Positions 1-64,000 of a stretch of 64,000 nucleotides of DNA are shown here, in pieces. Position 1 is the stretch's first letter, and the number at the start of each line of letters is the position of its first letter. Source of the stretch: Allosphingosinicella indica (GTDB taxonomy: Bacteria > Pseudomonadota > Alphaproteobacteria > Sphingomonadales > Sphingomonadaceae); assembly GCF_900177405.1 (NCBI RefSeq), contig NZ_LT840185.1, positions 1,603,501 to 1,667,500 on the forward strand. Direction: 5' to 3'. Made by a program: the position numbers and the translations under genes. Below the pieces are notes generated by a model. It was given only the letters and a program-made list of their open reading frames with translations, made no database searches and had not been told where the DNA came from.

Positions 1-79
1 CCGGCGAAACCTGCGCGGAGGCAGGCACCGCTGCGGCCGAAAGCGCGATCAGCGAAGCAACGGTCAACGAACGGATCAT
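1..79 (-). CDS. Secreted protein, N-terminus only (partial)
   Basis: An ATG at 79-77 on the minus strand opens a frame that reads to the window edge. It begins MIRSLTVASLIALSAAAVPA and continues SAQVSP, a typical Sec signal peptide: one Arg, a hydrophobic core, and an A-S-A cleavage site before Gln. A purine-rich AGGGAG lies a few bases upstream of the ATG. Only 26 codons are visible, so the mature protein cannot be assigned. The signal peptide and ribosome-binding site are seen directly; export is inferred. Confidence 0.6.
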   Translation of the reverse strand, partial: MIRSLTVASLIALSAAAVPASAQVSP

Positions 80-175
80 GTGGATACTCCCTGTGGATTC
101 GGCCGCATCAACGGCTCGGCCCGCCAAAAGCACGGACCGGCTGCAACGAATCTGAACCGGAACGACAGCTTCCGT

Positions 176-436
176 TCAGCGGCGCGCCGAGATCATTCGG
201 TAGATCCAGAGTATGAGGATGGCGCCCAGCGTAGCCGCGATCCAGCCGCCCGCCTGACCCTGGCTGTACCAGCCCATCGCATTGCCGATGAAACCCGCGA
301 CCAGCGCACCGCCGATGCCCAGCAATATGGTGACGATGCAGCCACCCGGATCGCGCCCAGGCATGATGACCTTGGCAAGAATGCCGGCGACCGCTCCGAC
401 GACGATCCAACCGAGAAAACTGTACGTGCCCAGCAT
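176..436 (-). CDS. GlsB/YeaQ/YmgE family small membrane protein
   Basis: 86-residue, Gly-rich protein with three hydrophobic stretches (about 5-24, 33-53 and 62-80). It carries the family-typical PGRDPGGCIVTILLGIGGAL segment between the first two. Members are small inner-membrane proteins often linked to stress responses, with no known enzymatic role. The start at 436 is preferred over longer forms because it has AAGGGAG just upstream and gives the usual family length. It is monocistronic, and about 260 bp separate it from the divergent RND operon. Confidence 0.8.
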   Translation of the reverse strand: MLGTYSFLGWIVVGAVAGILAKVIMPGRDPGGCIVTILLGIGGALVAGFIGNAMGWYSQGQAGGWIAATLGAILILWIYRMISARR

Positions 437-616
437 ATGGCGTTGCTCCCTTTCGCGCGTTCGTAACGCATCCGTATCCAAAGCGGATCGACCCCGCAAA
501 GGTTGCGACCAAAGTGCACAATTTTTCGACCGCCGTTCATGGAGCGCTCGCACATTCCGGTGTATGGGCGCGCGAGCGGGTCTTGCGAGGGGTTGGGCGC
601 GATGCACGAATGCCGC

Positions 617-645
617 TTGAGCTTGGTGCTATATTCGGGTAATAC
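617..645 (+). promoter_or_regulatory. Candidate sigma70-type promoter of the RND efflux operon
   Basis: TTGAGC at 617-622 and TAATAC at 640-645 are separated by exactly 17 bases. They lie about 50 bases upstream of the adaptor start. Both hexamers are close to the housekeeping consensus. The assignment rests on sequence match and position only. Confidence 0.5.
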
Positions 646-698
646 AGTTGTGCGGCTGCAGGGGCCGCTGGCGTTGCGGTGCGGGGATGATGAAGACG

Positions 699-1886
699 AT
701 GAATTTCGAAACGGCGAGCTGGAAGCGCGATCCGCTGCAGGATGACGATGTCGACGGCGCGGCGATGATCGCACGGCGTAAGCGGCGGATCATCATCGGC
801 GTGGTGGTGGCGCTGGCCGCCGCGGCACTGGCTTTCTATCTCATCATGGGCCGCGGCGGCGGCGCCGCGCCGGGTGCCGAGCCGGGCGGTCAGGCGATGC
901 CGACCGTTACGGTGGTCGTGCCGGGCCGCACGCAGGTCGAGCGCGCCATCTCGGCGACCGGATCGCTCGCCGCCCGCCGCGACATGCCGGTCGGCGTGTC
1001 GGGCGAAGGCGGCGAGGTCACCCGCGTGATGGTGGAGCCGGGCGCCTGGGTATCCGCGGGCCAGACGCTCGCGGTGATCGAGCGTTCGGTGCAATCGCAG
1101 CAGGCGCAGCAGCTCGCTGCTTCGATCGACGTCGCCCGCGCCGACGCGCGCCTTGCCCAGCAGGAGCTGGAGCGTGCGCAGAGCCTCGTCGGCCGCGGCT
1201 TCATTTCCAAGGCGGACGTCGAGCGGCGCATCGCGACGCGCGACGCGGCCAACGCCCGCGTGAAGGTGGCCCAGGCGCAGCTCGCCGAAACCCGCGCGCG
1301 GATCGGCCGTCTCGACGTGCGCGCGCCGGCAGCGGGGCTGGTGCTCGATCGCATGGTCGAGCCGGGCCAGGTGGTCGGTCCGGGCTCGGGCGCTTTGTTC
1401 CGCATCGCCATGGGCGGTCAGATGGAGTTGCGCGCGCGCATGTCGCAGGAGGATCTGGCGCGGGTCAGCGCCGGCATCCCGGCGACGGTCACCCCGGTCG
1501 GCTCCAGCCAGTCGTTCACGGGCCAGGTGTGGCAGGTCTCCCCCGTCATCGATCCGCAGACGCGGCAGGGCATCGCGCGCATCACGCTCGCCTATAATCC
1601 TCTGCTGCGGCCGGGCGGCTTCGCCACCGCGCAAATCGTTTCCGGACAGGTCGATGCGCCGCTGCTCCCCGAATCGGCGGTGCAGAACGATGCCAAGGGC
1701 AGCTACGTCTATATCGTCTCGGGCGAGAACAAGGTCGTGCGCCGCGACGTGCAGGTCGGTCAGGTGACGGACAAGGGCGTCACCATTATCGGCGGACTGC
1801 AGGGCAATGAGCCGGTCGTCCAGTCGGCGGGCGCATTTCTCAATCCGGGCGACAAGGTCAATCCGGTCCGCGCTGCGGCGCGCTGA
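699..1886 (+). CDS. RND efflux periplasmic adaptor (HlyD/MFP family)
   Basis: About 395 residues. A cytoplasmic N-tail is followed by one membrane anchor (about 30-50, after RRKRR). Then come a lipoyl/barrel-sandwich half (EPGAWVSAGQTLAVIE), an alpha-helical hairpin rich in Gln/Ala, the second lipoyl half (VRAPAAGLVLDRMVEPGQVV) and a beta-barrel domain. Adaptors of this family bridge the inner-membrane pump to an outer-membrane channel. The permease follows 23 bp downstream, so the two form an operon. No TolC-like gene is present here. ATGs at 687 and 690 in the same frame are alternative starts; 699 is chosen for length and similarity to family N-termini. The substrate is unknown. Confidence 0.88.
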   Translation: MNFETASWKRDPLQDDDVDGAAMIARRKRRIIIGVVVALAAAALAFYLIMGRGGGAAPGAEPGGQAMPTVTVVVPGRTQVERAISATGSLAARRDMPVGVSGEGGEVTRVMVEPGAWVSAGQTLAVIERSVQSQQAQQLAASIDVARADARLAQQELERAQSLVGRGFISKADVERRIATRDAANARVKVAQAQLAETRARIGRLDVRAPAAGLVLDRMVEPGQVVGPGSGALFRIAMGGQMELRARMSQEDLARVSAGIPATVTPVGSSQSFTGQVWQVSPVIDPQTRQGIARITLAYNPLLRPGGFATAQIVSGQVDAPLLPESAVQNDAKGSYVYIVSGENKVVRRDVQVGQVTDKGVTIIGGLQGNEPVVQSAGAFLNPGDKVNPVRAAAR

Positions 1887-1909
1887 ACGGCAGCAGGGAC
1901 GCTGGGCAT

Positions 1910-4900
1910 ATGAACTTCCGCAACATCTCGGCCTGGTCGATCCGCAACCCGGTGACCCCGATCGTGCTGTTCGTCGCGCTGACGCTGGCCGGCATGGTCA
2001 GCTTCATGCGGATGGACATCAATGCGATGCCCGACATCAGCTTCCCCGCCGTGACGGTGACCGTCAACCAGCCGGGCGCGGCGCCCGCGGAGCTCGAGAC
2101 GCAGGTCACCCAGCGCGTCGAGGCGGCGGTGCGCGGCATAAGCGGCGTCGACGAGATCACCTCGATCGCGCGCGAGGGCGAGAGCTTCACCATCGTCCAG
2201 TTCGACATCGGCACCCCCGTCGACCGCGCGATGAACGACGTGCGCAACGCGATCGATCAGGTCCGCAGCCAGCTTCCCGACGGCATCCTCGAGCCGCAGG
2301 TGGTGCGGATGGACATCGAGGGCGGACCGATGGCCTATTTCAGCGCCGAAGCGACCGATATGACGCTGGAGGAGCTGAGCTGGTACGTGGACAATACGGT
2401 CGCCAAGCGGCTGCTCGGCGTGCCCGGCATGGCGCAGGTACAGCGCGGCGGCGGCGTCAGTCGCGAGATCCGCGTCATCCTCGATCCCGCCAAGCTCCAG
2501 GCGCAGGGGCTGACCGCGGTTCAGGTCAACCAGCAGCTCCGCCAGGTCAATCTCAACGCCGCGGGCGGCCGGACCGAGATCGCCGGCGCCGAACAGTCGG
2601 TGCGCGTGCTCGGCAACGCTACCAACGCCTTCACGCTGGGCGAAACGCAGATCGCTGTCGGCGGCGGGCGGACCGTCAGGCTCTCCGACATCGCCGACGT
2701 GCGCGACATGTATGCTGAGCAGCGCAATTTCTCCGTCGCCGGCGGCCGCCAGGTGACGAGCTTCTCGATGTCGAAGGCCAAGGGCTCTTCGGACGTCACC
2801 GTCTATGACGAGGCGCTGAAGCAGATCGAGAAGCTCGAAAAGGAGAACCCCAAGGTCAAGTTCAAGCAGCTTTTCAGCAGCGTCAAATACACCAAGATGC
2901 AATATCACTCGGCGATGCTGGCGATGATCGAGGGCGCCGTCCTCGCCGTCATCGTGGTGTTCCTGTTCCTGCGCGACTGGCGCGCCACGCTCATCTCGGC
3001 GCTCGCCATCCCGTTGTCGGCGATCCCGGCCTTCTGGTTCATGGACATGATGGGCTTCACGCTCAACACGCTGTCGCTGCTCGCGCTCAGCCTCGTCGCC
3101 GGCGTGCTGGTCGACGATGCGATCGTGGAGATCGAGAATATCGTGCGCCATATGCGGATGGGCAAATCCGCGTATCAGGCGTCGATCGAGGCGGCCGACG
3201 AGATCGGGCTCGCGGTGCTCGCCACCACCATGTCGATCGTCGCGGTGTTCCTCCCCGTCGGGCTGATGCCCGGCCTCACCGGCCAGTTCTTCACCCAGTT
3301 CGGCATGACCGTCGTCGTCGCGGTGCTGATGAGCCTTGCCGTGGCGCGCCTGATAACGCCAATGATCGCGGCCTATTTTCTAGAAGCGCACGGCGAGGCC
3401 AAGCATGGCGAAGGCTGGCTGATCGACCGCTATATGGATGTGCTGCGCTGGAGCCTGCGCAACCGCTGGAAGACGGTGCTTATCGGCGGCGGCGGCGCGT
3501 TCGCGCTCACCATCGCGGCGTTCGCGACGCTGCCGCTGACCTTCCAGCCTTCGGTCGACCAGGATTACAGCCAGGTCCAGATCGAGATGGTGCCGGGCAG
3601 CACGCTCGAGCAGACGCGCCGCGTAACGCAGGACGTGGCCGCCAAGCTCTCCGCCGACACTGCGGTGGTCGAATCGGCCTTCTCGGACATCAACCCGACC
3701 GCCGCGACCATCTATCTGACGCTGCGGGACGACAAGCCGATCTCCAGCGTCGAGTGGGAGCGCAAGACGGCGCCAATGTTCTCCAAGGTCGCGGACGCAC
3801 GGGTGAACTTCCAGTCGCAATCAGGCGGCGGTTTCGGCCGCGACATCATCATCATGCTCGGCAGCGACGATCCCGCGCTGCTCGAGCGGACGGCGAACAA
3901 GCTGGTCGGCGAGATGGCGACGCTGCCGGAGCTACGCCAGCCGCGCGTGCAGGGCGACATGCAGCGGCCTGAGGTGATCATCAAGCCGCGGCTCGACCTT
4001 GCCGCCGACATGGGCGTCACCACGTCGGCGCTCAGCCAGACGATCCGCATCGCGACGCTGGGCGACATCGATCAGAACAGCGCCAAATTCTCGCTGAGCG
4101 ACCGCCAGATTCCGATCCGCGTCGCGCTCGACGAGAATTCGCGCCGAAATCTTTCGACGCTCGAGAATCTGCCGGTGCCGACCGCGGACGGCGGCTCGGT
4201 GCCGCTGAAGGTGGTGGCCGACGTGCAGTTCGGCGCCGGCCCGACGCAGATCCGCCGCTTCAACCAGATCCGCCGCGTCGTGATCGGTGCCGATCTCGCG
4301 CCCGGCCTCGTCACGAGCCAAGCGATGACCAAATTGAACGCGCTGCCGACGATGAAGGCGATCCTCGACGGCAATGTGCAGGGCGTCCAGAAGATCAACG
4401 CCGGCGACAGCAAGTTCCAGATGGAGATGCTGCAGAATTTCGTCGTCGCGGTGATCTCGGGCGTGATGCTGGTCTTCGCGGTGCTGGTGCTGCTCTACAA
4501 GCGGGTGATGCCGCCGTTCGTGAACATGGGCTCGCTGCTGCTCGCCCCGCTCGGCGGTGCGCTGGCGCTGCACATCGCCGGCATGCCGGTCTCGATGCCG
4601 GTGTTCATCGGCCTCCTCATGCTGCTCGGCATCGTCGCCAAGAACTCGATCCTGCTGATCGACTTCGCGCTGGAGGAGATGGACAAGGGGGTGCCCAAGC
4701 TGGAGGCGATCATCGATGCCGGCCACAAGCGCGCCCAGCCGATCGTGATGACGACGGTGGCGATGGTCGCCGGCATGGTGCCGACCGCTCTGTCGCTCTC
4801 GGGCGACGGCGCGTGGCGGCAGCCGATGGGCATCACGGTGATCGGCGGGCTGCTGCTCTCGACGGTGCTGACCCTTGTCATCGTCCCAGCCTCGTTCAGC

Positions 4901-5002
4901 CTTGCCGACAGCTTCGAGAAATGGCTCGGGCCGAAGCTCGGGCGGATGCTTACCTACAAGGGTCCGCAGGATCACGGGCCGGCACCGCAACCCGCGGAGT
5001 GA
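1910..5002 (+). CDS. RND efflux permease (AcrB/HAE1-like)
   Basis: 1030 residues, the normal length for an inner-membrane RND pump with 12 membrane helices and two large periplasmic loops. It starts with [20 protein letters not shown] (TM1). The TM4 region [14 protein letters not shown] contains the paired acidic residues used for proton relay in HAE1 pumps. The second half ends with TM10-12, including [21 protein letters not shown]. It works with the adaptor just upstream in proton-driven export. There is an AGGGAC-like site before the ATG. Multidrug versus specific substrate cannot be decided from the sequence. Confidence 0.93.
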
Positions 5003-5034
5003 ACCTTTAGCCGGTTTCGGCTATTGAGGGCGGA

Positions 5035-6300
5035 ATGACGCCGTCCGCCCAGCCCGAGGCCGCGCGCCTGTCGCCCGTCCAGAGCGGCGCGGGGCGGATG
5101 CGCACCGTCGCCACCGGCATGCTGGTGCTGATGGCCGGCATCTTCGGCCTCGCGAGCTACATGGCGGAGACGCATCCTGCCTGGGGGTTCGTCAAATCCT
5201 TTGCCGAGGCGGCGATGGTCGGCGGGCTCGCCGACTGGTTCGCGGTGACGGCGCTGTTCCGCCACCCGCTCGGCATCCCCATTCCGCACACCGCGATCAT
5301 CCCGCGCAACAAGGACCGGATCGGAGGGGCGCTCGCCTCCTTCCTCAAGGACAATTTCCTCACCGCGTCGGTGATCGCGCGGCGGATGCGGACGTTCGAC
5401 GTCGCGGGCGCGGTCGGCCGCTTCCTCGCCCATCCGCCGCGCGAGGGGCGTTTGCGTGAAGGGGCGTCGCGGCTCCTCGCCGACGTGCTCGAATCGCTCG
5501 ATCAGGAGCGGCTAGGCGGCATGGTGAAGAGCGCGGTCGCCGGGCGGCTGAAGGCGATGGAAATCTCGCCGCTCGCCGGCAAGTCGCTCGACGCTGCGAT
5601 CAATCAGGAACGCCATATCCCGATGCTCGATGCGATCATCACCTGGGCGGGCCGGACGCTCGACGCGAACGAAGATGTGATCCGCAACATGGTCCACGAC
5701 CGCGCCGGCTGGGTGATGCGGCTCGCCGGGCTCGACGACAAGCTCGCGGAGGGGATCATCGACGGGCTGCGGCGCCTCACCATCGACATGGCGGTCGATC
5801 TCGATCACCCGCTGCGGCTGAAGGCGGAGGAAGGGCTCGTCCGCCTTGCCGCCAGCCTCAAGAACGATCCCGAGACGCGCGCCAAGGTCGAGGAATGGAA
5901 GGCCGATCTCATCGGCAACAAGGCGGTGACCGACTGGATCGAGGGCCTCTGGGAAAAGACCCGCGCCGGCCTGCTCGCCGCCGCGCGCGACCCGCAAGCG
6001 GCGATGGCGGGGCGAATGGGCGAGATGCTCCAGCAACTCGGCGCTACGTTGCAAGAGGATGCGCGACTCAAGGCGGCGATCAACCAATTCGCGCGGCGCG
6101 CCGTCGTGGGCGCGGTCGCAACCTACGGGTCGCAGATCGTGACGCTGGTTTCGGAGACCGTCCGCGGCTGGGATGCGCGGACTGTCACCAACCGGCTGGA
6201 GGGCGCCGTGGGCCGCGATCTCCAATATATCCGCATCAACGGTACGCTCGTCGGCGGCCTCGTCGGGCTCACCATCCACACGGCCGAAGTTCTGTGGTGA
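5035..6300 (+). CDS. DUF445 family membrane protein
   Basis: 421 residues. An N-terminal hydrophobic segment (about 25-43) is followed by the family signature VGGLADWFAVTALFRHPLG, then long amphipathic helices, and a C-terminal hydrophobic tail (NGTLVGGLVGLTIHTAEVLW). This matches DUF445 (YjiN-like) proteins, which are membrane-anchored and functionally uncharacterised. It lies 32 bp after the RND permease in the same direction and may be cotranscribed. Its stop overlaps the GTG start of the next gene. Confidence 0.82.
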   Translation: MTPSAQPEAARLSPVQSGAGRMRTVATGMLVLMAGIFGLASYMAETHPAWGFVKSFAEAAMVGGLADWFAVTALFRHPLGIPIPHTAIIPRNKDRIGGALASFLKDNFLTASVIARRMRTFDVAGAVGRFLAHPPREGRLREGASRLLADVLESLDQERLGGMVKSAVAGRLKAMEISPLAGKSLDAAINQERHIPMLDAIITWAGRTLDANEDVIRNMVHDRAGWVMRLAGLDDKLAEGIIDGLRRLTIDMAVDLDHPLRLKAEEGLVRLAASLKNDPETRAKVEEWKADLIGNKAVTDWIEGLWEKTRAGLLAAARDPQAAMAGRMGEMLQQLGATLQEDARLKAAINQFARRAVVGAVATYGSQIVTLVSETVRGWDARTVTNRLEGAVGRDLQYIRINGTLVGGLVGLTIHTAEVLW

Positions 6301-6809
6301 CGATCGAGACCGATCGGCTGCGCCTCCGGCCGTGGCAGATCGACGATTTCGATCGGCTGCACGCGCTGACCGCGAGTGAGGAAATGCACCGCTACCTCGG
6401 CGGCGCGGCGAGCATCGAGGATGATTACCGCCGCCTGCTCGCGGCGATCGGCGGCTGGGCGACCTTCGGCTTCGACCGCTTCACTATTCGCGAGCGCGAC
6501 GGCGGCGCCTTCGTCGGCACCTGCGGCCTCTTCCGCCTCAATCGCGGGCTCGGCGAAGGTTTCGATGACCATCCGGAGGCCGGCTGGATCGTCGCCTCTG
6601 ACCGCTGGGGCCGCGGCTATGCGGGCGAGGCGATGCAGGCCGCGATCGACTGGTTCGAGGCAACGCACGGCAAATGCCGCACGGTATGCATGATCGCCAC
6701 GGAAAACGCCGCCTCCGCGAAGATCGCCGCCAGGCTCGGCTATCGCCTCCTGCGCACCGCAGAGCACAAGGGCGATCCGGTCAATCTCTACGCGCGCGAT
6801 CCCCGGTGA
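6297..6809 (+). CDS. GNAT N-acetyltransferase (RimJ/RimL-like)
   Basis: 170 residues starting at GTG 6297, which overlaps the upstream TGA as GTGA. The opening TIETDRLRLRPWQIDDFDRL is typical of RimJ/RimL-type acetyltransferases. The acetyl-CoA pyrophosphate loop is seen around DRWGRGYAGEAMQAAIDW (R-G-x-G-Y-A/G). The C-terminal beta-bulge AENAASAKIAARLGYR-like segment is also present. The substrate could be a protein N-terminus or a small amine; nothing here decides. Start/stop overlaps on both sides suggest translation coupled to its neighbours. Confidence 0.8.
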   Translation: MTIETDRLRLRPWQIDDFDRLHALTASEEMHRYLGGAASIEDDYRRLLAAIGGWATFGFDRFTIRERDGGAFVGTCGLFRLNRGLGEGFDDHPEAGWIVASDRWGRGYAGEAMQAAIDWFEATHGKCRTVCMIATENAASAKIAARLGYRLLRTAEHKGDPVNLYARDPR

Positions 6810-7249
6810 GCGGCGAGGGCGCCGCGCTCGCCATCCGCGCGGCGACGCGCGCCGACGCTCCCGCCATCGCGGCGCTGATCGACGGCCTAGGCTATGCCGC
6901 CGATGCCGAGGTGGTCACGGCGCGCATGCTGGCCGTGCGCGAGGCGCGCCAGCACGTGCTCGTCGCGGCCGACGGCGCGGTGATCGGCGTGCTCACCACC
7001 AGCGTCATGCATGTTCTCCATCGGCCGAAGCCGGTCGGCCGCATCTCCATGCTGGTCGTTAGCCCCGAGCGCCGCGGATCGGGGATCGGCGCGGCACTGG
7101 TGGCGGAGGCCGAGCGATTGCTCGCTGCGGAAGGTTGCGGACTGGTGGAGGTGACCAGCAACCGGCGGCGCGTCGAAGCGCATCGTTTCTACGAACGGCT
7201 GGGCTATGAGCACACCAGCCACCGTTTCGGAAAGACGCTGACGCCCTAG
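6806..7249 (+). CDS. GNAT N-acetyltransferase
   Basis: 147 residues from GTG 6806, overlapping the previous TGA. The acetyl-CoA-binding motif A is clear ([20 protein letters not shown], with R-x-x-G-x-G/A). It is followed by motif B ([18 protein letters not shown]). The substrate is unknown. It is the last gene of this plus-strand run. Its TAG stop shares the palindrome CTAG with the stop of the convergent murA, so the two transcripts overlap end to end. Confidence 0.78.
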
Positions 7250-8529
7250 CCGTCGCTGACGCGCTCGATGTCGGCGCCGACGGCCTGGAGCTTCTCTTCC
7301 AGCCGCTCGTAGCCGCGGTCGAGGTGATAGATGCGGCTGACTTCGGTCTCCCCCTCGGCGGCGAGGCCGGCGAGAATCAGGCTCATTGAGGCGCGAAGAT
7401 CGGTCGCCATCACCGGCGCGCCGACCAGACCCTCGACCCCGCGCACGATCGCCGAACGGCCGCGCACCTCGATCTCGGCGCCCATGCGGTTGAGCTCGGG
7501 GACGTGCATGTAGCGGTTTTCGAAGATCGTCTCGGTAAGGAGGCTGGTGCCGTCCGCGAGCGCAAGCATCGCCATGAACTGCGCCTGCATGTCGGTGGGG
7601 AAGGCGGGGTACGGCGCGGTGGAGAGCGACAGCGGCTTCAGCCGCCCGTTGGCGCTGACCTTGAGGCCGTCCTTCACGTCCTCCACCGTCACGCCGGCAT
7701 CTTCCAGGCTGGAGAGGATCGACGGCATCGTCTCGCGCCGCGCGCCCGCAAGGATCAGCGATCCGCCGGTGATCGCGGCGGCGCAGGCGTAGCTTCCCGC
7801 CTCGATCCGGTCGGGCATCACCGCATAGGTCGCGCCGTGCAGCTCGTCGACGCCCTGGATGGTGAGCGTGTCGGTGCGCAGGCCGTCGATCTTGGCGCCC
7901 ATCGCGATCAGGCATTTAGCGAGATCGGTGATCTCGGGCTCGCGCGCGGCATTCTCGATCACGCTCTCGCCCTGGGCGAGCACCGCGGCCATCAGCGCAT
8001 TCTCGGTGGCGCCGACCGAGACGTTGGAGAAATTGATCCGTCCGCCCTTCAGCCGCCCGCCCGGCGCGGTCGCCTTCACATAGCCCGCGGCGAGCTCGAT
8101 CTCGGCGCCGAGCGCCTCGAGCGCCTTCAGGTGGAGGTCGATCGGCCGGTTGCCGATCGCGCAGCCCCCGGGCAGCGACACCGTCGCCTCGCCGCAGCGC
8201 GCGAGCAACGGGCCGAGCACGAGGATCGACGCGCGCATCTTGCGGACGATGTCGTAAGGCGCGACCGTCGAGGTGATGTTCGCAGCGCGCGCGGTCATCA
8301 CCCTGCCGAAATCGCCGGGCCGCGCGCCTTCGATCGTGGTCGAAACGCCGAACTGGTTGAGCAGATGGCCGAAGCTGTCGACATCGGCGAGGCGCGGCAG
8401 GTTGCGGAGCGTCAGCGGCTCGTCGGTCAGCACCGCGCAGGGGAGGAGCGTCAGCGCGGCATTCTTGGCGCCGGAGATGGGGATGCGGCCTTCCAGCCGC
8501 TTGCCGCCGCGAATGATGATCTTGTCCAT
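7246..8529 (-). CDS. murA: UDP-N-acetylglucosamine 1-carboxyvinyltransferase
   Basis: 427 residues, full length. The enzyme transfers enolpyruvate from PEP to UDP-GlcNAc in the first committed step of peptidoglycan synthesis in the cytoplasm. It begins with the [20 protein letters not shown] family signature. It carries the fosfomycin-target Cys at position 123 in [15 protein letters not shown] and Asn23 in GAKNAAL. The Cys predicts fosfomycin-sensitive chemistry. It is transcribed toward the GNAT pair and convergent with it; clpS lies upstream on the same strand. Confidence 0.96.
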
Positions 8530-8586
8530 CGCGCGGCTTCTAGAGACTTGCGAGACGCGCGCAAGCGGCGCACCGAGCGGTCAGGT

Positions 8587-8937
8587 TCAGGCCTTTTCCA
8601 GCGTGCATTGCAGCGGGTGCTGGTTCTCGCGCGCGAAGTCGATCACTTGGCTGACTTTGGTCTCGGCGACCTCGTAGCTGAAGATGCCGCAGACGCCGAC
8701 GCCGCGCTGGTGGACGTGGAGCATCACGCGCGTCGCATCCTCGATCCCCATCCGGAAGAAGCGCTGGAGGCAGAGGACGACGAACTCCATTGGCGTGTAG
8801 TCGTCGTTGAGCATCAGCACCTTGTAGGGCGAGGGCGTCTTGGTGCGGGTGCGCGTTCGCGTGGCGACGCCAAGGCCCGTGCCTTCGTCGTCCTCACGGC
8901 GGTCCCCCGCGGCAGTGATATCGGTCGGTCGTTCCAT
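8587..8937 (-). CDS. clpS: ATP-dependent Clp protease adaptor ClpS
   Basis: 116 residues with a flexible charged N-terminus (about 1-35). The ClpS fold follows: [15 protein letters not shown] (N-degron pocket Asn-Asp), then [10 protein letters not shown] with the conserved His. ClpS delivers N-degron substrates to ClpA. Here clpS is not next to clpA, which lies about 22 kb away on the other strand. It is upstream of and co-directional with murA, with a 57-bp gap. Confidence 0.94.
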
Positions 8938-9008
8938 CGCGCCCTTCTAATATGGCAATCGCCGCCCGGGGGGCAAGACGGTGGAATGGTTAGCGTGGGG
9001 TGAAGCGT

Positions 9009-9125
9009 CTCTCGACGGCGCGTCTCCGCTTCGCTCGACGCTGGCTCGAGATGAGCGATGTCACGCATTCCCCGCCGCTCATCTCGAGCGGCCGTCGAGC
9101 CCGTCGAGACGGTATGTCGAGAGAC
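9009..9125. repeat. Dispersed palindromic element, family C, rearranged copy
   Basis: Two half-elements lie in tandem. 9009-9057 resembles the right half, and 9075-9125 the left half, of the ~103-bp element present near 53.8 kb and 60.3 kb. The landmarks CTCGAGATGAGCG and CGCTCATCTCGAGCGG face outward compared with the intact copies. It fills most of the clpS-phasin gap, which has no gene. Confidence 0.65.
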
Positions 9126-9130
9126 GGCAC

Positions 9131-9172
9131 GCAAAAGAAAAGGGCGGCGCCTCCGGTGAGGCGCCGCCCTTT
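9131..9172 (-). terminator. Rho-independent terminator of the phasin gene
   Basis: A 14-bp perfect stem (9140-9153 with 9158-9171) closes a 4-base loop. On the minus strand it is followed by TTTTCTTTTG. It lies 25 bp after the phasin stop. Confidence 0.85.
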
Positions 9173-9195
9173 CCGTTTTCAGAAGCCGATCGGGC

Positions 9196-9822
9196 TTAGG
9201 CGGCGAACGCCTTGACCTTGTCCGCGGCGATCGTCGCGCGGTTGGTGATCGGCTCGGCGACTTCGCCGGCGAGCTTGATCACGGCTTCGCTCATCTTCGA
9301 GCTCTCCGACACCATCGAGTCGAACGCGCTGCGCGCATATTCGCTCTGCAGGCGGAAGAAGTCGGTCGGCGACTTCACTTCGGCGAAGCTCTTGAGGGTG
9401 GCCGAGGCCTCCTCGAAGCTGCGGCGCGAGAAATCGGCGGCTTCCTGGCCGAGGGTCTGGAAGCCCTGCGCGGCGACGCGGCTCGAAGCGACGAACGCCT
9501 CGACGTTGCCCTTGGTGAGGTCGGTCATTTCCTCGACCAGCTTGGAGTTGCGCTCCATCGCGCTCTTGGCGCGCTCGTTCATGTCGCCGAAGGCGGCCTG
9601 GACGCGCTCGGCGGTCTGCTGCGCGGTCTGCTGGCCGGTCTCGACGGTCTTCTTGATCTGCTCGTTCATGTCATGTCCTTTCGCGGTTTCGATCGCCTGG
9701 GCCGAAGCCGCGGCGGGGATGTCTGCCTTGAGGGCGGGAGCCGGCGCGGCCGGCCGCTGGGCGACGACGGGCTTGGCGCTCGCGCGCTTCGCCTTGGCGG
9801 CACCCTTCTTCTGGGCGGTCAT
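9196..9822 (-). CDS. phaP: Phasin family protein (PHB granule coat)
   Basis: 208 residues: a Lys/Ala/Pro-rich N-terminal tail (about 1-45) followed by a long, almost all-helical phasin region. That region has an amphipathic heptad-like pattern from ERVQAAFGDMNERAKSAMER to the C-terminus. Phasins coat polyhydroxybutyrate granules and control their number and size. The start at 9822 is chosen because AGGAAG lies 6 bases upstream; in-frame ATGs at 9840 and 9855 lack this. It is downstream of phaC on the same strand but has its own promoter with operator-like sites and its own terminator. Confidence 0.88.
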   Translation of the reverse strand: MTAQKKGAAKAKRASAKPVVAQRPAAPAPALKADIPAAASAQAIETAKGHDMNEQIKKTVETGQQTAQQTAERVQAAFGDMNERAKSAMERNSKLVEEMTDLTKGNVEAFVASSRVAAQGFQTLGQEAADFSRRSFEEASATLKSFAEVKSPTDFFRLQSEYARSAFDSMVSESSKMSEAVIKLAGEVAEPITNRATIAADKVKAFAA

Positions 9823-9842
9823 GCTGTTCTTCCTGCTCATGC

Positions 9843-9899
9843 TGCGGTGCAACATAGCGAGGTGATGTTACGGTTTCAAGAACTTTTTGTGCAGTGCAA
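9843..9899 (-). promoter_or_regulatory. Phasin promoter with two PhaR-type sites
   Basis: On the minus strand TTGAAA (9879-9874) and TATGTT (9856-9851) are separated by exactly 17 bases. On the plus strand TGC-N3-GCAA occurs twice: TGCAGTGCAA at 9890-9899, just upstream of the -35 box, and TGCGGTGCAA at 9843-9852, overlapping the -10 and start region. This arrangement suits a repressor. PhaR/PhbF repressors of PHB genes are known to bind TGC-N3-GCA-type sites; binding here is inferred. Confidence 0.6.
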
Positions 9900-9926
9900 C
9901 ATGAGCGTGCGTAGATTCCCTCGGTC

Positions 9927-10011
9927 GTCACCCTGAACTTGTTTCAGGGTCCATCTGGGAGACTGACGCGATCGTCACCGGCATGGATGCTGAAACAAGT
10001 TCAGCATGACG
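9927..10011. repeat. REPIN-like paired-hairpin element, family A copy 1
   Basis: Two 7-bp hairpins (9931-9949 and 9988-10006, 5-base loops) in opposite orientation flank about 38 bases, bounded by GTCA and TGAC. Copy 2 at 23819-23903 is this sequence inverted, with about five mismatches in 84 bases. It sits between the phaC stop and the phasin promoter. Confidence 0.8.
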
Positions 10012-10024
10012 TAGCGGTGCAGGA

Positions 10025-11818
10025 TCATCGCGTTCGCACGTAGCTCCCCGGCGCATCCTCCAGCGCCTTCAAATCCCCCTCACCGGGTTTGCGCGCACCG
10101 ATCGCCAGCGCGGTGTCGTCGTTCAGCGACCGGATCCAGCGGTTCCAATCCGGCCACCAGCTTCCCTTGGTCTCGCTCGCGCCGGCGATGAAATCGTCGA
10201 GCGTGTCGACCCGGTCCTCGTTGGTCCAATATTGGTATTTGCCGGCCTCGGGCGGGTTCACCACGCCGGCGATATGGCCGGAGCCCGCGAGCACGAAGCG
10301 CAGCGGCCCCTGGAAATGATGGGTGATCTTCCACACGCTTTCGGGCGGCGCGATATGGTCCTCACGCCCGGCCTGCACATAGGTCGGCGTCTTGACCTTG
10401 GCGAGGTTGATCGGCGTGCCGTCGACGGTGATGCTGCCCGCCTGCACCAGCCGATTGTCGCGATAGAATTGGGTGAGGTAATTCTGGTGCCACTTGGCGG
10501 GCAGGTTGGTGGTGTCGCCGTTCCAGTGGAGCAGATCGAACGGCGGATACTCCTCGCCCATCAGATAATTGTTCACGACGTAGGACCAGATGAGGTCGCG
10601 ACCGCGCAGCAGGTTAAAGGTCGCGGCCATGTAGCGGCCATCGAGATAGCCCTTGTCGGCCGAAATCTGCTTCAAGAGCTCCATCTGCTCGTCGCCGACG
10701 AAGAGGTTGAGATCGCCAGCCTGCGCGAAATCGACCTGCGCGGTGAAGAAGGTGGCGGAGGCGACCTTTTCGGCCTCGCCCCGCGCCGCGAGCAGCGCCA
10801 GCGTCGCCGCGAGCATCGTCCCCGCCACGCAATAGCCTATGGTGTGGACGCTCTCTACGTCGAGCAATTTGCGGATCGTGTCGATCGCATCGACCTGCGC
10901 CAGCACATAATCTTCGACGTCGACGTCCACGGTGCTCTCGTCCGCCGATTTCCACGAGACGACGAACACCGTCAGCCCCTGCTCGACCGCCCAGCGGATG
11001 AAGCTCTTCTTGGGGTTGAGATCGAGGATGTAGAAGCGGTTGATCCACGGCGGGAAGATGACGAGCGGCACTTCCAGCACCTGATCGGTCGCCGGGCTGT
11101 ACTGGATGAGCTGATAGAGCTTGGTCTGCTTGACGACCTTGCCCGGCGTGGTCGCGATATTGCGGCCGACCTCGAAGGCGTCCGCATCGGTGTGGGTGAG
11201 CTGCCCCTTGCCCATGTCTCGGAGCATGTTCTCCAGCCCCTTGAGCAGGCTCTCGCCACGCGTCTCCATCGCCCGCTGCATCACCTGCGGATTGGTGAGC
11301 GCGAAATTGGAGGGCGCCATCGCATCGACGAAGCTCTTGGTCGCGAAGCGCAGCTTGCGCCGGGCAGGCTCGTCGATCCCCTCAAGCGCCTCTACGCCGC
11401 CGAGCAGTCGGTCGGAGATCATCAGATAGCTCTGGCGGATCATGTCGAACATCGGGTTCGCCGCCCATTCCGGCGCGGCGAAACGCTTGTCCTTGGACGC
11501 GTCCGGCGCGGGCGCTGCAGCCGGTGTACCGCTCAGCATCTGCTGCCACACCGCCATGCCCTGCGACCACATGTCCGCCTGCGCCTGCGCAAGCTTCGCG
11601 GGATCGACGAACTGCTCCATGCCCGGCCAGCGGATCGCAGGCATTGCTACGGGGGCGGCGGGCGCCGCCGCAGCCGCCTCACTCATTTGCGCGGAAAGAT
11701 GCTCCAGCATCATCTGCTGGGCGCGGCCCATCACCGATGTCCAATGCTGCATTTCTTCCAGCGTCGGAAAAGCGGCCGTCATGCCCGCGTCCGCTTTGCG
11801 CTCGTCCTGGTCCGCCAT
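10025..11818 (-). CDS. phaC: Class I poly(3-hydroxybutyrate) synthase PhaC
   Basis: 597 residues, typical of class I synthases. They polymerise 3-hydroxybutyryl-CoA into PHB at the granule surface. The lipase-like box GYCVAGT holds the nucleophile Cys330. Asp487 (GREDHIAPPESV) and His515 (GSGHIAGVVNPP) complete the triad. The N-terminal domain (about 1-200) is helical and Ala/Met-rich. No phaA or phaB is adjacent. A small exported-protein gene lies 55 bp upstream on the same strand and could share its transcript. The phasin follows downstream after a repeat and its own promoter. Confidence 0.96.
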   Translation of the reverse strand: MADQDERKADAGMTAAFPTLEEMQHWTSVMGRAQQMMLEHLSAQMSEAAAAAPAAPVAMPAIRWPGMEQFVDPAKLAQAQADMWSQGMAVWQQMLSGTPAAAPAPDASKDKRFAAPEWAANPMFDMIRQSYLMISDRLLGGVEALEGIDEPARRKLRFATKSFVDAMAPSNFALTNPQVMQRAMETRGESLLKGLENMLRDMGKGQLTHTDADAFEVGRNIATTPGKVVKQTKLYQLIQYSPATDQVLEVPLVIFPPWINRFYILDLNPKKSFIRWAVEQGLTVFVVSWKSADESTVDVDVEDYVLAQVDAIDTIRKLLDVESVHTIGYCVAGTMLAATLALLAARGEAEKVASATFFTAQVDFAQAGDLNLFVGDEQMELLKQISADKGYLDGRYMAATFNLLRGRDLIWSYVVNNYLMGEEYPPFDLLHWNGDTTNLPAKWHQNYLTQFYRDNRLVQAGSITVDGTPINLAKVKTPTYVQAGREDHIAPPESVWKITHHFQGPLRFVLAGSGHIAGVVNPPEAGKYQYWTNEDRVDTLDDFIAGASETKGSWWPDWNRWIRSLNDDTALAIGARKPGEGDLKALEDAPGSYVRTR

Positions 11819-11873
11819 CGCATCCTCTTCTCTTGGCTCGGGCTTCGAACGGCCCGATGCGGCTTTCGGCTCC

Positions 11874-12260
11874 CTAGCGATCGGGGTCCGCTATGATCTT
11901 TGCCGCTTCGACCAATAGCATGATCGCCTGCGGGATCGGCAATCCGCCGCCGCATTGCTTGTTGGGCCCAACCGGCGTGCAGCGGTTGTGATCGACCGGA
12001 CCCATCGTGTCGGTAGTGGTGCTCATGCCCGCAACGCGTGCGCCCTCCACCGGCTCGACCGGCAGCGGCAGGCGGGGCGACCGGCGCTCGTCCTTGCGCG
12101 CGCACACGACGATGTCGTCGCCGCTGCCTTGCGGGCAATCCAGCTCGGCGATCGTCGGGAAGAGCGCGCGATACTTACCCTCGACCGCGCTCTCCTGCGC
12201 CGATCCGGCGGCGGGGAGGATCAGCAGCGCGGTGGCGAGCGTCATTCTCGACAATGCCAT
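11874..12260 (-). CDS. Hypothetical exported protein
   Basis: 128 residues from ATG 12260. A signal peptide (TLATALLILPAAGSAQES, likely cleaved after SAQ or GSA) precedes a mature part with four Cys: LDCPQGS, IVVCARK, HNRCTPV and KQCGGG. The DDIVVCARKDERRSPRLPLP-type segment recurs in small sphingomonad proteins of unknown function. A shorter start at 12245 (MTLATAL) is possible. It lies upstream of phaC, which may or may not matter. No enzyme motif is recognised. Confidence 0.6.
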   Translation of the reverse strand: MALSRMTLATALLILPAAGSAQESAVEGKYRALFPTIAELDCPQGSGDDIVVCARKDERRSPRLPLPVEPVEGARVAGMSTTTDTMGPVDHNRCTPVGPNKQCGGGLPIPQAIMLLVEAAKIIADPDR

Positions 12261-12295
12261 GCCCCTCGCGTAATCGCCCTCGCAAGCGTCTTGGA

Positions 12296-13300
12296 ATGAA
12301 CAGGGATCACGAAAAAATGGTGAAGGCAAGCCAGGTGCTCGATCGCGTGCTGGTGCTCGAAATGGTGCGCGTCACCGAGGCGGCGGCGGTCGCGGCGTCG
12401 CGGCTGATCGGCCGCGGCGACGAGAAAGCGGCGGACGCGGCTGCGGTCGAGGCGATGCGGGCCGCGCTCAACACGCTGGCGATGGACGGCACCGTGGTGA
12501 TCGGCGAGGGCGAGCGCGACGAGGCGCCGATGCTCTATATCGGCGAGAAGGTCGGCAGCGCGCAGGGCAATGCGCCGGCGATCGACATTGCGCTCGATCC
12601 GCTCGAAGGCACCACGATCACTGCCAAGGCCGGCCCCAATGCGCTGGCGGTGCTGGCGATCGCCGAGAAGGGCTGCCTCCTTAACGCACCTGACGTCTAT
12701 ATGGACAAGCTTGCGATCGGCCCCGGCTACCCCGAAGGCACGATCGATCTCGCCAAGAGCCCGGCGGAGAATGTCCGCGCGATCGCCGCGGCGAAGGGCG
12801 TCGAGCCTTCCGACATCATCGCCTGCGTGCTCGACCGGCCGCGCCACGCGTCGATCATTGCGGAGCTGCGCGCGCTCGGCTGCGGCATCCACCTCATCCC
12901 CGACGGCGACGTCGCGGGGGTGATCGCGGTGACCGATCCCGACACGACGATCGACGTCTACATGGGGCAGGGCGGCGCGCCGGAGGGCGTGCTCGCCGCG
13001 GCCGCGCTGCGCTGCGTCGGCGGCCAGTTCCAGGGCCGCCTCGTCTTCCGCAACGACGACGAGCGCAGCCGCGCCGCCAAATGGGGCGTCGAGAATCTGG
13101 ACCGCATCTATCACCTTGAGGATCTCGCGCAGGGCGACGTCATCTTCGCAGCAACCGGCGTCACCGACGGATCGCTGCTCGAGGGCGTCAAGCGCCGCAA
13201 GCATTGCGTCACCACCGAAAGCGTCGTGATGCGCGCCAGCACCGGCACCGTCCGCTGGGTCAAGGGCGAGCACCGCAAGACGCCGGGCGGGTGCGATTGA
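12296..13300 (+). CDS. glpX: Class II fructose-1,6-bisphosphatase GlpX
   Basis: 334 residues. The enzyme hydrolyses fructose-1,6-bisphosphate to fructose-6-phosphate in gluconeogenesis. Family motifs are clear: GEGERDEAPMLYIGEKVG (metal-binding Glu/Asp), IALDPLEGTTITA (the D-P-L-E-G-T metal motif), and a C-terminal ATGVTDGSLLEGVK segment. A second in-frame ATG at 12317 (MVKASQVLDR) is a strong alternative start and matches many homologues. It is divergent from the small exported protein and about 200 bp upstream of recJ, from which it is separated by a palindromic element. Confidence 0.95.
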   Translation: MNRDHEKMVKASQVLDRVLVLEMVRVTEAAAVAASRLIGRGDEKAADAAAVEAMRAALNTLAMDGTVVIGEGERDEAPMLYIGEKVGSAQGNAPAIDIALDPLEGTTITAKAGPNALAVLAIAEKGCLLNAPDVYMDKLAIGPGYPEGTIDLAKSPAENVRAIAAAKGVEPSDIIACVLDRPRHASIIAELRALGCGIHLIPDGDVAGVIAVTDPDTTIDVYMGQGGAPEGVLAAAALRCVGGQFQGRLVFRNDDERSRAAKWGVENLDRIYHLEDLAQGDVIFAATGVTDGSLLEGVKRRKHCVTTESVVMRASTGTVRWVKGEHRKTPGGCD

Positions 13301-13307
13301 TCCTGTT

Positions 13308-13467
13308 CCCCTCCCCTTGATGGGGAGGGGTGGTGGGTGGCGTCTCCGAAAATGGCGCTTTAATCTCCACCGCCACCCCCACCCATGATCAGGTTTGGAT
13401 TGCCCCGCAATCCAAAGCCATGTCCGGGGGACATGGCGACCTGATCATCTCCCCCATCAAGGGGGAG
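13308..13467. repeat. Palindromic element family D with an internal three-way junction
   Basis: The left hairpin is a 9-bp C/G stem at 13308-13316 with 13322-13330 (loop TTGAT). The right hairpin is 13449-13455 with 13461-13467 (loop ATCAA). Between them a 10-bp stem (13385-13394 with 13439-13448) encloses two perfect 9-bp hairpins (13395-13415 and 13417-13437, 3-base loops). Only single bases lie at the inner junctions. It fills the glpX-recJ gap, and no gene is seen in it. Confidence 0.75.
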
Positions 13468-13506
13468 GGCTTCCGGACCAAGCAGACCGAGACTAACCTT
13501 CTTCTC

Positions 13507-15291
13507 GTGACCACCCCCTCCGATCCCCCGCCCGTCTGCGGCGTCTCGCAGTCGATCCTCGGCCAGCCATGGCGCTGGCGGGCACTGGCCGGGGAGGGGC
13601 TCGACGCGGGCTTCCGGCCCGACGATCTCACCGATCAGCTCCTCCTCGCCCGTGGCGTCGCCCGCGCCGATCTGGAACAGCACCGCGCGCCGACGATCCG
13701 CGGTTTCATGCCCGATCCCTCGCTGTTCCGCGACATGGATGCCGCCGCCGAGCGGCTCGCCGATGCCCTCGCGGCCGGCGAGCGGATCACGATCTTCGGC
13801 GATTACGACGTCGATGGCGCGACCTCGGCGGCGCTGCTCGTCCGCCTGCTCCGCCAGCTCGGCGCCGACCCTTCGGTCTACATCCCGGACCGGCTGATGG
13901 AGGGCTATGGCCCGTCCGGCGAAGCTCTGGTCCGGCTGGCGGAAGAGGGCGCCCAGCTCATCGTCACCGTCGATTGCGGCGCGCAGGCGTTCGAGGCGCT
14001 CGAGATGGCGAAAGGCGCCGGCGTCGACGTCGTCGTCGTCGATCATCACAAATGCGCTGCCGCGCTCCCGGTGGCGCGCGCGCTGGTCAATCCCAACCGA
14101 TTGGACGAGGCGAGCGAGGCGGCATCCCACGGCCATCTCGCCGCGGTGGGCGTCTGCTTCCTCCTCGGCGCGGCGCTGATCCGCACCCTCCGCGCCCGCG
14201 GCTTCTTCGCGGGGTGCGAGGAGCCGAAGCTGATCGAGCTGCTCGATCTCGTCGCGCTCGGCACCGTTGCCGATGTCGCGCAGTTGAAGGGCCTCAACCG
14301 CGCCTTCGTGGCGCAGGGGCTGAAGGTGATGGCGGGGCGCCGCAACACCGGCCTCGCCGCGCTTGCCGAGGTCGCACGGCTGACCAAGCCGCCCGCGTGC
14401 CACGATCTCGGCTTCGCGCTCGGCCCGCGGATCAATGCCGGCGGGCGCGTCGGCCGCTCCGATCTCGGCGTCCGCCTGCTCACCACCGACGATCCTGTCG
14501 AGGCGCGATCGCTTGCCGAGGAGCTCGATCGCCACAATGAGGAGCGCCGCGCGATCGAGGCGGCGGTCTCCGAGGCCGCCGATGCGCTCGCGGCCGCGCA
14601 GGACAATCGCGCCGTCGCGATCGTGTCGGGCGAGGGCTGGCACCCCGGCGTGATCGGCATCGTCGCCGGGCGGCTCAAGGAGAAGTTGGGGCGGCCCGCG
14701 ATCGTGGTCGCGCTGGACGGGGGCACCGGTAAGGGGTCGGGCCGGTCGATCACCGGTGTCGATCTTGGCGCAGCTGTGCTGGCTGCCAAGGACAGCGGGC
14801 TGCTCGTCGCGGGCGGCGGCCATGCAATGGCGGCGGGGCTGACCGTCGACGCCGGCCGTATCGACGCGCTCGCCGATTTTCTGGAGGAGCGGCTCGCCGC
14901 CGATGTGGCGCGCGCGCGCCAGGGACGGTCGCTTACCATCGACGCGCTGCTCGCGCCCGGGGGCGTGACGCCCGACCTCTGTGATGCGCTGGAAGCAGGC
15001 GGGCCGTATGGCGCCGGCTGGCCGAGCCCGCGCGTCGCTGCCGGGCCGGTGCGGATCGTCAAGGCCGATGTCGTCGGCAACGGCCACCTGCGCCTCATCG
15101 TCGCGGGCGACGACGGGCGGCGGCTGAAGGCGATCGGCTTTCGTATGGCCGACGGTCCGCTCGGCCAGGCGCTGCTCGCGGCGCCGTCCTATCGCAGCCT
15201 GTGGATCGCCGGGCGCGTCAAGCGCGACGACTGGGGAGACCGCCCGCAGGCCGAGCTCCACCTCGACGACGCCGCCTTTGCCGATGCTTGA
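13507..15291 (+). CDS. recJ: Single-stranded-DNA-specific exonuclease RecJ
   Basis: 594 residues from GTG 13507. RecJ degrades ssDNA 5' to 3' in recombination and mismatch repair. DHH-superfamily motifs are in order: FGDYDVDGATSAALL (about 97-110), VDCGAQAF, VVDHHKC (about 178), GTVADVAQLKG, then the DHHA1 C-terminal GGGHAMAAGLTV and an OB-like tail. Longer in-frame starts would lie in the upstream palindromic element, so the GTG beginning VTTPSDPP is preferred. It is followed by a tRNA gene. Confidence 0.94.
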   Translation: MTTPSDPPPVCGVSQSILGQPWRWRALAGEGLDAGFRPDDLTDQLLLARGVARADLEQHRAPTIRGFMPDPSLFRDMDAAAERLADALAAGERITIFGDYDVDGATSAALLVRLLRQLGADPSVYIPDRLMEGYGPSGEALVRLAEEGAQLIVTVDCGAQAFEALEMAKGAGVDVVVVDHHKCAAALPVARALVNPNRLDEASEAASHGHLAAVGVCFLLGAALIRTLRARGFFAGCEEPKLIELLDLVALGTVADVAQLKGLNRAFVAQGLKVMAGRRNTGLAALAEVARLTKPPACHDLGFALGPRINAGGRVGRSDLGVRLLTTDDPVEARSLAEELDRHNEERRAIEAAVSEAADALAAAQDNRAVAIVSGEGWHPGVIGIVAGRLKEKLGRPAIVVALDGGTGKGSGRSITGVDLGAAVLAAKDSGLLVAGGGHAMAAGLTVDAGRIDALADFLEERLAADVARARQGRSLTIDALLAPGGVTPDLCDALEAGGPYGAGWPSPRVAAGPVRIVKADVVGNGHLRLIVAGDDGRRLKAIGFRMADGPLGQALLAAPSYRSLWIAGRVKRDDWGDRPQAELHLDDAAFADA

Positions 15292-15336
15292 CCCGCGCCG
15301 CCGCCTCGCCTAACCGGCGCCTGCCCACGGCGACGT

Positions 15337-15411
15337 GGCCCCTTCGTCTAGCGGTTAGGACGCGGCCCTTTCACGGCTGAAACACGGGTTCGATTCCCGT
15401 AGGGGTCACCA
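15337..15411 (+). tRNA. tRNA-Glu(TTC)
   Basis: A complete cloverleaf is visible. The acceptor stem GGCCCCT pairs with AGGGGTC. The D-arm is around TCTAGCGGTTAGGA, the anticodon loop is CTTTCAC with anticodon TTC at 15370-15372, and the T-arm is ACGGGTTCGATTCCCGT. The discriminator A and CCA are encoded. It closely matches bacterial tRNA-Glu. It lies alone between recJ and the DUF2946 gene. Confidence 0.97.
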
Positions 15412-15480
15412 CATCGAACGGCTCCCCAACTGTTCGTTTATGCGGATGACATTACCGCTGGCGGATTCTAAGGAGGCGCA

Positions 15481-15876
15481 GTGCATCAGGCGCGCGCCTT
15501 GATCCGGAACCGCCCATGGCTGGTCGCCCTAATTCTGGCGGCGGCGCTGGCGCTGCGCGTGCTCGTTCCAGGCGGTTACATGCCCACCGTGAAGAGCGGC
15601 ACTATCATCGTCACGATATGTACCGGCTCGCCGGATGGTCGCAAGACGATGGAAATGACGATCCCCGGTTTGGAGCATAAGGCCGGGAGCGCCGCCGAAG
15701 GCAAATGCGCCTATGCGGATCTGGCGCAGGCGCTGACGGGCAGTGCGGACCCGGTGCTTCTTGCGGCGGCGATCGCCTTCATCCTCGCGCTTGCGTTGAT
15801 CCGCGCGCCGCTGCCGCCGATCCTGCCGGCGCCGCACCTCCGGCCACCCTTGCGCGGACCACCCGCCCGCCGCTGA
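15481..15876 (+). CDS. DUF2946-like membrane protein
   Basis: 131 residues from GTG 15481, supported by a strong AAGGAGG 5 bases upstream. It has an N-terminal membrane segment (about 13-30), a short periplasmic part with two Cys (VTICTGSPDG and EGKCAYADL), a second membrane segment (about 90-110) and a Pro-rich end. This resembles DUF2946, small proteins frequently found beside TonB receptors and metal transport genes, with no proven role. PepSY and TonB genes follow after about 250 bp. Family assignment is by pattern only. Confidence 0.6.
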   Translation: MHQARALIRNRPWLVALILAAALALRVLVPGGYMPTVKSGTIIVTICTGSPDGRKTMEMTIPGLEHKAGSAAEGKCAYADLAQALTGSADPVLLAAAIAFILALALIRAPLPPILPAPHLRPPLRGPPARR

Positions 15877-16123
15877 CGCTCGCGCGGCGACGGACAATCG
15901 CAGTTCCTCGCCGCTGAACGTCGCGTGGCTCGCCGCCGCGCGCTCCTCGCCCTGCGCGCTGCGCGGCGAGACAGGGGCTCGACATGCAAGATGGATTTTC
16001 CGCCGGCGCGCTGACTAGCGCGCACGGTGGCCGGCTTCCGGTCCAGCGGCGCAACGCCGTCGGCCTGGCTAGCCAAAAGCGCGTCGCCGCGCGGTGGCGG
16101 CGCGCGAACGACGGAACGCGGGC

Positions 16124-17272
16124 ATGAGGCGCGCGCGGAGCTTCGTGCGCGCCGTGCATCTCTGGCTGGGCCTCGTGGTGGGCGCGCTGTTCGCGCTGCT
16201 CGGGCTGACCGGCGCTGCGCTCGTCTTCTACATCGAGATCGATGGCGCGCTTCACCCCGCGGCGAGCGCGCCCGTGCCGGGGGCGGGACCGGGCTGGTCG
16301 TCGCCGGTTTGGGACCATGCCCTGAAGACGGCGCGTTCGCGTTGGCCCGATCCCCATGGAAGCTGGTCGTTCGAAGCAACCGGGCAGGGAGGGCCGATCC
16401 CGGCGCGCTACTATCCGCCCGCGGACCATGCCGGCCACTCGCACCATGACTTGCGCGAGACGGTCTGGTTCTCAGCCGATGGCGGCCGCGTTCTTCGAGC
16501 CGAGCCCTGGGGCGAGTACGCCATGAGCTGGCTGTACGAACTCCACGCCAACCTAAAGGCGGACGCGCTGGGCCGGCAGATCGCTGGCTGGTCGGGCTTT
16601 GCCGTCATTCTGCTTTTGGCATCGGGCATCGTCGCCTGGTGGCCGCGCGGGGGCTGGCGCAAGGCGCTTGCCTTCAAGCGCCGTGCGGTGCCGCTCCGCC
16701 GCCTGCACGACGTCCACAAGCTCGCCGGCCTGTCGAGCGCGATACCGCTCGCGCTGCTCGCAATGACCGGCGCACTGCTGGCCATGCCGGGCGTGCGCGC
16801 CGTGCTTCTCGCGCCGGCCGCGGTGCCTGATCCGCGCTCGCACAGGGCATCGGGGACGCAGGTGCCGGTGGCGGCGGCGCTCGCTGCCGCGCATCGCGCG
16901 CTTCCGGAAGCGCGCCTGTCCTTCATCGATGTTCTGGGCGCCGGGGACGGCGTGTTCCGGATGCGCGTGCAGGTGCCGGGCGATCCGCACCGCCGCTTCC
17001 CCGGCAGCTTCGTCTTCGTAGACCAATATTCGGCGCGCGTCCTCGCCATCCACGACATCCGGACCGCCGGCGGTGGGACGATGGTGTCGGCGTGGGTGCG
17101 CGGCCTCCACGACGGATCGGCCGGCGGCACCGTGGGCCGCATCCTCGCAATCGTCGCCGGGCTCGCGCCCGCAGCGCTCCTCCTCACCGGCCTCTTGCAC
17201 TGGAGGCGCCGCCGCGCCGCCCGCGCCCGGCCAGCCACCATCACCGACAATGCAACAGGGAGACTATCATGA
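16124..17272 (+). CDS. PepSY-associated TM helix protein (PepSY_TM family)
   Basis: 382 residues. It opens with RSFVRAVHLWLGLVVGALFA, the R-x-x-H-x-W/x-G pattern of PepSY_TM proteins. Further membrane segments lie near 165-185, 200-225 and the C-terminus, with PepSY-like domains in the long periplasmic stretches. Some relatives are inner-membrane ferric-siderophore reductases or partners of TonB-dependent uptake. The stop TGA overlaps the ATG of the TonB receptor (ATGA), so the two are translationally coupled. The 247 bp before the start contain no recognisable gene. Confidence 0.8.
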   Translation: MRRARSFVRAVHLWLGLVVGALFALLGLTGAALVFYIEIDGALHPAASAPVPGAGPGWSSPVWDHALKTARSRWPDPHGSWSFEATGQGGPIPARYYPPADHAGHSHHDLRETVWFSADGGRVLRAEPWGEYAMSWLYELHANLKADALGRQIAGWSGFAVILLLASGIVAWWPRGGWRKALAFKRRAVPLRRLHDVHKLAGLSSAIPLALLAMTGALLAMPGVRAVLLAPAAVPDPRSHRASGTQVPVAAALAAAHRALPEARLSFIDVLGAGDGVFRMRVQVPGDPHRRFPGSFVFVDQYSARVLAIHDIRTAGGGTMVSAWVRGLHDGSAGGTVGRILAIVAGLAPAALLLTGLLHWRRRRAARARPATITDNATGRLS

Positions 17273-19413
17273 AAACCTCGCTCATCGCGGTTGCGGCCTG
17301 CTTTGCCGCCACGCCCGCATTTGCCGAAACCGCCGATGACGGCGCCGATCTCGGCCGCATCGTCGTCACCGGCCAGCGCCAGCTCGAAGCCGAACCGGAG
17401 GTGGCCGGGCGGCTCGGCCTCAGCAATCGCGAGACGCCGGCGATCGTCGATGTCGTGACGCAGGCCGATTTCCAGAACCAGGGACTCCGCACCATCATCG
17501 AGGCGATGAACGCCGCGCCGGGTGTCGCGTCGGGCAATTTGCCGGGATCGATCGGCTCGGTCTCGATGCGCGGCTTCCACCGCGCGGTGAACTATCTCTA
17601 CGACGGCGTGCGGATGGCCAATTCGGACGTCGGGCTGCGCAACTGGGATGCGTGGATGTTCGAGCGCATCGAGGTGATCAAGGGCCCCGCGTCGGTCACC
17701 TCGGGGGAAGGAGCGCTCGCTGGCGCTATCAATTTCGTGCCGCGCCGGCCGATCCTCGGCGCGGTCGGCGGCGAGGCGCTCGCGAGCTACGGCAGCTTTG
17801 GCACCGCACGCCTGGCCGGCGATCTCAACGTCCCGCTTGGCGAGACGGTCGCGGCGCGCGGCGATATCGCCTTCTCCCGGTCCTCCGGCTGGATCGACGA
17901 TACCGACAGCCGCACGACCGCGGCGTCCGGATCACTGCTTTGGCAGCCCAGCGCGCGGCTAAAGCTCTCCCTCTCGGCCGACTATTTCGAGGATGATTTC
18001 GACACCCAATATTATGGCACGCCGGTCGTCTCACGCGCGGTCGCGCGCCGCCCGTCCTCCGCAGTGTCGGGTAGCGCCGGGCTGGTTCTCGATCGCGCGA
18101 TGCGTCGGCTGAACTTCAACGTGGCCGACGGGGACGACAATTCGGACACGTTGTGGCTGCGCGCGCGCGGCGAATATGCGCTGAGCGATACGCTGACGCT
18201 GGTCAGCGACAGCAGCTATTACGACAGCTACCGCTATTATCGCGACGCGGACGAATATACGTTCAACGCGGCGACGGGGCTGATCGGGCGCGGCGCGACG
18301 CTGATAACCCATGATCATCAATTCTGGAGCCAGCGCCTCCACCTGGCTTTCGACGGCCACGTCGCGGGCCTGCGCAACCGCTTCGCGATCGGAGTCGAGA
18401 TCGGCGAGACCGATTTCTTCACCGAACGCCGCTTTGGGGCCGCGGCGGCGGCCGATCCGTTTGCGCCCGTCCGCGGCCTGTTTCCTGCCGATACGCCCGC
18501 CAATTTCGCGACGCGGCAGGATGTGACCGCCGATGTCGGACAGCGCGCCATCTTTGCCGAAAATGCGCTCAACGTGACCGCGGATTGGCTGGTGGTCGCC
18601 GGGCTGCGATACGACGCCATCGATCTCGATCGCAAGGTGGCCGACGTGACGAGCGGCGCGGTGCAGCGCTATGGGCAGGATTATGATCCGCTCTCGTGGC
18701 GTGTCGGCACCGTCTATAGCCTGACCCCGCGCACCCAGCTCTTCGCGCAATATAATCGTGCCGTCACGCCGATCAGCGGTTTGCTGTTCCTGAGCGCGTC
18801 CAACGCGGAATTAGATCTGACCAGGGGCCGCTCCTACGAAGCCGGCGTGAAAACTTCGCTTGCCGGGAGCGGGGTGGAACTCACCGCCTCGCTGTTCGAC
18901 ATTCGTCAGGACGACATCCTGACCCGCGATCCGATCAATCCCGCGATCACCGTCCAGGGTGGGACGCTCCGCTCGCGCGGGGTGGAGGCGGCATTGAACC
19001 TGCCCGTCTCGCCGGAGCTCAATGTCGCGCTGAGCGGAACCTTGCTGGATGCCGAATATCTGGAGCTGGTCGAGGCAGGCGGCGCGGACCGATCGGGCAA
19101 TCGGCCCCCCAACGTGCCCGAACGGCTCGCCGATTTCGTCGTCACCTACGCGCCCCAGGCGCTGCCGATCAGCCTGACGGGAAGCGTGCGACACAGCGGC
19201 AGCTTCTACACGTCGAACGCCAACAACGTGCGGATCAACGGCTTCACCACGGTGGATGCCGCCATTGCCTGGCGCGCGCCCTTCGGCACGCTGACCCTGC
19301 GCTGCCGCAACCTCACCGACGCGTTCTACGCCGATTGGTCCGGTTATGCCTCCGGGTTGGTGTTCGTCGGCGCGCCGCGCAGCTTCGAGCTGTCGCTGTC
19401 GCGGAGGTTCTGA
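17269..19413 (+). CDS. TonB-dependent outer-membrane receptor
   Basis: 714 residues. The signal peptide is MKTSLIAVAACFAATPAFA. The TonB-box region is near LGRIVVTGQRQ, the plug domain about 45-160 (VDVVTQADFQNQGLRTIIEA, then SVSMRGF and RIEVIKGPASVTSGEGALAG), and a C-terminal beta-barrel ends in Phe (SRRF). It imports a ligand across the outer membrane using TonB energy. The siderophore-receptor-like plug and the coupled PepSY gene suggest a metal chelate; whether iron or copper cannot be told. GGGAG precedes the ATG, which overlaps the PepSY stop. Confidence 0.92.
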   Translation: MKTSLIAVAACFAATPAFAETADDGADLGRIVVTGQRQLEAEPEVAGRLGLSNRETPAIVDVVTQADFQNQGLRTIIEAMNAAPGVASGNLPGSIGSVSMRGFHRAVNYLYDGVRMANSDVGLRNWDAWMFERIEVIKGPASVTSGEGALAGAINFVPRRPILGAVGGEALASYGSFGTARLAGDLNVPLGETVAARGDIAFSRSSGWIDDTDSRTTAASGSLLWQPSARLKLSLSADYFEDDFDTQYYGTPVVSRAVARRPSSAVSGSAGLVLDRAMRRLNFNVADGDDNSDTLWLRARGEYALSDTLTLVSDSSYYDSYRYYRDADEYTFNAATGLIGRGATLITHDHQFWSQRLHLAFDGHVAGLRNRFAIGVEIGETDFFTERRFGAAAAADPFAPVRGLFPADTPANFATRQDVTADVGQRAIFAENALNVTADWLVVAGLRYDAIDLDRKVADVTSGAVQRYGQDYDPLSWRVGTVYSLTPRTQLFAQYNRAVTPISGLLFLSASNAELDLTRGRSYEAGVKTSLAGSGVELTASLFDIRQDDILTRDPINPAITVQGGTLRSRGVEAALNLPVSPELNVALSGTLLDAEYLELVEAGGADRSGNRPPNVPERLADFVVTYAPQALPISLTGSVRHSGSFYTSNANNVRINGFTTVDAAIAWRAPFGTLTLRCRNLTDAFYADWSGYASGLVFVGAPRSFELSLSRRF

Positions 19414-19445
19414 TCGCGGGCCGGGCGTAGGCCGCCGCGCCTAGG

Positions 19446-19483
19446 CCAAAGAAAAGGCCGCCGGCATCGCTGCCGGCGGCCTT
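19446..19483 (-). terminator. Terminator of the repeat-rich lipoprotein gene
   Basis: A perfect 13-bp stem (19454-19466 with 19471-19483) and 4-base loop. The minus-strand continuation is TTTTCTTTGG. It may also stop plus-strand transcription from the TonB receptor. Confidence 0.8.
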
Positions 19484-19509
19484 CGATCCTTCCGCCGAGG
19501 CGGAAAGGC

Positions 19510-19782
19510 TTAGTTGGAGTTCGCGTTGATCGCGTCGGCCTTGTTCTCGCCTTCCTCGCGGACGGCGTCGGCCTGGTTCTCGAGCGCATCGGCCTGGTTC
19601 TCGAGAGCATTCTCGGTCGCGCCGGTGGCGTTGTCCGCCTGCTCATCGAGGACGTCGGCCTGGTTCTCCAGCGCATCCGCCTGATTCTCGGCCGCGTCCT
19701 CGACCTTCTCGGCGGCCGGGCTGTTGCAGGCCGCCACCATGGCGAAAGCCGACAGCGCGATCACGTTGGACATGAATTTCAT
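19510..19782 (-). CDS. Small Asn/Gln/Ala repeat lipoprotein
   Basis: 90 residues. A signal peptide with lipobox (SAFAMVAAC, lipidated Cys at 19) precedes a mature chain built almost entirely of imperfect 7-residue units around E-N-Q-A-D-A-L. This predicts a continuous coiled-coil helix like the Lpp type, but with no C-terminal Lys for peptidoglycan linkage (it ends INANSN). GGGGAG lies upstream of ATG 19782. A strong terminator follows. It is probably an abundant structural envelope lipoprotein; that role is inferred. Confidence 0.75.
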   Translation of the reverse strand: MKFMSNVIALSAFAMVAACNSPAAEKVEDAAENQADALENQADVLDEQADNATGATENALENQADALENQADAVREEGENKADAINANSN

Positions 19783-20012
19783 CTAGGTGCTCCCCTGGTT
19801 AGAGAAGCGTAATAATCATCGTTTCCGGAGTTGGTTCCAGAAAATTCGACGAAACGAAGCACGCCCGATCGCGCCCGTAACGAACGGCGGACGTTAAAGC
19901 CTTGGCCGGCCTTGCATTTCGGCTGATATGCACCCGCCGAAAAAATATGCTTCGATAGCGCGAATGACGCATCGGCGCTGAACCGCGACTGAATGCGGTG
20001 CCCGACTCCGGA

Positions 20013-20051
20013 TGAAGAAAAGTGGGGAGCTTCTGTTGCTCGGTGCTCCCC
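20013..20051 (-). terminator. 3' hairpin/terminator of ssrA
   Basis: On the minus strand a 7-bp stem GGGGAGC/GCTCCCC (20051-20045 with 20030-20024) with a 14-base loop is followed by ACTTTTCTTC. It ends the tmRNA coding piece. Confidence 0.65.
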
Positions 20052-20388
20052 GTACCGCCGGTATCCGCTTCTGTTGCCCGGTGCGGCCCAACCGCGCTTT
20101 TGTCTTTGTAAGTCAGTCCGTGAGGACGTCGTTACGCAGCAATCGCGAGCGCCTCGTTATCGTTGGCACTTGTGTTATGGGCCGTTGCGGTGGTCCCATT
20201 CCGGGCGAAAGCTGCGCTTTTCAACACACGTCGATCCTGGTTCGGCCCCTCTAGCTGAGCCGCTCGGCGGCACGCGGTCCAAGCGTGCTGCCGTTCGGCT
20301 CAGTTGGTGGAGCCGCCGGGTACTGCCCCCGGGTCCGCTGCGCCTATTATACGCCGCAGTTTATCGCCATAGCCGGGCGAACCCGGCA
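20020..20388 (-). ncRNA. ssrA: Permuted two-piece tmRNA (alphaproteobacterial type)
   Basis: Reading the minus strand, the acceptor piece comes first. It has a hairpin at 20387-20372, then GGACCCGGGGGCAGTACCC as T-arm, ending GGCTCCACCA at 20305. An intervening hairpin follows (20303-20255). The coding piece starts at 20249 with GGGGCCGAACCAGGATCGAC. The two ends pair as an acceptor stem (GGGGCCG with CGGCTCC). The resume frame at 20167-20132 reads ANDNEALAIAA and stop, giving AANDNEALAIAA with the charged Ala. It rescues stalled ribosomes and tags products for Clp/Lon proteases. The exact processed ends are estimates. A TATATA lies just upstream. Flanking bases 19783-20012 show no gene. Confidence 0.93.
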
Positions 20389-20440
20389 CCGACCTATATA
20401 AGTCGCCGTTCCTGAATAGGAAGTGTCTGCACGCTTCGGC

Positions 20441-20875
20441 TCAGACCTCGCGCCGCGCCTTCAGCTCGTCGCGGATTTCGCGCAGCAGCACGATCTCCGC
20501 CGGATCGGCCGCAGGGGCCTCCTCCTTCTTCGCGACGATGCGGTTGGCCACGCGCACGAGGAGGAAGATGATGAAGGCGACGATCAGGAAATTGACCGCG
20601 ACGGTGACGAACTGGCCGTAACCCAGGAGCGGTACGCCCGCCGCCTTCAGCGCGGCGTAGCTGGTGGTCGATCCGGTATAGCCCTCGGGGATCGATCCCA
20701 GCCGGACGAAATAACCGGAGAAATCGAGATCGCCCGCCAGCCACCCGATCACCGGCATGATGATGTCGTCGGTCAGGCTGGTGACGATCTTGCCGAACGC
20801 CGCGCCGATAATGACCGCGACGGCGAGGTCGAGCACGTTGCCGCGCGCGATGAAGGCCTTGAACTCCTGGATCAT
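20441..20875 (-). CDS. mscL: Large-conductance mechanosensitive channel MscL
   Basis: 144 residues, normal MscL length. It begins with the N-terminal amphipathic helix MIQEFKAFIARGNVLDLAVA. TM1 (about 16-40) contains VIIGAAFGKIVTSLTDDIIM with the pore Gly/Val pattern. A periplasmic loop, TM2 (about 85-107) and a charged cytoplasmic bundle (EIVLLREIRDELKARREV) follow. It opens under membrane tension to release solutes on hypo-osmotic shock. Its stop lies about 50 bp from the ssrA 5' end, so ssrA promoter sequence overlaps this gap. Confidence 0.95.
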   Translation of the reverse strand: MIQEFKAFIARGNVLDLAVAVIIGAAFGKIVTSLTDDIIMPVIGWLAGDLDFSGYFVRLGSIPEGYTGSTTSYAALKAAGVPLLGYGQFVTVAVNFLIVAFIIFLLVRVANRIVAKKEEAPAADPAEIVLLREIRDELKARREV

Positions 20876-21008
20876 GGAGCATCTCCCGCTGTTCGCGTGC
20901 CAGCATGGCGAAGGATGATGCGCTTGTCACGATTGCGCCGCGGACACTGCCGCCCTACCTAACGCTGCGGCCCACCCCCTTCCACGGGCCGCTGGCATGG
21001 AGATGACG

Positions 21009-21611
21009 ATGGATCGCCGCTTCACCCTCGCCCTGATCGCCCCCGTCGCGCTGATGACGCTCTCCGGCTGCGGCATCAATTCGATCCCTACCGCCGACGA
21101 GAATGTGAAGGCGCGCTGGGCCGACGTGCAAAACCAGTATCAGCGCCGCGCCGATCTCATCCCCAATCTGGTCAACACGGTGAAGGGCTATGCGCAGCAG
21201 GAAAGCCAGGTGCTGACGCAGGTGACCGAGGCGCGCGCCAAGGCGAGCTCGATCCAGGTCAATGCCGACGATCTCAGCGATCCCGCCAAGCTCCAGCAGT
21301 TCGGCGCCGCGCAGGCGCAGCTCGGCCAGTCGCTCGGCCGGCTGCTCGCGACGGTCGAGGCCTATCCGGACCTCAAGTCCAACCAGAATTTCCTGACGCT
21401 GCAATCGCAGCTCGAGGGGACCGAGAACCGCATCACGATCGCGCGGCAGGACTATAACGCCGCGGTGCAGGCCTATAACACGCGCATCCGCACCTTCCCC
21501 GACATGATCGGCGCGAAGGTGATCTACGGCGCCGAGCCCAAGGTGCCGTTCGAGGCGACCGCCCCCAACGCCGAACAGGCGCCGACGGTGGATTTCGGCA
21601 ACGGCCAGTGA
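21009..21611 (+). CDS. lemA: LemA family lipoprotein
   Basis: 200 residues. A signal sequence with lipobox (VALMTLSGC) is followed by the LemA core. It has NVKARWADVQNQYQRRADLI and LIPNLVNTVKGYAQQES, long antiparallel helices and the YNAAVQAYNTRIRTFPD signature. The start at 21009 is preferred because GGAG lies 6 bases upstream; earlier ATGs (20997, 21003) lack a site. LemA proteins are membrane-linked and of unclear function, often encoded beside TPM-domain proteins as here. Confidence 0.88.
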   Translation: MDRRFTLALIAPVALMTLSGCGINSIPTADENVKARWADVQNQYQRRADLIPNLVNTVKGYAQQESQVLTQVTEARAKASSIQVNADDLSDPAKLQQFGAAQAQLGQSLGRLLATVEAYPDLKSNQNFLTLQSQLEGTENRITIARQDYNAAVQAYNTRIRTFPDMIGAKVIYGAEPKVPFEATAPNAEQAPTVDFGNGQ

Positions 21612-21630
21612 CGGCGGTGGCCCCTTCCAA

Positions 21631-21755
21631 TCCTCCCCGCGCCGAAGGCTGGGGGAGGGGGACCGCGCGCAGCGCGGCGGAGGGGTATTCTGGGTCGGAT
21701 GGGCCCCTCCACCATGCTTCGCATGGTCCCCCTCCCCTGCGAAAAGCAGGGGAGG
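21631..21755. repeat. Palindromic element family D between lemA and the TPM gene
   Basis: It is bounded by C/G hairpins. The right one is a perfect 10-bp stem (21731-21740 with 21746-21755, loop GAAAA). Its 3' arm GGGGAGG is the ribosome-binding site of the following gene. The interior has further short inverted repeats (CACCATGCTTCGCATGGT). It fills the 149-bp gap, with no gene inside. Confidence 0.7.
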
Positions 21756-21760
21756 ATCTG

Positions 21761-22609
21761 GTGCGCCTGCTGCTGGTCGCTTTCGCCTTTCTCTTCGCCG
21801 CCCCCGCTTCGGCGCAGAACTTCCCCGCGTTCAGCGGCTTCGTCGTCGATGCCGCCAACGTGCTGCCACCGGAGGTCGAGGCGTCGCTGACGCAGAAGCT
21901 CGACGATCTCCAGCGCACCACCAATCACCAACTCGTCGTTGCGACGATCCCCGATCTCGAAGGGCGACCGATCGACGATTACGGCTACCAACTCGGCCGC
22001 GCCTGGGGCGTGGGGCTGAAGGATGCGAACAACGGCGCCATCCTCATCATCGCGCCCAACGATCGCGCGGTGCGGGTCGAGGTCGGTTATGGGCTCGAGC
22101 CGGTGCTGACCGACGCGTTCAGCAGTATCGTCATCAACCAGCAGATACTGCCGCGCTTCAAGGCAGGGGATCTGCCCGGCGGCATCGTCGCCGGCACCGA
22201 TGCGCTGGTCGAGCAATTGTCGCTCCCCGATGCCGAGGCACAGGCGCGCGCGGCAGCGGCTGCGGCGGAATATGACAAGACGCACCGCCGGAGCGAGGGC
22301 GGCAGTTCCTGGTTCGGCCTCGTCTTCTGGGGGATCGTGATCCTGTTCGTCCTCGTGCCGATGATCTTCCGCCGCCGCTCCCGGAAAGGGCCGTGGGGCG
22401 GGCGCCGCCACGACAGCAGTTGGCCGATCGTGCTCTGGACGATCGCCGATGCGATGAGCGACGCGGCGCGCTCCAGCGGGCGCGGCGGCGGAGGCTGGGG
22501 CGGAGGCGGCAGCAGCGGCGGCTTCGGTGGCGGAGGCTGGGGCGGCGGCGGCTTCAGCGGCGGCGGCGGCGGCGGCTTCGGTGGCGGCGGCGCCTCGGGG
22601 AGCTGGTGA
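21761..22609 (+). CDS. TPM-domain (YgcG-like) membrane protein
   Basis: 282 residues from GTG 21761, preceded by GGGGAGG at 6 bases. The signal peptide is VRLLLVAFAFLFAAPASAQ. The TPM domain (about 20-150) shows VDAANVLPPEVEASLTQKLD and ANNGAILIIAPNDRAVRVEV. A C-terminal membrane helix (about 182-205) and a Gly-rich tail of SGGGGGG repeats follow. TPM proteins of the YgcG/Psb32 type are membrane-anchored and poorly characterised. It is in an operon with lemA and a second TPM gene, which overlaps its stop as TGATG. Confidence 0.85.
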   Translation: MRLLLVAFAFLFAAPASAQNFPAFSGFVVDAANVLPPEVEASLTQKLDDLQRTTNHQLVVATIPDLEGRPIDDYGYQLGRAWGVGLKDANNGAILIIAPNDRAVRVEVGYGLEPVLTDAFSSIVINQQILPRFKAGDLPGGIVAGTDALVEQLSLPDAEAQARAAAAAAEYDKTHRRSEGGSSWFGLVFWGIVILFVLVPMIFRRRSRKGPWGGRRHDSSWPIVLWTIADAMSDAARSSGRGGGGWGGGGSSGGFGGGGWGGGGFSGGGGGGFGGGGASGSW

Positions 22610-23280
22610 TGCGCGTCACGCCCGACGATCATGGCAGGGTGACGGCGGCGATCGCCGCGGCCGAGCGCGAGACGGCGGGCGAGATCGTGACGATCGTGGC
22701 CCCGGCGTCCGATTCCTATCACGACGTCGCGCTCCATTATGCGGTGCTGGCGATGCTGCTGGTGCCAGCCGTCCTCGCCGCGCTCCCGCGCGGAGCGATC
22801 GACGCTGCGCTCGCGCCGTTCGCGGGCTGGAACGAGGGCGTGGCGCATGGCGCGGCGATGGCGGCACTGTTCGCTCTGCTCGCCATCGTCTTCCTGATCG
22901 TGCGCGTGATCCTCGCCTACATGCCGCTGCGCATGGCGCTGACCCCGGGCGGCACCAAGACGCGCCGCGTCCGCCGCCGCGCGCTGGCGCTGTTCCGGGC
23001 GAGCGCCGAGCGCCGCACGCGCGGGCGCACCGGCATCCTCGTCTATCTGTCGATGCTGGAGCATCGCGCCGAGATCGTCGCCGACGAGGCGATCCATTCG
23101 AAGGTCGAGCCTGGCGTCTGGGGCGATGCGATGGCGGCGCTCATCGCCGAGGTGAAGGCGGGTCGGCCGGGCGAGGGCATGGCCGCGGCGGTCACCGCGA
23201 TCGGCGCCGTGCTCGCCGCGCATCTGCCGCGCGAGGCGGGCGATACCAACGAACTGCCCGATCGGTTGATCGAATTGTGA
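22609..23280 (+). CDS. Second TPM-domain membrane protein
   Basis: 223 residues, starting at ATG 22609 inside the previous stop. It lacks a signal peptide. The N-terminus VTAAIAAAERETAGEIVTIV resembles the first half of a TPM domain. Two membrane helices (about 40-63 and 82-105) follow, then the remainder with RTRGRTGILVYLSMLEHRAE and an IHSKVEPGVW-type segment. The domain is thus split by membrane helices, the form often paired with a YgcG-like neighbour. The function is unknown, probably joint with LemA and the first TPM protein. Confidence 0.78.
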   Translation: MRVTPDDHGRVTAAIAAAERETAGEIVTIVAPASDSYHDVALHYAVLAMLLVPAVLAALPRGAIDAALAPFAGWNEGVAHGAAMAALFALLAIVFLIVRVILAYMPLRMALTPGGTKTRRVRRRALALFRASAERRTRGRTGILVYLSMLEHRAEIVADEAIHSKVEPGVWGDAMAALIAEVKAGRPGEGMAAAVTAIGAVLAAHLPREAGDTNELPDRLIEL

Positions 23281-23828
23281 CGCCCGACGCCGACAGGCCC
23301 GAAGAGCTGATGTGGGAGGGCCGCTTCATCGCCGCCAAGCGGCGCGGGCGCTGGGAATATGTCGGCCGCACCCGCGGCATCCGCGCCGCCGTGATCGTCG
23401 CGGTGGATGCGGGCGACGTGCTGCTCGTCGAGCAATATCGCGTGCCGCTCGGCCGCAACTGTATCGAGCTTCCCGCCGGCCTCGTCGGCGATGATCGCGA
23501 AGGCGAGCCGGCCGAGCAAGCCGCGCGCCGCGAGCTGGAGGAGGAAACCGGCTATCGCGCCGGGCGGATCGAGACGATCGGCGAATTCGCCTCCTCGCCC
23601 GGCATGGTCTCGGAGACCTTCACCCTCCTCACGGCGCACGATCTGGAGAAAGTGGGCGAGGGCGGCGGCGTGAACGGCGAAGGCATCATCGTCCACCGCG
23701 TCCCGCTGACGGAGGTAGGGGCATTTCTCGATGCCAAGCGCCGGGAAGGCGCAGCCGTGGATGCAAAGCTGCTGATGCTGATGGCGGGCAGTGTTCTCGC
23801 CACCTCACCGCTCAACCTGTCATGCTGA
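23277..23828 (+). CDS. Nudix hydrolase (ADP-ribose pyrophosphatase-like)
   Basis: 183 residues from GTG 23277, which overlaps the upstream TGA. The Nudix box is visible as GLVGDDREG... followed by ARRELEEETGYR (R-E-x-x-E-E-x-G). The ELPAGL strand and the EFASSPGMVSET segment are typical of ADP-sugar pyrophosphatases. It likely hydrolyses ADP-ribose or a related nucleotide sugar in the cytoplasm. The last codons and the stop are formed by repeat element A2: the TGA at 23826-23828 lies within it, giving a tail ending NLSC. Confidence 0.87.
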   Translation: MTPDADRPEELMWEGRFIAAKRRGRWEYVGRTRGIRAAVIVAVDAGDVLLVEQYRVPLGRNCIELPAGLVGDDREGEPAEQAARRELEEETGYRAGRIETIGEFASSPGMVSETFTLLTAHDLEKVGEGGGVNGEGIIVHRVPLTEVGAFLDAKRREGAAVDAKLLMLMAGSVLATSPLNLSC

Positions 23829-23903
23829 ACTTGTTTCAGCATCCATGCCGGGGACGATCGCGACCCTCTCCAAGATGGACCCTGAAACAAGTTCAGGGTG
23901 ACG
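23819..23903. repeat. REPIN-like paired-hairpin element, family A copy 2
   Basis: Inverted, about 94% identical copy of the element at 9927-10011, of the same 84-base length. Hairpins with TGAACTTGTTTCA and TGAAACAAGTTCA cores lie at each end. It overlaps the final codons of the Nudix gene and reaches to within 11 bases of the convergent complex I subunit gene. Confidence 0.8.
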
Positions 23904-23913
23904 GCAGGCACGC

Positions 23914-24192
23914 TTACCGAAAATTGTCCGCGTAGCTCTGCAGGCGCAGCTTCTTGGGCGCCGGGGGCACGAAATGCACCTCCACCCCCTTCTTCGCAGC
24001 ATAGGCCTTCGCGGCTTCCAGCGTCGGGAAGCGCAGTCGCACCTGCGTCTGGGTGTCGGAGCCGCCGGCCCAGCCGGTCAGCGGATCGGGACGCTTGGCG
24101 GAGTGCGATTCGAACTCCAGTACCCATTCGTCGGCCCGCGCGCGGCCCGATTGCATCGCATTCTTCGAGCGCTGGTAGATGCGCGCCGCCAT
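23914..24192 (-). CDS. NADH dehydrogenase accessory subunit (NDUFS4-like, ETC complex I)
   Basis: 92 residues. It matches the conserved region of the NDUFS4/AQDQ accessory subunit: ARIYQRSKNAMQSGRARADE, then PLTGWAGGSDTQTQVRLRF, then LEAAKAYAAKKGVEVHFVPP. In alphaproteobacteria and mitochondria this subunit stabilises the NADH-oxidising N-module of complex I. It stands apart from any nuo operon. A GGGGCAGG sequence lies before ATG 24192. It is transcribed toward the repeat A2. Confidence 0.9.
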   Translation of the reverse strand: MAARIYQRSKNAMQSGRARADEWVLEFESHSAKRPDPLTGWAGGSDTQTQVRLRFPTLEAAKAYAAKKGVEVHFVPPAPKKLRLQSYADNFR

Positions 24193-24250
24193 GTCGCCTG
24201 CCCCTGAAATTGGTCTGCAGAACCTATAGCGCCAAAACCGGCTCTGTGAA

Positions 24251-26725
24251 CTAGCGCGACGAAGCCTTCTTGGTGCGCAACGTCGGATCGGCGCGGGCGG
24301 GATCGTCGGGCCAGGGATGCTTGGGGTAGCGGCCGCGCATCTCCTTGGCGACCGCGGTCCAGCTTCCCGCCCAGAAGCCGGGCAGGTCGCGCGTCGTCTG
24401 GATCGGGCGTCCCGCGGGCGAGGTGAGGAGCAGGAGCAGTGGCACCCGGCCGCCCGCGACCGCGGGATGATCGGTGAGGCCGAACAGCGCCTGCACGCGA
24501 ACGGTGACGGCGGGGCCGCCCTCCGCCGCATAATCGATCGCGTGCGCGCTTCCGGCGGGTGTGGTGAACTGCTCGGGCGCCAGCCGGTCGATCGCCTTGC
24601 GCCCCTCCCAGCCTATCAGCGCATCCAGCGTCCCCGACAGCGCGCCGGGGTCGATCTCGCTCAGCCTGCGACGCCCCGCCGCGAGCAGCGGCAGCCATTC
24701 GTCGAGCGTTGCGAGCAGCGCCGCGTCCGACAGATCGGCGATCGCCGGATCGTAAGAGCGGGCGAAGGCGCCGCGGGTGCGGAGCGAGCGTGCATTGGCA
24801 CTCCACGGCAGGCGGTCAAGGCCGTGGGCGCGGACGCCTTCGACCAACGCGGCGGTCACCGCTTCCGGATCGGGGCGGCTGTCCTGTCCGCCCAACAGCA
24901 GGATCGCGCCCAGCCGACGCCCGCGCGCCGCGGTGACGCCCCCGGTGGCGGGATCGAATGTGACCGACGCGCCGGTCGCGATCCGATCGGCGAACAGCGC
25001 TTCGACCGTGGCCTCGTCGATCGCAGCGGCGGAGAGGATGCGTGCCCCGGCCGCGGTGCCGCTGACCTCGGCCACCGCCAGCCAAGTCTCGCGCGCCAGC
25101 GGCGACAGCGGATCGAGCCGGAACCCGCGCCCGCCCGCCGAAAGCCAGTCCGCCCCATCGCCGCCCCGCCGCTTGGCAACGCGATCGGGAAAGGCGAGCG
25201 CGACCAGCTCCCCGGCACCCCCTTCCCTGCCAAGGGAGGGGCCGGGGGTGGGTGACGAGCGAAGCGAGCCTTGGGGAGAGGACGCCAGCGCTGCCCAGCG
25301 CCGCGCCAAACCCCGCGCCGCTTCCGCCCGCCGCCCGCGCTCGCTCCGCCAGCGCCGGAGCCGCAAGTCCAGATCGACATCGCTGCCGCCGAGCCCGCGC
25401 TCGGAAAGCAGCACCGCCACCTCCGCCCCCTCGCGCGCGCGGCCGAGCGTCTCGGCCTCGATCAGCATGTGCGCGAGCCGCGGCGGCAGCGGCAGAGCCG
25501 CGATGCGGCGGCCATGCGGCGTCGGGCGTCCGTCTTCGCCGATCGCGCCCAGCGCTGTCAGCCGGCGCCGCGCTTCCGAGACGGCGGCGTCGGGCGGCGG
25601 ATCGATCCAGGCCAGATCGCGCGGATCGGCGACGCCCCAGATCGCAGCATCGAGCGTCAGCGCGGAGAGGTCGGCCTCCAATATCTCGGGCGAGTCGAAG
25701 CGCGGCAGGCCAGCGGTCGCCGCTTCCTCCCACAGGCGATAGACGATGCCCGGCCCCTGCCGCCCTGCGCGGCCCGCGCGCTGGGTCACGGCGGCCTGGC
25801 TCGCACGCTCGGTGACGAGCCGGGTGACGCCCGCCGCACGATCGTATCGCGGGCGCCGCGCGAGGCCCGAATCCACCACGATCCGCACTCCGTCGATGGT
25901 GAGGCTGGTCTCCGCGATCGATGTCGCGAGCACGACCTTTCGCCCGGCTGACGGCGCGATCGCGGCGCGCTGCGCGGCGGGGTCGAGGCTGCCGTGCAGC
26001 CGGTGGAGCGCGATGCCCGGCGGCAGCGGCTCCAACCGCTCGGCGGTGCGCTCGATCTCGGCGACGCCGGGCAGGAAGGCGAGCAGGCTGCCTTCCGTTT
26101 CGCCCAGCGCGCGGCGGATCGCGGCGGCCATCGCATCCTCGATCCGCGCCTCAGCGCGTCGGCCGATATGATGCAGCGTAATCGGATGGCTGCGGCCCGC
26201 GCTTTCTATCACTGGCGAGCCGCCCATCAGCGCGGCGAAGCGCGCGCCGTCGAGCGTCGCCGACATCGCGATCAGCCGCAGATCGGGCCGCAGCGCCACC
26301 TGCGCGTCGAGCGCCAGCGCAAGGCCGAAATCGCTGTCGAGGCCGCGCTCGTGCACCTCGTCGAACAGCACGGCGGAGACGCCCGCCAGCTCGGGGTCCG
26401 CCTGGATGCGGTTGCGGAATATGCCTTCGGTCAGCACCGTGATCCGCGTCGAGGCGGATCGCTTGCTGTCGAGCCGCGTCGCATAGCCGATCGTGCCGCC
26501 AGGCTTCTCGCCCGCCAGCTCCGCCATCCGCTCCGCCGCCGCGCGCGCCGCGAGGCGGCGCGGGGAGAGGAGCAGGATCTCGCCCCCGCACCACGGCTCG
26601 GCGAGCAGCGCGGGCGCCACGGCCGTCGTCTTGCCCGCTCCGGGCGGCGCGACCAGCACGGCGTTGGACCCGCCGCGCAGCGCCGCGAGCAGCTCCGGCA
26701 GGACGGCGTGGATCGGCAGCGTCAC
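24251..26725 (-). CDS. hrpB: ATP-dependent helicase HrpB
   Basis: 824 residues from a GTG that overlaps the stop of the upstream GST gene. It is a DEAH-type superfamily 2 RNA helicase. Walker A is APPGAGKT at 26-33, followed by DEVHERGLDSD, SATLDGARF, a C-terminal helicase domain with QRAGRAGRQGPGIVYRLW, HA2, and the HrpB-specific C-terminus (ALIGWEGRKAIDRLAPEQF and LPGFWAGSWTAVAKEMRGRY). Residues about 482-505 (SSPQGSLRSSPTPGPSLGRE and following) are encoded by an in-frame intergenic-type repeat. The reading frame remains open. Confidence 0.92.
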   Translation of the reverse strand: MTLPIHAVLPELLAALRGGSNAVLVAPPGAGKTTAVAPALLAEPWCGGEILLLSPRRLAARAAAERMAELAGEKPGGTIGYATRLDSKRSASTRITVLTEGIFRNRIQADPELAGVSAVLFDEVHERGLDSDFGLALALDAQVALRPDLRLIAMSATLDGARFAALMGGSPVIESAGRSHPITLHHIGRRAEARIEDAMAAAIRRALGETEGSLLAFLPGVAEIERTAERLEPLPPGIALHRLHGSLDPAAQRAAIAPSAGRKVVLATSIAETSLTIDGVRIVVDSGLARRPRYDRAAGVTRLVTERASQAAVTQRAGRAGRQGPGIVYRLWEEAATAGLPRFDSPEILEADLSALTLDAAIWGVADPRDLAWIDPPPDAAVSEARRRLTALGAIGEDGRPTPHGRRIAALPLPPRLAHMLIEAETLGRAREGAEVAVLLSERGLGGSDVDLDLRLRRWRSERGRRAEAARGLARRWAALASSPQGSLRSSPTPGPSLGREGGAGELVALAFPDRVAKRRGGDGADWLSAGGRGFRLDPLSPLARETWLAVAEVSGTAAGARILSAAAIDEATVEALFADRIATGASVTFDPATGGVTAARGRRLGAILLLGGQDSRPDPEAVTAALVEGVRAHGLDRLPWSANARSLRTRGAFARSYDPAIADLSDAALLATLDEWLPLLAAGRRRLSEIDPGALSGTLDALIGWEGRKAIDRLAPEQFTTPAGSAHAIDYAAEGGPAVTVRVQALFGLTDHPAVAGGRVPLLLLLTSPAGRPIQTTRDLPGFWAGSWTAVAKEMRGRYPKHPWPDDPARADPTLRTKKASSR
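25218..25279. repeat. Family D palindromic repeat inserted in frame in hrpB
   Basis: On the minus strand it reads CTCCCCAAGGCTCGCTTCGC, then a GTCACCCACCCCCGGCC stretch, then the hairpin CCTCCC-TTGGCAGG-GAAGG. It has the same style as the intergenic C/G hairpin elements at 13.3, 21.7 and 45.4 kb. It replaces normal helicase linker codons with a Ser/Pro/Gly-rich stretch without breaking the frame. Confidence 0.6.
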
Positions 26726-27339
26726 GCGTCGATCGGGATATGCCCCGGCTGCGCGGCGACGCGGTCCAGCCAGGAGCGAACGTTGGGCCAGCGCGCGAGA
26801 TCGAACCCGCCTTCGTCCGCGACATGAGTGTAGGCATAGAGCGCGATGTCGGCGAGGCTCAGCGCTTCGCCCACGAAGAAGGTGCGATCTTCGAGATGCT
26901 TGTCCAGCAGGTCGAGCGCCGCCTCGCCCGCCGCCCGCTTGGTGTCGATCTGCGCCTTCTGCGCGGCGCTCAGATTTTCCTCGCCGACGAAGGCAATCCA
27001 GAAGCGCAAAGTCGCGATATTGGGCTCGTGATTATATTGCTCCCAGAACATCCAGTGCAGCATGTCGGCGCGCTCGAACGGATCGGTCGGGATCAGCGTC
27101 GAGCCCTCAGCAAGGTGGAAGCAGGCCGCACCGCTCTCCGGCAGGAAGCGTTCGCCGATCTGCAGCACCGGGATGCGGCCGTTGGCATTGACGCTGGCCA
27201 GAAACTCGGCCGTCCGCGTCGCCCCGCTCAGGATATCGTAGCCCCGCCGCTCCAGCGTCAGCCCGAGATGCGCGGCTGTCAGCCGGATTTTGTAGCAATT
27301 GCCCGAAGGCGCATATTCGTGAAGAATAAGCTTTTCCAC
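26722..27339 (-). CDS. Glutathione S-transferase family protein
   Basis: 205 residues from GTG 27339, with AGGAG 8 bases upstream. An N-terminal thioredoxin-like domain ([20 protein letters not shown], then [20 protein letters not shown] with the cis-Pro and E-S-x-A GSH-binding pattern) precedes an all-helical C-terminal domain containing [20 protein letters not shown] (N-capping S-x-x-D). It is probably a cytosolic conjugating or reducing enzyme with unknown substrate. The stop overlaps the start of hrpB (GTGA). Confidence 0.86.
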
Positions 27340-27497
27340 GTCCGGTCTCCTGCTTTCGGTCCTTTGGCGGAAATGGCCCGCTTTCAAAACCGAAATCCCG
27401 TTTGTCTCCGGAGCCGGCTAACCATCCGCATAGTTACGTGCTTCTGCTCACGTGGTGCATGTGGCCAAGCGCCGATACGACGCAATTGGGGGCCGAT

Positions 27498-29219
27498 ATG
27501 GATCGCCGGACATTTATTGCGGGTTCGCTGGCGGCGGTCGCTGCCGGCCCGGCCAGGGCTAACCAGGCTGGCACACCGGAGGCAGCGGGCTTCTGGGCGC
27601 CACTCCAGCGGCAGGTGGGCGATCGCCTGCTAGACGTCCGATCGCCGCTTGTCGCCGCGGCGCGTGGGGACACGGATATCGGCGCGCTCATGCGGCAGCT
27701 CAAGAACCCCTATTATCTGGGCGATGAGCCGGGTCTTACCCAGACGCTCGGCTGGACTGGTGCGTGGACCAGCCAGCCGAGCCTGAAGGCCGTTGCTGCC
27801 CGATCGGTCGAGGACGTGAGCGCCGCCGTGCGCTTTGCGCGGGACTCCAAGGTGCCGTTGGTCGTCAAAGGTGGCGGGCACAGCTATTTCGGCAATTCCA
27901 ATCGCGCGGGATCGCTGCTCGTCTGGACCCGTCGGCTTCGCGACGTGCAGTTGCACGATGCGTTCAAGGGTGCGGCATGGCCTGCGGACGCTCCGCCGGT
28001 GCCGGCCATCTCGGTCGGCGCGGGCTGCATCTGGGGAGAGGTCTATCGCGCGGCCGCGCGGCAGGGCCGATACGTCCAGGGCGGCGGCTGCCTGACGGTC
28101 GGCGTCACCGGGTTCACCCTTGGCGGCGGCTTCGGCTCCTTCTCGAAACAATTCGGCACCGGGGCAGCGAATTTGATCGAGGCCGAGATCGTCACCGCGG
28201 ACGGCTCACCCCTCGTCGTCAACGCGCATTCGCATCCCGATCTCTTTTATGCGTTGCGCGGCGGTGGCGGCGGCACCTTCGGCATCGCCACGCGGCTGAC
28301 CATGAAGACGCATGATCTTCCCGAGCGGTTCGGCGCTGCGATCTTCGACGTCGCCGCTGCCGATGATGCCGCGTGGCGCACGCTGGTAGGGCGCGTCGTG
28401 GATTTCTACGCGGAAGACCTGTTCAACTCCCATTGGGGCGAACAGATTCGGTTCAACCGCGGGCGACGCCTCAGCGTGTCGATGGTCTGCCACGGCTTGG
28501 ACGAAGCGAGGATCAGGCAAGTGTGGGAGCCGTTCCTTGGGTTCCTGCGGTCCCGGCCCGCTGACTATGCGCTCAAGGCGGAGCCCATGATCGTCGAAAT
28601 TCCAGGCCGCAGCTTCTGGGACCCGGAATTTCTGCGGAGCGTACCCGGCATCGTCCTGGGCGACGACCGGCCGGGCGCCCCGAAGGAGAATATCTTCTGG
28701 GCCGGCAATCTCGGCGAGGCTGGACAGACGCTCCACGCCTATCAGTCCGCCTGGCTCCCGGCAGACCTGCTCGCCCCGGCGCGCCGCGGGGCGCTGGTCG
28801 ATGCGCTGATCGCGGGAGCCGGAGAATGGAGCGTGACACTGCACATGAACAAGGGTCTGGCTGGGGGAACGGCGGACGCACTCGGCGCGACACGCGAAAC
28901 CGCGACGAATCCTGCCGTCCTCGACGCCTTCGCATTGCTCATCTGCGCGGCGGACGGTCCCCCGGTCTGGCCGGGCATAGAGGGCCATGCCCCCGACACC
29001 GCGTTAGCACGGAAGGAGGCGGAGCGGGTTGCAAGCGCAATGGCGCCGTTCCGGACGCTTGTCCCCAATGCCGGCGCCTATATGTCGGAGGCGGACTATT
29101 TTCAGCCCGACTGGCAGCAGGCCTATTGGGGCAGCAATTATCCGCGACTCGCAGCGGTCAAGCGCCGCTACGACCCCGGCAACCTCTTTCGCGGCCATCA
29201 TTGCGTCGCGCCCGCATAA
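27498..29219 (+). CDS. Tat-exported FAD-linked oxidoreductase (berberine-bridge type)
   Basis: 573 residues. A twin-arginine signal ([20 protein letters not shown]) precedes an FAD_binding_4/PCMH domain. [12 protein letters not shown] contains His128, and [20 protein letters not shown] contains Cys198. These are the two residues that bind FAD covalently in berberine-bridge oxidases. The C-terminal BBE motif is present ([18 protein letters not shown]). It should be a periplasmic oxidase acting on an alcohol, sugar or aromatic compound with oxygen as acceptor. The substrate is unknown. It is divergent from the GST gene and convergent with the quinone oxidoreductase. Confidence 0.88.
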
Positions 29220-29234
29220 TGCGGATGCAACTCC

Positions 29235-30245
29235 TCAGCCGGCAGATTCCATGGTCAGCACGATCTTGCCGACATGTTCGCTGCTTTCCATCCGCGCATG
29301 CGCTTTGGCGGCGTCGGCGAGAGGGAAGGTGGAATCGATCACCGGCTTCAATTCGCCCGCCTCGACATGCGGCCAGACGGTGCGGTGGAGCTCCTCAGCC
29401 ACCAGCGTCTTGAACTCCACCGATCGCGGGCGGAGCGTCGATCCGGTGAGGGTCAGGCGGCGGACCATCAGATCGAATATCGCGATCTCCGCCTTGGCGC
29501 CGCGCTGCATAGCGATCGAGACGTGGCGTCCCTCGATGGCGAGGCACTGGAGGTTGCGCGGCAGATAATCGCCGCCGATCATGTCGAGCACAACCGCGAC
29601 GCCCGCACCGCCGGTGATGCGCTCAACCTCGGCGACGAAATCCTGAGTGTTGTAGTCGATGGCATGCGCCGCGCCGATCTCCAGCGCCCGCGCGCACTTT
29701 GCGGCGGAGCCGGCGGTAACGATCACTTTGAGGTCGAACAGCGTGCCGAGCTGGATCGCCATCGTCCCGATCCCGCTGGTGCCGCCGTGAACCAGCACCG
29801 TGTCGCCGGGAGCCGCATAGCCGCGCTCGAACAGATTGACCCAGACGGTGAAGAGGGTTTCCGGCAGCGCCGCGGCCTCGACCATCGTCAGCGCGTCGGG
29901 GACCGGCAGGCACTGGCCAGCGGGCGCGGCGCAATATTCGGCATAGCCGCCGCCCGCGACCAGCGCGCATACACGCGTTCCCAGCAGCGCTTCCTCGGCG
30001 CCGTCGCCGAGCGTGACGACTGTTCCCGCAACCTCCAGTCCGGGCCACGCCGCCGCACCGGGCGGGGAGGGGTAGAGGCCCTTGCGCTGCATCACGTCGG
30101 GCCGGTTGACGCCCGCCGCAGCGACCTGAATCAGCACTTCGCCCGCGCCGGGCTTCGGCACCGGCCGCTCGAACGGCTTGAGCACCTCCGGCCCCCCGGG
30201 CGCCTCGAAATCGATCGCGGTCATCGTCTGAGGGATAGTGGTCAT
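29235..30245 (-). CDS. NAD(P)H quinone oxidoreductase (PIG3/QOR family)
   Basis: 336 residues, zinc-free medium-chain reductase. It has the N-terminal GroES-like domain (VLIQVAAAGVNRPDVMQRKG), then the nucleotide-binding domain with VLVHGGTSGIGTMAIQLG (the G-x-S/G-x-G-x-x-A-like loop) and the VVLDMIGGDYLPRNL segment. Family members reduce quinones with NADPH in the cytoplasm. The start at 30245 gives the family length. It is divergent from the small DUF1192 gene. Confidence 0.9.
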   Translation of the reverse strand: MTTIPQTMTAIDFEAPGGPEVLKPFERPVPKPGAGEVLIQVAAAGVNRPDVMQRKGLYPSPPGAAAWPGLEVAGTVVTLGDGAEEALLGTRVCALVAGGGYAEYCAAPAGQCLPVPDALTMVEAAALPETLFTVWVNLFERGYAAPGDTVLVHGGTSGIGTMAIQLGTLFDLKVIVTAGSAAKCARALEIGAAHAIDYNTQDFVAEVERITGGAGVAVVLDMIGGDYLPRNLQCLAIEGRHVSIAMQRGAKAEIAIFDLMVRRLTLTGSTLRPRSVEFKTLVAEELHRTVWPHVEAGELKPVIDSTFPLADAAKAHARMESSEHVGKIVLTMESAG

Positions 30246-30325
30246 CGCGCAACGCTCCCCGGCCGGCTTCGCATCCGCCCGCCGCGCTTGTTGACTTGGC
30301 CGCGCCCGGGGGTCAACTTTCGCCC

Positions 30326-30523
30326 ATGGATCTCGACGATCTCTTTCCGGGCAAGCCGGAAGATCCGCTGACGCTGCTCCAGCGCCAGGATCTCGATCCG
30401 CTGTCCGTCGACGAGCTCACCGCGCGCATCGCCGCGCTGGAGGCCGAAATCGCTCGCATCAAAGCGAAAATTACCGCCGCCGTTAACCATCGCGCAAGCG
30501 CCGACGCTCTATTCCGAAAGTGA
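30326..30523 (+). CDS. DUF1192 family small protein
   Basis: 65 residues. The family pattern MDLDDLFPGKPEDPL is followed by QDLDPLSVDELTARIAALEA, a short coiled-coil (about 32-55) and a RASADALFRK end. DUF1192 proteins are small, cytoplasmic and of unknown function, common in alphaproteobacteria. The start at 30326 is chosen over an upstream ATG at 30296 because family members begin MDLDDLF. The inverted repeat GTTGAC/GTCAAC (30290-30317) lies just upstream and may hold the promoter. Confidence 0.8.
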   Translation: MDLDDLFPGKPEDPLTLLQRQDLDPLSVDELTARIAALEAEIARIKAKITAAVNHRASADALFRK

Positions 30524-30652
30524 TGGAACGCCGGGACTTGCCTGTGCCGCTCAGCGCCTTTCCCGCCGTCCGCTTGATGATCGTGCGACGAGGCACGACA
30601 TTAAGGGCAAGCCGCCCGTAGCGCGACGCTCGCGGGCCACCAGGAGTTTGAA

Positions 30653-32977
30653 ATGCCGTCATTTGCCCGCGAACTCGAACAGACGCTGCACGGCGCGCTC
30701 GCCGAAGCGAGCAACCGCCACCACGAATATGCGACGCTCGAGCATCTGCTGATCGCCCTTATCGACGATGCCCATGCCTCCAAGGTGATGCAGGCTTGCG
30801 GCGTCGACACCGGCGAGCTGAAGGCTGCAGTGAAGAATTATCTCGATACCGAGCTCGAGGCGCTGAAGGTCGATGCCGGGACCGATCCCTCGCCGACCAG
30901 CGGCTTCCAGCGCGTCGTCCAGCGCGCGATCCTCCACGTCCAGTCCTCGGGCCGCGACGAGGTGACCGGCGCCAACGTGCTCGTCGCGCTGTTCTCCGAG
31001 CGCGAAAGCTATGCCGTCTATTTCCTCCAGCAGCAGGATATGAGCCGCCTCGATGCGGTGAGCTACATCAGCCACGGCGTCGGCAAGGGCGAGGTCTCTT
31101 CGGACGCGCCCGAAGTGAAGGGCGCCGAGGAGCCCAAGGCCGACGAGGGCAAGAAGAAGAGCGAGAGCGCGCTCAAACAGTTCACGATCAACCTGAACGA
31201 GAAGGCGCAGGACGGCCGCGTCGATCCGCTGATCGGCCGCGGGCCGGAGGTCGATCGCACGGTGCAGATCCTCTGCCGCCGCTCGAAGAACAACCCGCTC
31301 TACGTCGGCGATCCCGGCGTCGGCAAGACCGCCATCGCCGAGGGCCTCGCGCGCAAGATCGTTGAGGGCGACGTCCCCGATGTGCTCAAGCCCGCCGTCA
31401 TCTATTCGCTCGACATGGGCGCGCTGCTGGCGGGCACCCGCTACCGCGGCGATTTCGAGGAACGGCTGAAGGCGGTCGTCAACGAGCTCGAAAAGCTTCC
31501 GCACGCGGTGCTGTTCATCGACGAGATCCACACCGTCATCGGTGCGGGCGCCACCTCGGGAGGCGCGATGGATGCGTCGAACCTGCTCAAGCCCGCGCTG
31601 TCGGGCGGCACGATCCGCTGCATCGGATCGACTACCTACAAGGAATTCCGAAACCATTTCGAGAAGGACCGGGCGCTGCTCCGGCGCTTCCAGAAGATCG
31701 ACGTCAACGAGCCGACCGTCGAGGATACGATCAAGATCCTCGCCGGCCTGCGCTCGGCGTTCGAGGATCACCACAGCGTCAAATACACCCCCGACGCGAT
31801 CAAGTCGGCGGTCGAGCTGTCGGCGCGCTACATCAACGACCGCAAGCTGCCCGACAAGGCGATCGACGTGATCGACGAGGTCGGCGCAATGCAGATGCTG
31901 GTGCCGCCGTCGAAGCGCAAGAAGACGATCACCACCAAGGAGATCGAGGCGGTGATCGCGACGATGGCGCGCATCCCGCCGAAGAGCGTCTCGACCGACG
32001 ACAAGAAGACGCTCGAGCATCTCGATCGCGATCTGAAGCGCGTCGTGTTCGGCCAGGATGCGGCGATCTCGGTGCTCTCGTCGGCGATCAAGCTCAGCCG
32101 TGCTGGCCTGCGTGATCCCGACAAGCCGATCGGCAACTATCTCTTCTCCGGCCCGACCGGTGTCGGCAAGACAGAGGTCGCGCGCCAGCTTGCCAGCATC
32201 ATGGGCATTCCGCTGCAGCGCTTCGACATGTCGGAATATATGGAGCGCCACTCGGTCAGCCGGCTGATCGGCGCGCCGCCGGGCTATGTCGGCTACGATC
32301 AGGGCGGTCTCTTGACCGATGCGGTCGATCAGCATCCGCACAGCGTGCTGCTGCTCGACGAGATCGAGAAGGCGCACCCCGATCTGTTCAACATCCTCCT
32401 GCAGGTGATGGATAACGGCAAGCTTACCGATCACCACGGCAAGACGGTCGATTTCCGCAATGTGATCCTCATCATGACCACCAATGCGGGCGCCAGCGAC
32501 ATGGCGCGCGAGGCGGTGGGCTTCGGTGCCATGACCCGCGAAGGCGAGGACGAGGAAGCGATCAAGCGGATGTTCACGCCGGAGTTCCGCAACCGCCTGG
32601 ATGCGGTGGTGCCGTTCGGCTACCTGCCGACCGAGGTCGTGGCGCGGGTGGTCGACAAGTTCATCCTCCAGCTCGAGCTCCAGCTCGCCGACCGCAACGT
32701 CCACATCGAACTGGACGACGAGGCGCGCGCCTGGCTCACGGCACGCGGCTACGACCGGCTCTACGGCGCCCGGCCGATGGCCCGGCTGGTGCAGGAGAAG
32801 ATCAAGCAGCCGCTGGCCGAGGAGTTGCTGTTCGGCAAGCTCATCCACGGCGGCGAGGTCAAGGTCCGCATCAAGGACAACGCCCCCGCCTTCGAGATCA
32901 CCGGCGCGCCGCCCAAGGCCGGGCGGAAGAAGGCCAAGAAGGCGCCGCCCGAGAAAAAGCCGACCGAACAGGCGTAA
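30653..32977 (+). CDS. clpA: ATP-dependent Clp protease ATP-binding subunit ClpA
   Basis: 774 residues. The N-domain (1-140, HHEYATLEHLLIALIDD) binds ClpS. D1 has Walker A GDPGVGKT near 220, and D2 has Walker A GPTGVGKT near 500. VGFG near 621 is at the place of the ClpP-docking tripeptide. A Lys-rich tail ends the protein. ClpA unfolds N-degron and tmRNA-tagged substrates for ClpP. CAGGAG precedes the ATG. A TTGATG/GACATT pair with a 17-base spacer (30574-30602) is a possible promoter. A terminator follows. clpS and clpP are not adjacent. Confidence 0.96.
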   Translation: MPSFARELEQTLHGALAEASNRHHEYATLEHLLIALIDDAHASKVMQACGVDTGELKAAVKNYLDTELEALKVDAGTDPSPTSGFQRVVQRAILHVQSSGRDEVTGANVLVALFSERESYAVYFLQQQDMSRLDAVSYISHGVGKGEVSSDAPEVKGAEEPKADEGKKKSESALKQFTINLNEKAQDGRVDPLIGRGPEVDRTVQILCRRSKNNPLYVGDPGVGKTAIAEGLARKIVEGDVPDVLKPAVIYSLDMGALLAGTRYRGDFEERLKAVVNELEKLPHAVLFIDEIHTVIGAGATSGGAMDASNLLKPALSGGTIRCIGSTTYKEFRNHFEKDRALLRRFQKIDVNEPTVEDTIKILAGLRSAFEDHHSVKYTPDAIKSAVELSARYINDRKLPDKAIDVIDEVGAMQMLVPPSKRKKTITTKEIEAVIATMARIPPKSVSTDDKKTLEHLDRDLKRVVFGQDAAISVLSSAIKLSRAGLRDPDKPIGNYLFSGPTGVGKTEVARQLASIMGIPLQRFDMSEYMERHSVSRLIGAPPGYVGYDQGGLLTDAVDQHPHSVLLLDEIEKAHPDLFNILLQVMDNGKLTDHHGKTVDFRNVILIMTTNAGASDMAREAVGFGAMTREGEDEEAIKRMFTPEFRNRLDAVVPFGYLPTEVVARVVDKFILQLELQLADRNVHIELDDEARAWLTARGYDRLYGARPMARLVQEKIKQPLAEELLFGKLIHGGEVKVRIKDNAPAFEITGAPPKAGRKKAKKAPPEKKPTEQA

Positions 32978-32982
32978 GAACA

Positions 32983-33019
32983 AGCCCCCTCCCCCGCAGC
33001 CCGCGGCGGAGGGGCTTTT
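32983..33019 (+). terminator. Rho-independent terminator of clpA
   Basis: A C/G-rich stem (AGCCCCCTCC with GGAGGGGCT) is followed by TTTT, starting 6 bases after the clpA stop. Confidence 0.8.
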
Positions 33020-33072
33020 CATTGCCGAGCCCCAGGCGCAAAAGGCTGCTCCCGCACCAAGGAGAGCAAGCG

Positions 33073-33708
33073 ATGGCCGAGCTGACCCTCTACACAAACC
33101 CCCAGTCGCGTGGGCGGATCGCTCGGTGGATGCTGGAGGAGGCGGGCGAGCCTTACGAGACGGTAATCCTCGGCTACGGCACCAGCATGAAGTCCGCCGA
33201 CTATCTGGCGGTGAATCCGATGGGCAAGGTGCCCGCGATCAAACATGGAGAGACAATCGTCACCGAGGCGGCGGCGATCTGCGCCTATATGGCCGATGCT
33301 TTCCCCAATGCCGGGCTCGCGCCGCCGGTGGACCGGCGCGGCGATTATTATCGCTGGCTGTTCTTCGCCGCCGGGCCGTTGGAAGCGGCGGTTACCGCCA
33401 AGGCGTTTGGCCTGCTCGTCCCCAAGGAGAAATCCGCCGCGGCTGGTTACGGCACCTATGAGGATGTGATCTACGCACTGGAGGGTGCGGTGAAGGACCG
33501 GGAATATATTGCGGGTGACCACTTTTCCGCCGCCGACGTCTATGTCGGATCGCAGATCGGCTGGGGGCTGATGTTCGGCACGATCGAGAAGCGGCCGGCG
33601 TTCGAAGCCTATATCGCGCGGCTGCACGCCCGTCCGGCCGCCCAGCGCGCCAACGAACTGGACGATGCCGCCGTTGCGGAAGCCGAAACACAGGGAGCAA
33701 GCGCATGA
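33073..33708 (+). CDS. Glutathione S-transferase family protein
   Basis: 211 residues from ATG 33073, with AAGGAGA 8 bases upstream. It has an N-terminal thioredoxin fold (LTLYTNPQSRGRIARWMLEE, with the catalytic-type Ser in PQSRG), VNPMGKVPAIKHGETIVTEA with the cis-Pro and E-A GSH contact, and a helical C-terminal domain (GDHFSAADVYVGSQIGW). The substrate is unknown. Its stop overlaps the ATG of the dienelactone hydrolase gene (ATGA), suggesting a joint detoxification role. Confidence 0.86.
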   Translation: MAELTLYTNPQSRGRIARWMLEEAGEPYETVILGYGTSMKSADYLAVNPMGKVPAIKHGETIVTEAAAICAYMADAFPNAGLAPPVDRRGDYYRWLFFAAGPLEAAVTAKAFGLLVPKEKSAAAGYGTYEDVIYALEGAVKDREYIAGDHFSAADVYVGSQIGWGLMFGTIEKRPAFEAYIARLHARPAAQRANELDDAAVAEAETQGASA

Positions 33709-34580
33709 ACCCCGAGACCCGCGCCGCCGCCGTAGCGCTCTACGATCGCTTCACCCACGAAGGCATGGACCGCCGCGTGTTCATGGAGCGGCTGACGCGC
33801 ATCGCGGGCGGCGCGGCGGCGGCCAATGCGCTGCTGCTGGCGATCGCCGCCGATCCCGCCGCGGCCGCGATCACCAAGGCGGACGATCCCCGGCTGGTGA
33901 TCAAGAAGGGCTCGCTCGGGCTCAAGGGCATCGCGCTCGACGGCTATGTCGCCGCGCCGAAGGACGCCAAGGGGAAGCTCCCCGCGCTGATCGTGGTACA
34001 CGAGAATCGCGGGCTCAACGCGCATATCGAGGACGTTGCGCGCCGCTTCGCACTCGAAGGCTTCTTCACCGTCGCGCCCGATTTCCTGACGCCGGCCGGC
34101 GGCACGCCCGCGGATGAGGATGCCGCCCGCGCCGCGATCGGCAAGCTCGATTACGATGCCGCTCTCGCCGCCGCGATCGCGGAGATCGACGCGCTGAAGG
34201 CGCTCGCCAGCACCAACGGCAAGGTCGGCGTCGTCGGCTATTGCTGGGGTGGCGCGTTCGTCAATCGGCTTGCCGTCGCCGCGGGCGATCGCTTGAGCGC
34301 GGGTGTCTCCTATTACGGTCCCGCGCCAGCGACATCGGAAGCAGCGAAGGTGAGCGCCCCGCTGCTGATCCAACTCGCCGGCCGCGACGCGCGGGTTAAT
34401 GCGACGGCGGAGCCTTGGGCTGCGGCCTTGAAGGCGGCTGGCAAACAGGTGCAGGCGGTGACCTATCCCGACGTCGATCACGCCTTCAACAACGACACTT
34501 CGGCGGAGCGCTACAACAAGGCGGCGGCGGACAAAGCCTGGGCGGCGAGCATCGCCTTCTTCCGCCAGCATCTCGCCTAG
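33705..34580 (+). CDS. Dienelactone hydrolase family protein with Tat-like leader
   Basis: 291 residues. The alpha/beta-hydrolase core has the dienelactone-hydrolase triad: Cys180 in VVGYCWGGAF, Asp228 in AGRDARVN, and His259 in DVDHAFNN. About 60 extra N-terminal residues include MDRRVFMERLTRIAGGAAAA, which looks like a twin-arginine signal and Ala-rich core. The YghX-like DLH family often carries such leaders, so export to the periplasm is possible. It probably hydrolyses a lactone or ester. It is translationally coupled to the upstream GST. Confidence 0.86.
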   Translation: MNPETRAAAVALYDRFTHEGMDRRVFMERLTRIAGGAAAANALLLAIAADPAAAAITKADDPRLVIKKGSLGLKGIALDGYVAAPKDAKGKLPALIVVHENRGLNAHIEDVARRFALEGFFTVAPDFLTPAGGTPADEDAARAAIGKLDYDAALAAAIAEIDALKALASTNGKVGVVGYCWGGAFVNRLAVAAGDRLSAGVSYYGPAPATSEAAKVSAPLLIQLAGRDARVNATAEPWAAALKAAGKQVQAVTYPDVDHAFNNDTSAERYNKAAADKAWAASIAFFRQHLA

Positions 34581-34602
34581 ATCGCTACGCCAGCCCCAAC
34601 GA

Positions 34603-34633
34603 AAAAGGCCCGGCGTTTCCGCCGGGCCTTTCG
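34603..34633. terminator. Bidirectional terminator
   Basis: A 10-bp perfect stem (34606-34615 with 34621-34630) with a 5-base loop. T-rich sequence follows on the minus strand (TTTTTCG) and a shorter T-run on the plus. It serves the convergent dienelactone hydrolase and Bax-inhibitor-1 genes. Confidence 0.75.
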
Positions 34634-34654
34634 CTTTCGTATCGCCTTCCGCGC

Positions 34655-35395
34655 TTAGTCGCGCTGGCCCATGAACTGGAGCAGGAAGGTGAACATGTTG
34701 ACGAAGTCGAGATAGAGCGACAGCGCGCCCATGATCACGGTCTTGCCCATCATGTCAGTGCCCGCGACATGGAAGTACAGGCTCTTGATGCGCTGCGTGT
34801 CATAGGCGGTGAGGCCGGCGAAGATCAGCACGCCGATGGCGCTGATCGCCAGTTGCATCACGCTCGACTGGACGAAGAGGTTGATCAGCATCGCCACCAA
34901 CAGGCCAACGACGCCCATGATGAGGAACGTGCCCATGCCGGACAGGTCCTTCTTGGTGGTGTAGCCGAACAGGCTGAGGCCGGCGAAGGCCGCGGCCACC
35001 GCGAAGAAGGTGGTCGCGATCGAGGTTCCGGTGAAGACCAGGAAGATCGACGCCATCGACAGGCCCATCACGGTCGCGAACGACCAGAAGAGCAGCTGCA
35101 GCGTGCCGTAGCTGATGCGGTTGATGCCAAAGCTCATCACCATGACGAACGCCAGCGGCGCAAACATGATGAGATATTTGAGGATGCCGGGGCCCATCAG
35201 AATCTGAGCTGCCATGCCGCTCTGCGCGAACAGCAATGCGACGATGCCCGTCAGCAGCACGCCCGAGGTCATGTAATTGTAGACCGACAGCATGTACGAG
35301 CGCAGGCCGGCATCGACCACGGCGCCGTCACGGCCGACGCCGGTGGCCGGCGCACCCTGCGCGGCGGTCATTCGCGGGTCAGACCAATTCGCCAT
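34655..35395 (-). CDS. Bax inhibitor-1/YccA family membrane protein
   Basis: 246 residues with about seven membrane helices. It starts with a soluble N-terminus (GRDGAVVDAGLRSYMLSVYN). It contains the BI-1 hallmark segments (FGINRISYGTLQLLFWSFAT region and GLTAYDTQRIKSLYFH) and ends with LYLDFVNMFTFLLQFMGQRD, the typical family C-terminus with the acidic pH-sensor area. Bacterial relatives (YbhL/YccA) are inner-membrane proteins tied to calcium leak or protease control. A hairpin lies just upstream of the ribosome-binding site. Confidence 0.92.
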   Translation of the reverse strand: MANWSDPRMTAAQGAPATGVGRDGAVVDAGLRSYMLSVYNYMTSGVLLTGIVALLFAQSGMAAQILMGPGILKYLIMFAPLAFVMVMSFGINRISYGTLQLLFWSFATVMGLSMASIFLVFTGTSIATTFFAVAAAFAGLSLFGYTTKKDLSGMGTFLIMGVVGLLVAMLINLFVQSSVMQLAISAIGVLIFAGLTAYDTQRIKSLYFHVAGTDMMGKTVIMGALSLYLDFVNMFTFLLQFMGQRD

Positions 35396-35440
35396 TTCCG
35401 TTGCATCTCCTTTCGCGGCGGAACACCCGCCGTCCTCTCG
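35396..35440 (-). promoter_or_regulatory. Possible ybhL-type 5' leader
   Basis: On the minus strand GGACGGCGGGTGTTCCGCC forms a 5-bp hairpin (35431-35427 with 35421-35417). It is followed by GCGAAAGGAGATGC, the ribosome-binding site of the Bax-inhibitor-1 gene. An RNA motif upstream of ybhL genes is known in alphaproteobacteria; similarity here is by eye only. Confidence 0.3.
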
Positions 35441-35527
35441 GTAATATCGTGTGAAACGGCCGAAGGTTCAAGGAAAAGCGGGATTAACCACACTGGACCG
35501 CCGGTTTCAGGGGGTTAGGGTGCGGCC

Positions 35528-36061
35528 ATGCACCGGCTGTTCGTCGCCATCCGCCCGCCGCGGGACATTCGCGCGCAGCTCCTGTCGATCATGGGCGGCG
35601 TATCCGGCGCGCGCTGGCAGAGCGACGATCAGCTCCACCTGACGCTCCGCTTCGTGGGTGAAGTGGACCGGCACGTCGCGGCCGATGTCGCTGCCGCTTT
35701 GGGGTCGATCCACCACCCGCGCTTCTCGATCGCGCTCGCCGGGCTCGGCAGCTTCGACAAGCGCGGCATTCGCGACAATCTGTGGGCGGGGGTGGCGCCG
35801 CACGAGCCGCTCAAGACGCTCCACAACAAGGTCGATCAGGCCGTGTCGCGCGCCGGCATCGCGCCGGACAGCCGCGCGTTCCTGCCCCACATCACACTGG
35901 CGCGGCTCAACCGCGCGAGCGGGCCGATCGACGGCTTCGCGGAGCAGAACGGCGGGCTGGCGAGCGCGCCGTTCGAGGTCGATCATTTCGCGCTCTACGA
36001 AAGCACAATGACGCCGGAGGGTGCGCATTACACGATCGCCGAGCGGTATCGATTGGATTGA
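35528..36061 (+). CDS. thpR: RNA 2',3'-cyclic phosphodiesterase ThpR
   Basis: 177 residues with the two H-x-T catalytic motifs of the 2H phosphoesterase family: HLTL at His37 and HITL at His121. It begins MHRLFVAIRPPRDIRAQL as is usual. It hydrolyses 2',3'-cyclic phosphate ends of RNA in the cytoplasm (older name: 2'-5' RNA ligase). It is divergent from the Bax-inhibitor-1 gene and followed by a palindromic repeat. Confidence 0.92.
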   Translation: MHRLFVAIRPPRDIRAQLLSIMGGVSGARWQSDDQLHLTLRFVGEVDRHVAADVAAALGSIHHPRFSIALAGLGSFDKRGIRDNLWAGVAPHEPLKTLHNKVDQAVSRAGIAPDSRAFLPHITLARLNRASGPIDGFAEQNGGLASAPFEVDHFALYESTMTPEGAHYTIAERYRLD

Positions 36062-36075
36062 GATCATGCGCTGGT

Positions 36076-36145
36076 CGTCACCCCGGCGCAGGCCGGGGCC
36101 CAGTCCGAGCAGAGAAACTGGATCCCGGCCTTCGCCGGGATGACG
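36076..36145. repeat. REPIN-like paired-hairpin element, family B copy 1
   Basis: GTCAC, then the hairpin CCCCGGCGCAGGCCGGGG, then CCCAGT...ACTGG, then the hairpin TCCCGGCCTTCGCCGGGA, then TGAC. CCCAGT and ACTGG are complementary, so the whole 70 bp can also fold as one long hairpin. It lies between the convergent thpR and kinase genes. Confidence 0.75.
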
Positions 36146-36155
36146 GGCAGAAGGG

Positions 36156-36965
36156 TCAGCAGCCCGCCGCGGTGAGCAGGCGGTCCACCATCGGCGCATA
36201 GCTGGTGCCGAACAGGCGCAGGTGCACCAGCGCGGGAAAGAGCTGGTAGAGCGGGCGCCGCATCCGCCAGCCCGGCTCCAGCGCGCCATAAGCCTCGTCG
36301 AACGCTTCGGGCGGGCTGTCGAACAGCGCCAGCATAGCCAGATCGACTTCGGCATGGCCGTGATAGCAGGCCGGATCGATGAGCGCGGCGAGCGCGCCGT
36401 CGCGCACCAATATGTTGCCGCCCCACAGATCACCGTGGAGCAGCGCGGGCGGCGGCGCGGCGGGGAGCAGATCGGGCAGGTGTCCGGCGAGACATTCGAC
36501 CCGCTCGCGCCAGGGCTTGTCGAGGACGCTCGCGGTGGCGACCAGACGTTGTTCGCCCCAAAAGGCGGGCCAGTCGCTGCGCTCGCGATTGTCGAGCGCG
36601 ACCGTGCCGAGCGCATAATCGACCGGCCAGCCGTAACGCTCGGCGGTGACCGCATGGAGCCGCGCCACCGCCGCGCCGACCGACGCCCAGGCGCGGGCGC
36701 TCATCACGCCGTCGTTGGCGATATGCTCGAGCAGCAGCACGCCCGCGAACTCGCCTTCGATGGCGGGGGCGGGGACGCCGGCATTGGCGATGGCGCGCAG
36801 CATCGCCGCCTCGGTGCCGGTCGCCGCGCCGCCCTTGGCGACGCTGGTGCGGCCATCGGCGCGATCGACGAGAAGGATTTCGGAGAGATCGCCGCCGCCG
36901 AGCCGGTGCAGATGCTCCTCCGGCGTAGCGGTGAGTGCGGCGACGGTGCGCGCGAAGGCGCTCAT
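36156..36965 (-). CDS. Fructosamine kinase family protein
   Basis: 269 residues. The aminoglycoside-phosphotransferase-like fold has LLHGDLWGGNILV (the H-G-D-x-x-x-x-N catalytic loop) and IDPACYHGHAEVDLAML (metal-binding Asp). Fructosamine-3-kinase relatives phosphorylate ketoamines on glycated proteins or free sugars, leading to deglycation. The start ATG overlaps the stop of the phosphatase gene (ATGA), so it is the third gene of a coupled operon (methyltransferase-like, phosphatase, kinase). Confidence 0.87.
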   Translation of the reverse strand: MSAFARTVAALTATPEEHLHRLGGGDLSEILLVDRADGRTSVAKGGAATGTEAAMLRAIANAGVPAPAIEGEFAGVLLLEHIANDGVMSARAWASVGAAVARLHAVTAERYGWPVDYALGTVALDNRERSDWPAFWGEQRLVATASVLDKPWRERVECLAGHLPDLLPAAPPPALLHGDLWGGNILVRDGALAALIDPACYHGHAEVDLAMLALFDSPPEAFDEAYGALEPGWRMRRPLYQLFPALVHLRLFGTSYAPMVDRLLTAAGC

Positions 36966-37438
36966 CGGCCGGTCGGATTCCTTTGAGCCGCGATCCTCTC
37001 GGCAAGTCCGGCCGCGCCAGTTGTGACGTCGGCCCAGGTCGTGTCGAACCCGGCCTCGTCGCCATAATAAGGATCGGCGACCGCCTCGCCCGCGCGGCCG
37101 GCATGATCCAGCAGCAGCGACAGCTCCGCGGTGGCGTCGGCCGGGCGGAGACGCGTCAGATTGCGCAGATTCTCGGCATCCAGCGCGACGATATGATCGA
37201 ACCGCCGAAAATCGTCCGCCGTCACCTGCCGCGCGCGGAGATGCGCGATATCGACGCCGTTGCGCTTGGCGACCCCAACGGCGCGATGATCGGGCGGGTG
37301 GCCGATATGCCAGTCGCCGGTGCCCGCGCTGTCGATCTCGACATCGAGCCCGCGTCTCTCAGCCTCGCGCCGGAACGCGGCTTCGGCGAGCGGCGAGCGG
37401 CAGATATTGCCGAGGCAGACGAAAAGGACGCGGGTCAC
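36962..37438 (-). CDS. Low-molecular-weight protein-tyrosine/arginine phosphatase
   Basis: 158 residues from GTG 37438. The P-loop C-x5-R is intact (VCLGNICRSP, Cys8 to Arg14), and the general-acid loop is VADPYYG with Asp122. The family dephosphorylates Tyr or Arg, and some members act on small phosphates. Both ends overlap neighbouring genes (GTGA upstream, ATGA downstream). Its location upstream of a fructosamine kinase may link it to protein-modification control; that is inference. Confidence 0.92.
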   Translation of the reverse strand: MTRVLFVCLGNICRSPLAEAAFRREAERRGLDVEIDSAGTGDWHIGHPPDHRAVGVAKRNGVDIAHLRARQVTADDFRRFDHIVALDAENLRNLTRLRPADATAELSLLLDHAGRAGEAVADPYYGDEAGFDTTWADVTTGAAGLAERIAAQRNPTGR

Positions 37439-38175
37439 GCCACACGCCGCCCGATCAGCGCGCCCTTGCTGCCGCGCCCGTCGAAGCGGAAATCGAAGTC
37501 GGGCCACATCCGCCGCCAGCGCCGCGCGATGACCCGCTCGCCGGGCCGCGCGGCATCGTCGAGGATCACCGCGCCGCCGGGGTTGAGCCGGCCGAGCAAC
37601 GTTCCGGCCGCGCCGCGGGTGAGCGGGTGGATCGTCCACGGCGGCCCGTCGACCACCAGCAGATCGATCGCATCGGGCAGCGGCTCGTGGTCGTACCAGA
37701 GGCCCGGCCAGCCGCCCGGTGCGGGGACGAGCGGCACGGCGCGGAGGTCCGCTTCCAGGCCGTGATCGGCGAGCCACCGGCCGGTCGCTTCGACGAAATC
37801 GCCATGCTGATCGAAGGCGATATGCGTGCCGCCGCCCGCCATCTGCATCGCCTTGGCGATAACGAGGGTCGAAGCCCCCGCGCCGAATTCGACCACCACC
37901 TGCGGCTTCTCGGCCAGGATGTGATCGACCAGCAAGTTGAGCAGCCCGACATCGGCCTTCCAACTGCCGAGATGCGGCAGCGCATCGTGCGGCAGGCCGA
38001 TCCGGTCGAGCAGCGCATGGCGCTGGTCCTCCGTCCCGCCATAGAGGCTCTTGAGCAGGAACGGCGCCGTGATCGGCGCGAAGGTGAGCAGGCTCGCCCA
38101 GTCGCGCAGCGAGCGGCTGGGACGAAAGCCGTGCAACGCGCGCGGCAGCAGCCCGGTGGCCTCGCGCGATGTCAT
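37435..38175 (-). CDS. Class I SAM-dependent methyltransferase-like protein
   Basis: 246 residues. The Rossmann-type motif I VVVEFGAGASTLVIAKAMQM is followed by an acidic strand-2 end (IAFDQHGDF) and a DLLVVDGPP motif, then LNPGGAVILDDAARPGER. This is the pattern of class I methyltransferases that act on small molecules or glycans. The substrate is unknown. It is the first gene of the operon with the phosphatase and kinase. An AT-rich ATATAT lies 10-15 bases before the start, in the short gap after purA. Confidence 0.72.
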   Translation of the reverse strand: MTSREATGLLPRALHGFRPSRSLRDWASLLTFAPITAPFLLKSLYGGTEDQRHALLDRIGLPHDALPHLGSWKADVGLLNLLVDHILAEKPQVVVEFGAGASTLVIAKAMQMAGGGTHIAFDQHGDFVEATGRWLADHGLEADLRAVPLVPAPGGWPGLWYDHEPLPDAIDLLVVDGPPWTIHPLTRGAAGTLLGRLNPGGAVILDDAARPGERVIARRWRRMWPDFDFRFDGRGSKGALIGRRVA

Positions 38176-38199
38176 CCAGCCACCATATATTTTTCCGTC

Positions 38200-39489
38200 C
38201 TAGTCGGCGAACGGGTCTCGAACGAGGATCGTGTCCTCGCGTTCCGGGCTGGTCGAAACCAGCGCAACGGGACAGCGGATCAGCTCTTCCACTCGCCGGA
38301 TATATTTGATCGCCTGGGCCGGAAGCTGCGCCCAGCTCCGCGCGCCGGCGGTCGATTGCTGCCAGCCCTCGACCGTCTCGTAGATCGGCTCGACGCGCGC
38401 CTGATCGGCGGCGTGGGCGGGGAGATGATCGAGCGTCTCGCCGTCGAGGCGATAGCCGGTGCAGATCTTCACTTCGTCCATGCCGTCGAGCACGTCGAGC
38501 TTGGTGAAGGCGATGCCGGTGACGCCCGATACCGCGCAGGACTGGCGGACGAGCACCGCATCGAACCAGCCGCAGCGCCGCTTGCGCCCGGTGACGGTGC
38601 CGAATTCATGGCCCTTCTCGCCGAGCCGCTGGCCGATGTCATTGTCCTGCTCGGTCGGGAAGGGGCCGGAGCCGACGCGGGTGGTGTAGGCCTTGACGAT
38701 GCCGAGCACGAAGCCCGCCGCCGAGGGGCCGAGTCCGGTGCCGCCTGCCGCCGTCCCCGCGATGGTGTTCGACGAGGTGACGAAGGGATAGGTGCCGTGA
38801 TCGACGTCGAGCAGCACGCCCTGTGCGCCTTCGAAGAGGATGCGGCGGCCGCGGGCGCGCGCGTCGTTGAGGGTCTTCCACACCGGCTTGGCGAAGGGCA
38901 GGACGATCGGCGCGATCTCGGCGAGATCGGCCATCAGCCGCTCGCGGTCGATCGGCGGCTCGCCGAAGCCGGCGCGCAGCGCGTCATGGTGTGCACACAG
39001 CCGCTCGATCTGGGGGCCGAGCGAATCGAGATGGGCAAGATCGCAGACGCGGATCGCGCGGCGACCGACCTTATCCTCATAGGCCGGGCCGATGCCGCGC
39101 CGCGTGGTGCCGATCTTGCCGGAGCCGGACGCATCCTCGCGAAGCCCGTCGAGATCGCGGTGGAACGGCAGGATCAGCGGGCAGGTCTCGGCGATGTGGA
39201 GATTGTCGGGCGTGATCGCGACGCCCTGGCCACCCAGTTTCTCGATCTCACCCTTGAGGTGCCAGGGATCGAGCACGACACCATTGCCGATCACCGACAG
39301 CGTACCGCGGACGATGCCCGAGGGGAGCAGCGAGAGCTTGTAGGTCTTGTCGCCCACCACCAGCGTGTGGCCGGCGTTGTGCCCGCCCTGGAAGCGGACG
39401 ACGCAATCGGCGCGGCTCGCCAGCCAGTCGACGATCTTGCCCTTGCCCTCGTCGCCCCATTGTCCGCCGATGACGGTTACGTTCGCCAC
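38200..39489 (-). CDS. purA: Adenylosuccinate synthetase
   Basis: 429 residues, full length. It makes adenylosuccinate from IMP, Asp and GTP in AMP synthesis. The N-terminus [20 protein letters not shown] contains the GTP/IMP site with catalytic Asp and His (GGHNAGHTL). [38 protein letters not shown] and [12 protein letters not shown] are also present. It lies upstream of the methyltransferase operon and downstream of the LOG-like gene, all on the minus strand. Confidence 0.97.
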
Positions 39490-39557
39490 AGTGATTCCCT
39501 GGAAATTGTGCCGCGGGAGCCTCTAGGCGGGCAGCGCCCGCGCGTCCAGCGGTGCGC

Positions 39558-40442
39558 CTATTTCGCGAACTCCAGCGGCTCGCCGTTTTCGGCATAATGC
39601 GCGCAGACATAGTCCCAGGCTTCCTCGGCGGTCTCGACGAAGCGAAACAGCTTGAGATCGTCAGGCGCGATCGTGCCTTCCTCGACCAGCGCGTCGAAAT
39701 TGACCACGCGAGTCCAGAAATCGCGGCCGAAGAACAGGATCGGCATGGGCTTCACCTTGCCGGTCTGGATGAGGGTCAGAAGCTCGAAGCTCTCGTCCAT
39801 CGTCCCGAAGCCGCCGGGGAACACCGCGACGGCGCGCGCGCGGATCAGGAAATGCATCTTTCTCAATGCGAAATAGTGGAACTGGAAGCTCAGCGACGGG
39901 GTGACGTAAGGGTTGGGGAGCTGCTCGTGCGGCAGCACGATGTTGAGGCCGATCGATTCCTCGCCCTCGTCCTCGGCGCCGCGGTTGGCCGCTTCCATGA
40001 TCGACGGGCCGCCGCCCGAGCAGACGACGAACTGGCGCAAGCCATCCTCGTCGGCGCCGACACGGCTGGCGAGCCGGGCGAGCTTGCGCGCCTCGTCGTA
40101 GAAATGCGATTTCGCCTTGAGGCTTTCGGCGATGCGGCGCTGCGCATCGTTGGCCGCGGTCTGGATCAGTGCATCGGCCTTGTCGGGTTCCGGAATGCGT
40201 GCCGACCCGTAGAAAACGAAGGTGGAGGCGATCTTCGCTTCGTCGAGCGCAAGCTCGGGTTTCAGCAGCTCGAGCTGGAAGCGGACGGGGCGCAAATCCT
40301 CGCGCAGCAGGAAGTCCATGTCTTGAAAGGCGAGGCGGTAGGCGGGATGCTCGGTCTGCGGGCTGGAGGTCGGCTGATTGGCGACTTCGGCTTCTTCGCG
40401 CGCGGGGGCGAAGACGCGTTCAGGGGGCTTGGGATCAGTCAT
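39558..40442 (-). CDS. LOG family protein (TIGR00730-like)
   Basis: 294 residues. It has a disordered N-terminus, then the Rossmann core with TFVFYGSARIPEP, the GGGPSIMEAANRGA loop (G-G-G-x-G/S-x-M-E) and AVFPGGFGTMDESFELLTL (P-G-G-x-G-T-x-x-E). LOG proteins cleave cytokinin riboside or purine-nucleotide phosphates to base plus ribose-5-phosphate; bacterial ones may act on AMP-like nucleotides. The long N-terminal extension is typical of the larger LOG subclass. It is upstream of purA on the same strand, plausibly part of purine handling. Confidence 0.85.
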   Translation of the reverse strand: MTDPKPPERVFAPAREEAEVANQPTSSPQTEHPAYRLAFQDMDFLLREDLRPVRFQLELLKPELALDEAKIASTFVFYGSARIPEPDKADALIQTAANDAQRRIAESLKAKSHFYDEARKLARLASRVGADEDGLRQFVVCSGGGPSIMEAANRGAEDEGEESIGLNIVLPHEQLPNPYVTPSLSFQFHYFALRKMHFLIRARAVAVFPGGFGTMDESFELLTLIQTGKVKPMPILFFGRDFWTRVVNFDALVEEGTIAPDDLKLFRFVETAEEAWDYVCAHYAENGEPLEFAK

Positions 40443-40491
40443 GGTCGCGCTGTCTAGAGCGAGAATGTGACGCGGGAAAGCCGCGAGGGCC

Positions 40492-41151
40492 TCAGCGGCA
40501 ATAGGGGCCGCGTCCCATGTCGAAGTGGAAATGGTCGCGGTGGAGCGCGTTCGCGTCCGGCCCCAGCGTGATGCCGAAGCGGCGGCAGCCGGCCTGGTGG
40601 ACGGCGCGGAGGAAGCGGCGGACATCCTCGTCCTCGCCGTTCCACCCGGCGAGCACGGTAATGCGCCGCCCGTCTTCCAGCACGAAGCCGCCGATGTCGA
40701 CGGCGTTGGCGAGGCCATGCTCGCTGATCCGGTTGCCCGCCACATTGTTGACCGGGCGGCAGGCGTAGGTACCCATGCTCTCGACCTTGACGACGCGGCT
40801 CCGGAGCCACTGGCCGGCGGCGGGCTGCACCGCCTCGCGCACCCAGCGGCCGAAGCGCAGCGCCAGCGGGCAGGTCATCGCGCCGAGATTGGTGGTCGGC
40901 GTGCCGATATCGATGAGCTGGACGGCGCCGAGCGCGCTGCACCCGCCGGAGAAATATTGATCGGGCAGCGGCCGATAACGGAACTCTTCGCGCCGCATGT
41001 CGGCATGGCATTGCAGCGTGGCGGCGCTCGGCTCGGCGGGACGGACGACGGGCGGGCGCGACGGCGATGGGCGCGACGGTGGCTCGGGCCGGTCGACGCG
41101 CGGAATGCACCCCGCGACCAGCAAACACGCCAACACCAACCCCCGCTTCAT
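40492..41151 (-). CDS. Extensin-like domain lipoprotein
   Basis: 219 residues from ATG 41151. The lipobox is LACLLVAGC (Cys at about 15). A Pro/Arg-rich linker (about 20-45) is followed by the extensin-like C-terminal domain. That domain has MTCPLALRFGRWVREAVQPA, SRVVKVESMGTYACRPVN, ISEHGLANAVDIGGF and DHFHFDMGRG. The S-E-H-x-x-G-x-A-x-D and H-x-H motifs recall D-Ala-D-Ala peptidase-type zinc sites, suggesting peptidoglycan binding or hydrolysis at the cell surface. Disulphide-forming Cys are abundant. Confidence 0.85.
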   Translation of the reverse strand: MKRGLVLACLLVAGCIPRVDRPEPPSRPSPSRPPVVRPAEPSAATLQCHADMRREEFRYRPLPDQYFSGGCSALGAVQLIDIGTPTTNLGAMTCPLALRFGRWVREAVQPAAGQWLRSRVVKVESMGTYACRPVNNVAGNRISEHGLANAVDIGGFVLEDGRRITVLAGWNGEDEDVRRFLRAVHQAGCRRFGITLGPDANALHRDHFHFDMGRGPYCR

Positions 41152-41235
41152 GCTTGCGAGTAACGACCCGCAGCAAGCAGACGTCAAGCGCGGCGAAGCG
41201 TCAGCGAGTCGAGCCGTGCCACGTGCGCGACGGGG

Positions 41236-42201
41236 CTATTTGCGCACTCCGACGATCGCCGCCACGATCGCTGCATTGTAAGACCGGTAGGCGTCCTGGA
41301 CGAGCGCGGTCCATTTCGCCGGATCCACGGTCACCTGGTTGCTGGCGCGGAGCATCCCGTCGTCGAACAGCGAATTCCAGCGCTGGCGCGACGTCGCGCC
41401 GCCCGCGCCCTCTACCGTCGCGAATGCGGCGTCGGTGGGATAGTCCTTGGCGGGCCGGACGACGCCTGGTGTGCCGATCCCCGCGCGCACGGGATTCTGG
41501 AAGTTGACGGGGGATTCGGCACGGATTGCAAAGCGCACCTCGTTGCTGGCGGTCGCCCGCTTGTCGCCGGTCAACGTGCGGCCGACCTTGGCCTCGCTTT
41601 CGGCAAAATCGACGGTCAGCGATGGAAAGATCATCACCGCCCCGATCGCTGCGCCAGCGCCGTTGAGCTTGCCGGTGGCGCCGATGCGGGCGATGCCTGC
41701 GATGCCGGTCGTCTTGCCGCCGGGCACGAACAATTCGGTGAGCGGCGCGGCGTCTGCGCCGACGCTGACGAACTTTTTCTTGACGCCCTTGCCGATAACA
41801 ATGCCGCCGTCGCCGCCCTGGTGCATGTTGCCGGGCGCCATTTCGACGCCCGCACTGGCAAGCACGCCGCGCGCTTCGGCATCGTCGGACACCGTCAGCC
41901 CTGCCGCCGCCATCTGCGCCTTCAGATCGGCGTGCGCCTCGTTGGCGAGCGTGCGCATCATCGCTTCATCGACGCCGGCAAGGATCGTGGTGGCGCTGGC
42001 CTTGGCCATGACTCCGCCGGACGCGGAAGCGCGCTGGCCGATGATATAGTTGATCGAATAGGATGGGATGGCAAACTTGTCGCGGCCCTTGACCAGCCCG
42101 GAATGCTGGCCGGTCATTTTGACCGGAAACTGCTGCGCCGCGGCCGGTGCGGCGGTGGCGAACGCGAGCGTGCACGCGATAACGAGAATGGATGATTTCA
42201 T
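41236..42201 (-). CDS. Hypothetical exported protein
   Basis: 321 residues. The signal peptide is MKSSILVIACTLAFATAAPA (cleavage after AAA), with GGGGAG before the ATG. The mature part is Gly/Ala-rich with little Cys. Recognisable stretches are HSGLVKGRDKFAIPSYSINY and ASNEVRFAIRAESPVNFQNP. No known domain is recognised; it has the look of an exported beta-rich protein shared by sphingomonads. It is divergent from serC, and no functional link is evident. Confidence 0.65.
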   Translation of the reverse strand: MKSSILVIACTLAFATAAPAAAQQFPVKMTGQHSGLVKGRDKFAIPSYSINYIIGQRASASGGVMAKASATTILAGVDEAMMRTLANEAHADLKAQMAAAGLTVSDDAEARGVLASAGVEMAPGNMHQGGDGGIVIGKGVKKKFVSVGADAAPLTELFVPGGKTTGIAGIARIGATGKLNGAGAAIGAVMIFPSLTVDFAESEAKVGRTLTGDKRATASNEVRFAIRAESPVNFQNPVRAGIGTPGVVRPAKDYPTDAAFATVEGAGGATSRQRWNSLFDDGMLRASNQVTVDPAKWTALVQDAYRSYNAAIVAAIVGVRK

Positions 42202-42300
42202 GGTGACTCCCCCCGAAGACGGGGCGGAAGCTGCGACGGCGCGCGCGGGCTGGCAAGAGGGAATCGTAGGCCGGCGCAGATCGCTTGACTTGGGGGCGCC

Positions 42301-42369
42301 GTGGCTTAACCCCGTCGGCGGGCCACGCCGTCCCAACGCGGCGCGTGCTCTCTGTGAGGAGAGTTATTG
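42301..42369 (+). promoter_or_regulatory. Candidate serC leader with sequestered ribosome-binding site
   Basis: CGCCG at 42326-42330 can pair with CGGCG either upstream (42316-42320) or downstream (42339-42343), two exclusive folds. CTCTC (42348-42352) pairs with GAGAG (42359-42363), hiding the GAGGAG ribosome-binding site of serC. TTGACT at 42285-42290 may be the -35 box. A serC leader motif is known in alphaproteobacteria; membership is inferred. Confidence 0.5.
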
Positions 42370-43566
42370 ATGACGAATGATTCTACCGGCGGCGCCGGCG
42401 TGCTCGACGCGCCCGCCCGGCCTACCGCCAAGCCTTCCGACAAGCCCCGCCGCCCGCATTTCTCGTCGGGCCCGTGCGCCAAGCCGCCGGGCTGGGGTCC
42501 CGAACATCTCGCCACCGGTTCGCTCGGCCGCTCGCATCGCTCGAAGATCGGCAAGGCGCGGCTTCATCATGCGATCGATCTGACGCGCAAGCTGCTTCGC
42601 GTGCCCGATACCCACCGCATCGGCATCGTCCCCGGCTCCGACACCGGCGCGGTCGAGATGGCGATGTGGACCATGCTCGGCGCGCGGCCCGTGACGATGC
42701 TCGCCTGGGAGAGCTTCGGCGAAGGCTGGGTCACCGATGCGGTGAAGCAGCTCCGCCTCGACGCGAAGGTGATGACGGCGCCTTACGGCGCGCTCCCCGA
42801 TCTCGGCGCGGTCGATCCCGGGCACGACGTGGTATTCACCTGGAACGGCACCACTTCGGGGGTCCGCGTGCCGGACGGCGGCTGGATCGGCGATGCGCGG
42901 GAGGGTCTCACGATCTGCGACGCGACCTCGGCGGCGTTCGCGATGGAGCTGCAGTGGGACAAGCTCGATGTGACCACCTTCTCGTGGCAGAAGGTGATGG
43001 GCGGGGAGGGCGCGCACGGCATCCTGATCCTCGGCCCGCGCGCGGTGGAACGGCTTGAGACCTACACGCCCGCCTGGCCGCTGCCCAAGCTCTTCCGCCT
43101 CACCAAAGGCGGCAAGCTCAACGAGGGCATCTTCCAGGGCGAGACGATCAACACGCCGTCGATGCTGGCGGTCGAGGATTATATCTTCGCGCTCGAATGG
43201 GCGCAGGGCTTGGGCGGGCTGCCGGCGCTGATCGGTCGGTGCGAGGCCAATGCCCGCGCGCTCGACGCCTGGGTGGAGCGCACGCCGTGGATCGCGCATC
43301 TCGCCGCCGATCCCGCGACGCGCAGCACGACGAGCGTCTGCCTCGCCTTCGCAGCCGCGGCAGGGCTGGACGATGCGGCCGCCGCTGCGCTGGTCAAGGC
43401 GATGGCGTCGCTGCTGGAGAATGAAGGCGCCGCCTTCGACATCGCCAGCTATCGGGACGCGCCGCCGGGACTGCGCATCTGGTGCGGCGCGACGGTCGAG
43501 ACGGCCGACATCGAGGCGCTCGGCCCCTGGCTCGACTGGGCCTACGCCACCGCGCGGGCTGCTTGA
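42370..43566 (+). CDS. serC: Phosphoserine aminotransferase
   Basis: 398 residues. It is a PLP enzyme making 3-phosphoserine from 3-phosphohydroxypyruvate and Glu. It belongs to the longer alphaproteobacterial class: [44 protein letters not shown] and [16 protein letters not shown] with the PLP Lys at about 208. The ATG at 42370 has GAGGAG upstream in a hairpin; a TTG one codon earlier is unlikely. serA follows after about 100 bp containing a palindromic repeat, so the pair probably forms a serine operon. Confidence 0.95.
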
Positions 43567-43568
43567 AC

Positions 43569-43655
43569 TGTCACTCCCGCGAACGCGGGAGCCCAGTCCG
43601 CTTCCCCGACCCGCCCCCTCTCCCAAACTGGGTTCCCGCTTTCGCGGGAATGACA
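43569..43655. repeat. REPIN-like paired-hairpin element, family B copy 2
   Basis: GTCA, then the hairpin CTCCCGCGAACGCGGGAG, then CCCAGT...AACTGGG, then the hairpin TTCCCGCTTTCGCGGGAA, then TGAC. It has the same plan as the element at 36076-36145. It sits inside the serC-serA operon and reaches to about 15 bases before the serA start. Confidence 0.75.
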
Positions 43656-43672
43656 AGATGAAAGACATTCCC

Positions 43673-45250
43673 ATGCCCAAAGTGCTGATTTCCGACCAGA
43701 TGGATCCCAAGGCCGCTGAGATCTTCCGGGAGCGGGGGCTGGAGGTGGACGAGCGGCCCGGCCTTTCGAAGGACGAGCTGAAGGCGATCATCGGCGGCTA
43801 TGACGGGCTCGCCATCCGCTCCGCCACCAAGGTGACCGCGGACGTGCTGGAGGCCGCGCCCAACCTCAAGGTCGTCGGCCGCGCCGGGATCGGGGTCGAC
43901 AATGTCGATATTCCCGCCGCCTCGGCGAAGGGCGTGGTCGTGATGAACACGCCGTTCGGCAATTCGATCACCACCGCCGAACATGCCATCGCGCTGATGT
44001 TCGCGCTCGCCCGCCAGCTTCCCGAGGCCGACGTTTCGACGCAGGCGGGCAAGTGGGAGAAGAACCGCTTCATGGGCGTCGAGCTCACCGCGAAGACGCT
44101 GGGACTGATCGGGGCGGGCAATATCGGATCGATCGTCGCCGACCGTGCGCTGGGCCTCCGCATGCGGGTGATCGCCTATGACCCCTTCCTGACGCCCGAG
44201 CGCGCGCTGCAGCTCGGCATCGAGAAGGTCGAGCTCGACGATCTCCTCGCCCGCGCCGACTTCATCACGCTGCACACGCCGCTGACCGATCAGACGCGTG
44301 GCATCCTCTCCGCCGAAAATCTCGCCAAGACCAAGAAGGGCGTGCGCATCATCAACTGCGCGCGCGGCGGGCTGATCGACGAGGCGGCGTTGAAGGCCGC
44401 GCTCGACAGCGGCCATGTCGCGGGAGCGGCGCTCGACGTTTTCGTCGAGGAGCCGGCGAAGCAAAGCGCTTTGTTCGGCACGCCGGGCTTCGTCGCGACG
44501 CCGCACCTCGGCGCCTCCACCACCGAGGCGCAGGTCAATGTCGCGATCCAGGTCGCCGAGCAGATCGCCGATTTCCTGACCACGGGCGGGGTCACCAACG
44601 CGCTCAACGTGCCGAGCCTTTCGGCCGAGGAGGCGCCGAAGCTCCGCCCCTACATGCAGCTCGCCGAGAAGCTCGGATCGCTCGTCGGCCAGCTCGAGGG
44701 CCAGCGGATGACCGGGGTGGCGATCGAGGTGGAGGGCGCGGCGGCGAGCCTCAACCAGAAGCCGATCACCGCTGCGGTCCTCGCCGGGCTGATGCAGGTC
44801 TATTCGGACACGGTGAACATGGTGAACGCGCCGTTCCTGGCGAAGGAGCGCGGGCTCGACGTGCGCGAAGTGCGGCACGACCGCGAGGGCGATTACCACA
44901 CCTTGCTGCGCGTAACAGTAACGACGCCGGAGGGGCAGAAGTCGGTGGCAGGCACGCTCTTCGCCAACACCGCGCCGCGCCTCGTCGAGATATTCGGCAT
45001 CAAGGTGGAGGCCGAGCTCGACGGCGAGATGATCTACATTGTCAACGAGGATGCGCCCGGCTTTATCGGCCGGCTGGGCACGGCGCTCGGCGAGGCGGGG
45101 GTCAACATCGGTACGTTCAACCTCGGCCGGCACACCGCGGGCGGCGAGGCGGTCGCGCTGGTGTCGGTCGACAGCCACATCGATGGCGCGACGGTGGCGG
45201 CGCTCAAGGCCTTGCCGGGCGTTAAGCGGGTGAAGCCGCTGCGGTTCTAG
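43673..45250 (+). CDS. serA: D-3-phosphoglycerate dehydrogenase
   Basis: 525 residues, the long form of the enzyme that starts serine synthesis by oxidising 3-phosphoglycerate. The substrate domain begins MPKVLISDQMDPKAAEIFRE. The NAD domain has LGLIGAGNIGSIVADRALGL near 143. Catalytic Arg (INCARGGLIDE) and His (ATPHLGASTTEAQ) are present. An intervening allosteric domain and a C-terminal ACT domain (IYIVNEDAPGFIGRLGTALG) complete it; in relatives serine inhibits through such domains. ATG 43658 is an alternative start five codons upstream, next to the repeat. Confidence 0.95.
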   Translation: MPKVLISDQMDPKAAEIFRERGLEVDERPGLSKDELKAIIGGYDGLAIRSATKVTADVLEAAPNLKVVGRAGIGVDNVDIPAASAKGVVVMNTPFGNSITTAEHAIALMFALARQLPEADVSTQAGKWEKNRFMGVELTAKTLGLIGAGNIGSIVADRALGLRMRVIAYDPFLTPERALQLGIEKVELDDLLARADFITLHTPLTDQTRGILSAENLAKTKKGVRIINCARGGLIDEAALKAALDSGHVAGAALDVFVEEPAKQSALFGTPGFVATPHLGASTTEAQVNVAIQVAEQIADFLTTGGVTNALNVPSLSAEEAPKLRPYMQLAEKLGSLVGQLEGQRMTGVAIEVEGAAASLNQKPITAAVLAGLMQVYSDTVNMVNAPFLAKERGLDVREVRHDREGDYHTLLRVTVTTPEGQKSVAGTLFANTAPRLVEIFGIKVEAELDGEMIYIVNEDAPGFIGRLGTALGEAGVNIGTFNLGRHTAGGEAVALVSVDSHIDGATVAALKALPGVKRVKPLRF

Positions 45251-45409
45251 GAGCGCGGATCGGGCGTCGCGGGGCGCGAATGTTCCCAATGTTCGCACTG
45301 GCCATAAGGGTGGCCACACCCGTTCGCGCGGGCAGAGGACGGGCAGACGATGGGAAGGAGCCGAACAGCCCGGTCATCGCAGAAAGCGGCGATGTAGGAC
45401 ATCGGTCAT

Positions 45410-45493
45410 GGGGTGGGGGTGGGGGTGGAGATCTTTGCGCCTCCCTCGGAGACGCCACCCCACCCCAAACCCCTTCCCATCAAGGGGAGGGGG
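45410..45493. repeat. Palindromic element family D copy between serA and cytochrome c
   Basis: A G-rich left part (GGGGTGGGGGTGGGGGTGG) is matched by CCACCCCACCCC. The element ends in the C/G hairpin CCCTTCCC-ATCAA-GGGGAGGG, which has the same loop as the element at 13.3 kb. The rest of the 266-bp gap holds a short inverted repeat TGGCCATAAGGGTGGCCA (45299-45316) and no gene. Confidence 0.6.
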
Positions 45494-45516
45494 TTAAAGA
45501 ACGTCTGGGCTAACCC

Positions 45517-46221
45517 CTACTGCTGCTTTTCCTGCGCGGCACGGCCGGTGACGGCGGGGGCGCCGTCGCCGCCGATATTGCCTTCGGGCTGCGCGGCTGC
45601 GGCCGCTTCGTTCACTTCCGGCTGATCGGGCGCCTTGCCGGCGGCGGCGTTCGCGTCGCCGTTCTCGGCAGCGACTTCGGCCGGCGTGTCGGCGGCAGGC
45701 GGCGGCGGGACGGGGAGACCGCCGCCCTGCTGGTTGAGGAACATCATCACCGCGGCGCGATCCTCCGGCTTGGAGAGGCCAGCGAAGGTCATCTTGGTGC
45801 CGGGCGCGAAGGTGCGCGGGCTCTTCAGCCACGCGTTCATATTGTCCCAGTCCCAATTGCCGCCATGCGACTTCAGCGCATCCGAATACGCGAAGCCGGG
45901 GACGTGGGCGATCTTCTGACCCATGTTGGCCCAGAGGTTCGGGCCGAGGCCGTTGGGGCCGCCCTGGCTGTCGGTGTGGCAGGCGGCGCACTTCTTGAAG
46001 ACCTGCGCACCCTGCTCGGCAGTGGCGGAGGCGAGATAGAAAGCGATCGGCTTTTCGGCCTCGGCGCCCGCTTCGCCTTCGCGCTCCACGCCCTCGATGG
46101 GATAGCCCATCTTTTCGGGCCGTTCGCCGCGAAACACTTCGCCGGTTACGATCGATGCACCCAGCGCGACGATCCCCGCGCCAAGCACCCACCCCGCAAT
46201 CGTGTTGAACCGATCGTCCAT
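45517..46221 (-). CDS. Membrane-anchored class I cytochrome c (CycM-like)
   Basis: 234 residues. An uncleaved N-terminal membrane anchor (about 7-27) is followed by a cytochrome c domain with the haem motif CAACH (Cys78, Cys81, His82) and axial Met144 in APGTKMTFAGL. A long Ala/Pro/Gly/Asn-rich tail (about 165-234) is probably disordered. It most resembles alphaproteobacterial CycM/cytochrome c552 proteins, which pass electrons from the bc1 complex to cytochrome oxidase at the periplasmic face. It is monocistronic, near serA on the opposite strand. Confidence 0.88.
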   Translation of the reverse strand: MDDRFNTIAGWVLGAGIVALGASIVTGEVFRGERPEKMGYPIEGVEREGEAGAEAEKPIAFYLASATAEQGAQVFKKCAACHTDSQGGPNGLGPNLWANMGQKIAHVPGFAYSDALKSHGGNWDWDNMNAWLKSPRTFAPGTKMTFAGLSKPEDRAAVMMFLNQQGGGLPVPPPPAADTPAEVAAENGDANAAAGKAPDQPEVNEAAAAAQPEGNIGGDGAPAVTGRAAQEKQQ

Positions 46222-46293
46222 GTCGCTTTCCGAGCCTTTCGAAGACGCGCGTCCGCCGAGCGCGGGCGGCGCGCGAATGATCCCTGGCGCCCT

Positions 46294-47178
46294 TTAAGCG
46301 GCGGGAGCCGCCGGGGCAAGCTGCGGTTGACCACTATCCAGCCAGGCACGCAGCAAGGTGTGGGCGATGGCGTAAGGCGGCGGCGCCTGAAAGCGGGCAT
46401 CGGGCGTGCGATCGAGTGCCGCGCGGACCTCGGCGCGGTCCACCCACATCGCATCGGCAAGCTCGGTGGCGTCGAGCGTGATCGCATCGCTCGGCGAATC
46501 GGCGATGCAGGCGATCATCAGCGATCCGGGGAAGGGCCAGGGCTGGCTCGCGACGTAGCGGACGTTGGCGACGGCGATGCCCGCTTCTTCGGCAAGCTCG
46601 CGCGCGACGGCCTCCTCGATCGATTCGCCGGGCTCGACGAAGCCGGCGAGCGCCGAATATCGGCGCGGCGGATAATGAAGGCCGCGGCCGACGAGCACGC
46701 GGCCGTCATGCTCGGCGAGCATGATGACGACGGGATCGACGCGGGGGAAATGCTCGGCGCCGCAGCCTTCGCAGCGGCGGCCCCAGCCGGCGCGGAACGG
46801 CGCCGTCGCGGAGCCGCAGATGCCGCAATAGCCGTGGCGGTTGTGCCATTCGATGAGGCTGCGCGCGCCGCCCCACAGCGCCGCCTCGTCCGCCGCCATC
46901 GCATCGAGAATGGCGAAAACGCTCCACGCGGTGCGGCCGAGCTCGATCCGCGGCATCGGCGCGAAGAGCGGCGTGCCGTCGCTGAGCCCCAGGAAGATGT
47001 GCTGATCGTGGCCGCCGAGCGGCTCCCATTCGAGGCGCCCCGACGGATCGAGCACCGGATCGACGCCGGCGAGCCGCAGGATGAGCGCAGCCGGATCGGC
47101 GGCGAGCGCGGCGATCCGCTCGGGATCGTGGCGGAGATTGTCGGCGCGGTCGATGCCGGCGCCGGTGAAGCCGATCAT
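46294..47178 (-). CDS. nudC: NAD(+)/NADH pyrophosphatase NudC
   Basis: 294 residues. Zinc ribbon CGICG...CEGCG (about 118-140) is followed by a complete Nudix box GFVEPGESIEEAVARELAEE plus AGI. The NudC-specific S-Q-P-W-P-F-P-x-S motif (SQPWPFPGSLMIA) is present. The family cleaves NAD(H) to NMN and AMP and removes NAD caps from RNA 5' ends. Its ATG overlaps the mutY stop (ATGA), so it is the second gene of a coupled pair for nucleotide and DNA repair. Confidence 0.94.
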   Translation of the reverse strand: MIGFTGAGIDRADNLRHDPERIAALAADPAALILRLAGVDPVLDPSGRLEWEPLGGHDQHIFLGLSDGTPLFAPMPRIELGRTAWSVFAILDAMAADEAALWGGARSLIEWHNRHGYCGICGSATAPFRAGWGRRCEGCGAEHFPRVDPVVIMLAEHDGRVLVGRGLHYPPRRYSALAGFVEPGESIEEAVARELAEEAGIAVANVRYVASQPWPFPGSLMIACIADSPSDAITLDATELADAMWVDRAEVRAALDRTPDARFQAPPPYAIAHTLLRAWLDSGQPQLAPAAPAA

Positions 47179-48224
47179 GCCGCGCCTTTCCAGCGTTGTT
47201 CGCGCCAGGCGAGGCCGCGCGCGGCGAGCTTGGCGAAGAGGGTGGGGAGACCCGCCTCGGCGATGCGATCGGCGGGCCACCAGATGCCATCCACAGGGGC
47301 ATCGCGGACCTCGGCGCAGCGCAGGGTCAGCGCCAGCGTGAAATGGGTGAAGCCGTGCTCGATCGCGCCGCCCTCTTCCCAGCGCGCATCGATCGGCGCG
47401 CCGGACAAGGGCGGCGGCGCCTCGGTCCATTGGCCGGTCGGCAGCGCGAGCATCCCGCCGAGCAGGCCCTTGGCGGGCCTGCGGACGAGCAGCACCTGGC
47501 CGCGATACTCGACCCAATAAGCATCGCCGTGGCGGTGCGGGCGCGCCGCGCGCGGCGCCTTGACCGGAAAGGCTTCGGGATCGCCGCGGCGCCGGGCGGT
47601 GCAGATGTCGCTCAGCGGGCAGATCGCGCAGGCGGGATTGCGCGGGGTGCAGATCGTCGCGCCCAGGTCCATCATCGCCTGCGCGAAATCACCGGCGCGG
47701 TCGTCGGGGGTGATGGTATCGGTGCGCGCGCGGATCTCGGGCCGCGCGGCGGCGAGCGGCGTTTCGATCGCGAACAGCCGGGTGACGACGCGCTCGACAT
47801 TGGCGTCGACCACCACGGCGCGACGGCCGAAGGCGATCGTGGCGATCGCGGCGGCGGTATAGGCGCCGATGCCGGGAAGTGCGCGCAGCCCCTCCTCAGT
47901 GTCGGGGAAGATGCCGTCATGCTCCTCGGCCACCGCGCGGGCGCAGGCGACGAGGTTGCGGGCGCGGGCATAATAACCGAGCCCTGCCCAGGCGGCCATG
48001 ACTTCGCCCTCGTCCGCTTCCGCGAGCGCGTCGACGGTCGGCCAGCGCTCGGTGAAGCGCGCGAAATAGCTGCGCACCGCGGCGACCGTGGTCTGCTGAA
48101 GCATCACTTCGGACAGCCAGACGCGATAGGGATCGGGCGTTTCGCCGGGCTTGGCGCGCCACGGCAGATCGCGCGCATGCACATCGTACCAGCGCAAAAG
48201 TTCGGGCCAGGCATCGACGGGCAT
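47175..48224 (-). CDS. mutY: A/G-specific adenine DNA glycosylase MutY
   Basis: 349 residues from ATG 48224. It removes A mispaired with 8-oxo-G. The catalytic segment is WLSEVMLQQTTVAAVRSYF (Glu in E-V-M-L-Q-Q-T). The helix-hairpin-helix is LPGIGAYTAAAIATIAFGRR. The [4Fe-4S] ligands show C-x6-C-x2-C-x5-C spacing (CTPRNPACAICPLSDIC). The C-terminal Nudix-like domain recognises 8-oxo-G. It is divergent from the DUF721 gene with a 26-bp gap and coupled to nudC. Confidence 0.96.
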   Translation of the reverse strand: MPVDAWPELLRWYDVHARDLPWRAKPGETPDPYRVWLSEVMLQQTTVAAVRSYFARFTERWPTVDALAEADEGEVMAAWAGLGYYARARNLVACARAVAEEHDGIFPDTEEGLRALPGIGAYTAAAIATIAFGRRAVVVDANVERVVTRLFAIETPLAAARPEIRARTDTITPDDRAGDFAQAMMDLGATICTPRNPACAICPLSDICTARRRGDPEAFPVKAPRAARPHRHGDAYWVEYRGQVLLVRRPAKGLLGGMLALPTGQWTEAPPPLSGAPIDARWEEGGAIEHGFTHFTLALTLRCAEVRDAPVDGIWWPADRIAEAGLPTLFAKLAARGLAWREQRWKGAA

Positions 48225-48250
48225 GGGGCGCCTATGCCATGCTCGGCGGG

Positions 48251-48820
48251 ATGGCGAAATCATTTGGCGCGAAGGGCAGGAAAAAGCCCGAAGAGGCTCC
48301 GCGGGCGATGCGTCCGCGGGCGGTGTCGGAGATGCTGCCCGACGTTGGCCGTGCCGCTTTCCGCCGTTTCGGCTTCGTCCAGTCGTCGATCGTCAGCCGC
48401 TGGCGCGAGATCGTCGGCGAGCGTTACGCCGCCGTCTCGGCGCCCGAATCGATCCGCTTTCCCTATGGCAAGAAGTCGGACGGGGTGCTGACGCTGGTAG
48501 TGGAAGGCGCGCACGCGCCGATGATGCAGCATGTCGCCCCGGCGATCATCGACCGGGTCAACCGCTTCTTCGGCTATCCGGCAGTGGCGCGCGTCGCCTT
48601 CCGCCAGGGGCTGGTGCGGGTGGCGCGCGAGCAGGCGAAGCGGATGCCGGCGCCGGCCGCGCCGCTGCCGCGTGAACTGGGCGAGAGCCTGCGCGAGGTC
48701 GCCGATCCGGAGCTGCGCGCCTGCCTCGAATCGCTTGCGCGCGGGCTCGCGGCGGGCGATGCACCAAGCCATTCTCCGGGCGTGGCCTCCATACCCGTCC
48801 TCGGCAAGCTAAAGGGATAA
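48251..48820 (+). CDS. DUF721/DciA-domain protein
   Basis: 189 residues from ATG 48251 (48239 is an in-frame alternative). A basic N-terminus (AKSFGAKGRKKP) and the DUF721 domain (about 20-125) are visible. The domain has IVSRWREIVGERYAAVSAPE and GVLTLVVEGAHAPMMQHVAP, with the buried hydrophobic plus W-x-x-I-V-G pattern. This domain is now named DciA, a replicative-helicase operator in bacteria lacking DnaC. The C-terminal half (130-189) is charged and low-complexity. It is just upstream of the two DsbA-like genes and smc. Confidence 0.78.
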   Translation: MAKSFGAKGRKKPEEAPRAMRPRAVSEMLPDVGRAAFRRFGFVQSSIVSRWREIVGERYAAVSAPESIRFPYGKKSDGVLTLVVEGAHAPMMQHVAPAIIDRVNRFFGYPAVARVAFRQGLVRVAREQAKRMPAPAAPLPRELGESLREVADPELRACLESLARGLAAGDAPSHSPGVASIPVLGKLKG

Positions 48821-48823
48821 GGA

Positions 48824-49576
48824 ATGAAAGCTCTGATCCAGACCGGCGCGCTGTCGCTGGCGATGCTCCTGGCCGGCTGCGGCGACAACAAGACGGCGGA
48901 CGGCAACAGCAGCACCGCGGCCACTGCCCCGGTCGGCGAGGCGATCCCGGCGCCCAACGGCGGCGACTGGACGACCACCGTCTCCGCGACGCCCGAAGGC
49001 GGCTTCATCATGGGCAATCCGAATGCGCCGGTGAAGGTCGTCGAATATGCCTCGATGACCTGCCCGCACTGCCGCGATTTCTCCGCGACCGGCACGCCGC
49101 AGCTCGTAGAGAAATATGTGAAGACGGGCCAGGTCAGCTACGAATTCCGCAACTTCCTGCTGAACGCGATCGACATGTCGGCATCGCTGCTCGCGCGGTG
49201 CGGCGGGGCGACGCCCTTCTTCAAGCTCACCGAGCAGATGTACCAGACGCAGGACCAGTGGGTCGGCAAGCTGCAGACGCTCTCGCCCGATCAGCAGAAG
49301 GCGTTCGAGGGCATGGCGCCCAACCAGGTGACCGGCGCGATCGCCGACGCCGCGGGGCTCATCGATTTCGTCCGCGTCCGCGGCATTCCGGAGGAGAAGG
49401 CGCGCCAGTGCCTCGCCAACCAGAGCGAGATCGACAAGCTGGTCGAGCTCGGCCAAAAGACGATGCAGCAGCATCCGGACTTCCCGGGCACACCCACCTT
49501 CCTCATCAACGGCGAGATGGCGCGCAACACCGGCACGTGGGAAGCGCTCGAGCCGCAGATCCGCGAGAAGCTGTGA
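48824..49576 (+). CDS. DsbA-family thiol-disulfide lipoprotein (CPHC)
   Basis: 250 residues. Lipobox LAMLLAGC (Cys19) is followed by a Ser/Thr-rich linker. The thioredoxin-fold DsbA domain begins at about 50, with active site CPHC (Cys80, Cys83) in EYASMTCPHCRDFS and the cis-Pro loop FPGTPTFLING. It is probably a membrane-anchored periplasmic thiol oxidase. AGGGATAAGG precedes the start, 3 bp after the DUF721 stop. The stop overlaps the ATG of a paralogue. Confidence 0.9.
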   Translation: MKALIQTGALSLAMLLAGCGDNKTADGNSSTAATAPVGEAIPAPNGGDWTTTVSATPEGGFIMGNPNAPVKVVEYASMTCPHCRDFSATGTPQLVEKYVKTGQVSYEFRNFLLNAIDMSASLLARCGGATPFFKLTEQMYQTQDQWVGKLQTLSPDQQKAFEGMAPNQVTGAIADAAGLIDFVRVRGIPEEKARQCLANQSEIDKLVELGQKTMQQHPDFPGTPTFLINGEMARNTGTWEALEPQIREKL

Positions 49577-50280
49577 TGATTACCCGCGCGATCGCCGCCG
49601 CGCTTGCCGTCGCCGCACTGGGGGCGGCGGCGTCGCTCCCCGCGCAGCCGGCGGGCAAGGCGGCGGCGCGCGACTGGACCCGTGCGGTCAGCGCGACGCC
49701 GGACGGCGGCTTTCGTGTCGGCAATCCGGCGGCGCCGATGAAGCTTGTCGAATACGGATCGCTGACCTGCGACCATTGCGCCCATTTCGCGCGTGACGGG
49801 ATGCCCAAGCTCCTCGCCGGGCCGGTGAAGAGCGGGCAATTGAGCTTCGAATTCCGCAATTTCGTGCGCGATCCCTACGATATGACCGCGGCGCTCTTGG
49901 CGCGCTGCGCCGGGCCGGGCGATTTCTTCGCGCTGACCGACGCTTTGTTCGATGCGCAGCGCGACTGGATCGCGCGCTATCAGGCGATGACGCCCGCGCA
50001 ATCGGCGGAGATGAACGCGCTGACGCAGGGGCAGAAGATCGACAAGCTCGCCGAGTTCGGCGGGCTCTATGCGATCGCTGCGCGCCACGGCGTTCCGGCT
50101 GCCAAGGCGAAGGCCTGCGTCACCGACGAGGCGGCGTTCAAGAAGCTTGCCGAGATGCGCAAGATCGCCGCCGAGCGCGACCAGTTGCAGGGCACGCCGC
50201 ATTTCCTGCTCAACGGCAAGCCGCTCGCTGTCCACGACTGGGCGGGGCTGGAGCCGCTGCTCAAGACGCCGGCCGGCTGA
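49576..50280 (+). CDS. DsbA-family thiol-disulfide protein (CDHC)
   Basis: 234 residues. A cleavable signal (AIAAALAVAALGAAASLPAQ) precedes a mature domain that parallels the upstream paralogue: SATPDGGFRVGNPAAPMKLV, then LTCDHCAHF with Cys65 and Cys68, and the cis-Pro loop LQGTPHFLLNG. The active-site dipeptide is Asp-His instead of Pro-His, which should lower oxidising power. ATG 49576 shares a base with the previous stop. It is probably a soluble periplasmic partner with different substrates. Confidence 0.88.
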   Translation: MITRAIAAALAVAALGAAASLPAQPAGKAAARDWTRAVSATPDGGFRVGNPAAPMKLVEYGSLTCDHCAHFARDGMPKLLAGPVKSGQLSFEFRNFVRDPYDMTAALLARCAGPGDFFALTDALFDAQRDWIARYQAMTPAQSAEMNALTQGQKIDKLAEFGGLYAIAARHGVPAAKAKACVTDEAAFKKLAEMRKIAAERDQLQGTPHFLLNGKPLAVHDWAGLEPLLKTPAG

Positions 50281-50311
50281 TCGCGGGGCCGCCGAGCGTG
50301 GGGGCGCTGCC

Positions 50312-53300
50312 TTGCGGATAAAGCGGCTCAAGCTTTCCGGCTTCAAGAGCTTCGTCGAGCCGGCGGAACTCAGGATCGAGCCGGGGCTGACCGGCGTCGT
50401 CGGCCCCAACGGCTGCGGCAAATCCAACCTCCTGGAAGCGATCCGCTGGGTGATGGGCGAGGGCAGCGCGAAGTCGCTGCGCGGGGCGGGGATGGAGGAC
50501 GTGATCTTCGCCGGCACCGCGACGCGGCCGTCGCGCGACTTTGCCGAAGTGTCGCTGCTTGCCGAGCGTGCGGCGGGCGAGGGGGTGGCGGAATCGGGCA
50601 TCCCCGCGGACGGCGAGATCGAGGTGACGCGGCGGATCGAGCGCGGCGCCGGCTCCGCCTATCGCGTCAACGGGCGGGACGTGCGCGCGAAGGACGTCGC
50701 GCTGTTCTTCGCCGACGCCGCGACCGGCGCGCACAGCCCGGCGCTCGTCAGCCAGGGCAAGATCAGCGCGGTGATCGCCGCCAAGCCGACCGAGCGGCGG
50801 CAGATGCTGGAGGAAGCGGCGGGTATCGCCGGGCTCCACGTCCGCCGCAAGGATGCGGAGCAGAAGCTGCGCGCCACCGAGACCAACCTCACGCGCATCG
50901 ACGAGCTGCTGGCCGACATGGAGCAGCGCGCCTCGGCGCTCAAACGGCAGGCGCGCGCGGCGGAGCGATATCGCAAGCTCAGCGACGAGATCCGCGTCGC
51001 CGAGGGGCGGGTGATCTTCGCGCGCTGGCGCGAGGCGGCGGCGGCGGCGGATGCCGCGAAGCGCGATGCCGATGCGGCGGTAGCAGCGGTCGATAAAGCA
51101 GCCGAAGCGCAGCGCGCCGCGGCGGCGTGGCAGACGCAAGCCGCGACCACGCTGGCCGATCGGCGGAAGGACTCGCAGGCCGCGCGCGAGGCGGCGACCG
51201 CGCTCGCGCATCGCCTCGCGACGCTGCGCGCCGAGCAGGGCGGCGTCGAGCGGCGCATCGCCGAGCTTGCCGGCCGACAGAAGGTGCTTGCGGCCGATCG
51301 CACTCGCGAGGCGGCGCTGGGCGAGGACGCGCGCGCCGCGCTGGCTCGGCTGGAAGCGGAACTGGCGGCGATCGCGGCGCGGCTCGCCGATGCGGAAGCC
51401 GCGCGCGGCACGATCGATATCCGTACCGTCGAGCGCGAGGATGCGGCGCGCGATGCCGAAGCCGCGCTCGCCCGCGTTCGCGCGCGCCAGGCAGCCGAGC
51501 AGGCCGAGGCGCGGGTCGCGGGCGCGGCGCTGGAAACGGCGCGCGCCAAGCTCGCGCGGGCGGAGGCGGAAGCCGCGCGCATCGCCGAGCAATTGGGCGA
51601 GATCGGCGATGCCGCGCCGCTGGTCGAGGAACGGCGCGCAGCACGGGCGAAGCGCGAAGCGGCGGAACAGGCGCTGGCCGGTGCGGCGACGGCGATCGCG
51701 GATGCGGAGGCCGCGCGGCAGGCGGCGGCGGCGCGGCGCGATGCGGCGGAAAGCAATGTCGCGGCCGCGCGCGCGGCGCTGGCGACGCTCGAATCCGAAG
51801 CCAAGGCGCTGGTCCGTGCGGTCGAGCGGCAGGGCGGCGGCGACCGCGCGATCGACCGGGTCAAGGCGGCGCCGGGTTATGAACGCGCGCTTGCTGCTGC
51901 GCTGGGTGACGATCTCGAGGCCGCGCTGGAGGGTGACGGCCCGCGGCGCTGGGCGGGCGCGGCACCGGCGGCGGGCGATCCCGCCCTGCCGGCGGGCTCC
52001 GATCCGTTGAGCGATCATGTCGAAGCGCCCCCGGCGCTGGCGCGGCGGCTGGCGCAGATTGCGGTTGTCGAGAGCGACGACGATGCGCTCGCCCTGGCGG
52101 TTGGTCAGCGGCTGGTGACGAGGGACGGTCGGCTGCGGCGCTGGGATGGCTTCGTCGCGACCGGCATTGGCGCCGCCGCGGCGGAGCGGCTGATCCGCGT
52201 CAACCGCCTCGCCGAGATCGAGAGCGCGTTGCCGAAGGCGGCGGCGGAAGTGAGCGAGGCGGAGACCGGCGTCGCGGATGCGCGCACGGCGATCGATGCG
52301 GCGCGCGAGCGAACCGAGGCGGCGCGGCGCAGCGAGGGCGAAGCGGCGGCGGCAATACGCGAGGCGGGGCGCGCCGAGGATGCCGCCAATGTCGCGATCG
52401 AGCGGCTCGAGATGCGCCGCACTGGCCTTGCCGAACGCGCCGACCAGGCGGCCGCGGATTTGGAAAGCGCACGGCAGGCCTTCGGCGAGGCGGAGGCAGC
52501 GGCGTCGTCCTTGCCGGACTCGGCCGCCACGGAAGAGGAAGTCGCCGCGCTGCGCAAAGCGGCGGAGACGGCGGGCGCTGCCTTGGCCGAAGTCCGCGCC
52601 GAAGCCGCGACCCATGCGCGGGCGGTGAGCGCAGACAAACAGCGCGCCGAGGCGGCGACGCGCGAACTGACCGACTGGAAGGCGCGCGTGTCCGACGCCG
52701 CCAAGCGCCACGCCGACATGGGCCGCCGCATCGCCGAAGCCGAAGCGGAAGCGGAAACGCTCGCCGACGCGCCCGAGCGGCTGGCGCGCGATGTCTCTAC
52801 TGCCGAGGGCGAGGCGGGCGAAGCCAGCACCGCCGCTGAAGCCGCTGCCACCGCCGAGCGCGAGGCGGAAGAGGCGCTGCGCGGCACCGAGGCAAGGCTC
52901 GCCGAGGTGGGCGAGGCGCTGGCGCTGGCGCGCGAGACGCGCGCGGGCGCGGTCGCGCGGCACGAGAATCAGGAGATGCGCCGCGTCGAGATGGGGCGGA
53001 TCGCGGGCGAGAAGTTCGAATGCCCGCCGCCGCTGCTGCCCGAGCGCGCCGGGTTCGATGAAGCGACGATCCGCATCGCGCAGGAGGAGTCCGCCACACG
53101 CGACCGACTGACCGTCGACCGCGAGCGGATCGGCCCGGTCAATCTCGTCGCCGAGCGTGAACTGGCCGAGCTGGAGGACAGCCGCACGATCAACCAGAGC
53201 GAGCGCGAGGAGCTGGGGCTTGCGATCAACCGGCTGCGCGGATCGATCGGCAGTCTCAACCGCGAGGGCCGCGCGCGACTGCTCGCCGCGTTCGAGGCGG

Positions 53301-53755
53301 TCGACCGCCATTTCCGCAGCCTCTTCACCACGCTCTTCGACGGCGGCCAGGCGCATCTCGAGCTGATCGAATCGGACGATCCGCTCGAGGCGGGGCTGGA
53401 GATCATGGCGCAGCCGCCGGGCAAGCGGCTGCAATCGCTGACTCTGCTTTCGGGCGGCGAGCAGGCGCTGACCGCGGTGGCGCTGATCTTCGCCTTGTTC
53501 CTCACCAATCCGGCGCCGATTTGCGTGCTCGACGAGGTCGACGCGCCGCTCGACGATGCCAATATCGAGCGCTTCTGCGACCTGCTCGACCGGATGACGG
53601 GCGAGACCGACACGCGCTACCTGATCGTCACGCACAATGCGGTGACGATGAGCCGGATGCACCGCCTGTTCGGCGTGACGATGATCGAGAAGGGCATCAG
53701 CCGCCTCGTCAGCGTCGATCTCGGTGGCGCGGAGCGATTGCTGGCGGCGGAGTAA
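50312..53755 (+). CDS. smc: Chromosome segregation protein SMC
   Basis: 1147 residues from TTG 50312, the only in-frame start giving the family N-terminus (RIKRLKLSGFKSFVEPAEL). Walker A is GPNGCGKS at about 31-38. Two long Ala/Arg/Glu coiled-coil arms (about 165-500 and 660-1000) flank a hinge (about 515-650). The C-terminal half has signature LLSGGEQALTAV near 1045 and Walker B PICVLDEVDAPLDDANIERF. It condenses and segregates the chromosome with ScpAB, which are not nearby. Translation may follow the upstream dsbA-like gene by a 31-bp gap. Confidence 0.95.
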   Translation: MRIKRLKLSGFKSFVEPAELRIEPGLTGVVGPNGCGKSNLLEAIRWVMGEGSAKSLRGAGMEDVIFAGTATRPSRDFAEVSLLAERAAGEGVAESGIPADGEIEVTRRIERGAGSAYRVNGRDVRAKDVALFFADAATGAHSPALVSQGKISAVIAAKPTERRQMLEEAAGIAGLHVRRKDAEQKLRATETNLTRIDELLADMEQRASALKRQARAAERYRKLSDEIRVAEGRVIFARWREAAAAADAAKRDADAAVAAVDKAAEAQRAAAAWQTQAATTLADRRKDSQAAREAATALAHRLATLRAEQGGVERRIAELAGRQKVLAADRTREAALGEDARAALARLEAELAAIAARLADAEAARGTIDIRTVEREDAARDAEAALARVRARQAAEQAEARVAGAALETARAKLARAEAEAARIAEQLGEIGDAAPLVEERRAARAKREAAEQALAGAATAIADAEAARQAAAARRDAAESNVAAARAALATLESEAKALVRAVERQGGGDRAIDRVKAAPGYERALAAALGDDLEAALEGDGPRRWAGAAPAAGDPALPAGSDPLSDHVEAPPALARRLAQIAVVESDDDALALAVGQRLVTRDGRLRRWDGFVATGIGAAAAERLIRVNRLAEIESALPKAAAEVSEAETGVADARTAIDAARERTEAARRSEGEAAAAIREAGRAEDAANVAIERLEMRRTGLAERADQAAADLESARQAFGEAEAAASSLPDSAATEEEVAALRKAAETAGAALAEVRAEAATHARAVSADKQRAEAATRELTDWKARVSDAAKRHADMGRRIAEAEAEAETLADAPERLARDVSTAEGEAGEASTAAEAAATAEREAEEALRGTEARLAEVGEALALARETRAGAVARHENQEMRRVEMGRIAGEKFECPPPLLPERAGFDEATIRIAQEESATRDRLTVDRERIGPVNLVAERELAELEDSRTINQSEREELGLAINRLRGSIGSLNREGRARLLAAFEAVDRHFRSLFTTLFDGGQAHLELIESDDPLEAGLEIMAQPPGKRLQSLTLLSGGEQALTAVALIFALFLTNPAPICVLDEVDAPLDDANIERFCDLLDRMTGETDTRYLIVTHNAVTMSRMHRLFGVTMIEKGISRLVSVDLGGAERLLAAE

Positions 53756-53769
53756 GGTAAAGCACCTCA

Positions 53770-53872
53770 CCGCTCATCTCGAGCAAGCATCGAGCGGAGC
53801 CGAGATGCGTCGTCGAGAGATCTCTCGACTTGACTGTCTCGACTTCGCTCGACAGCCGCTCGAGATGAGCGG
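53770..53872. repeat. Dispersed palindromic element, family C copy 2
   Basis: 103 bp bounded by CCGCTCATCTCGAGC and CTCGAGATGAGCGG. The central perfect palindrome GTCGAGAGATCTCTCGAC is at 53812-53829. It is an inverted, nearly identical copy of 60264-60365 (about six differences). It occupies the smc-metallopeptidase gap. Confidence 0.85.
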
Positions 53873-53906
53873 TTTGGTTTGTTCGATATGAGCGGCCGGG
53901 TGGGGC

Positions 53907-54779
53907 TCAGATATTCCCGCTGAACGTGTCGCAGGTGTTGGGATTGCCGCTTTCCAGCCCGCGGCGGAGCCAGGCCATGCGCTGTGCCGAGGTGCCGTGG
54001 GTGAAGCTCTCCGGCACCGCATAGCCCTGCGCGGCCTTTTGCAGCGTGTCGTCGCCGATCGCCTCGGCGGCGCGCATGCCTTCCTCGACGTCGCCGGCCT
54101 CCAGCCGCTCGCGGTTACGCGCGGCCCATACACCGGCATAGCAATCCGCCTGCAGCTCGACGCGCACCTGCACCTCATTGCCCTCGGCCTGGCCGGCGCG
54201 CGCCTGCGCAGTCTGCGCCTGATCGAGCGTACCGGTGATCTGCTGGATGTGATGGCCGACTTCGTGCGCGATGACATAAGCCTGCGCGAAATCGCCTGCC
54301 GCGCCGAAGCGGTTCTGCAGCTCGGCAAAGAAGCTGGTGTCGAGATAGATGCGGTTGTCGTTCGGGCAGTAGAACGGCCCCATCGCCGATTGTGCGGCGC
54401 CGCAGCCCGACTGGCCGTTGCGGTCGTAGAAGATAAGCCCCGCAGGCCGGTAGGTCTGGCCGTTCTCCTGGAAGATGGTGCCCCACGTATCCTCGGTGCT
54501 GGCGAGCACCTGGCAGGAGAAGCGGCTTTCGGGATTGACCGCGCAGGCCTCGGCCGCGCTCTTGCCGCTCTGCGCGACCTGCCGGGTGGGCGTGCCGCCG
54601 CCGAACGGGTTGAAGCCGAACAGCATGGCGAGGACCACGACGACGAGGATGCCGCCGATGCCGAACTTGCTGCCGACGAGGCCGAGCAGCATGCCCATTC
54701 CGCCGCCCCCGCCGCCGCCGAAGCTCATCCCGCGCTGGTCACCCACATTGTCGCTGCTGCGGTAATCGTCGAGCTTCAT
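53907..54779 (-). CDS. Neutral zinc metallopeptidase (YpfJ family)
   Basis: 290 residues. A short N-terminus with a Gly run (MSFGGGGGGGMGM) and one membrane segment (about 38-56) precede a periplasmic domain. The zinc motif AYVIAHEVGHHIQ is near residue 170, followed by ELQADCYAGVW with the third ligand region. Family members are membrane-anchored putative metallopeptidases with unknown substrates. It ends close to repeat C2 and is divergent from the patatin gene. Confidence 0.9.
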   Translation of the reverse strand: MKLDDYRSSDNVGDQRGMSFGGGGGGGMGMLLGLVGSKFGIGGILVVVVLAMLFGFNPFGGGTPTRQVAQSGKSAAEACAVNPESRFSCQVLASTEDTWGTIFQENGQTYRPAGLIFYDRNGQSGCGAAQSAMGPFYCPNDNRIYLDTSFFAELQNRFGAAGDFAQAYVIAHEVGHHIQQITGTLDQAQTAQARAGQAEGNEVQVRVELQADCYAGVWAARNRERLEAGDVEEGMRAAEAIGDDTLQKAAQGYAVPESFTHGTSAQRMAWLRRGLESGNPNTCDTFSGNI

Positions 54780-54879
54780 GGCTGCGCCCCTGTCGTTACG
54801 GGGTCACAATGCTTGTGAACGCGGACGGTTGCAAAGCCGCCGCGACAGGCAGATGAAACCCTCCGCCTGCTCGAGAGTT

Positions 54880-54891
54880 TGTGCACTGCAA
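54880..54891 (+). promoter_or_regulatory. PhaR-type site at the patatin start
   Basis: TTGTGCACTGCAAC directly precedes the ATG at 54893. TGC-N3-GCAA is at 54882-54891, and TGCACTGCA is a palindrome around one base. Reverse-complemented, it matches the phasin upstream site (TTGCACTGCACAA) at all but the central base. It takes the place where a ribosome-binding site would be expected. Confidence 0.5.
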
Positions 54892-54892
54892 C

Positions 54893-56032
54893 ATGGCTGA
54901 CGCCAATCCCAATCGCCGCGCCAAGACGCCGCAGCATCTGCCGCTCCCGGACATGGTGGCGCTCGTCCTCCAGGGCGGCGGCGCGCTCGGTGCGTTCCAG
55001 GCTGGGGTGTTCGAGGCGCTCGCCGATACCGCGATCGAAATCGACTGGGTGGCGGGCATTTCGATCGGCGCGGTCAATGCCGCGATCATCGCCGGCAATC
55101 CGCCCGAGAGTCGTGTCGCCAAGCTCCGCAGCTTCTGGAACCAGGCGACCTCCGCGCTGCCCAGCCTGTCGCTGGAGGGCACCGACGCTTGGCAGCAGGC
55201 CGTGCATCTCTTCTCGGCCGGATATGTGGCCGCGACGGGCGTTCCGGGCTTCTTCAATCCCCGCCTGGTTCCGCCGGTTTTCGCCGCGCCGGGGAGCGCC
55301 GATGCGCTGAGCTTCTACGACAGCGCGCCGCTCGCCGCGACGCTCGATGCGCATGTCGACTGGCAATTGCTCAACGACGGGCCGATGCGGCTGTCGGTCG
55401 GCGCGGTGAACGTCGAGAGCGGCAATTTCCGCTTCTTCGACACCACCACCGACCGGATCGACGCGCGGCATATCATGGCATCCGGCGCGCTGCCGCCCGG
55501 GCTGCCGCCGGTCGAGATCGACGGCTGCCTGTGGTGGGACGGCGGCATCGTCTCCAATACCCCGCTGACCCACGTCCTCGATCATCAGGCGGGCGACATG
55601 CTGGTCTTCCAGGTCGATCTGTTCCCGGCGCGCGGCGCGCGGCCGCACACGATCATGGACGTCTATTCGCGCGAGAAGGACATCCGCTATTCGAGCCGCA
55701 CCCGGCAGGTGACGGACCAGCTCCTGCGGCTGCGCAAGGAGCGCGAGCTTATCCGCAAGGTGCTCGACAAGCTGCCACCTGCGCTTTCGAAGGACGATGA
55801 CGTCGCCGCGCTCCGCGCGCTCGCGGCGGAGCGGGCGGTGAGCGTCGTCCACCTCATATACCGCGCGCGCGGCTGGGAGGGCGGCGCGCGCGATTTCGAA
55901 TTCTCGCGCGACAGCATGGATCACCATTGGGACGAAGGGCGGCTCGCGGTGGCGAGCACGCTCGAGAAGGACGCGCTGATCGCCAGCAATATCGTGGACG
56001 GCAAGACCGCTTCGTTCGATCTCGCCAAATGA
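54893..56032 (+). CDS. Patatin-like phospholipase / candidate PHB depolymerase
   Basis: 379 residues from ATG 54893. It has the patatin catalytic dyad: VLQGGGALGAFQAGVFEAL (oxyanion loop), Ser57 in GISIGA, and Asp216 in WWDGGIVSNTP. The C-terminal region (about 260-379, ALSKDDDVAALRAL and RDFEFSRDSMDHHWDEG) matches the DUF3734-type tail. Such patatins often neighbour 3-hydroxybutyrate dehydrogenase, as here (15 bp downstream). The operator-like site shared with the phasin promoter suggests a role on PHB granules or their lipid shell, rather than general phospholipid turnover; this is inference. No clear ribosome-binding site is seen. Confidence 0.85.
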   Translation: MADANPNRRAKTPQHLPLPDMVALVLQGGGALGAFQAGVFEALADTAIEIDWVAGISIGAVNAAIIAGNPPESRVAKLRSFWNQATSALPSLSLEGTDAWQQAVHLFSAGYVAATGVPGFFNPRLVPPVFAAPGSADALSFYDSAPLAATLDAHVDWQLLNDGPMRLSVGAVNVESGNFRFFDTTTDRIDARHIMASGALPPGLPPVEIDGCLWWDGGIVSNTPLTHVLDHQAGDMLVFQVDLFPARGARPHTIMDVYSREKDIRYSSRTRQVTDQLLRLRKERELIRKVLDKLPPALSKDDDVAALRALAAERAVSVVHLIYRARGWEGGARDFEFSRDSMDHHWDEGRLAVASTLEKDALIASNIVDGKTASFDLAK

Positions 56033-56047
56033 AGGAAGGCGCATAAC

Positions 56048-56833
56048 ATGTCTCTCAAGGGTAAGGCCGCGCTCATCACCGGCTCCACCTCCGGCATCGG
56101 CCTCGCTTATGCCAAGACGCTGGCGGGCGCGGGCGCGCACATCATGCTCAACGGCTTCGGCGACCGCGACGCGATCGCCAAGATCCAGCGCGAGATCGAG
56201 GGACTGAGCGGCGCCAGGACCGATTATTCGGACGCCGATCTGACCAATCCCGCGGCGATCGAGGCGATGATCGGCCAGGCCAAGAGTTCGCTCGGCGGGG
56301 TCGATATCCTCATCAACAATGCGGGCATGCAGCATGTCGCGCCGGTCGACGAATTCCCGATCGACAAATGGAATGCGATCATCGCGCTCAATCTCTCCGC
56401 CGCCTTCCACGCCATCCGCCTCGCGGTGCCGCACATGAAGGAGAAGAAGTGGGGGCGGATCATCAGCACCGCATCGGCGCACAGCCTTGTCGCGAGCCCC
56501 AACAAATCGGCCTATGTCGCGGCGAAGCACGGCATCGCCGGCCTCACCAAGACGGTGGCCCTGGAAGTCGCGACCCACGGCATCACGGTCAATTGCATCA
56601 GCCCGGGCTATGTCTGGACCCAATTGGTCGAGGACCAGATCCCCGATACGATGAAGTCGCGGGGGCTGACCCGCGAGCAGGTGATGAATGACGTGCTCCT
56701 CGCCGCGCAACCGACCAAGCAGTTCGTGACGCCCGAACAGGTGGCGAGCCTCGCGCTCTATCTCTGCAGCGACGATGCCGCCGCGATCACCGGCGCGAAC
56801 CTCTCGATGGACGGCGGCTGGACCGCGCAGTGA
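56048..56833 (+). CDS. bdhA: 3-hydroxybutyrate dehydrogenase (SDR family)
   Basis: 261 residues. The short-chain dehydrogenase fold has ALITGSTSGIGLAYAKTLAG (NAD loop), NNAGMQHVAPVDEFP (typical of 3-hydroxybutyrate dehydrogenases), and the catalytic Ser/Tyr/Lys in STASAHSLVASPNKSAYVAAK. The C-terminal GANLSMDGGWTAQ is the usual family end. It oxidises D-3-hydroxybutyrate to acetoacetate, the step after PHB depolymerisation. AAGGAAGG precedes the ATG. It forms an operon with the patatin. Confidence 0.94.
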   Translation: MSLKGKAALITGSTSGIGLAYAKTLAGAGAHIMLNGFGDRDAIAKIQREIEGLSGARTDYSDADLTNPAAIEAMIGQAKSSLGGVDILINNAGMQHVAPVDEFPIDKWNAIIALNLSAAFHAIRLAVPHMKEKKWGRIISTASAHSLVASPNKSAYVAAKHGIAGLTKTVALEVATHGITVNCISPGYVWTQLVEDQIPDTMKSRGLTREQVMNDVLLAAQPTKQFVTPEQVASLALYLCSDDAAAITGANLSMDGGWTAQ

Positions 56834-56890
56834 CGCCCGCGGCCGGGTTGGGCCTTGCCCGCACGGCCCGGCTGTAGCAGGCTGCGCTTC

Positions 56891-57538
56891 GTGAGAGTTT
56901 TTCCGCTTGCTCCAGCCGCTTGTGCGCTGGCCGCCGTCCTCGCTTCCGCCTGCGCCGCGCAAGGCGGGGGGCGCTCGGGCCTCGCATCGGCACCCGCAGC
57001 GCTCGACTGGCGCCAGCTCGCCACGGATTCGGACCGCTTCCGCCTTCGCCAGTGGCGCAATGCCTGGATGCGCGCGCTTGCCGAGGCGCGGACCGGCGGC
57101 CATGCCGCGGATGTCGCCAAGGAAGGCGCGCTGCTCCAGCCGGACGCGGCGATCGAATGGCGCACGCCGCCGATGGGCGAATATGATTGCCGGGTGATCA
57201 AGCTCGGCACCAAGGGCGCGGCGGGACTTCCCTACGTCGCCTATCCGCCGTTCCGCTGCCGCATCCGCGACGAGGGCGGGATGACGAGCTTCGCCAAATT
57301 GAGCGGATCGCAGCGCCCGCTGGGGCTGCTGGTCCCCGCGCGCGGGGGCGACCGCATGGTCTTTCTCGGCACGCTGCAGCTCGGCGACGAGACGCGCGCG
57401 CTGCAATATGGCCGTGACCGCGAGCGCGACATGGCGGGATTCCTCGACAGGATCGGACCGAACCGCTGGCGGCTGGCCTTTCCGCAGCCGCACTTCGAAT
57501 CGAAGATGGACGTGATGGAGCTCGTTCCGCGGGAATGA
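56891..57538 (+). CDS. DUF4893-like exported protein
   Basis: 215 residues from GTG 56891. The signal sequence is VRVFPLAPAACALAAVLASA, followed by CAAQ, possibly lipidated at the Cys. The mature part has LDWRQLATDSDRFRLRQWRN, PPMGEYDCRVIKLG, GTLQLGDETRALQYGRD and RWRLAFPQPHFESKMDVMEL. This resembles DUF4893, a sphingomonad-rich family without known function. The final stop overlaps an ATG at 57535 in the frame of the next gene, so the two may be coupled. Confidence 0.7.
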   Translation: MRVFPLAPAACALAAVLASACAAQGGGRSGLASAPAALDWRQLATDSDRFRLRQWRNAWMRALAEARTGGHAADVAKEGALLQPDAAIEWRTPPMGEYDCRVIKLGTKGAAGLPYVAYPPFRCRIRDEGGMTSFAKLSGSQRPLGLLVPARGGDRMVFLGTLQLGDETRALQYGRDRERDMAGFLDRIGPNRWRLAFPQPHFESKMDVMELVPRE

Positions 57539-57558
57539 GCGCAAGCAGGGGTTATCAG

Positions 57559-58881
57559 ATGAAACAGGGACTTTTCGCCGCCGCGGCACTCGCCGCGGTC
57601 CTCGCCGCCGCGCCGGCCGCCGCCGATCCGCTGAGTGATGCGGTGAAGAAAGACATGCCGGCGCTGATGACGCTCTACAAGGAGCTGCACGCTGCGCCCG
57701 AGCTTTCGATGCAGGAGGTGAAGACCTCTGCCAAGCTCGCTGCCGAGGCGAAGAAGCTGGGCTTCGAAGTCACAACCGGCGTCGGCAAGACCGGCGTCGT
57801 GGCGGTGATGAGGAACGGCCCCGGCCCGGTGCTGCTGCTGCGCGCCGACATGGATGGGCTCCCCGTCGTCGAGCAGACCGGGCTGCCCTTCGCCAGCAAG
57901 GTGCGCGCGACCAGCGTTTCGGGCACCGAGAGCGGCGTGATGCACGCCTGCGGGCACGACACGCACATGTCCGCCTGGGTCGGCACCGCGCGCCGGCTGA
58001 CGGCGATGAAGGATCAATGGTCGGGCACGCTGGTGATGATCCTGCAGCCCGGCGAGGAGACGGGCCAGGGCGCGCGCGCGATGTTGGAGGACGGCCTCTA
58101 CACCCGCTTCCCGAAGCCCACCCATGCGATCGCCTTCCACGACAGCGCGTCGCTTCCCGCCGGCGTGCTCGGCTATACGCCCGGGCCGTCCTTCGCCAAT
58201 GTCGACAGCGTGGACATCGTCGTGCGCGGGCTCGGCGGGCATGGGGCGGTGCCGCAGAACACCAAGGATCCGGTCGTGCTCGGCGCGCGGATCGTCGGCG
58301 CGCTCCAGACCTTGGTCAGCCGCGAGCTCGATCCGCAGGATGCCGCGGTGGTCACCGTCGGCAGCTTCCAGGGCGGCACCAAGCACAACATCATCTCCGA
58401 CGAGGCGACGCTGTTGCTGACGGTGCGCAGCTACAACCAGAAGACGCGGAAGATGCTGCTCGACGGCATCGCGCGGATCGCGAAGGGCGAGGCGATCGCC
58501 GCCGGCGTGCCCGAGGACCGGATGCCGGTGGTCAAGATCCGCGACGGCGAATTCACCCCGGCGGCGATCAACACCGAGGGGCTGACCGACAGCACCGTGG
58601 CATTATTCCGCACGCGCTTCGGCCAAGACCGCGTCCGCGCGGTGCCGCCGCCGATGGTGGGCGAGGATTTCGGCCGCTATCACCTTGAGGACAGCAAGAT
58701 CGAGAGCCTGATCTTCTGGGTCGGCGGCGTGCCGCAGGCGAAATGGGACGCGGTCGACGGCGATACGGCGAAGCTGCCCTCGCTCCACAGCCCGTTCTGG
58801 GCGCCTGAGGCCGACACCGTCATCTCCACCGCAACCGAGGCGATGGTGACGGCGGCAATGGGCGTGATCGGCAAGAGCTGA
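57559..58881 (+). CDS. Exported M20D amidohydrolase
   Basis: 440 residues from ATG 57559, with GCAGGGG 8 bases upstream (57535 is in frame but would give a poorer signal peptide). Signal peptide LFAAAALAAVLAAAPAAA. The M20D core follows: LYKELHAAPELSMQEVKT, VLLLRADMDGLPV, HACGHDTHMSAW (metal-binding His), LQPGEETGQGA, and VGEDFGRYHLED near the end. The family hydrolyses N-acyl amino acids, hippurate or amide conjugates. Export to the periplasm suggests scavenging. The substrate is unknown. Confidence 0.9.
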   Translation: MKQGLFAAAALAAVLAAAPAAADPLSDAVKKDMPALMTLYKELHAAPELSMQEVKTSAKLAAEAKKLGFEVTTGVGKTGVVAVMRNGPGPVLLLRADMDGLPVVEQTGLPFASKVRATSVSGTESGVMHACGHDTHMSAWVGTARRLTAMKDQWSGTLVMILQPGEETGQGARAMLEDGLYTRFPKPTHAIAFHDSASLPAGVLGYTPGPSFANVDSVDIVVRGLGGHGAVPQNTKDPVVLGARIVGALQTLVSRELDPQDAAVVTVGSFQGGTKHNIISDEATLLLTVRSYNQKTRKMLLDGIARIAKGEAIAAGVPEDRMPVVKIRDGEFTPAAINTEGLTDSTVALFRTRFGQDRVRAVPPPMVGEDFGRYHLEDSKIESLIFWVGGVPQAKWDAVDGDTAKLPSLHSPFWAPEADTVISTATEAMVTAAMGVIGKS

Positions 58882-58971
58882 CGCAGGACTAACCGTAACG
58901 ATTTCAAAAGAGTTCGGTAATAAAACCCTGGCTTCGGACGATTGTCGTTGATCGCTTGGAGTGGGGCCAAG

Positions 58972-60252
58972 GTGATAAGGCGGGTTGAGGCGCGCGCTGT
59001 TCGGCTGGGGATGTATATCCACGGCCTAGAAGGATCGTGGCTGACGCACCCCTTTTGGAAAACCAAGTTCCTGCTCACCGATCCCGACGATCTCGCAGCA
59101 CTTCGGGACAGCGGCATCGAAGCGGTACTGATCGACGACGAGAAGGGGACGGCGCCGGAAGCCGGATCGGCCGAGCCGCTCCCGTCCGCAGCGCCGGTCC
59201 CCGATGTCGCGCCAGCGCCGAGCCCGGCCGCGACGCCGATCCGCGCGCGCCGCGCCGTGCCGCTCCCCGATCGCTGCTCCGCCGGCGAGGAGATGCAGCG
59301 CGCGGCGAAGATCTTGGGCAAGTCCAAGCGCGCGGTGAACCGGCTGTTCGCCGAGGTGCGGATGGGCAAGGCGGTGAACGGCGGCGAGGTGCTGCCGCTG
59401 GTCGAGGACGTGTCCTCTTCCGTTTCGCGCAACCCCTCCGCATTGATCAGCATCGCGCGCATCCGATCGAAGGACGAATATACCTACGTCCATTCGGTCG
59501 CGGTCTGCGCGCTGATGATCAATCTCGGCCGCCAGCTCGGGCTCGACGAGGGCGTCGTGCGCGATCTCGGCGTCGCCGGTCTGCTGCACGATGTCGGCAA
59601 GGTCGCGACGCCGCCCGAGGTGCTCAACAAGCCGGGCAAGCTCACCGACGCGGAATTCGTCATCATGCGCAGCCATCCCGAGCGCGGCCATGAAGTGCTG
59701 ACGCGGTCGGAAGGCGTGCCCGAAATGGCGCTCGACGTCTGCCTCCACCATCACGAGCGGATCGACGGCACCGGTTATCCGCACGGGCTGAAGGGAGAGG
59801 AGATCAGCCTCGCCTCGCGCATCGCTTCGGTCTGCGACGTTTACGACGCGATCTCGTCGAACCGGCCCTACAAGGAAGCGTGGGGCGCGGCGGACTCGCT
59901 CGCCAACATGTATCGCTGGGAAGGCCATTTCGACAAACGGCTGCTCAACGCCTTCATCCGCAGCGTCGGCATCTATCCGGTCGGATCGCTGGTGAAGATG
60001 CGATCGGGCCGGATCGGTCTCGTCATCGACCAGAACACCGACGATCTCACCGCGCCGTTGGTCCGCATCTTCACGAAGCCCGATCGCGGGCCGCTGACCT
60101 TCCACGACCTCGATCTTAGCCGGCCGGATTGCGACGACCTGATCACCGGCCGCGAGGATCCCGAGCGCTGGGGGCTGACCCCGTGGGAAGACTTCTGGAC
60201 CGAGCTAATCACCCGCAAGCCCGCCACGGCGCGCCGGGCGATCGCGTCTTAG
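58972..60252 (+). CDS. HD-GYP phosphodiesterase with DUF3391
   Basis: 426 residues from GTG 58972, with GGAG about 12 bases upstream. DUF3391 (about 3-115, ARAVRLGMYIHGLEGSWLTH) is followed by the HD-GYP domain (about 150-330). That shows YTYVHSVAVCALMINLGRQL, GLLHDVGKV (H-D) and LHHHERIDGTGYPHGLKG (the G-Y-P signature). It should degrade cyclic-di-GMP to GMP in the cytoplasm. A TTG at 58942 is in frame but unlikely. An AT-rich TAATAAAA at 58918-58925 may be the -10 region. It is followed by repeat C3. Confidence 0.93.
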   Translation: MIRRVEARAVRLGMYIHGLEGSWLTHPFWKTKFLLTDPDDLAALRDSGIEAVLIDDEKGTAPEAGSAEPLPSAAPVPDVAPAPSPAATPIRARRAVPLPDRCSAGEEMQRAAKILGKSKRAVNRLFAEVRMGKAVNGGEVLPLVEDVSSSVSRNPSALISIARIRSKDEYTYVHSVAVCALMINLGRQLGLDEGVVRDLGVAGLLHDVGKVATPPEVLNKPGKLTDAEFVIMRSHPERGHEVLTRSEGVPEMALDVCLHHHERIDGTGYPHGLKGEEISLASRIASVCDVYDAISSNRPYKEAWGAADSLANMYRWEGHFDKRLLNAFIRSVGIYPVGSLVKMRSGRIGLVIDQNTDDLTAPLVRIFTKPDRGPLTFHDLDLSRPDCDDLITGREDPERWGLTPWEDFWTELITRKPATARRAIAS

Positions 60253-60263
60253 AACCTCCCGCC

Positions 60264-60365
60264 CCGCTCATCTCGAGCGGCTGTCGAGCGAAGTCGAGAC
60301 AGACAGTCGAGAGATCTCTCGACGACGCATCTCGGCTGCGCTCGATGCTGGCTCGTGATGAGCGG
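60264..60365. repeat. Dispersed palindromic element, family C copy 3
   Basis: 102 bp, nearly identical to the reverse complement of 53770-53872. It has the same central palindrome GTCGAGAGATCTCTCGAC at 60306-60323. It lies between the convergent HD-GYP and aldo/keto reductase genes. Confidence 0.85.
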
Positions 60366-60376
60366 TTGGATGCTTG

Positions 60377-61327
60377 TTATCGCGAAGCTTCGTCTAGCCG
60401 CGCGATCTGGTCGGCGGTCAGCGTCATCTCCATCGCGGCGAGCAGTTCTTCGAGCTGCTCCACCCGCGTCGCGCTGGCTATCGGCGCGGTGACGCCGGGC
60501 TGCGCCGCGACCCAGGCGAGGGCGACCTGCGCGTGAGTGGCGCCGGTGTCGGCCACCACCGCGTCCATCGCCTTGAGGATGCGGGTGCCGCGATCGCCGA
60601 GATATTGCTTCACGCGGCCCGCGCGATGGCCTTTGGAAAGATCCGCTTCCGAACGGTATTTGCCGGTCAGGAAGCCCGATGCGAGCGCGAAATAGGTGAG
60701 GACGCCGAGGCCCTTTTCGACGCAGAGCGTCTGGAGCGGCCCTTCATATTGGTCGCGCCGCATCAGGTTCAGCTCGGGCTGGACGACCTGATAGGCCGCG
60801 AGGCCCTCGCGCTCGGAGATCGCGAGCGCCTCCGCCAGCCGGTCGGCGGTGAAATTGGAGGCGCCGAGGACGCGGACCTTGCCCGCCTTCACCAGCGCGT
60901 CGAACGCGGCGAGACTGTCCTCCATCGGCGTCGCCGGATCGTCCTGATGCGCGTAATAGAGATCGATATAATCGGTGCCGAGCCGCTTGAGCGAAGCATC
61001 GACCGCGGCGGCGATGCGCGCGGGCTCCAGCTTTGCGCCGCCCTCGCCGGGCAGCATGCCGACCTTGGTTGCGATCAGCACGTCGTCGCGCCGCCCGCGC
61101 CGCCGGAGCCATTCGCCGAGCAACGCTTCGGACTCGCCGCCTTCATGCCCGTCGACCCATGCGGAATAGACGTCGGCGCTGTCGATCATCGTCCCGCCGG
61201 CGTCGATGAAGCGATCGAGGATGGCGAAGGCGGTGTCGCCCTTGGCGCTGTCGCCGAAGACGTTGCCGCCCAGCACCAGCGGCGGGGTCTGAAGATCGGT
61301 CGATCCGATGCGGCGAAGCTGGGGCAT
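60377..61327 (-). CDS. Aldo/keto reductase
   Basis: 316 residues from ATG 61327, with AAGGAGA upstream. The (beta/alpha)8 barrel has the catalytic tetrad: Asp and Tyr in MIDSADVYSAWVDG, Lys in VLIATKVGML, and His in LYYAHQDDPATPMEDS. The C-terminal NADPH site is GATHAQVALAWVAAQPGVTA plus PIASAT. It belongs to the YajO/Tas-like AKR group that reduces aldehydes and ketones in the cytoplasm. It is divergent from the sugar transferase gene. Confidence 0.9.
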   Translation of the reverse strand: MPQLRRIGSTDLQTPPLVLGGNVFGDSAKGDTAFAILDRFIDAGGTMIDSADVYSAWVDGHEGGESEALLGEWLRRRGRRDDVLIATKVGMLPGEGGAKLEPARIAAAVDASLKRLGTDYIDLYYAHQDDPATPMEDSLAAFDALVKAGKVRVLGASNFTADRLAEALAISEREGLAAYQVVQPELNLMRRDQYEGPLQTLCVEKGLGVLTYFALASGFLTGKYRSEADLSKGHRAGRVKQYLGDRGTRILKAMDAVVADTGATHAQVALAWVAAQPGVTAPIASATRVEQLEELLAAMEMTLTADQIARLDEASR

Positions 61328-61407
61328 GCAAGTCTCCTTCTGCCCCGATAATGGGAGTGCGGGCGGCCGCATTCCACCCGCCTTCAGAGATTGTTTGTCA
61401 ATTTCTG

Positions 61408-61427
61408 CGACACCCGCGGCCGTGTCG
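61408..61427. promoter_or_regulatory. Inverted repeat upstream of the exopolysaccharide genes
   Basis: CGACAC at 61408-61413 and GTGTCG at 61422-61427 are perfect inverted arms around 8 bases, 45 bases before the sugar transferase start. It is possibly an operator, with no known match. Confidence 0.3.
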
Positions 61428-61471
61428 GGATTTCTTACGATAGGGCGCGTTGCGGGCGCAGCGGGGGCGGC

Positions 61472-62860
61472 ATGATCCGGCTTTTCCGCCACCATATCCC
61501 CTATACCGCGCTGCTGCTCGGCATCGTGGACTTCCTGATGCTGCTGTTCGCCGCGGAGGGCGGCTGGCTGCTCCGCAACTGGCAGATCGGCACCGACATC
61601 GCAGCCGATCGCGGCCGGCTGCCGGAGATCCTTTCGTTCGCGATCGTCCTCCAGCTCGCGATGACCGCGGTGGGCGTCTACGCCGTCGATGCGGTGCATT
61701 CGCTGCGCATCGCCCTGCCGCGCATCGCGGTCGCGGTGGCGCTTGGCGTGCTGCTGCTCGCGCTGGTCTTTTTCCTCGTCCCCGCAATCAGCTTCTGGCG
61801 GTCCAATCTCCTCTACGCGATGATCTTCGCGATGCTGCTATTGGTCGCGGCGCGGCTGATGTTCGGGCGGCTGCTCGGCAGCGCCAGCTTCAAGCGGCGC
61901 GTGCTCGTCTTGGGCGCGGGACCGCGCGCGGCGGGTGTCGAGGCGCTGGCCGCCAAGCAGGGCGCCAATTTCGCAGTCGCCGGCTATGTCGCGATGAATG
62001 ACGGGCCAGTGGCGACCGGCGCCGCGGTCAATCGCGCCGGCATCGACAATCTCGCCGCTTACACGATCGCCCACGGCGTCAGCGAGGTCGTGCTGGCGCT
62101 GGAGGAGCGGCGCAACGCGCTGCCGCTCGCCGATCTGCTGCGCATCCGCACCACCGGCGTGCAGGTCACCGACCTCTCGACCTTCCTGGAGCGCGAAACT
62201 GGGCGCGTCGATCTCGACACGCTCAACCCGTCGTGGCTGATTTTTTCCGACGGCTTCACCGCCGGGCGGCGGCTGTCGAGCTTCGGCAAGCGCGGTTTCG
62301 ACATTCTGGTCAGCGCGCTGATCCTCGCGCTCGCCTGGCCGCTGATCGCGCTCACCGCCCTGCTCATCAAGCTCGAAAGCCGCGGGCCCGCTTTCTACCG
62401 GCAGCGCCGCGTCGGGCTGTTCGGCGAGGCGTTCGACGTGCTGAAGCTCCGCTCGATGCGGCAGGACGCCGAAGTCTCCGGCGTCGCAGTCTGGGCGCAG
62501 CAGGACGATCCGCGCATCACGCGCATCGGCTCTATCATCCGTAAGCTCCGCATCGACGAGCTGCCGCAGGCGTGGAGCGTACTGAAGGGCGAGATGAGCT
62601 TCGTCGGCCCACGCCCCGAGCGGCCGCAATTCGTCTCCGATCTCGAGGCGCGCCTGCCATATTATGCCGAGCGGCACATGGTGAAGCCGGGGATCACCGG
62701 CTGGGCGCAGATCAACTATCCCTATGGCGCCTCGGTCGAGGATGCGCGGCGCAAGCTGGAATTCGACCTCTATTATGCCAAGAATTACACGCCCTTCCTC
62801 GATCTGCTGATCCTGCTGCTCACCGTCCGCGTCATCCTCTGGCCGTCGGGCGCGCGATGA
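61472..62860 (+). CDS. Exosortase-associated undecaprenyl-phosphate sugar transferase (TIGR03013-like)
   Basis: 462 residues. Four to five N-terminal membrane helices (about 8-130) and a CoA-binding-like region (RVLVLGAGPRAAGVEALAAK) are followed by the bacterial sugar transferase domain (about 268-462). That domain has KRGFDILVSALILALAWPLI, FYRQRRVGLFGEAFDVLKLR, LRIDELPQAWSVLKGEMSFV, GPRPERPQF and YYAERHMVKPGITGWAQINY. It starts exopolysaccharide repeat units by moving a sugar phosphate to undecaprenyl phosphate. This subtype occurs with exosortase/PEP-CTERM loci, supported by prsK directly downstream (ATGA overlap). The start at 61472 is chosen for the family N-terminus. Confidence 0.88.
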   Translation: MIRLFRHHIPYTALLLGIVDFLMLLFAAEGGWLLRNWQIGTDIAADRGRLPEILSFAIVLQLAMTAVGVYAVDAVHSLRIALPRIAVAVALGVLLLALVFFLVPAISFWRSNLLYAMIFAMLLLVAARLMFGRLLGSASFKRRVLVLGAGPRAAGVEALAAKQGANFAVAGYVAMNDGPVATGAAVNRAGIDNLAAYTIAHGVSEVVLALEERRNALPLADLLRIRTTGVQVTDLSTFLERETGRVDLDTLNPSWLIFSDGFTAGRRLSSFGKRGFDILVSALILALAWPLIALTALLIKLESRGPAFYRQRRVGLFGEAFDVLKLRSMRQDAEVSGVAVWAQQDDPRITRIGSIIRKLRIDELPQAWSVLKGEMSFVGPRPERPQFVSDLEARLPYYAERHMVKPGITGWAQINYPYGASVEDARRKLEFDLYYAKNYTPFLDLLILLLTVRVILWPSGAR

Positions 62861-64000
62861 TCGTTGCGGTCGGCCTCTGGAGCCACGCGCTCGCCGCGAT
62901 CCTCTATCTCGCGCTGTCGGTCTGGGCGATGCGGGGCGGTCGCTCGGCGGCGCTGTCGGCGGCGTTCGGAGCGACGGCGCTGTGGGCGGCGCTGACTGCG
63001 TTCGAAGGGCCGGGCGCGCTGCTGCCGGGGCTTGCCGAGGCGGCGCGCAACTTCGCCTTCCTCTCCTTCATGTATGCGATCGTACGGCAGGCGGATCGTG
63101 ACGAGCGGACGCGCGCGCTGACCGCGGTCTATGTCGTCGTCGCCGGCGTCATCGGCTTCCAGGTCGCGATCGCGGGCGTGCTCCCCGCCTTCCGCCACGA
63201 ACCGATGGTCGGCCCGGCGCTGCAATCGACCGCCGCGCTGCTCGGCCTCACCATCGCCGCGGGATCACTGGTGCTGGTTCACAATCTCTACGGCCAGGCG
63301 GCGCAGGAATCGCGCTGGGGGCTGCGCCTCCCCGCGCTCGCGCTGGCCGGCCTCTGGGTCTATGATCTCCATTATTACACCGTTTCCTATCTGAACGGCG
63401 CGCCGGCGGCGGACCTGTTCGCGATGCGCGGCGCGGTCGTCGCGATGCTCGCGCCGTTGTTCGCGATCGGCAGCCGGAGGACCGCGCAATGGCGGCTGCG
63501 GCTGTCGCGCGCTGCGACCTTCCAGTCGGTCTCGCTGATCGCGATCCTCGCCTATCTCGTCGTGATGATGGCCGCGTCGCGGATGCTTGCCACCGCCGAG
63601 GGTCGCTGGGCGGACATGGTGCAGATCGGCCTCGTCGCTGCGCTCACTTTGCTGGTCGCGGTGATCCTTCCCTCGGGCAAGGCGCGCGCATGGCTCGGCG
63701 TGATGATCGCCAAGCATTTCTTCGAGCACCGCTACGATTATCGCGCCGAATGGCTTCGCTTCACCCGCACGGTGGGCGGTGGCGGCGAGGACGATGCGCC
63801 GCTCGGCCAGCGGCTGGTCCAGGCGCTCGCCGACATCGCCGGATCGCCGGCCGGGCTGCTGATCGAGGTGGAGGAGGGGAAGCTCGTACCCGCCGCGCGG
63901 TGGAACTGGCACGCGGAGGCCGCGCCGGGTACGCCGGGCGAGTTCGATCTCGTCCGCTTCGTCGAGGCGACCGGCCACGTCATCGATTTCGACAAGGTCG
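62857..64000 (+). CDS. prsK: XrtA/PEP-CTERM system sensor histidine kinase PrsK (N-terminal part)
   Basis: The frame opens at ATG 62857, overlapping the sugar transferase stop, and stays open to the window end: 381 codons, no stop. About eight membrane helices cover residues 1-270 (for example LWSHALAAILYLALSVWAMR and AALLGLTIAAGSLVLVHNLY). Then come KARAWLGVMIAKHFFEHRYD and a GAF-like domain from about 311 (PLGQRLVQALADIAGSPAGL). This is the PrsK layout; the kinase core lies beyond the window. With the response regulator PrsR it controls PEP-CTERM and exopolysaccharide genes. Confidence 0.85.
   Translation, partial: MIVAVGLWSHALAAILYLALSVWAMRGGRSAALSAAFGATALWAALTAFEGPGALLPGLAEAARNFAFLSFMYAIVRQADRDERTRALTAVYVVVAGVIGFQVAIAGVLPAFRHEPMVGPALQSTAALLGLTIAAGSLVLVHNLYGQAAQESRWGLRLPALALAGLWVYDLHYYTVSYLNGAPAADLFAMRGAVVAMLAPLFAIGSRRTAQWRLRLSRAATFQSVSLIAILAYLVVMMAASRMLATAEGRWADMVQIGLVAALTLLVAVILPSGKARAWLGVMIAKHFFEHRYDYRAEWLRFTRTVGGGGEDDAPLGQRLVQALADIAGSPAGLLIEVEEGKLVPAARWNWHAEAAPGTPGEFDLVRFVEATGHVIDFDKV

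Follow-up and report, generated by a model that had tools for sequence, protein, structure and literature searches.

A palindromic repeat read as part of the HrpB linker, a site occupied repeatedly by unrelated repeat families in Sphingomonadaceae

Palindromic repeats that insert in frame in conserved proteins have been described in Rickettsia (Ogata et al. 2000, 2002) and protein-coding palindromes in Wolbachia (Ogata 2005); both are reviewed in PMC10969869 and PMC2229807. The Rickettsia palindromic elements (RPEs) are described as encoding a conserved peptide. Two other classes are relevant. REP/BIME elements are linked to RAYT transposases and comprise GTAG- and CGTC-tagged REPs (PMC3733652), and REPs are described as rarely overlapping coding regions (PMC12306157). 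Intragenic MITEs include ERIC, YPAL and the Coxiella QMITE (PMC2229807, PMC10969869). Earlier accounts treated protein-coding palindromes as peculiar to Rickettsia and Wolbachia; the present case concerns free-living, widely cultured Sphingomonadaceae. A search of the open-licence literature found no prior description of repeats inside Sphingomonadaceae proteins or in the HrpB linker.

The window is the whole 64,000-nucleotide stretch of Allosphingosinicella indica DNA analysed here. A sequence-only reading had proposed that an intergenic-type repeat lies in frame within its hrpB gene. The relevant features are:

24251..26725, (-) strand: hrpB, encoding a DEAH/RHA-type RNA helicase HrpB of 824 amino acids (open reading frame, profile and structure matches)
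25208..25284, (-) strand: inserted palindromic-repeat DNA coding most of HrpB linker residues ~481-506, ASSPQGSLRSSPTPGPSLGREGGAGE (alignment gap, genomic repeat, low pLDDT at 485-501); its outer ends are uncertain by a few bases because the closest relatives offer no empty allele
25220..25270, (+) strand: core matching other genomic copies, with 88-90% identity over ~50 nt to C1:1233773 and C1:295035 (search against the own genome)
25220..25241, (+) strand: hairpin module CCCTTCCCTGCCAAGGGAGGGG, compare CCCCTCCTTGGCAAGGGAGGGG and CCCCTCCCTGCAAGGGAGGGG in other copies (copy comparison)
25235..25253, (+) strand: diagnostic pattern GGAGGGGNNRGGGGYGGGT, one of 16 in the genome, at G000:C1:1628735-1628753 (pattern search)
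25256..25269, (+) strand: small palindrome CGAGCGAAGCGAGC, or GCTCGCTTCGCTCG on the coding strand, the inner module of the element (copy comparison)

The identity of the host protein is clear from both profile and fold. It matches the TIGR01970 equivalog with 890.9 bits (E 9e-268) against a cut-off of 546, and the best solved relative is E. coli HrpB, 6heg, onto which the model aligns with a Z of 50 over 773 residues (rmsd 7.4). The reading frame is open throughout the inserted stretch, and the full-length protein is presumably translated. In an AlphaFold2 model built with 24 aligned sequences (mean pLDDT 87.9) the only part inside HrpB with pLDDT below 50 is residues 485-501, flanked by a helix at 465-481 and a second at 504-511, after which come the strands of the following domain. 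By analogy with HrpB and DEAH structures we take that domain to be an OB fold. The insert is predicted, from this model, to form a disordered Ser/Pro/Gly tether linking the helical domain to the OB fold.

Searched against its own genome, a check that the sequence-only reading had suggested, the insert DNA matches many sites, the best with 84-96% identity over 33-51 nt. A pattern search of the 2.8 Mb genome finds the degenerate 19-nt core GGAGGGGNNRGGGGYGGGT at 16 places, one of them in hrpB, against none in a reversed control, which far exceeds chance. Within the window GGGGTGGGTG is found twice against 0.05 expected. Genome matches and core-pattern counts together rule out a chance resemblance of the hrpB insert to the repeats. 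The claim of an in-frame, intergenic-type repeat is thereby upheld, while the proposed likeness to the intergenic elements of this particular window holds in part: the DNA is indeed a genomic repeat, but the CGAGCGAAGCGAGC-type sisters lie elsewhere in the genome. The window itself has a single exact CGAGCGAAGCGAGC and carries only a related sub-family, at about 13308-13390 and 45411-45492. The remaining copies examined in the window genome look intergenic by codon composition, a filter that can give false negatives.

Complete genomic copies span 116-155 nt. They begin with a CCCCTCCC...GGGAGGGG hairpin and a G-rich arm ending GGGGTGGGT, continue through a variable middle that often carries GCTCGC-type palindromes, and close with the same arm and hairpin inverted. 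Nine complete copies include lengths of every class modulo 3. Of their 54 reading frames 34 contain no stop codon, so that an insert of suitable length is easily read through. The copy in hrpB is a shortened version, a point absent from the sequence-only reading: it retains the GCTCGCTTCGCTCG module and a single hairpin and arm, the second hairpin being reduced to remnants. By itself it has ordinary folding energy (z about 0), and hairpin stability fails as a criterion for this copy.

How does the linker compare with that of other HrpB proteins? The stretch between LARRWAAL and VALAFPDR is 27 residues long in the window HrpB and 14-18 in most HrpBs of the family; the median is 18 over 108 sequences, the last 20 of which were picked on purpose from the longer ones. 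It is short in E. coli HrpB, and in 27 alphaproteobacteria of other families it measures 14-19 residues, with one at 25 and no repeat in any. The inserted stretch is accordingly absent from E. coli HrpB, from those 27 proteins and from most family members, whereas its presence in distant HrpBs with unrelated codons would have refuted the sequence-only reading. An orthologue gap of about 24 residues had been anticipated; the alignment gives a net gain of only ~11, because native linker residues are missing. The window copy thus appears, from the alignment, to have both added and replaced linker residues. The nearest HrpB is only ~80% identical to that of the window, which leaves the insertion junction and any target duplication unreadable. 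With DNA that is a genomic repeat, and a stretch lacking a counterpart in most HrpBs, the description of a palindrome turned protein linker stands.

The same linker is occupied in many relatives. Inserts are present in 54 of 164 HrpBs, mostly from Sphingomonadaceae, and derive from at least three unrelated repeat families. The inserted linkers reach 54 residues, with palindromic DNA, and the mean folding z of long linkers is -5.2 against -0.4 for short ones. Typical insert peptides are VPSEVEGRGSISEKRPSTSLGTS (family A), PLPSREGLGVGG...TPPTPGPSLEGRG (family B) and PAKAGAQ (family C). The hairpins of A and B are read in all three frames. Those inserts that were tested repeat in their own genomes, the element of genome G021 at about 40 sites with 85-89% identity and that of genome G067 with 128 matches. 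BLAST of the inserts was used for such counts, the loose family A pattern SWGAGCNNNGTCGANG being too unspecific. The window's own genus has B, A, C or no insert, depending on the species. One HrpB linker of 50 residues (L033, genome G130) apparently holds two repeat families together, the PAKAGAQ type beside a SEVRHSTSLGTN type.

These data bear on the notion of an ordinary low-complexity linker that expanded in a GC-rich gene and resembles the repeats by composition only. Long Gly-rich linkers without repeats do exist, that of L042 for example, but the core pattern is found 16 times against none in the reversed control, identity with other copies reaches 88-90% over 50 nt, and relatives carry complete palindromic copies. 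We regard this explanation as very improbable.

A tree of the 164 HrpBs, built without the linker, requires the insert state to have been gained or lost at least 26 times, and well-supported branches force 20 of these changes. Family A accounts for 17 changes, B for 10 and C for 3; sequences were assigned to families through short DNA motifs, a few labels being corrected by hand, and the counts are approximate. Some of the 26 could reflect a loss, or a horizontal swap of hrpB alleles, and not a fresh insertion. With some twenty or more independent changes seen at a single protein site, it becomes directly testable whether inserts of this kind are neutral or useful, an old question.

Might the mover simply prefer this DNA target, with tolerance being secondary? 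Unrelated families do lie repeatedly in the same stretch of ~18 codons. Insert positions and flanks vary by species, though, no target word common to the flanks stood out, and the families that share the site have different ends; such variation in positions, flanks and ends favours tolerance over site-directed insertion, which we consider decidedly improbable.

The Sphingomonas faeni clade is informative with respect to turnover. Near-identical HrpBs of this clade hold one of two elements, measuring 117 nt and 111 nt, at a shared position. The two have unrelated centres and alternate between very close species (L145 and L154, for example), which suggests replacement or allele exchange; with two different elements at one site in near-identical hosts, the content of the site turns over. 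We infer mobility of the elements from this replacement and from the many independent placements. Measured on the inserts of this clade, constraint is relaxed: pN/pS reaches 0.62 and 0.31 there, compared with 0.07 for the remainder of hrpB, and the inserts are probably close to neutral. Their pS is lowered, at 0.14-0.16 compared with 0.33-0.39, suggesting arm homogenisation or a hairpin constraint.

Four draft genomes of the S. faeni group (L171, L173, L175 and L181; Sphingomonas faeni ERG1.4, Leaf208, S. albertensis and Leaf230, respectively) have a frame-breaking solo hairpin in place of the 111-117 nt element, and in L181 the hairpin loop contains NN. Assembly collapse of two near-identical hairpins is suggested, though a real deletion may be responsible. 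Could the window insert likewise be repeat DNA misassembled into hrpB? These collapsed drafts, one with NN in the loop, lend that idea its support. Against it, the window genome is a single contig, at least 20 independent assemblies have in-frame inserts with different sequences and intact flanks, and the frame is preserved in nearly all. The chance that the insert is an artefact is negligible.

To judge how unusual the HrpB linker is, other proteins can be compared. Thirty ClpA and 30 RecJ proteins of Sphingomonadaceae contain no internal insertion of 8 residues or more; all such insertions in HrpB fall at the one linker. That hrpB is the sole gene ever struck can nevertheless be rejected, as inserts also occur in the ABC-F ATPase Uup and in a Sir2-family deacetylase. 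Besides HrpB, one of the 40 best copies in G021 lies inside the Sir2-family gene and one of the 38 best in G067 inside the uup gene. The former (L319:667-1503, (-) strand) has a near-perfect palindrome of ~70 nt in frame between two Cys pairs (PFVPSEVEGRLSPAPRPSTSLGTNGEG); a stricter coding filter missed this case. Of 30 Uup proteins, four have repeats in the loop that precedes the second ATPase domain and about six have them in the linker leading to the C-terminal domain, and most of these inserts fold as strong palindromes. Carriers are L349/L388 (the G067 Uup), L389, L390, L391, L400, L412 and L416. Uup is therefore a second recurrent host protein. The sequence-only reading had overlooked that the HrpB linker is hit time and again by several unrelated repeat families. 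Among the sampled copies of G021 and G067 about 5% are in genes, a lower bound given the codon-composition filter. In mostly coding genomes this is as expected if gene strikes are purged except in permissive loops.

It is very probable, in our assessment, that non-autonomous palindromes insert widely and that selection removes strikes on genes except in permissive loops that can be read through. Such repeats, belonging to several unrelated families, would insert across Sphingomonadaceae genomes, and insertions in genes would survive only where a tolerant loop, a stop-free frame and an added length that is a multiple of three come together. In the window a repeat would have entered hrpB in frame and displaced part of the native inter-domain linker. 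A resident insert would drift and shrink, as the window copy seems to have done, or be replaced. The HrpB linker is most likely the most permissive site found here, and together with the two Uup loops the most tolerant seen; this would explain how it came to be filled repeatedly and independently, its contents turning over.

Are the inserts instead kept for a function, an RNA hairpin in the hrpB message or the flexible loop regulating HrpB, with the site actively re-filled? HrpB is itself an RNA helicase, the inserts recur at one linker, two different elements interchange there, and ~15 genomes of the S. faeni clade keep near-perfect hairpins with lowered silent divergence. Yet about two thirds of HrpBs (110 of 164) have no insert and their short linkers fold normally, the window copy has lost one hairpin, the peptides are drawn from all three frames, pN/pS in the insert is high, and the low pS can be produced by arm-to-arm homogenisation. 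The loops of Uup and Sir2 being struck as well points to general tolerance. A regulatory role is unlikely on this balance. In a related form, the HrpB linker and the two Uup loops would be functional docking sites that recruit different repeat families, a hairpin or loop tuning the protein; we hold this to be similarly doubtful. Tolerance followed by purging of other gene strikes remains our preferred account.

How do these elements relate to the described classes? Like RPEs, they are palindromic repeats of ~70-150 nt found between genes and in frame in unrelated conserved proteins, where they are read as extra loops, and for neither is a mover known. Complete copies of 116-155 nt and a repeated core fall in the RPE range, and the placements in HrpB, Uup and Sir2, alongside intergenic copies, follow the RPE pattern. 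They differ in that the hosts are a free-living alphaproteobacterial family, the elements are GC-rich and several unrelated families converge on the same loops; nor does one frame encode a conserved peptide, the A and B hairpins using all three. Membership of the Rickettsia sequence family is unlikely, because the host belongs to Sphingomonadaceae and the elements are GC-rich. We conclude that they work like RPEs and do not file them as members, because their hosts differ and every frame is used. That several repeat families converge on the same protein loops seems to be a new observation.

With REP/BIME elements they share the character of high-copy, mostly extragenic short hairpins, complete copies being inverted hairpin pairs with a short spacer. 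A Y1/RAYT transposase (PF01797) is absent from the window genome, though present in 10 of 36 genomes searched and detected in controls such as E. coli, and the flanks of nine genomic copies have no common GTAG or CGTC tag at the hairpin foot. REP/RAYT membership is rejected for the window genome, which has neither the Y1 protein nor the tag. MITEs are likewise non-autonomous, with terminal inverted repeats and occasional in-frame fusions. Target-site duplication and a parent insertion sequence are further MITE features; the likeness here rests on the terminal inverted repeats, seen as inverted hairpins at both ends of complete copies.

On this account, selfish DNA repeatedly supplies new protein stretches at the joint of HrpB, and does so too in the loops of at least two further proteins. 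The inserts mark out naturally the places where HrpB and Uup tolerate extra sequence. We caution that an annotator could take such a loop for a domain, or its gene for a frameshifted one.

The window contains other palindromic DNA. A separate repeat family (CCGCTCATCTCGAGC ... TCGAGAGATCTCTCGAC) has three copies, at 9008-9100, 53760-53872 and 60259-60375. Positions 9926-10011 and 23819-23903 are 85-nt inverted copies with CTGAACTTGTTTCAG hairpins, 94% complementary, one of which sits at the 3' end of an open reading frame ending at 23828.
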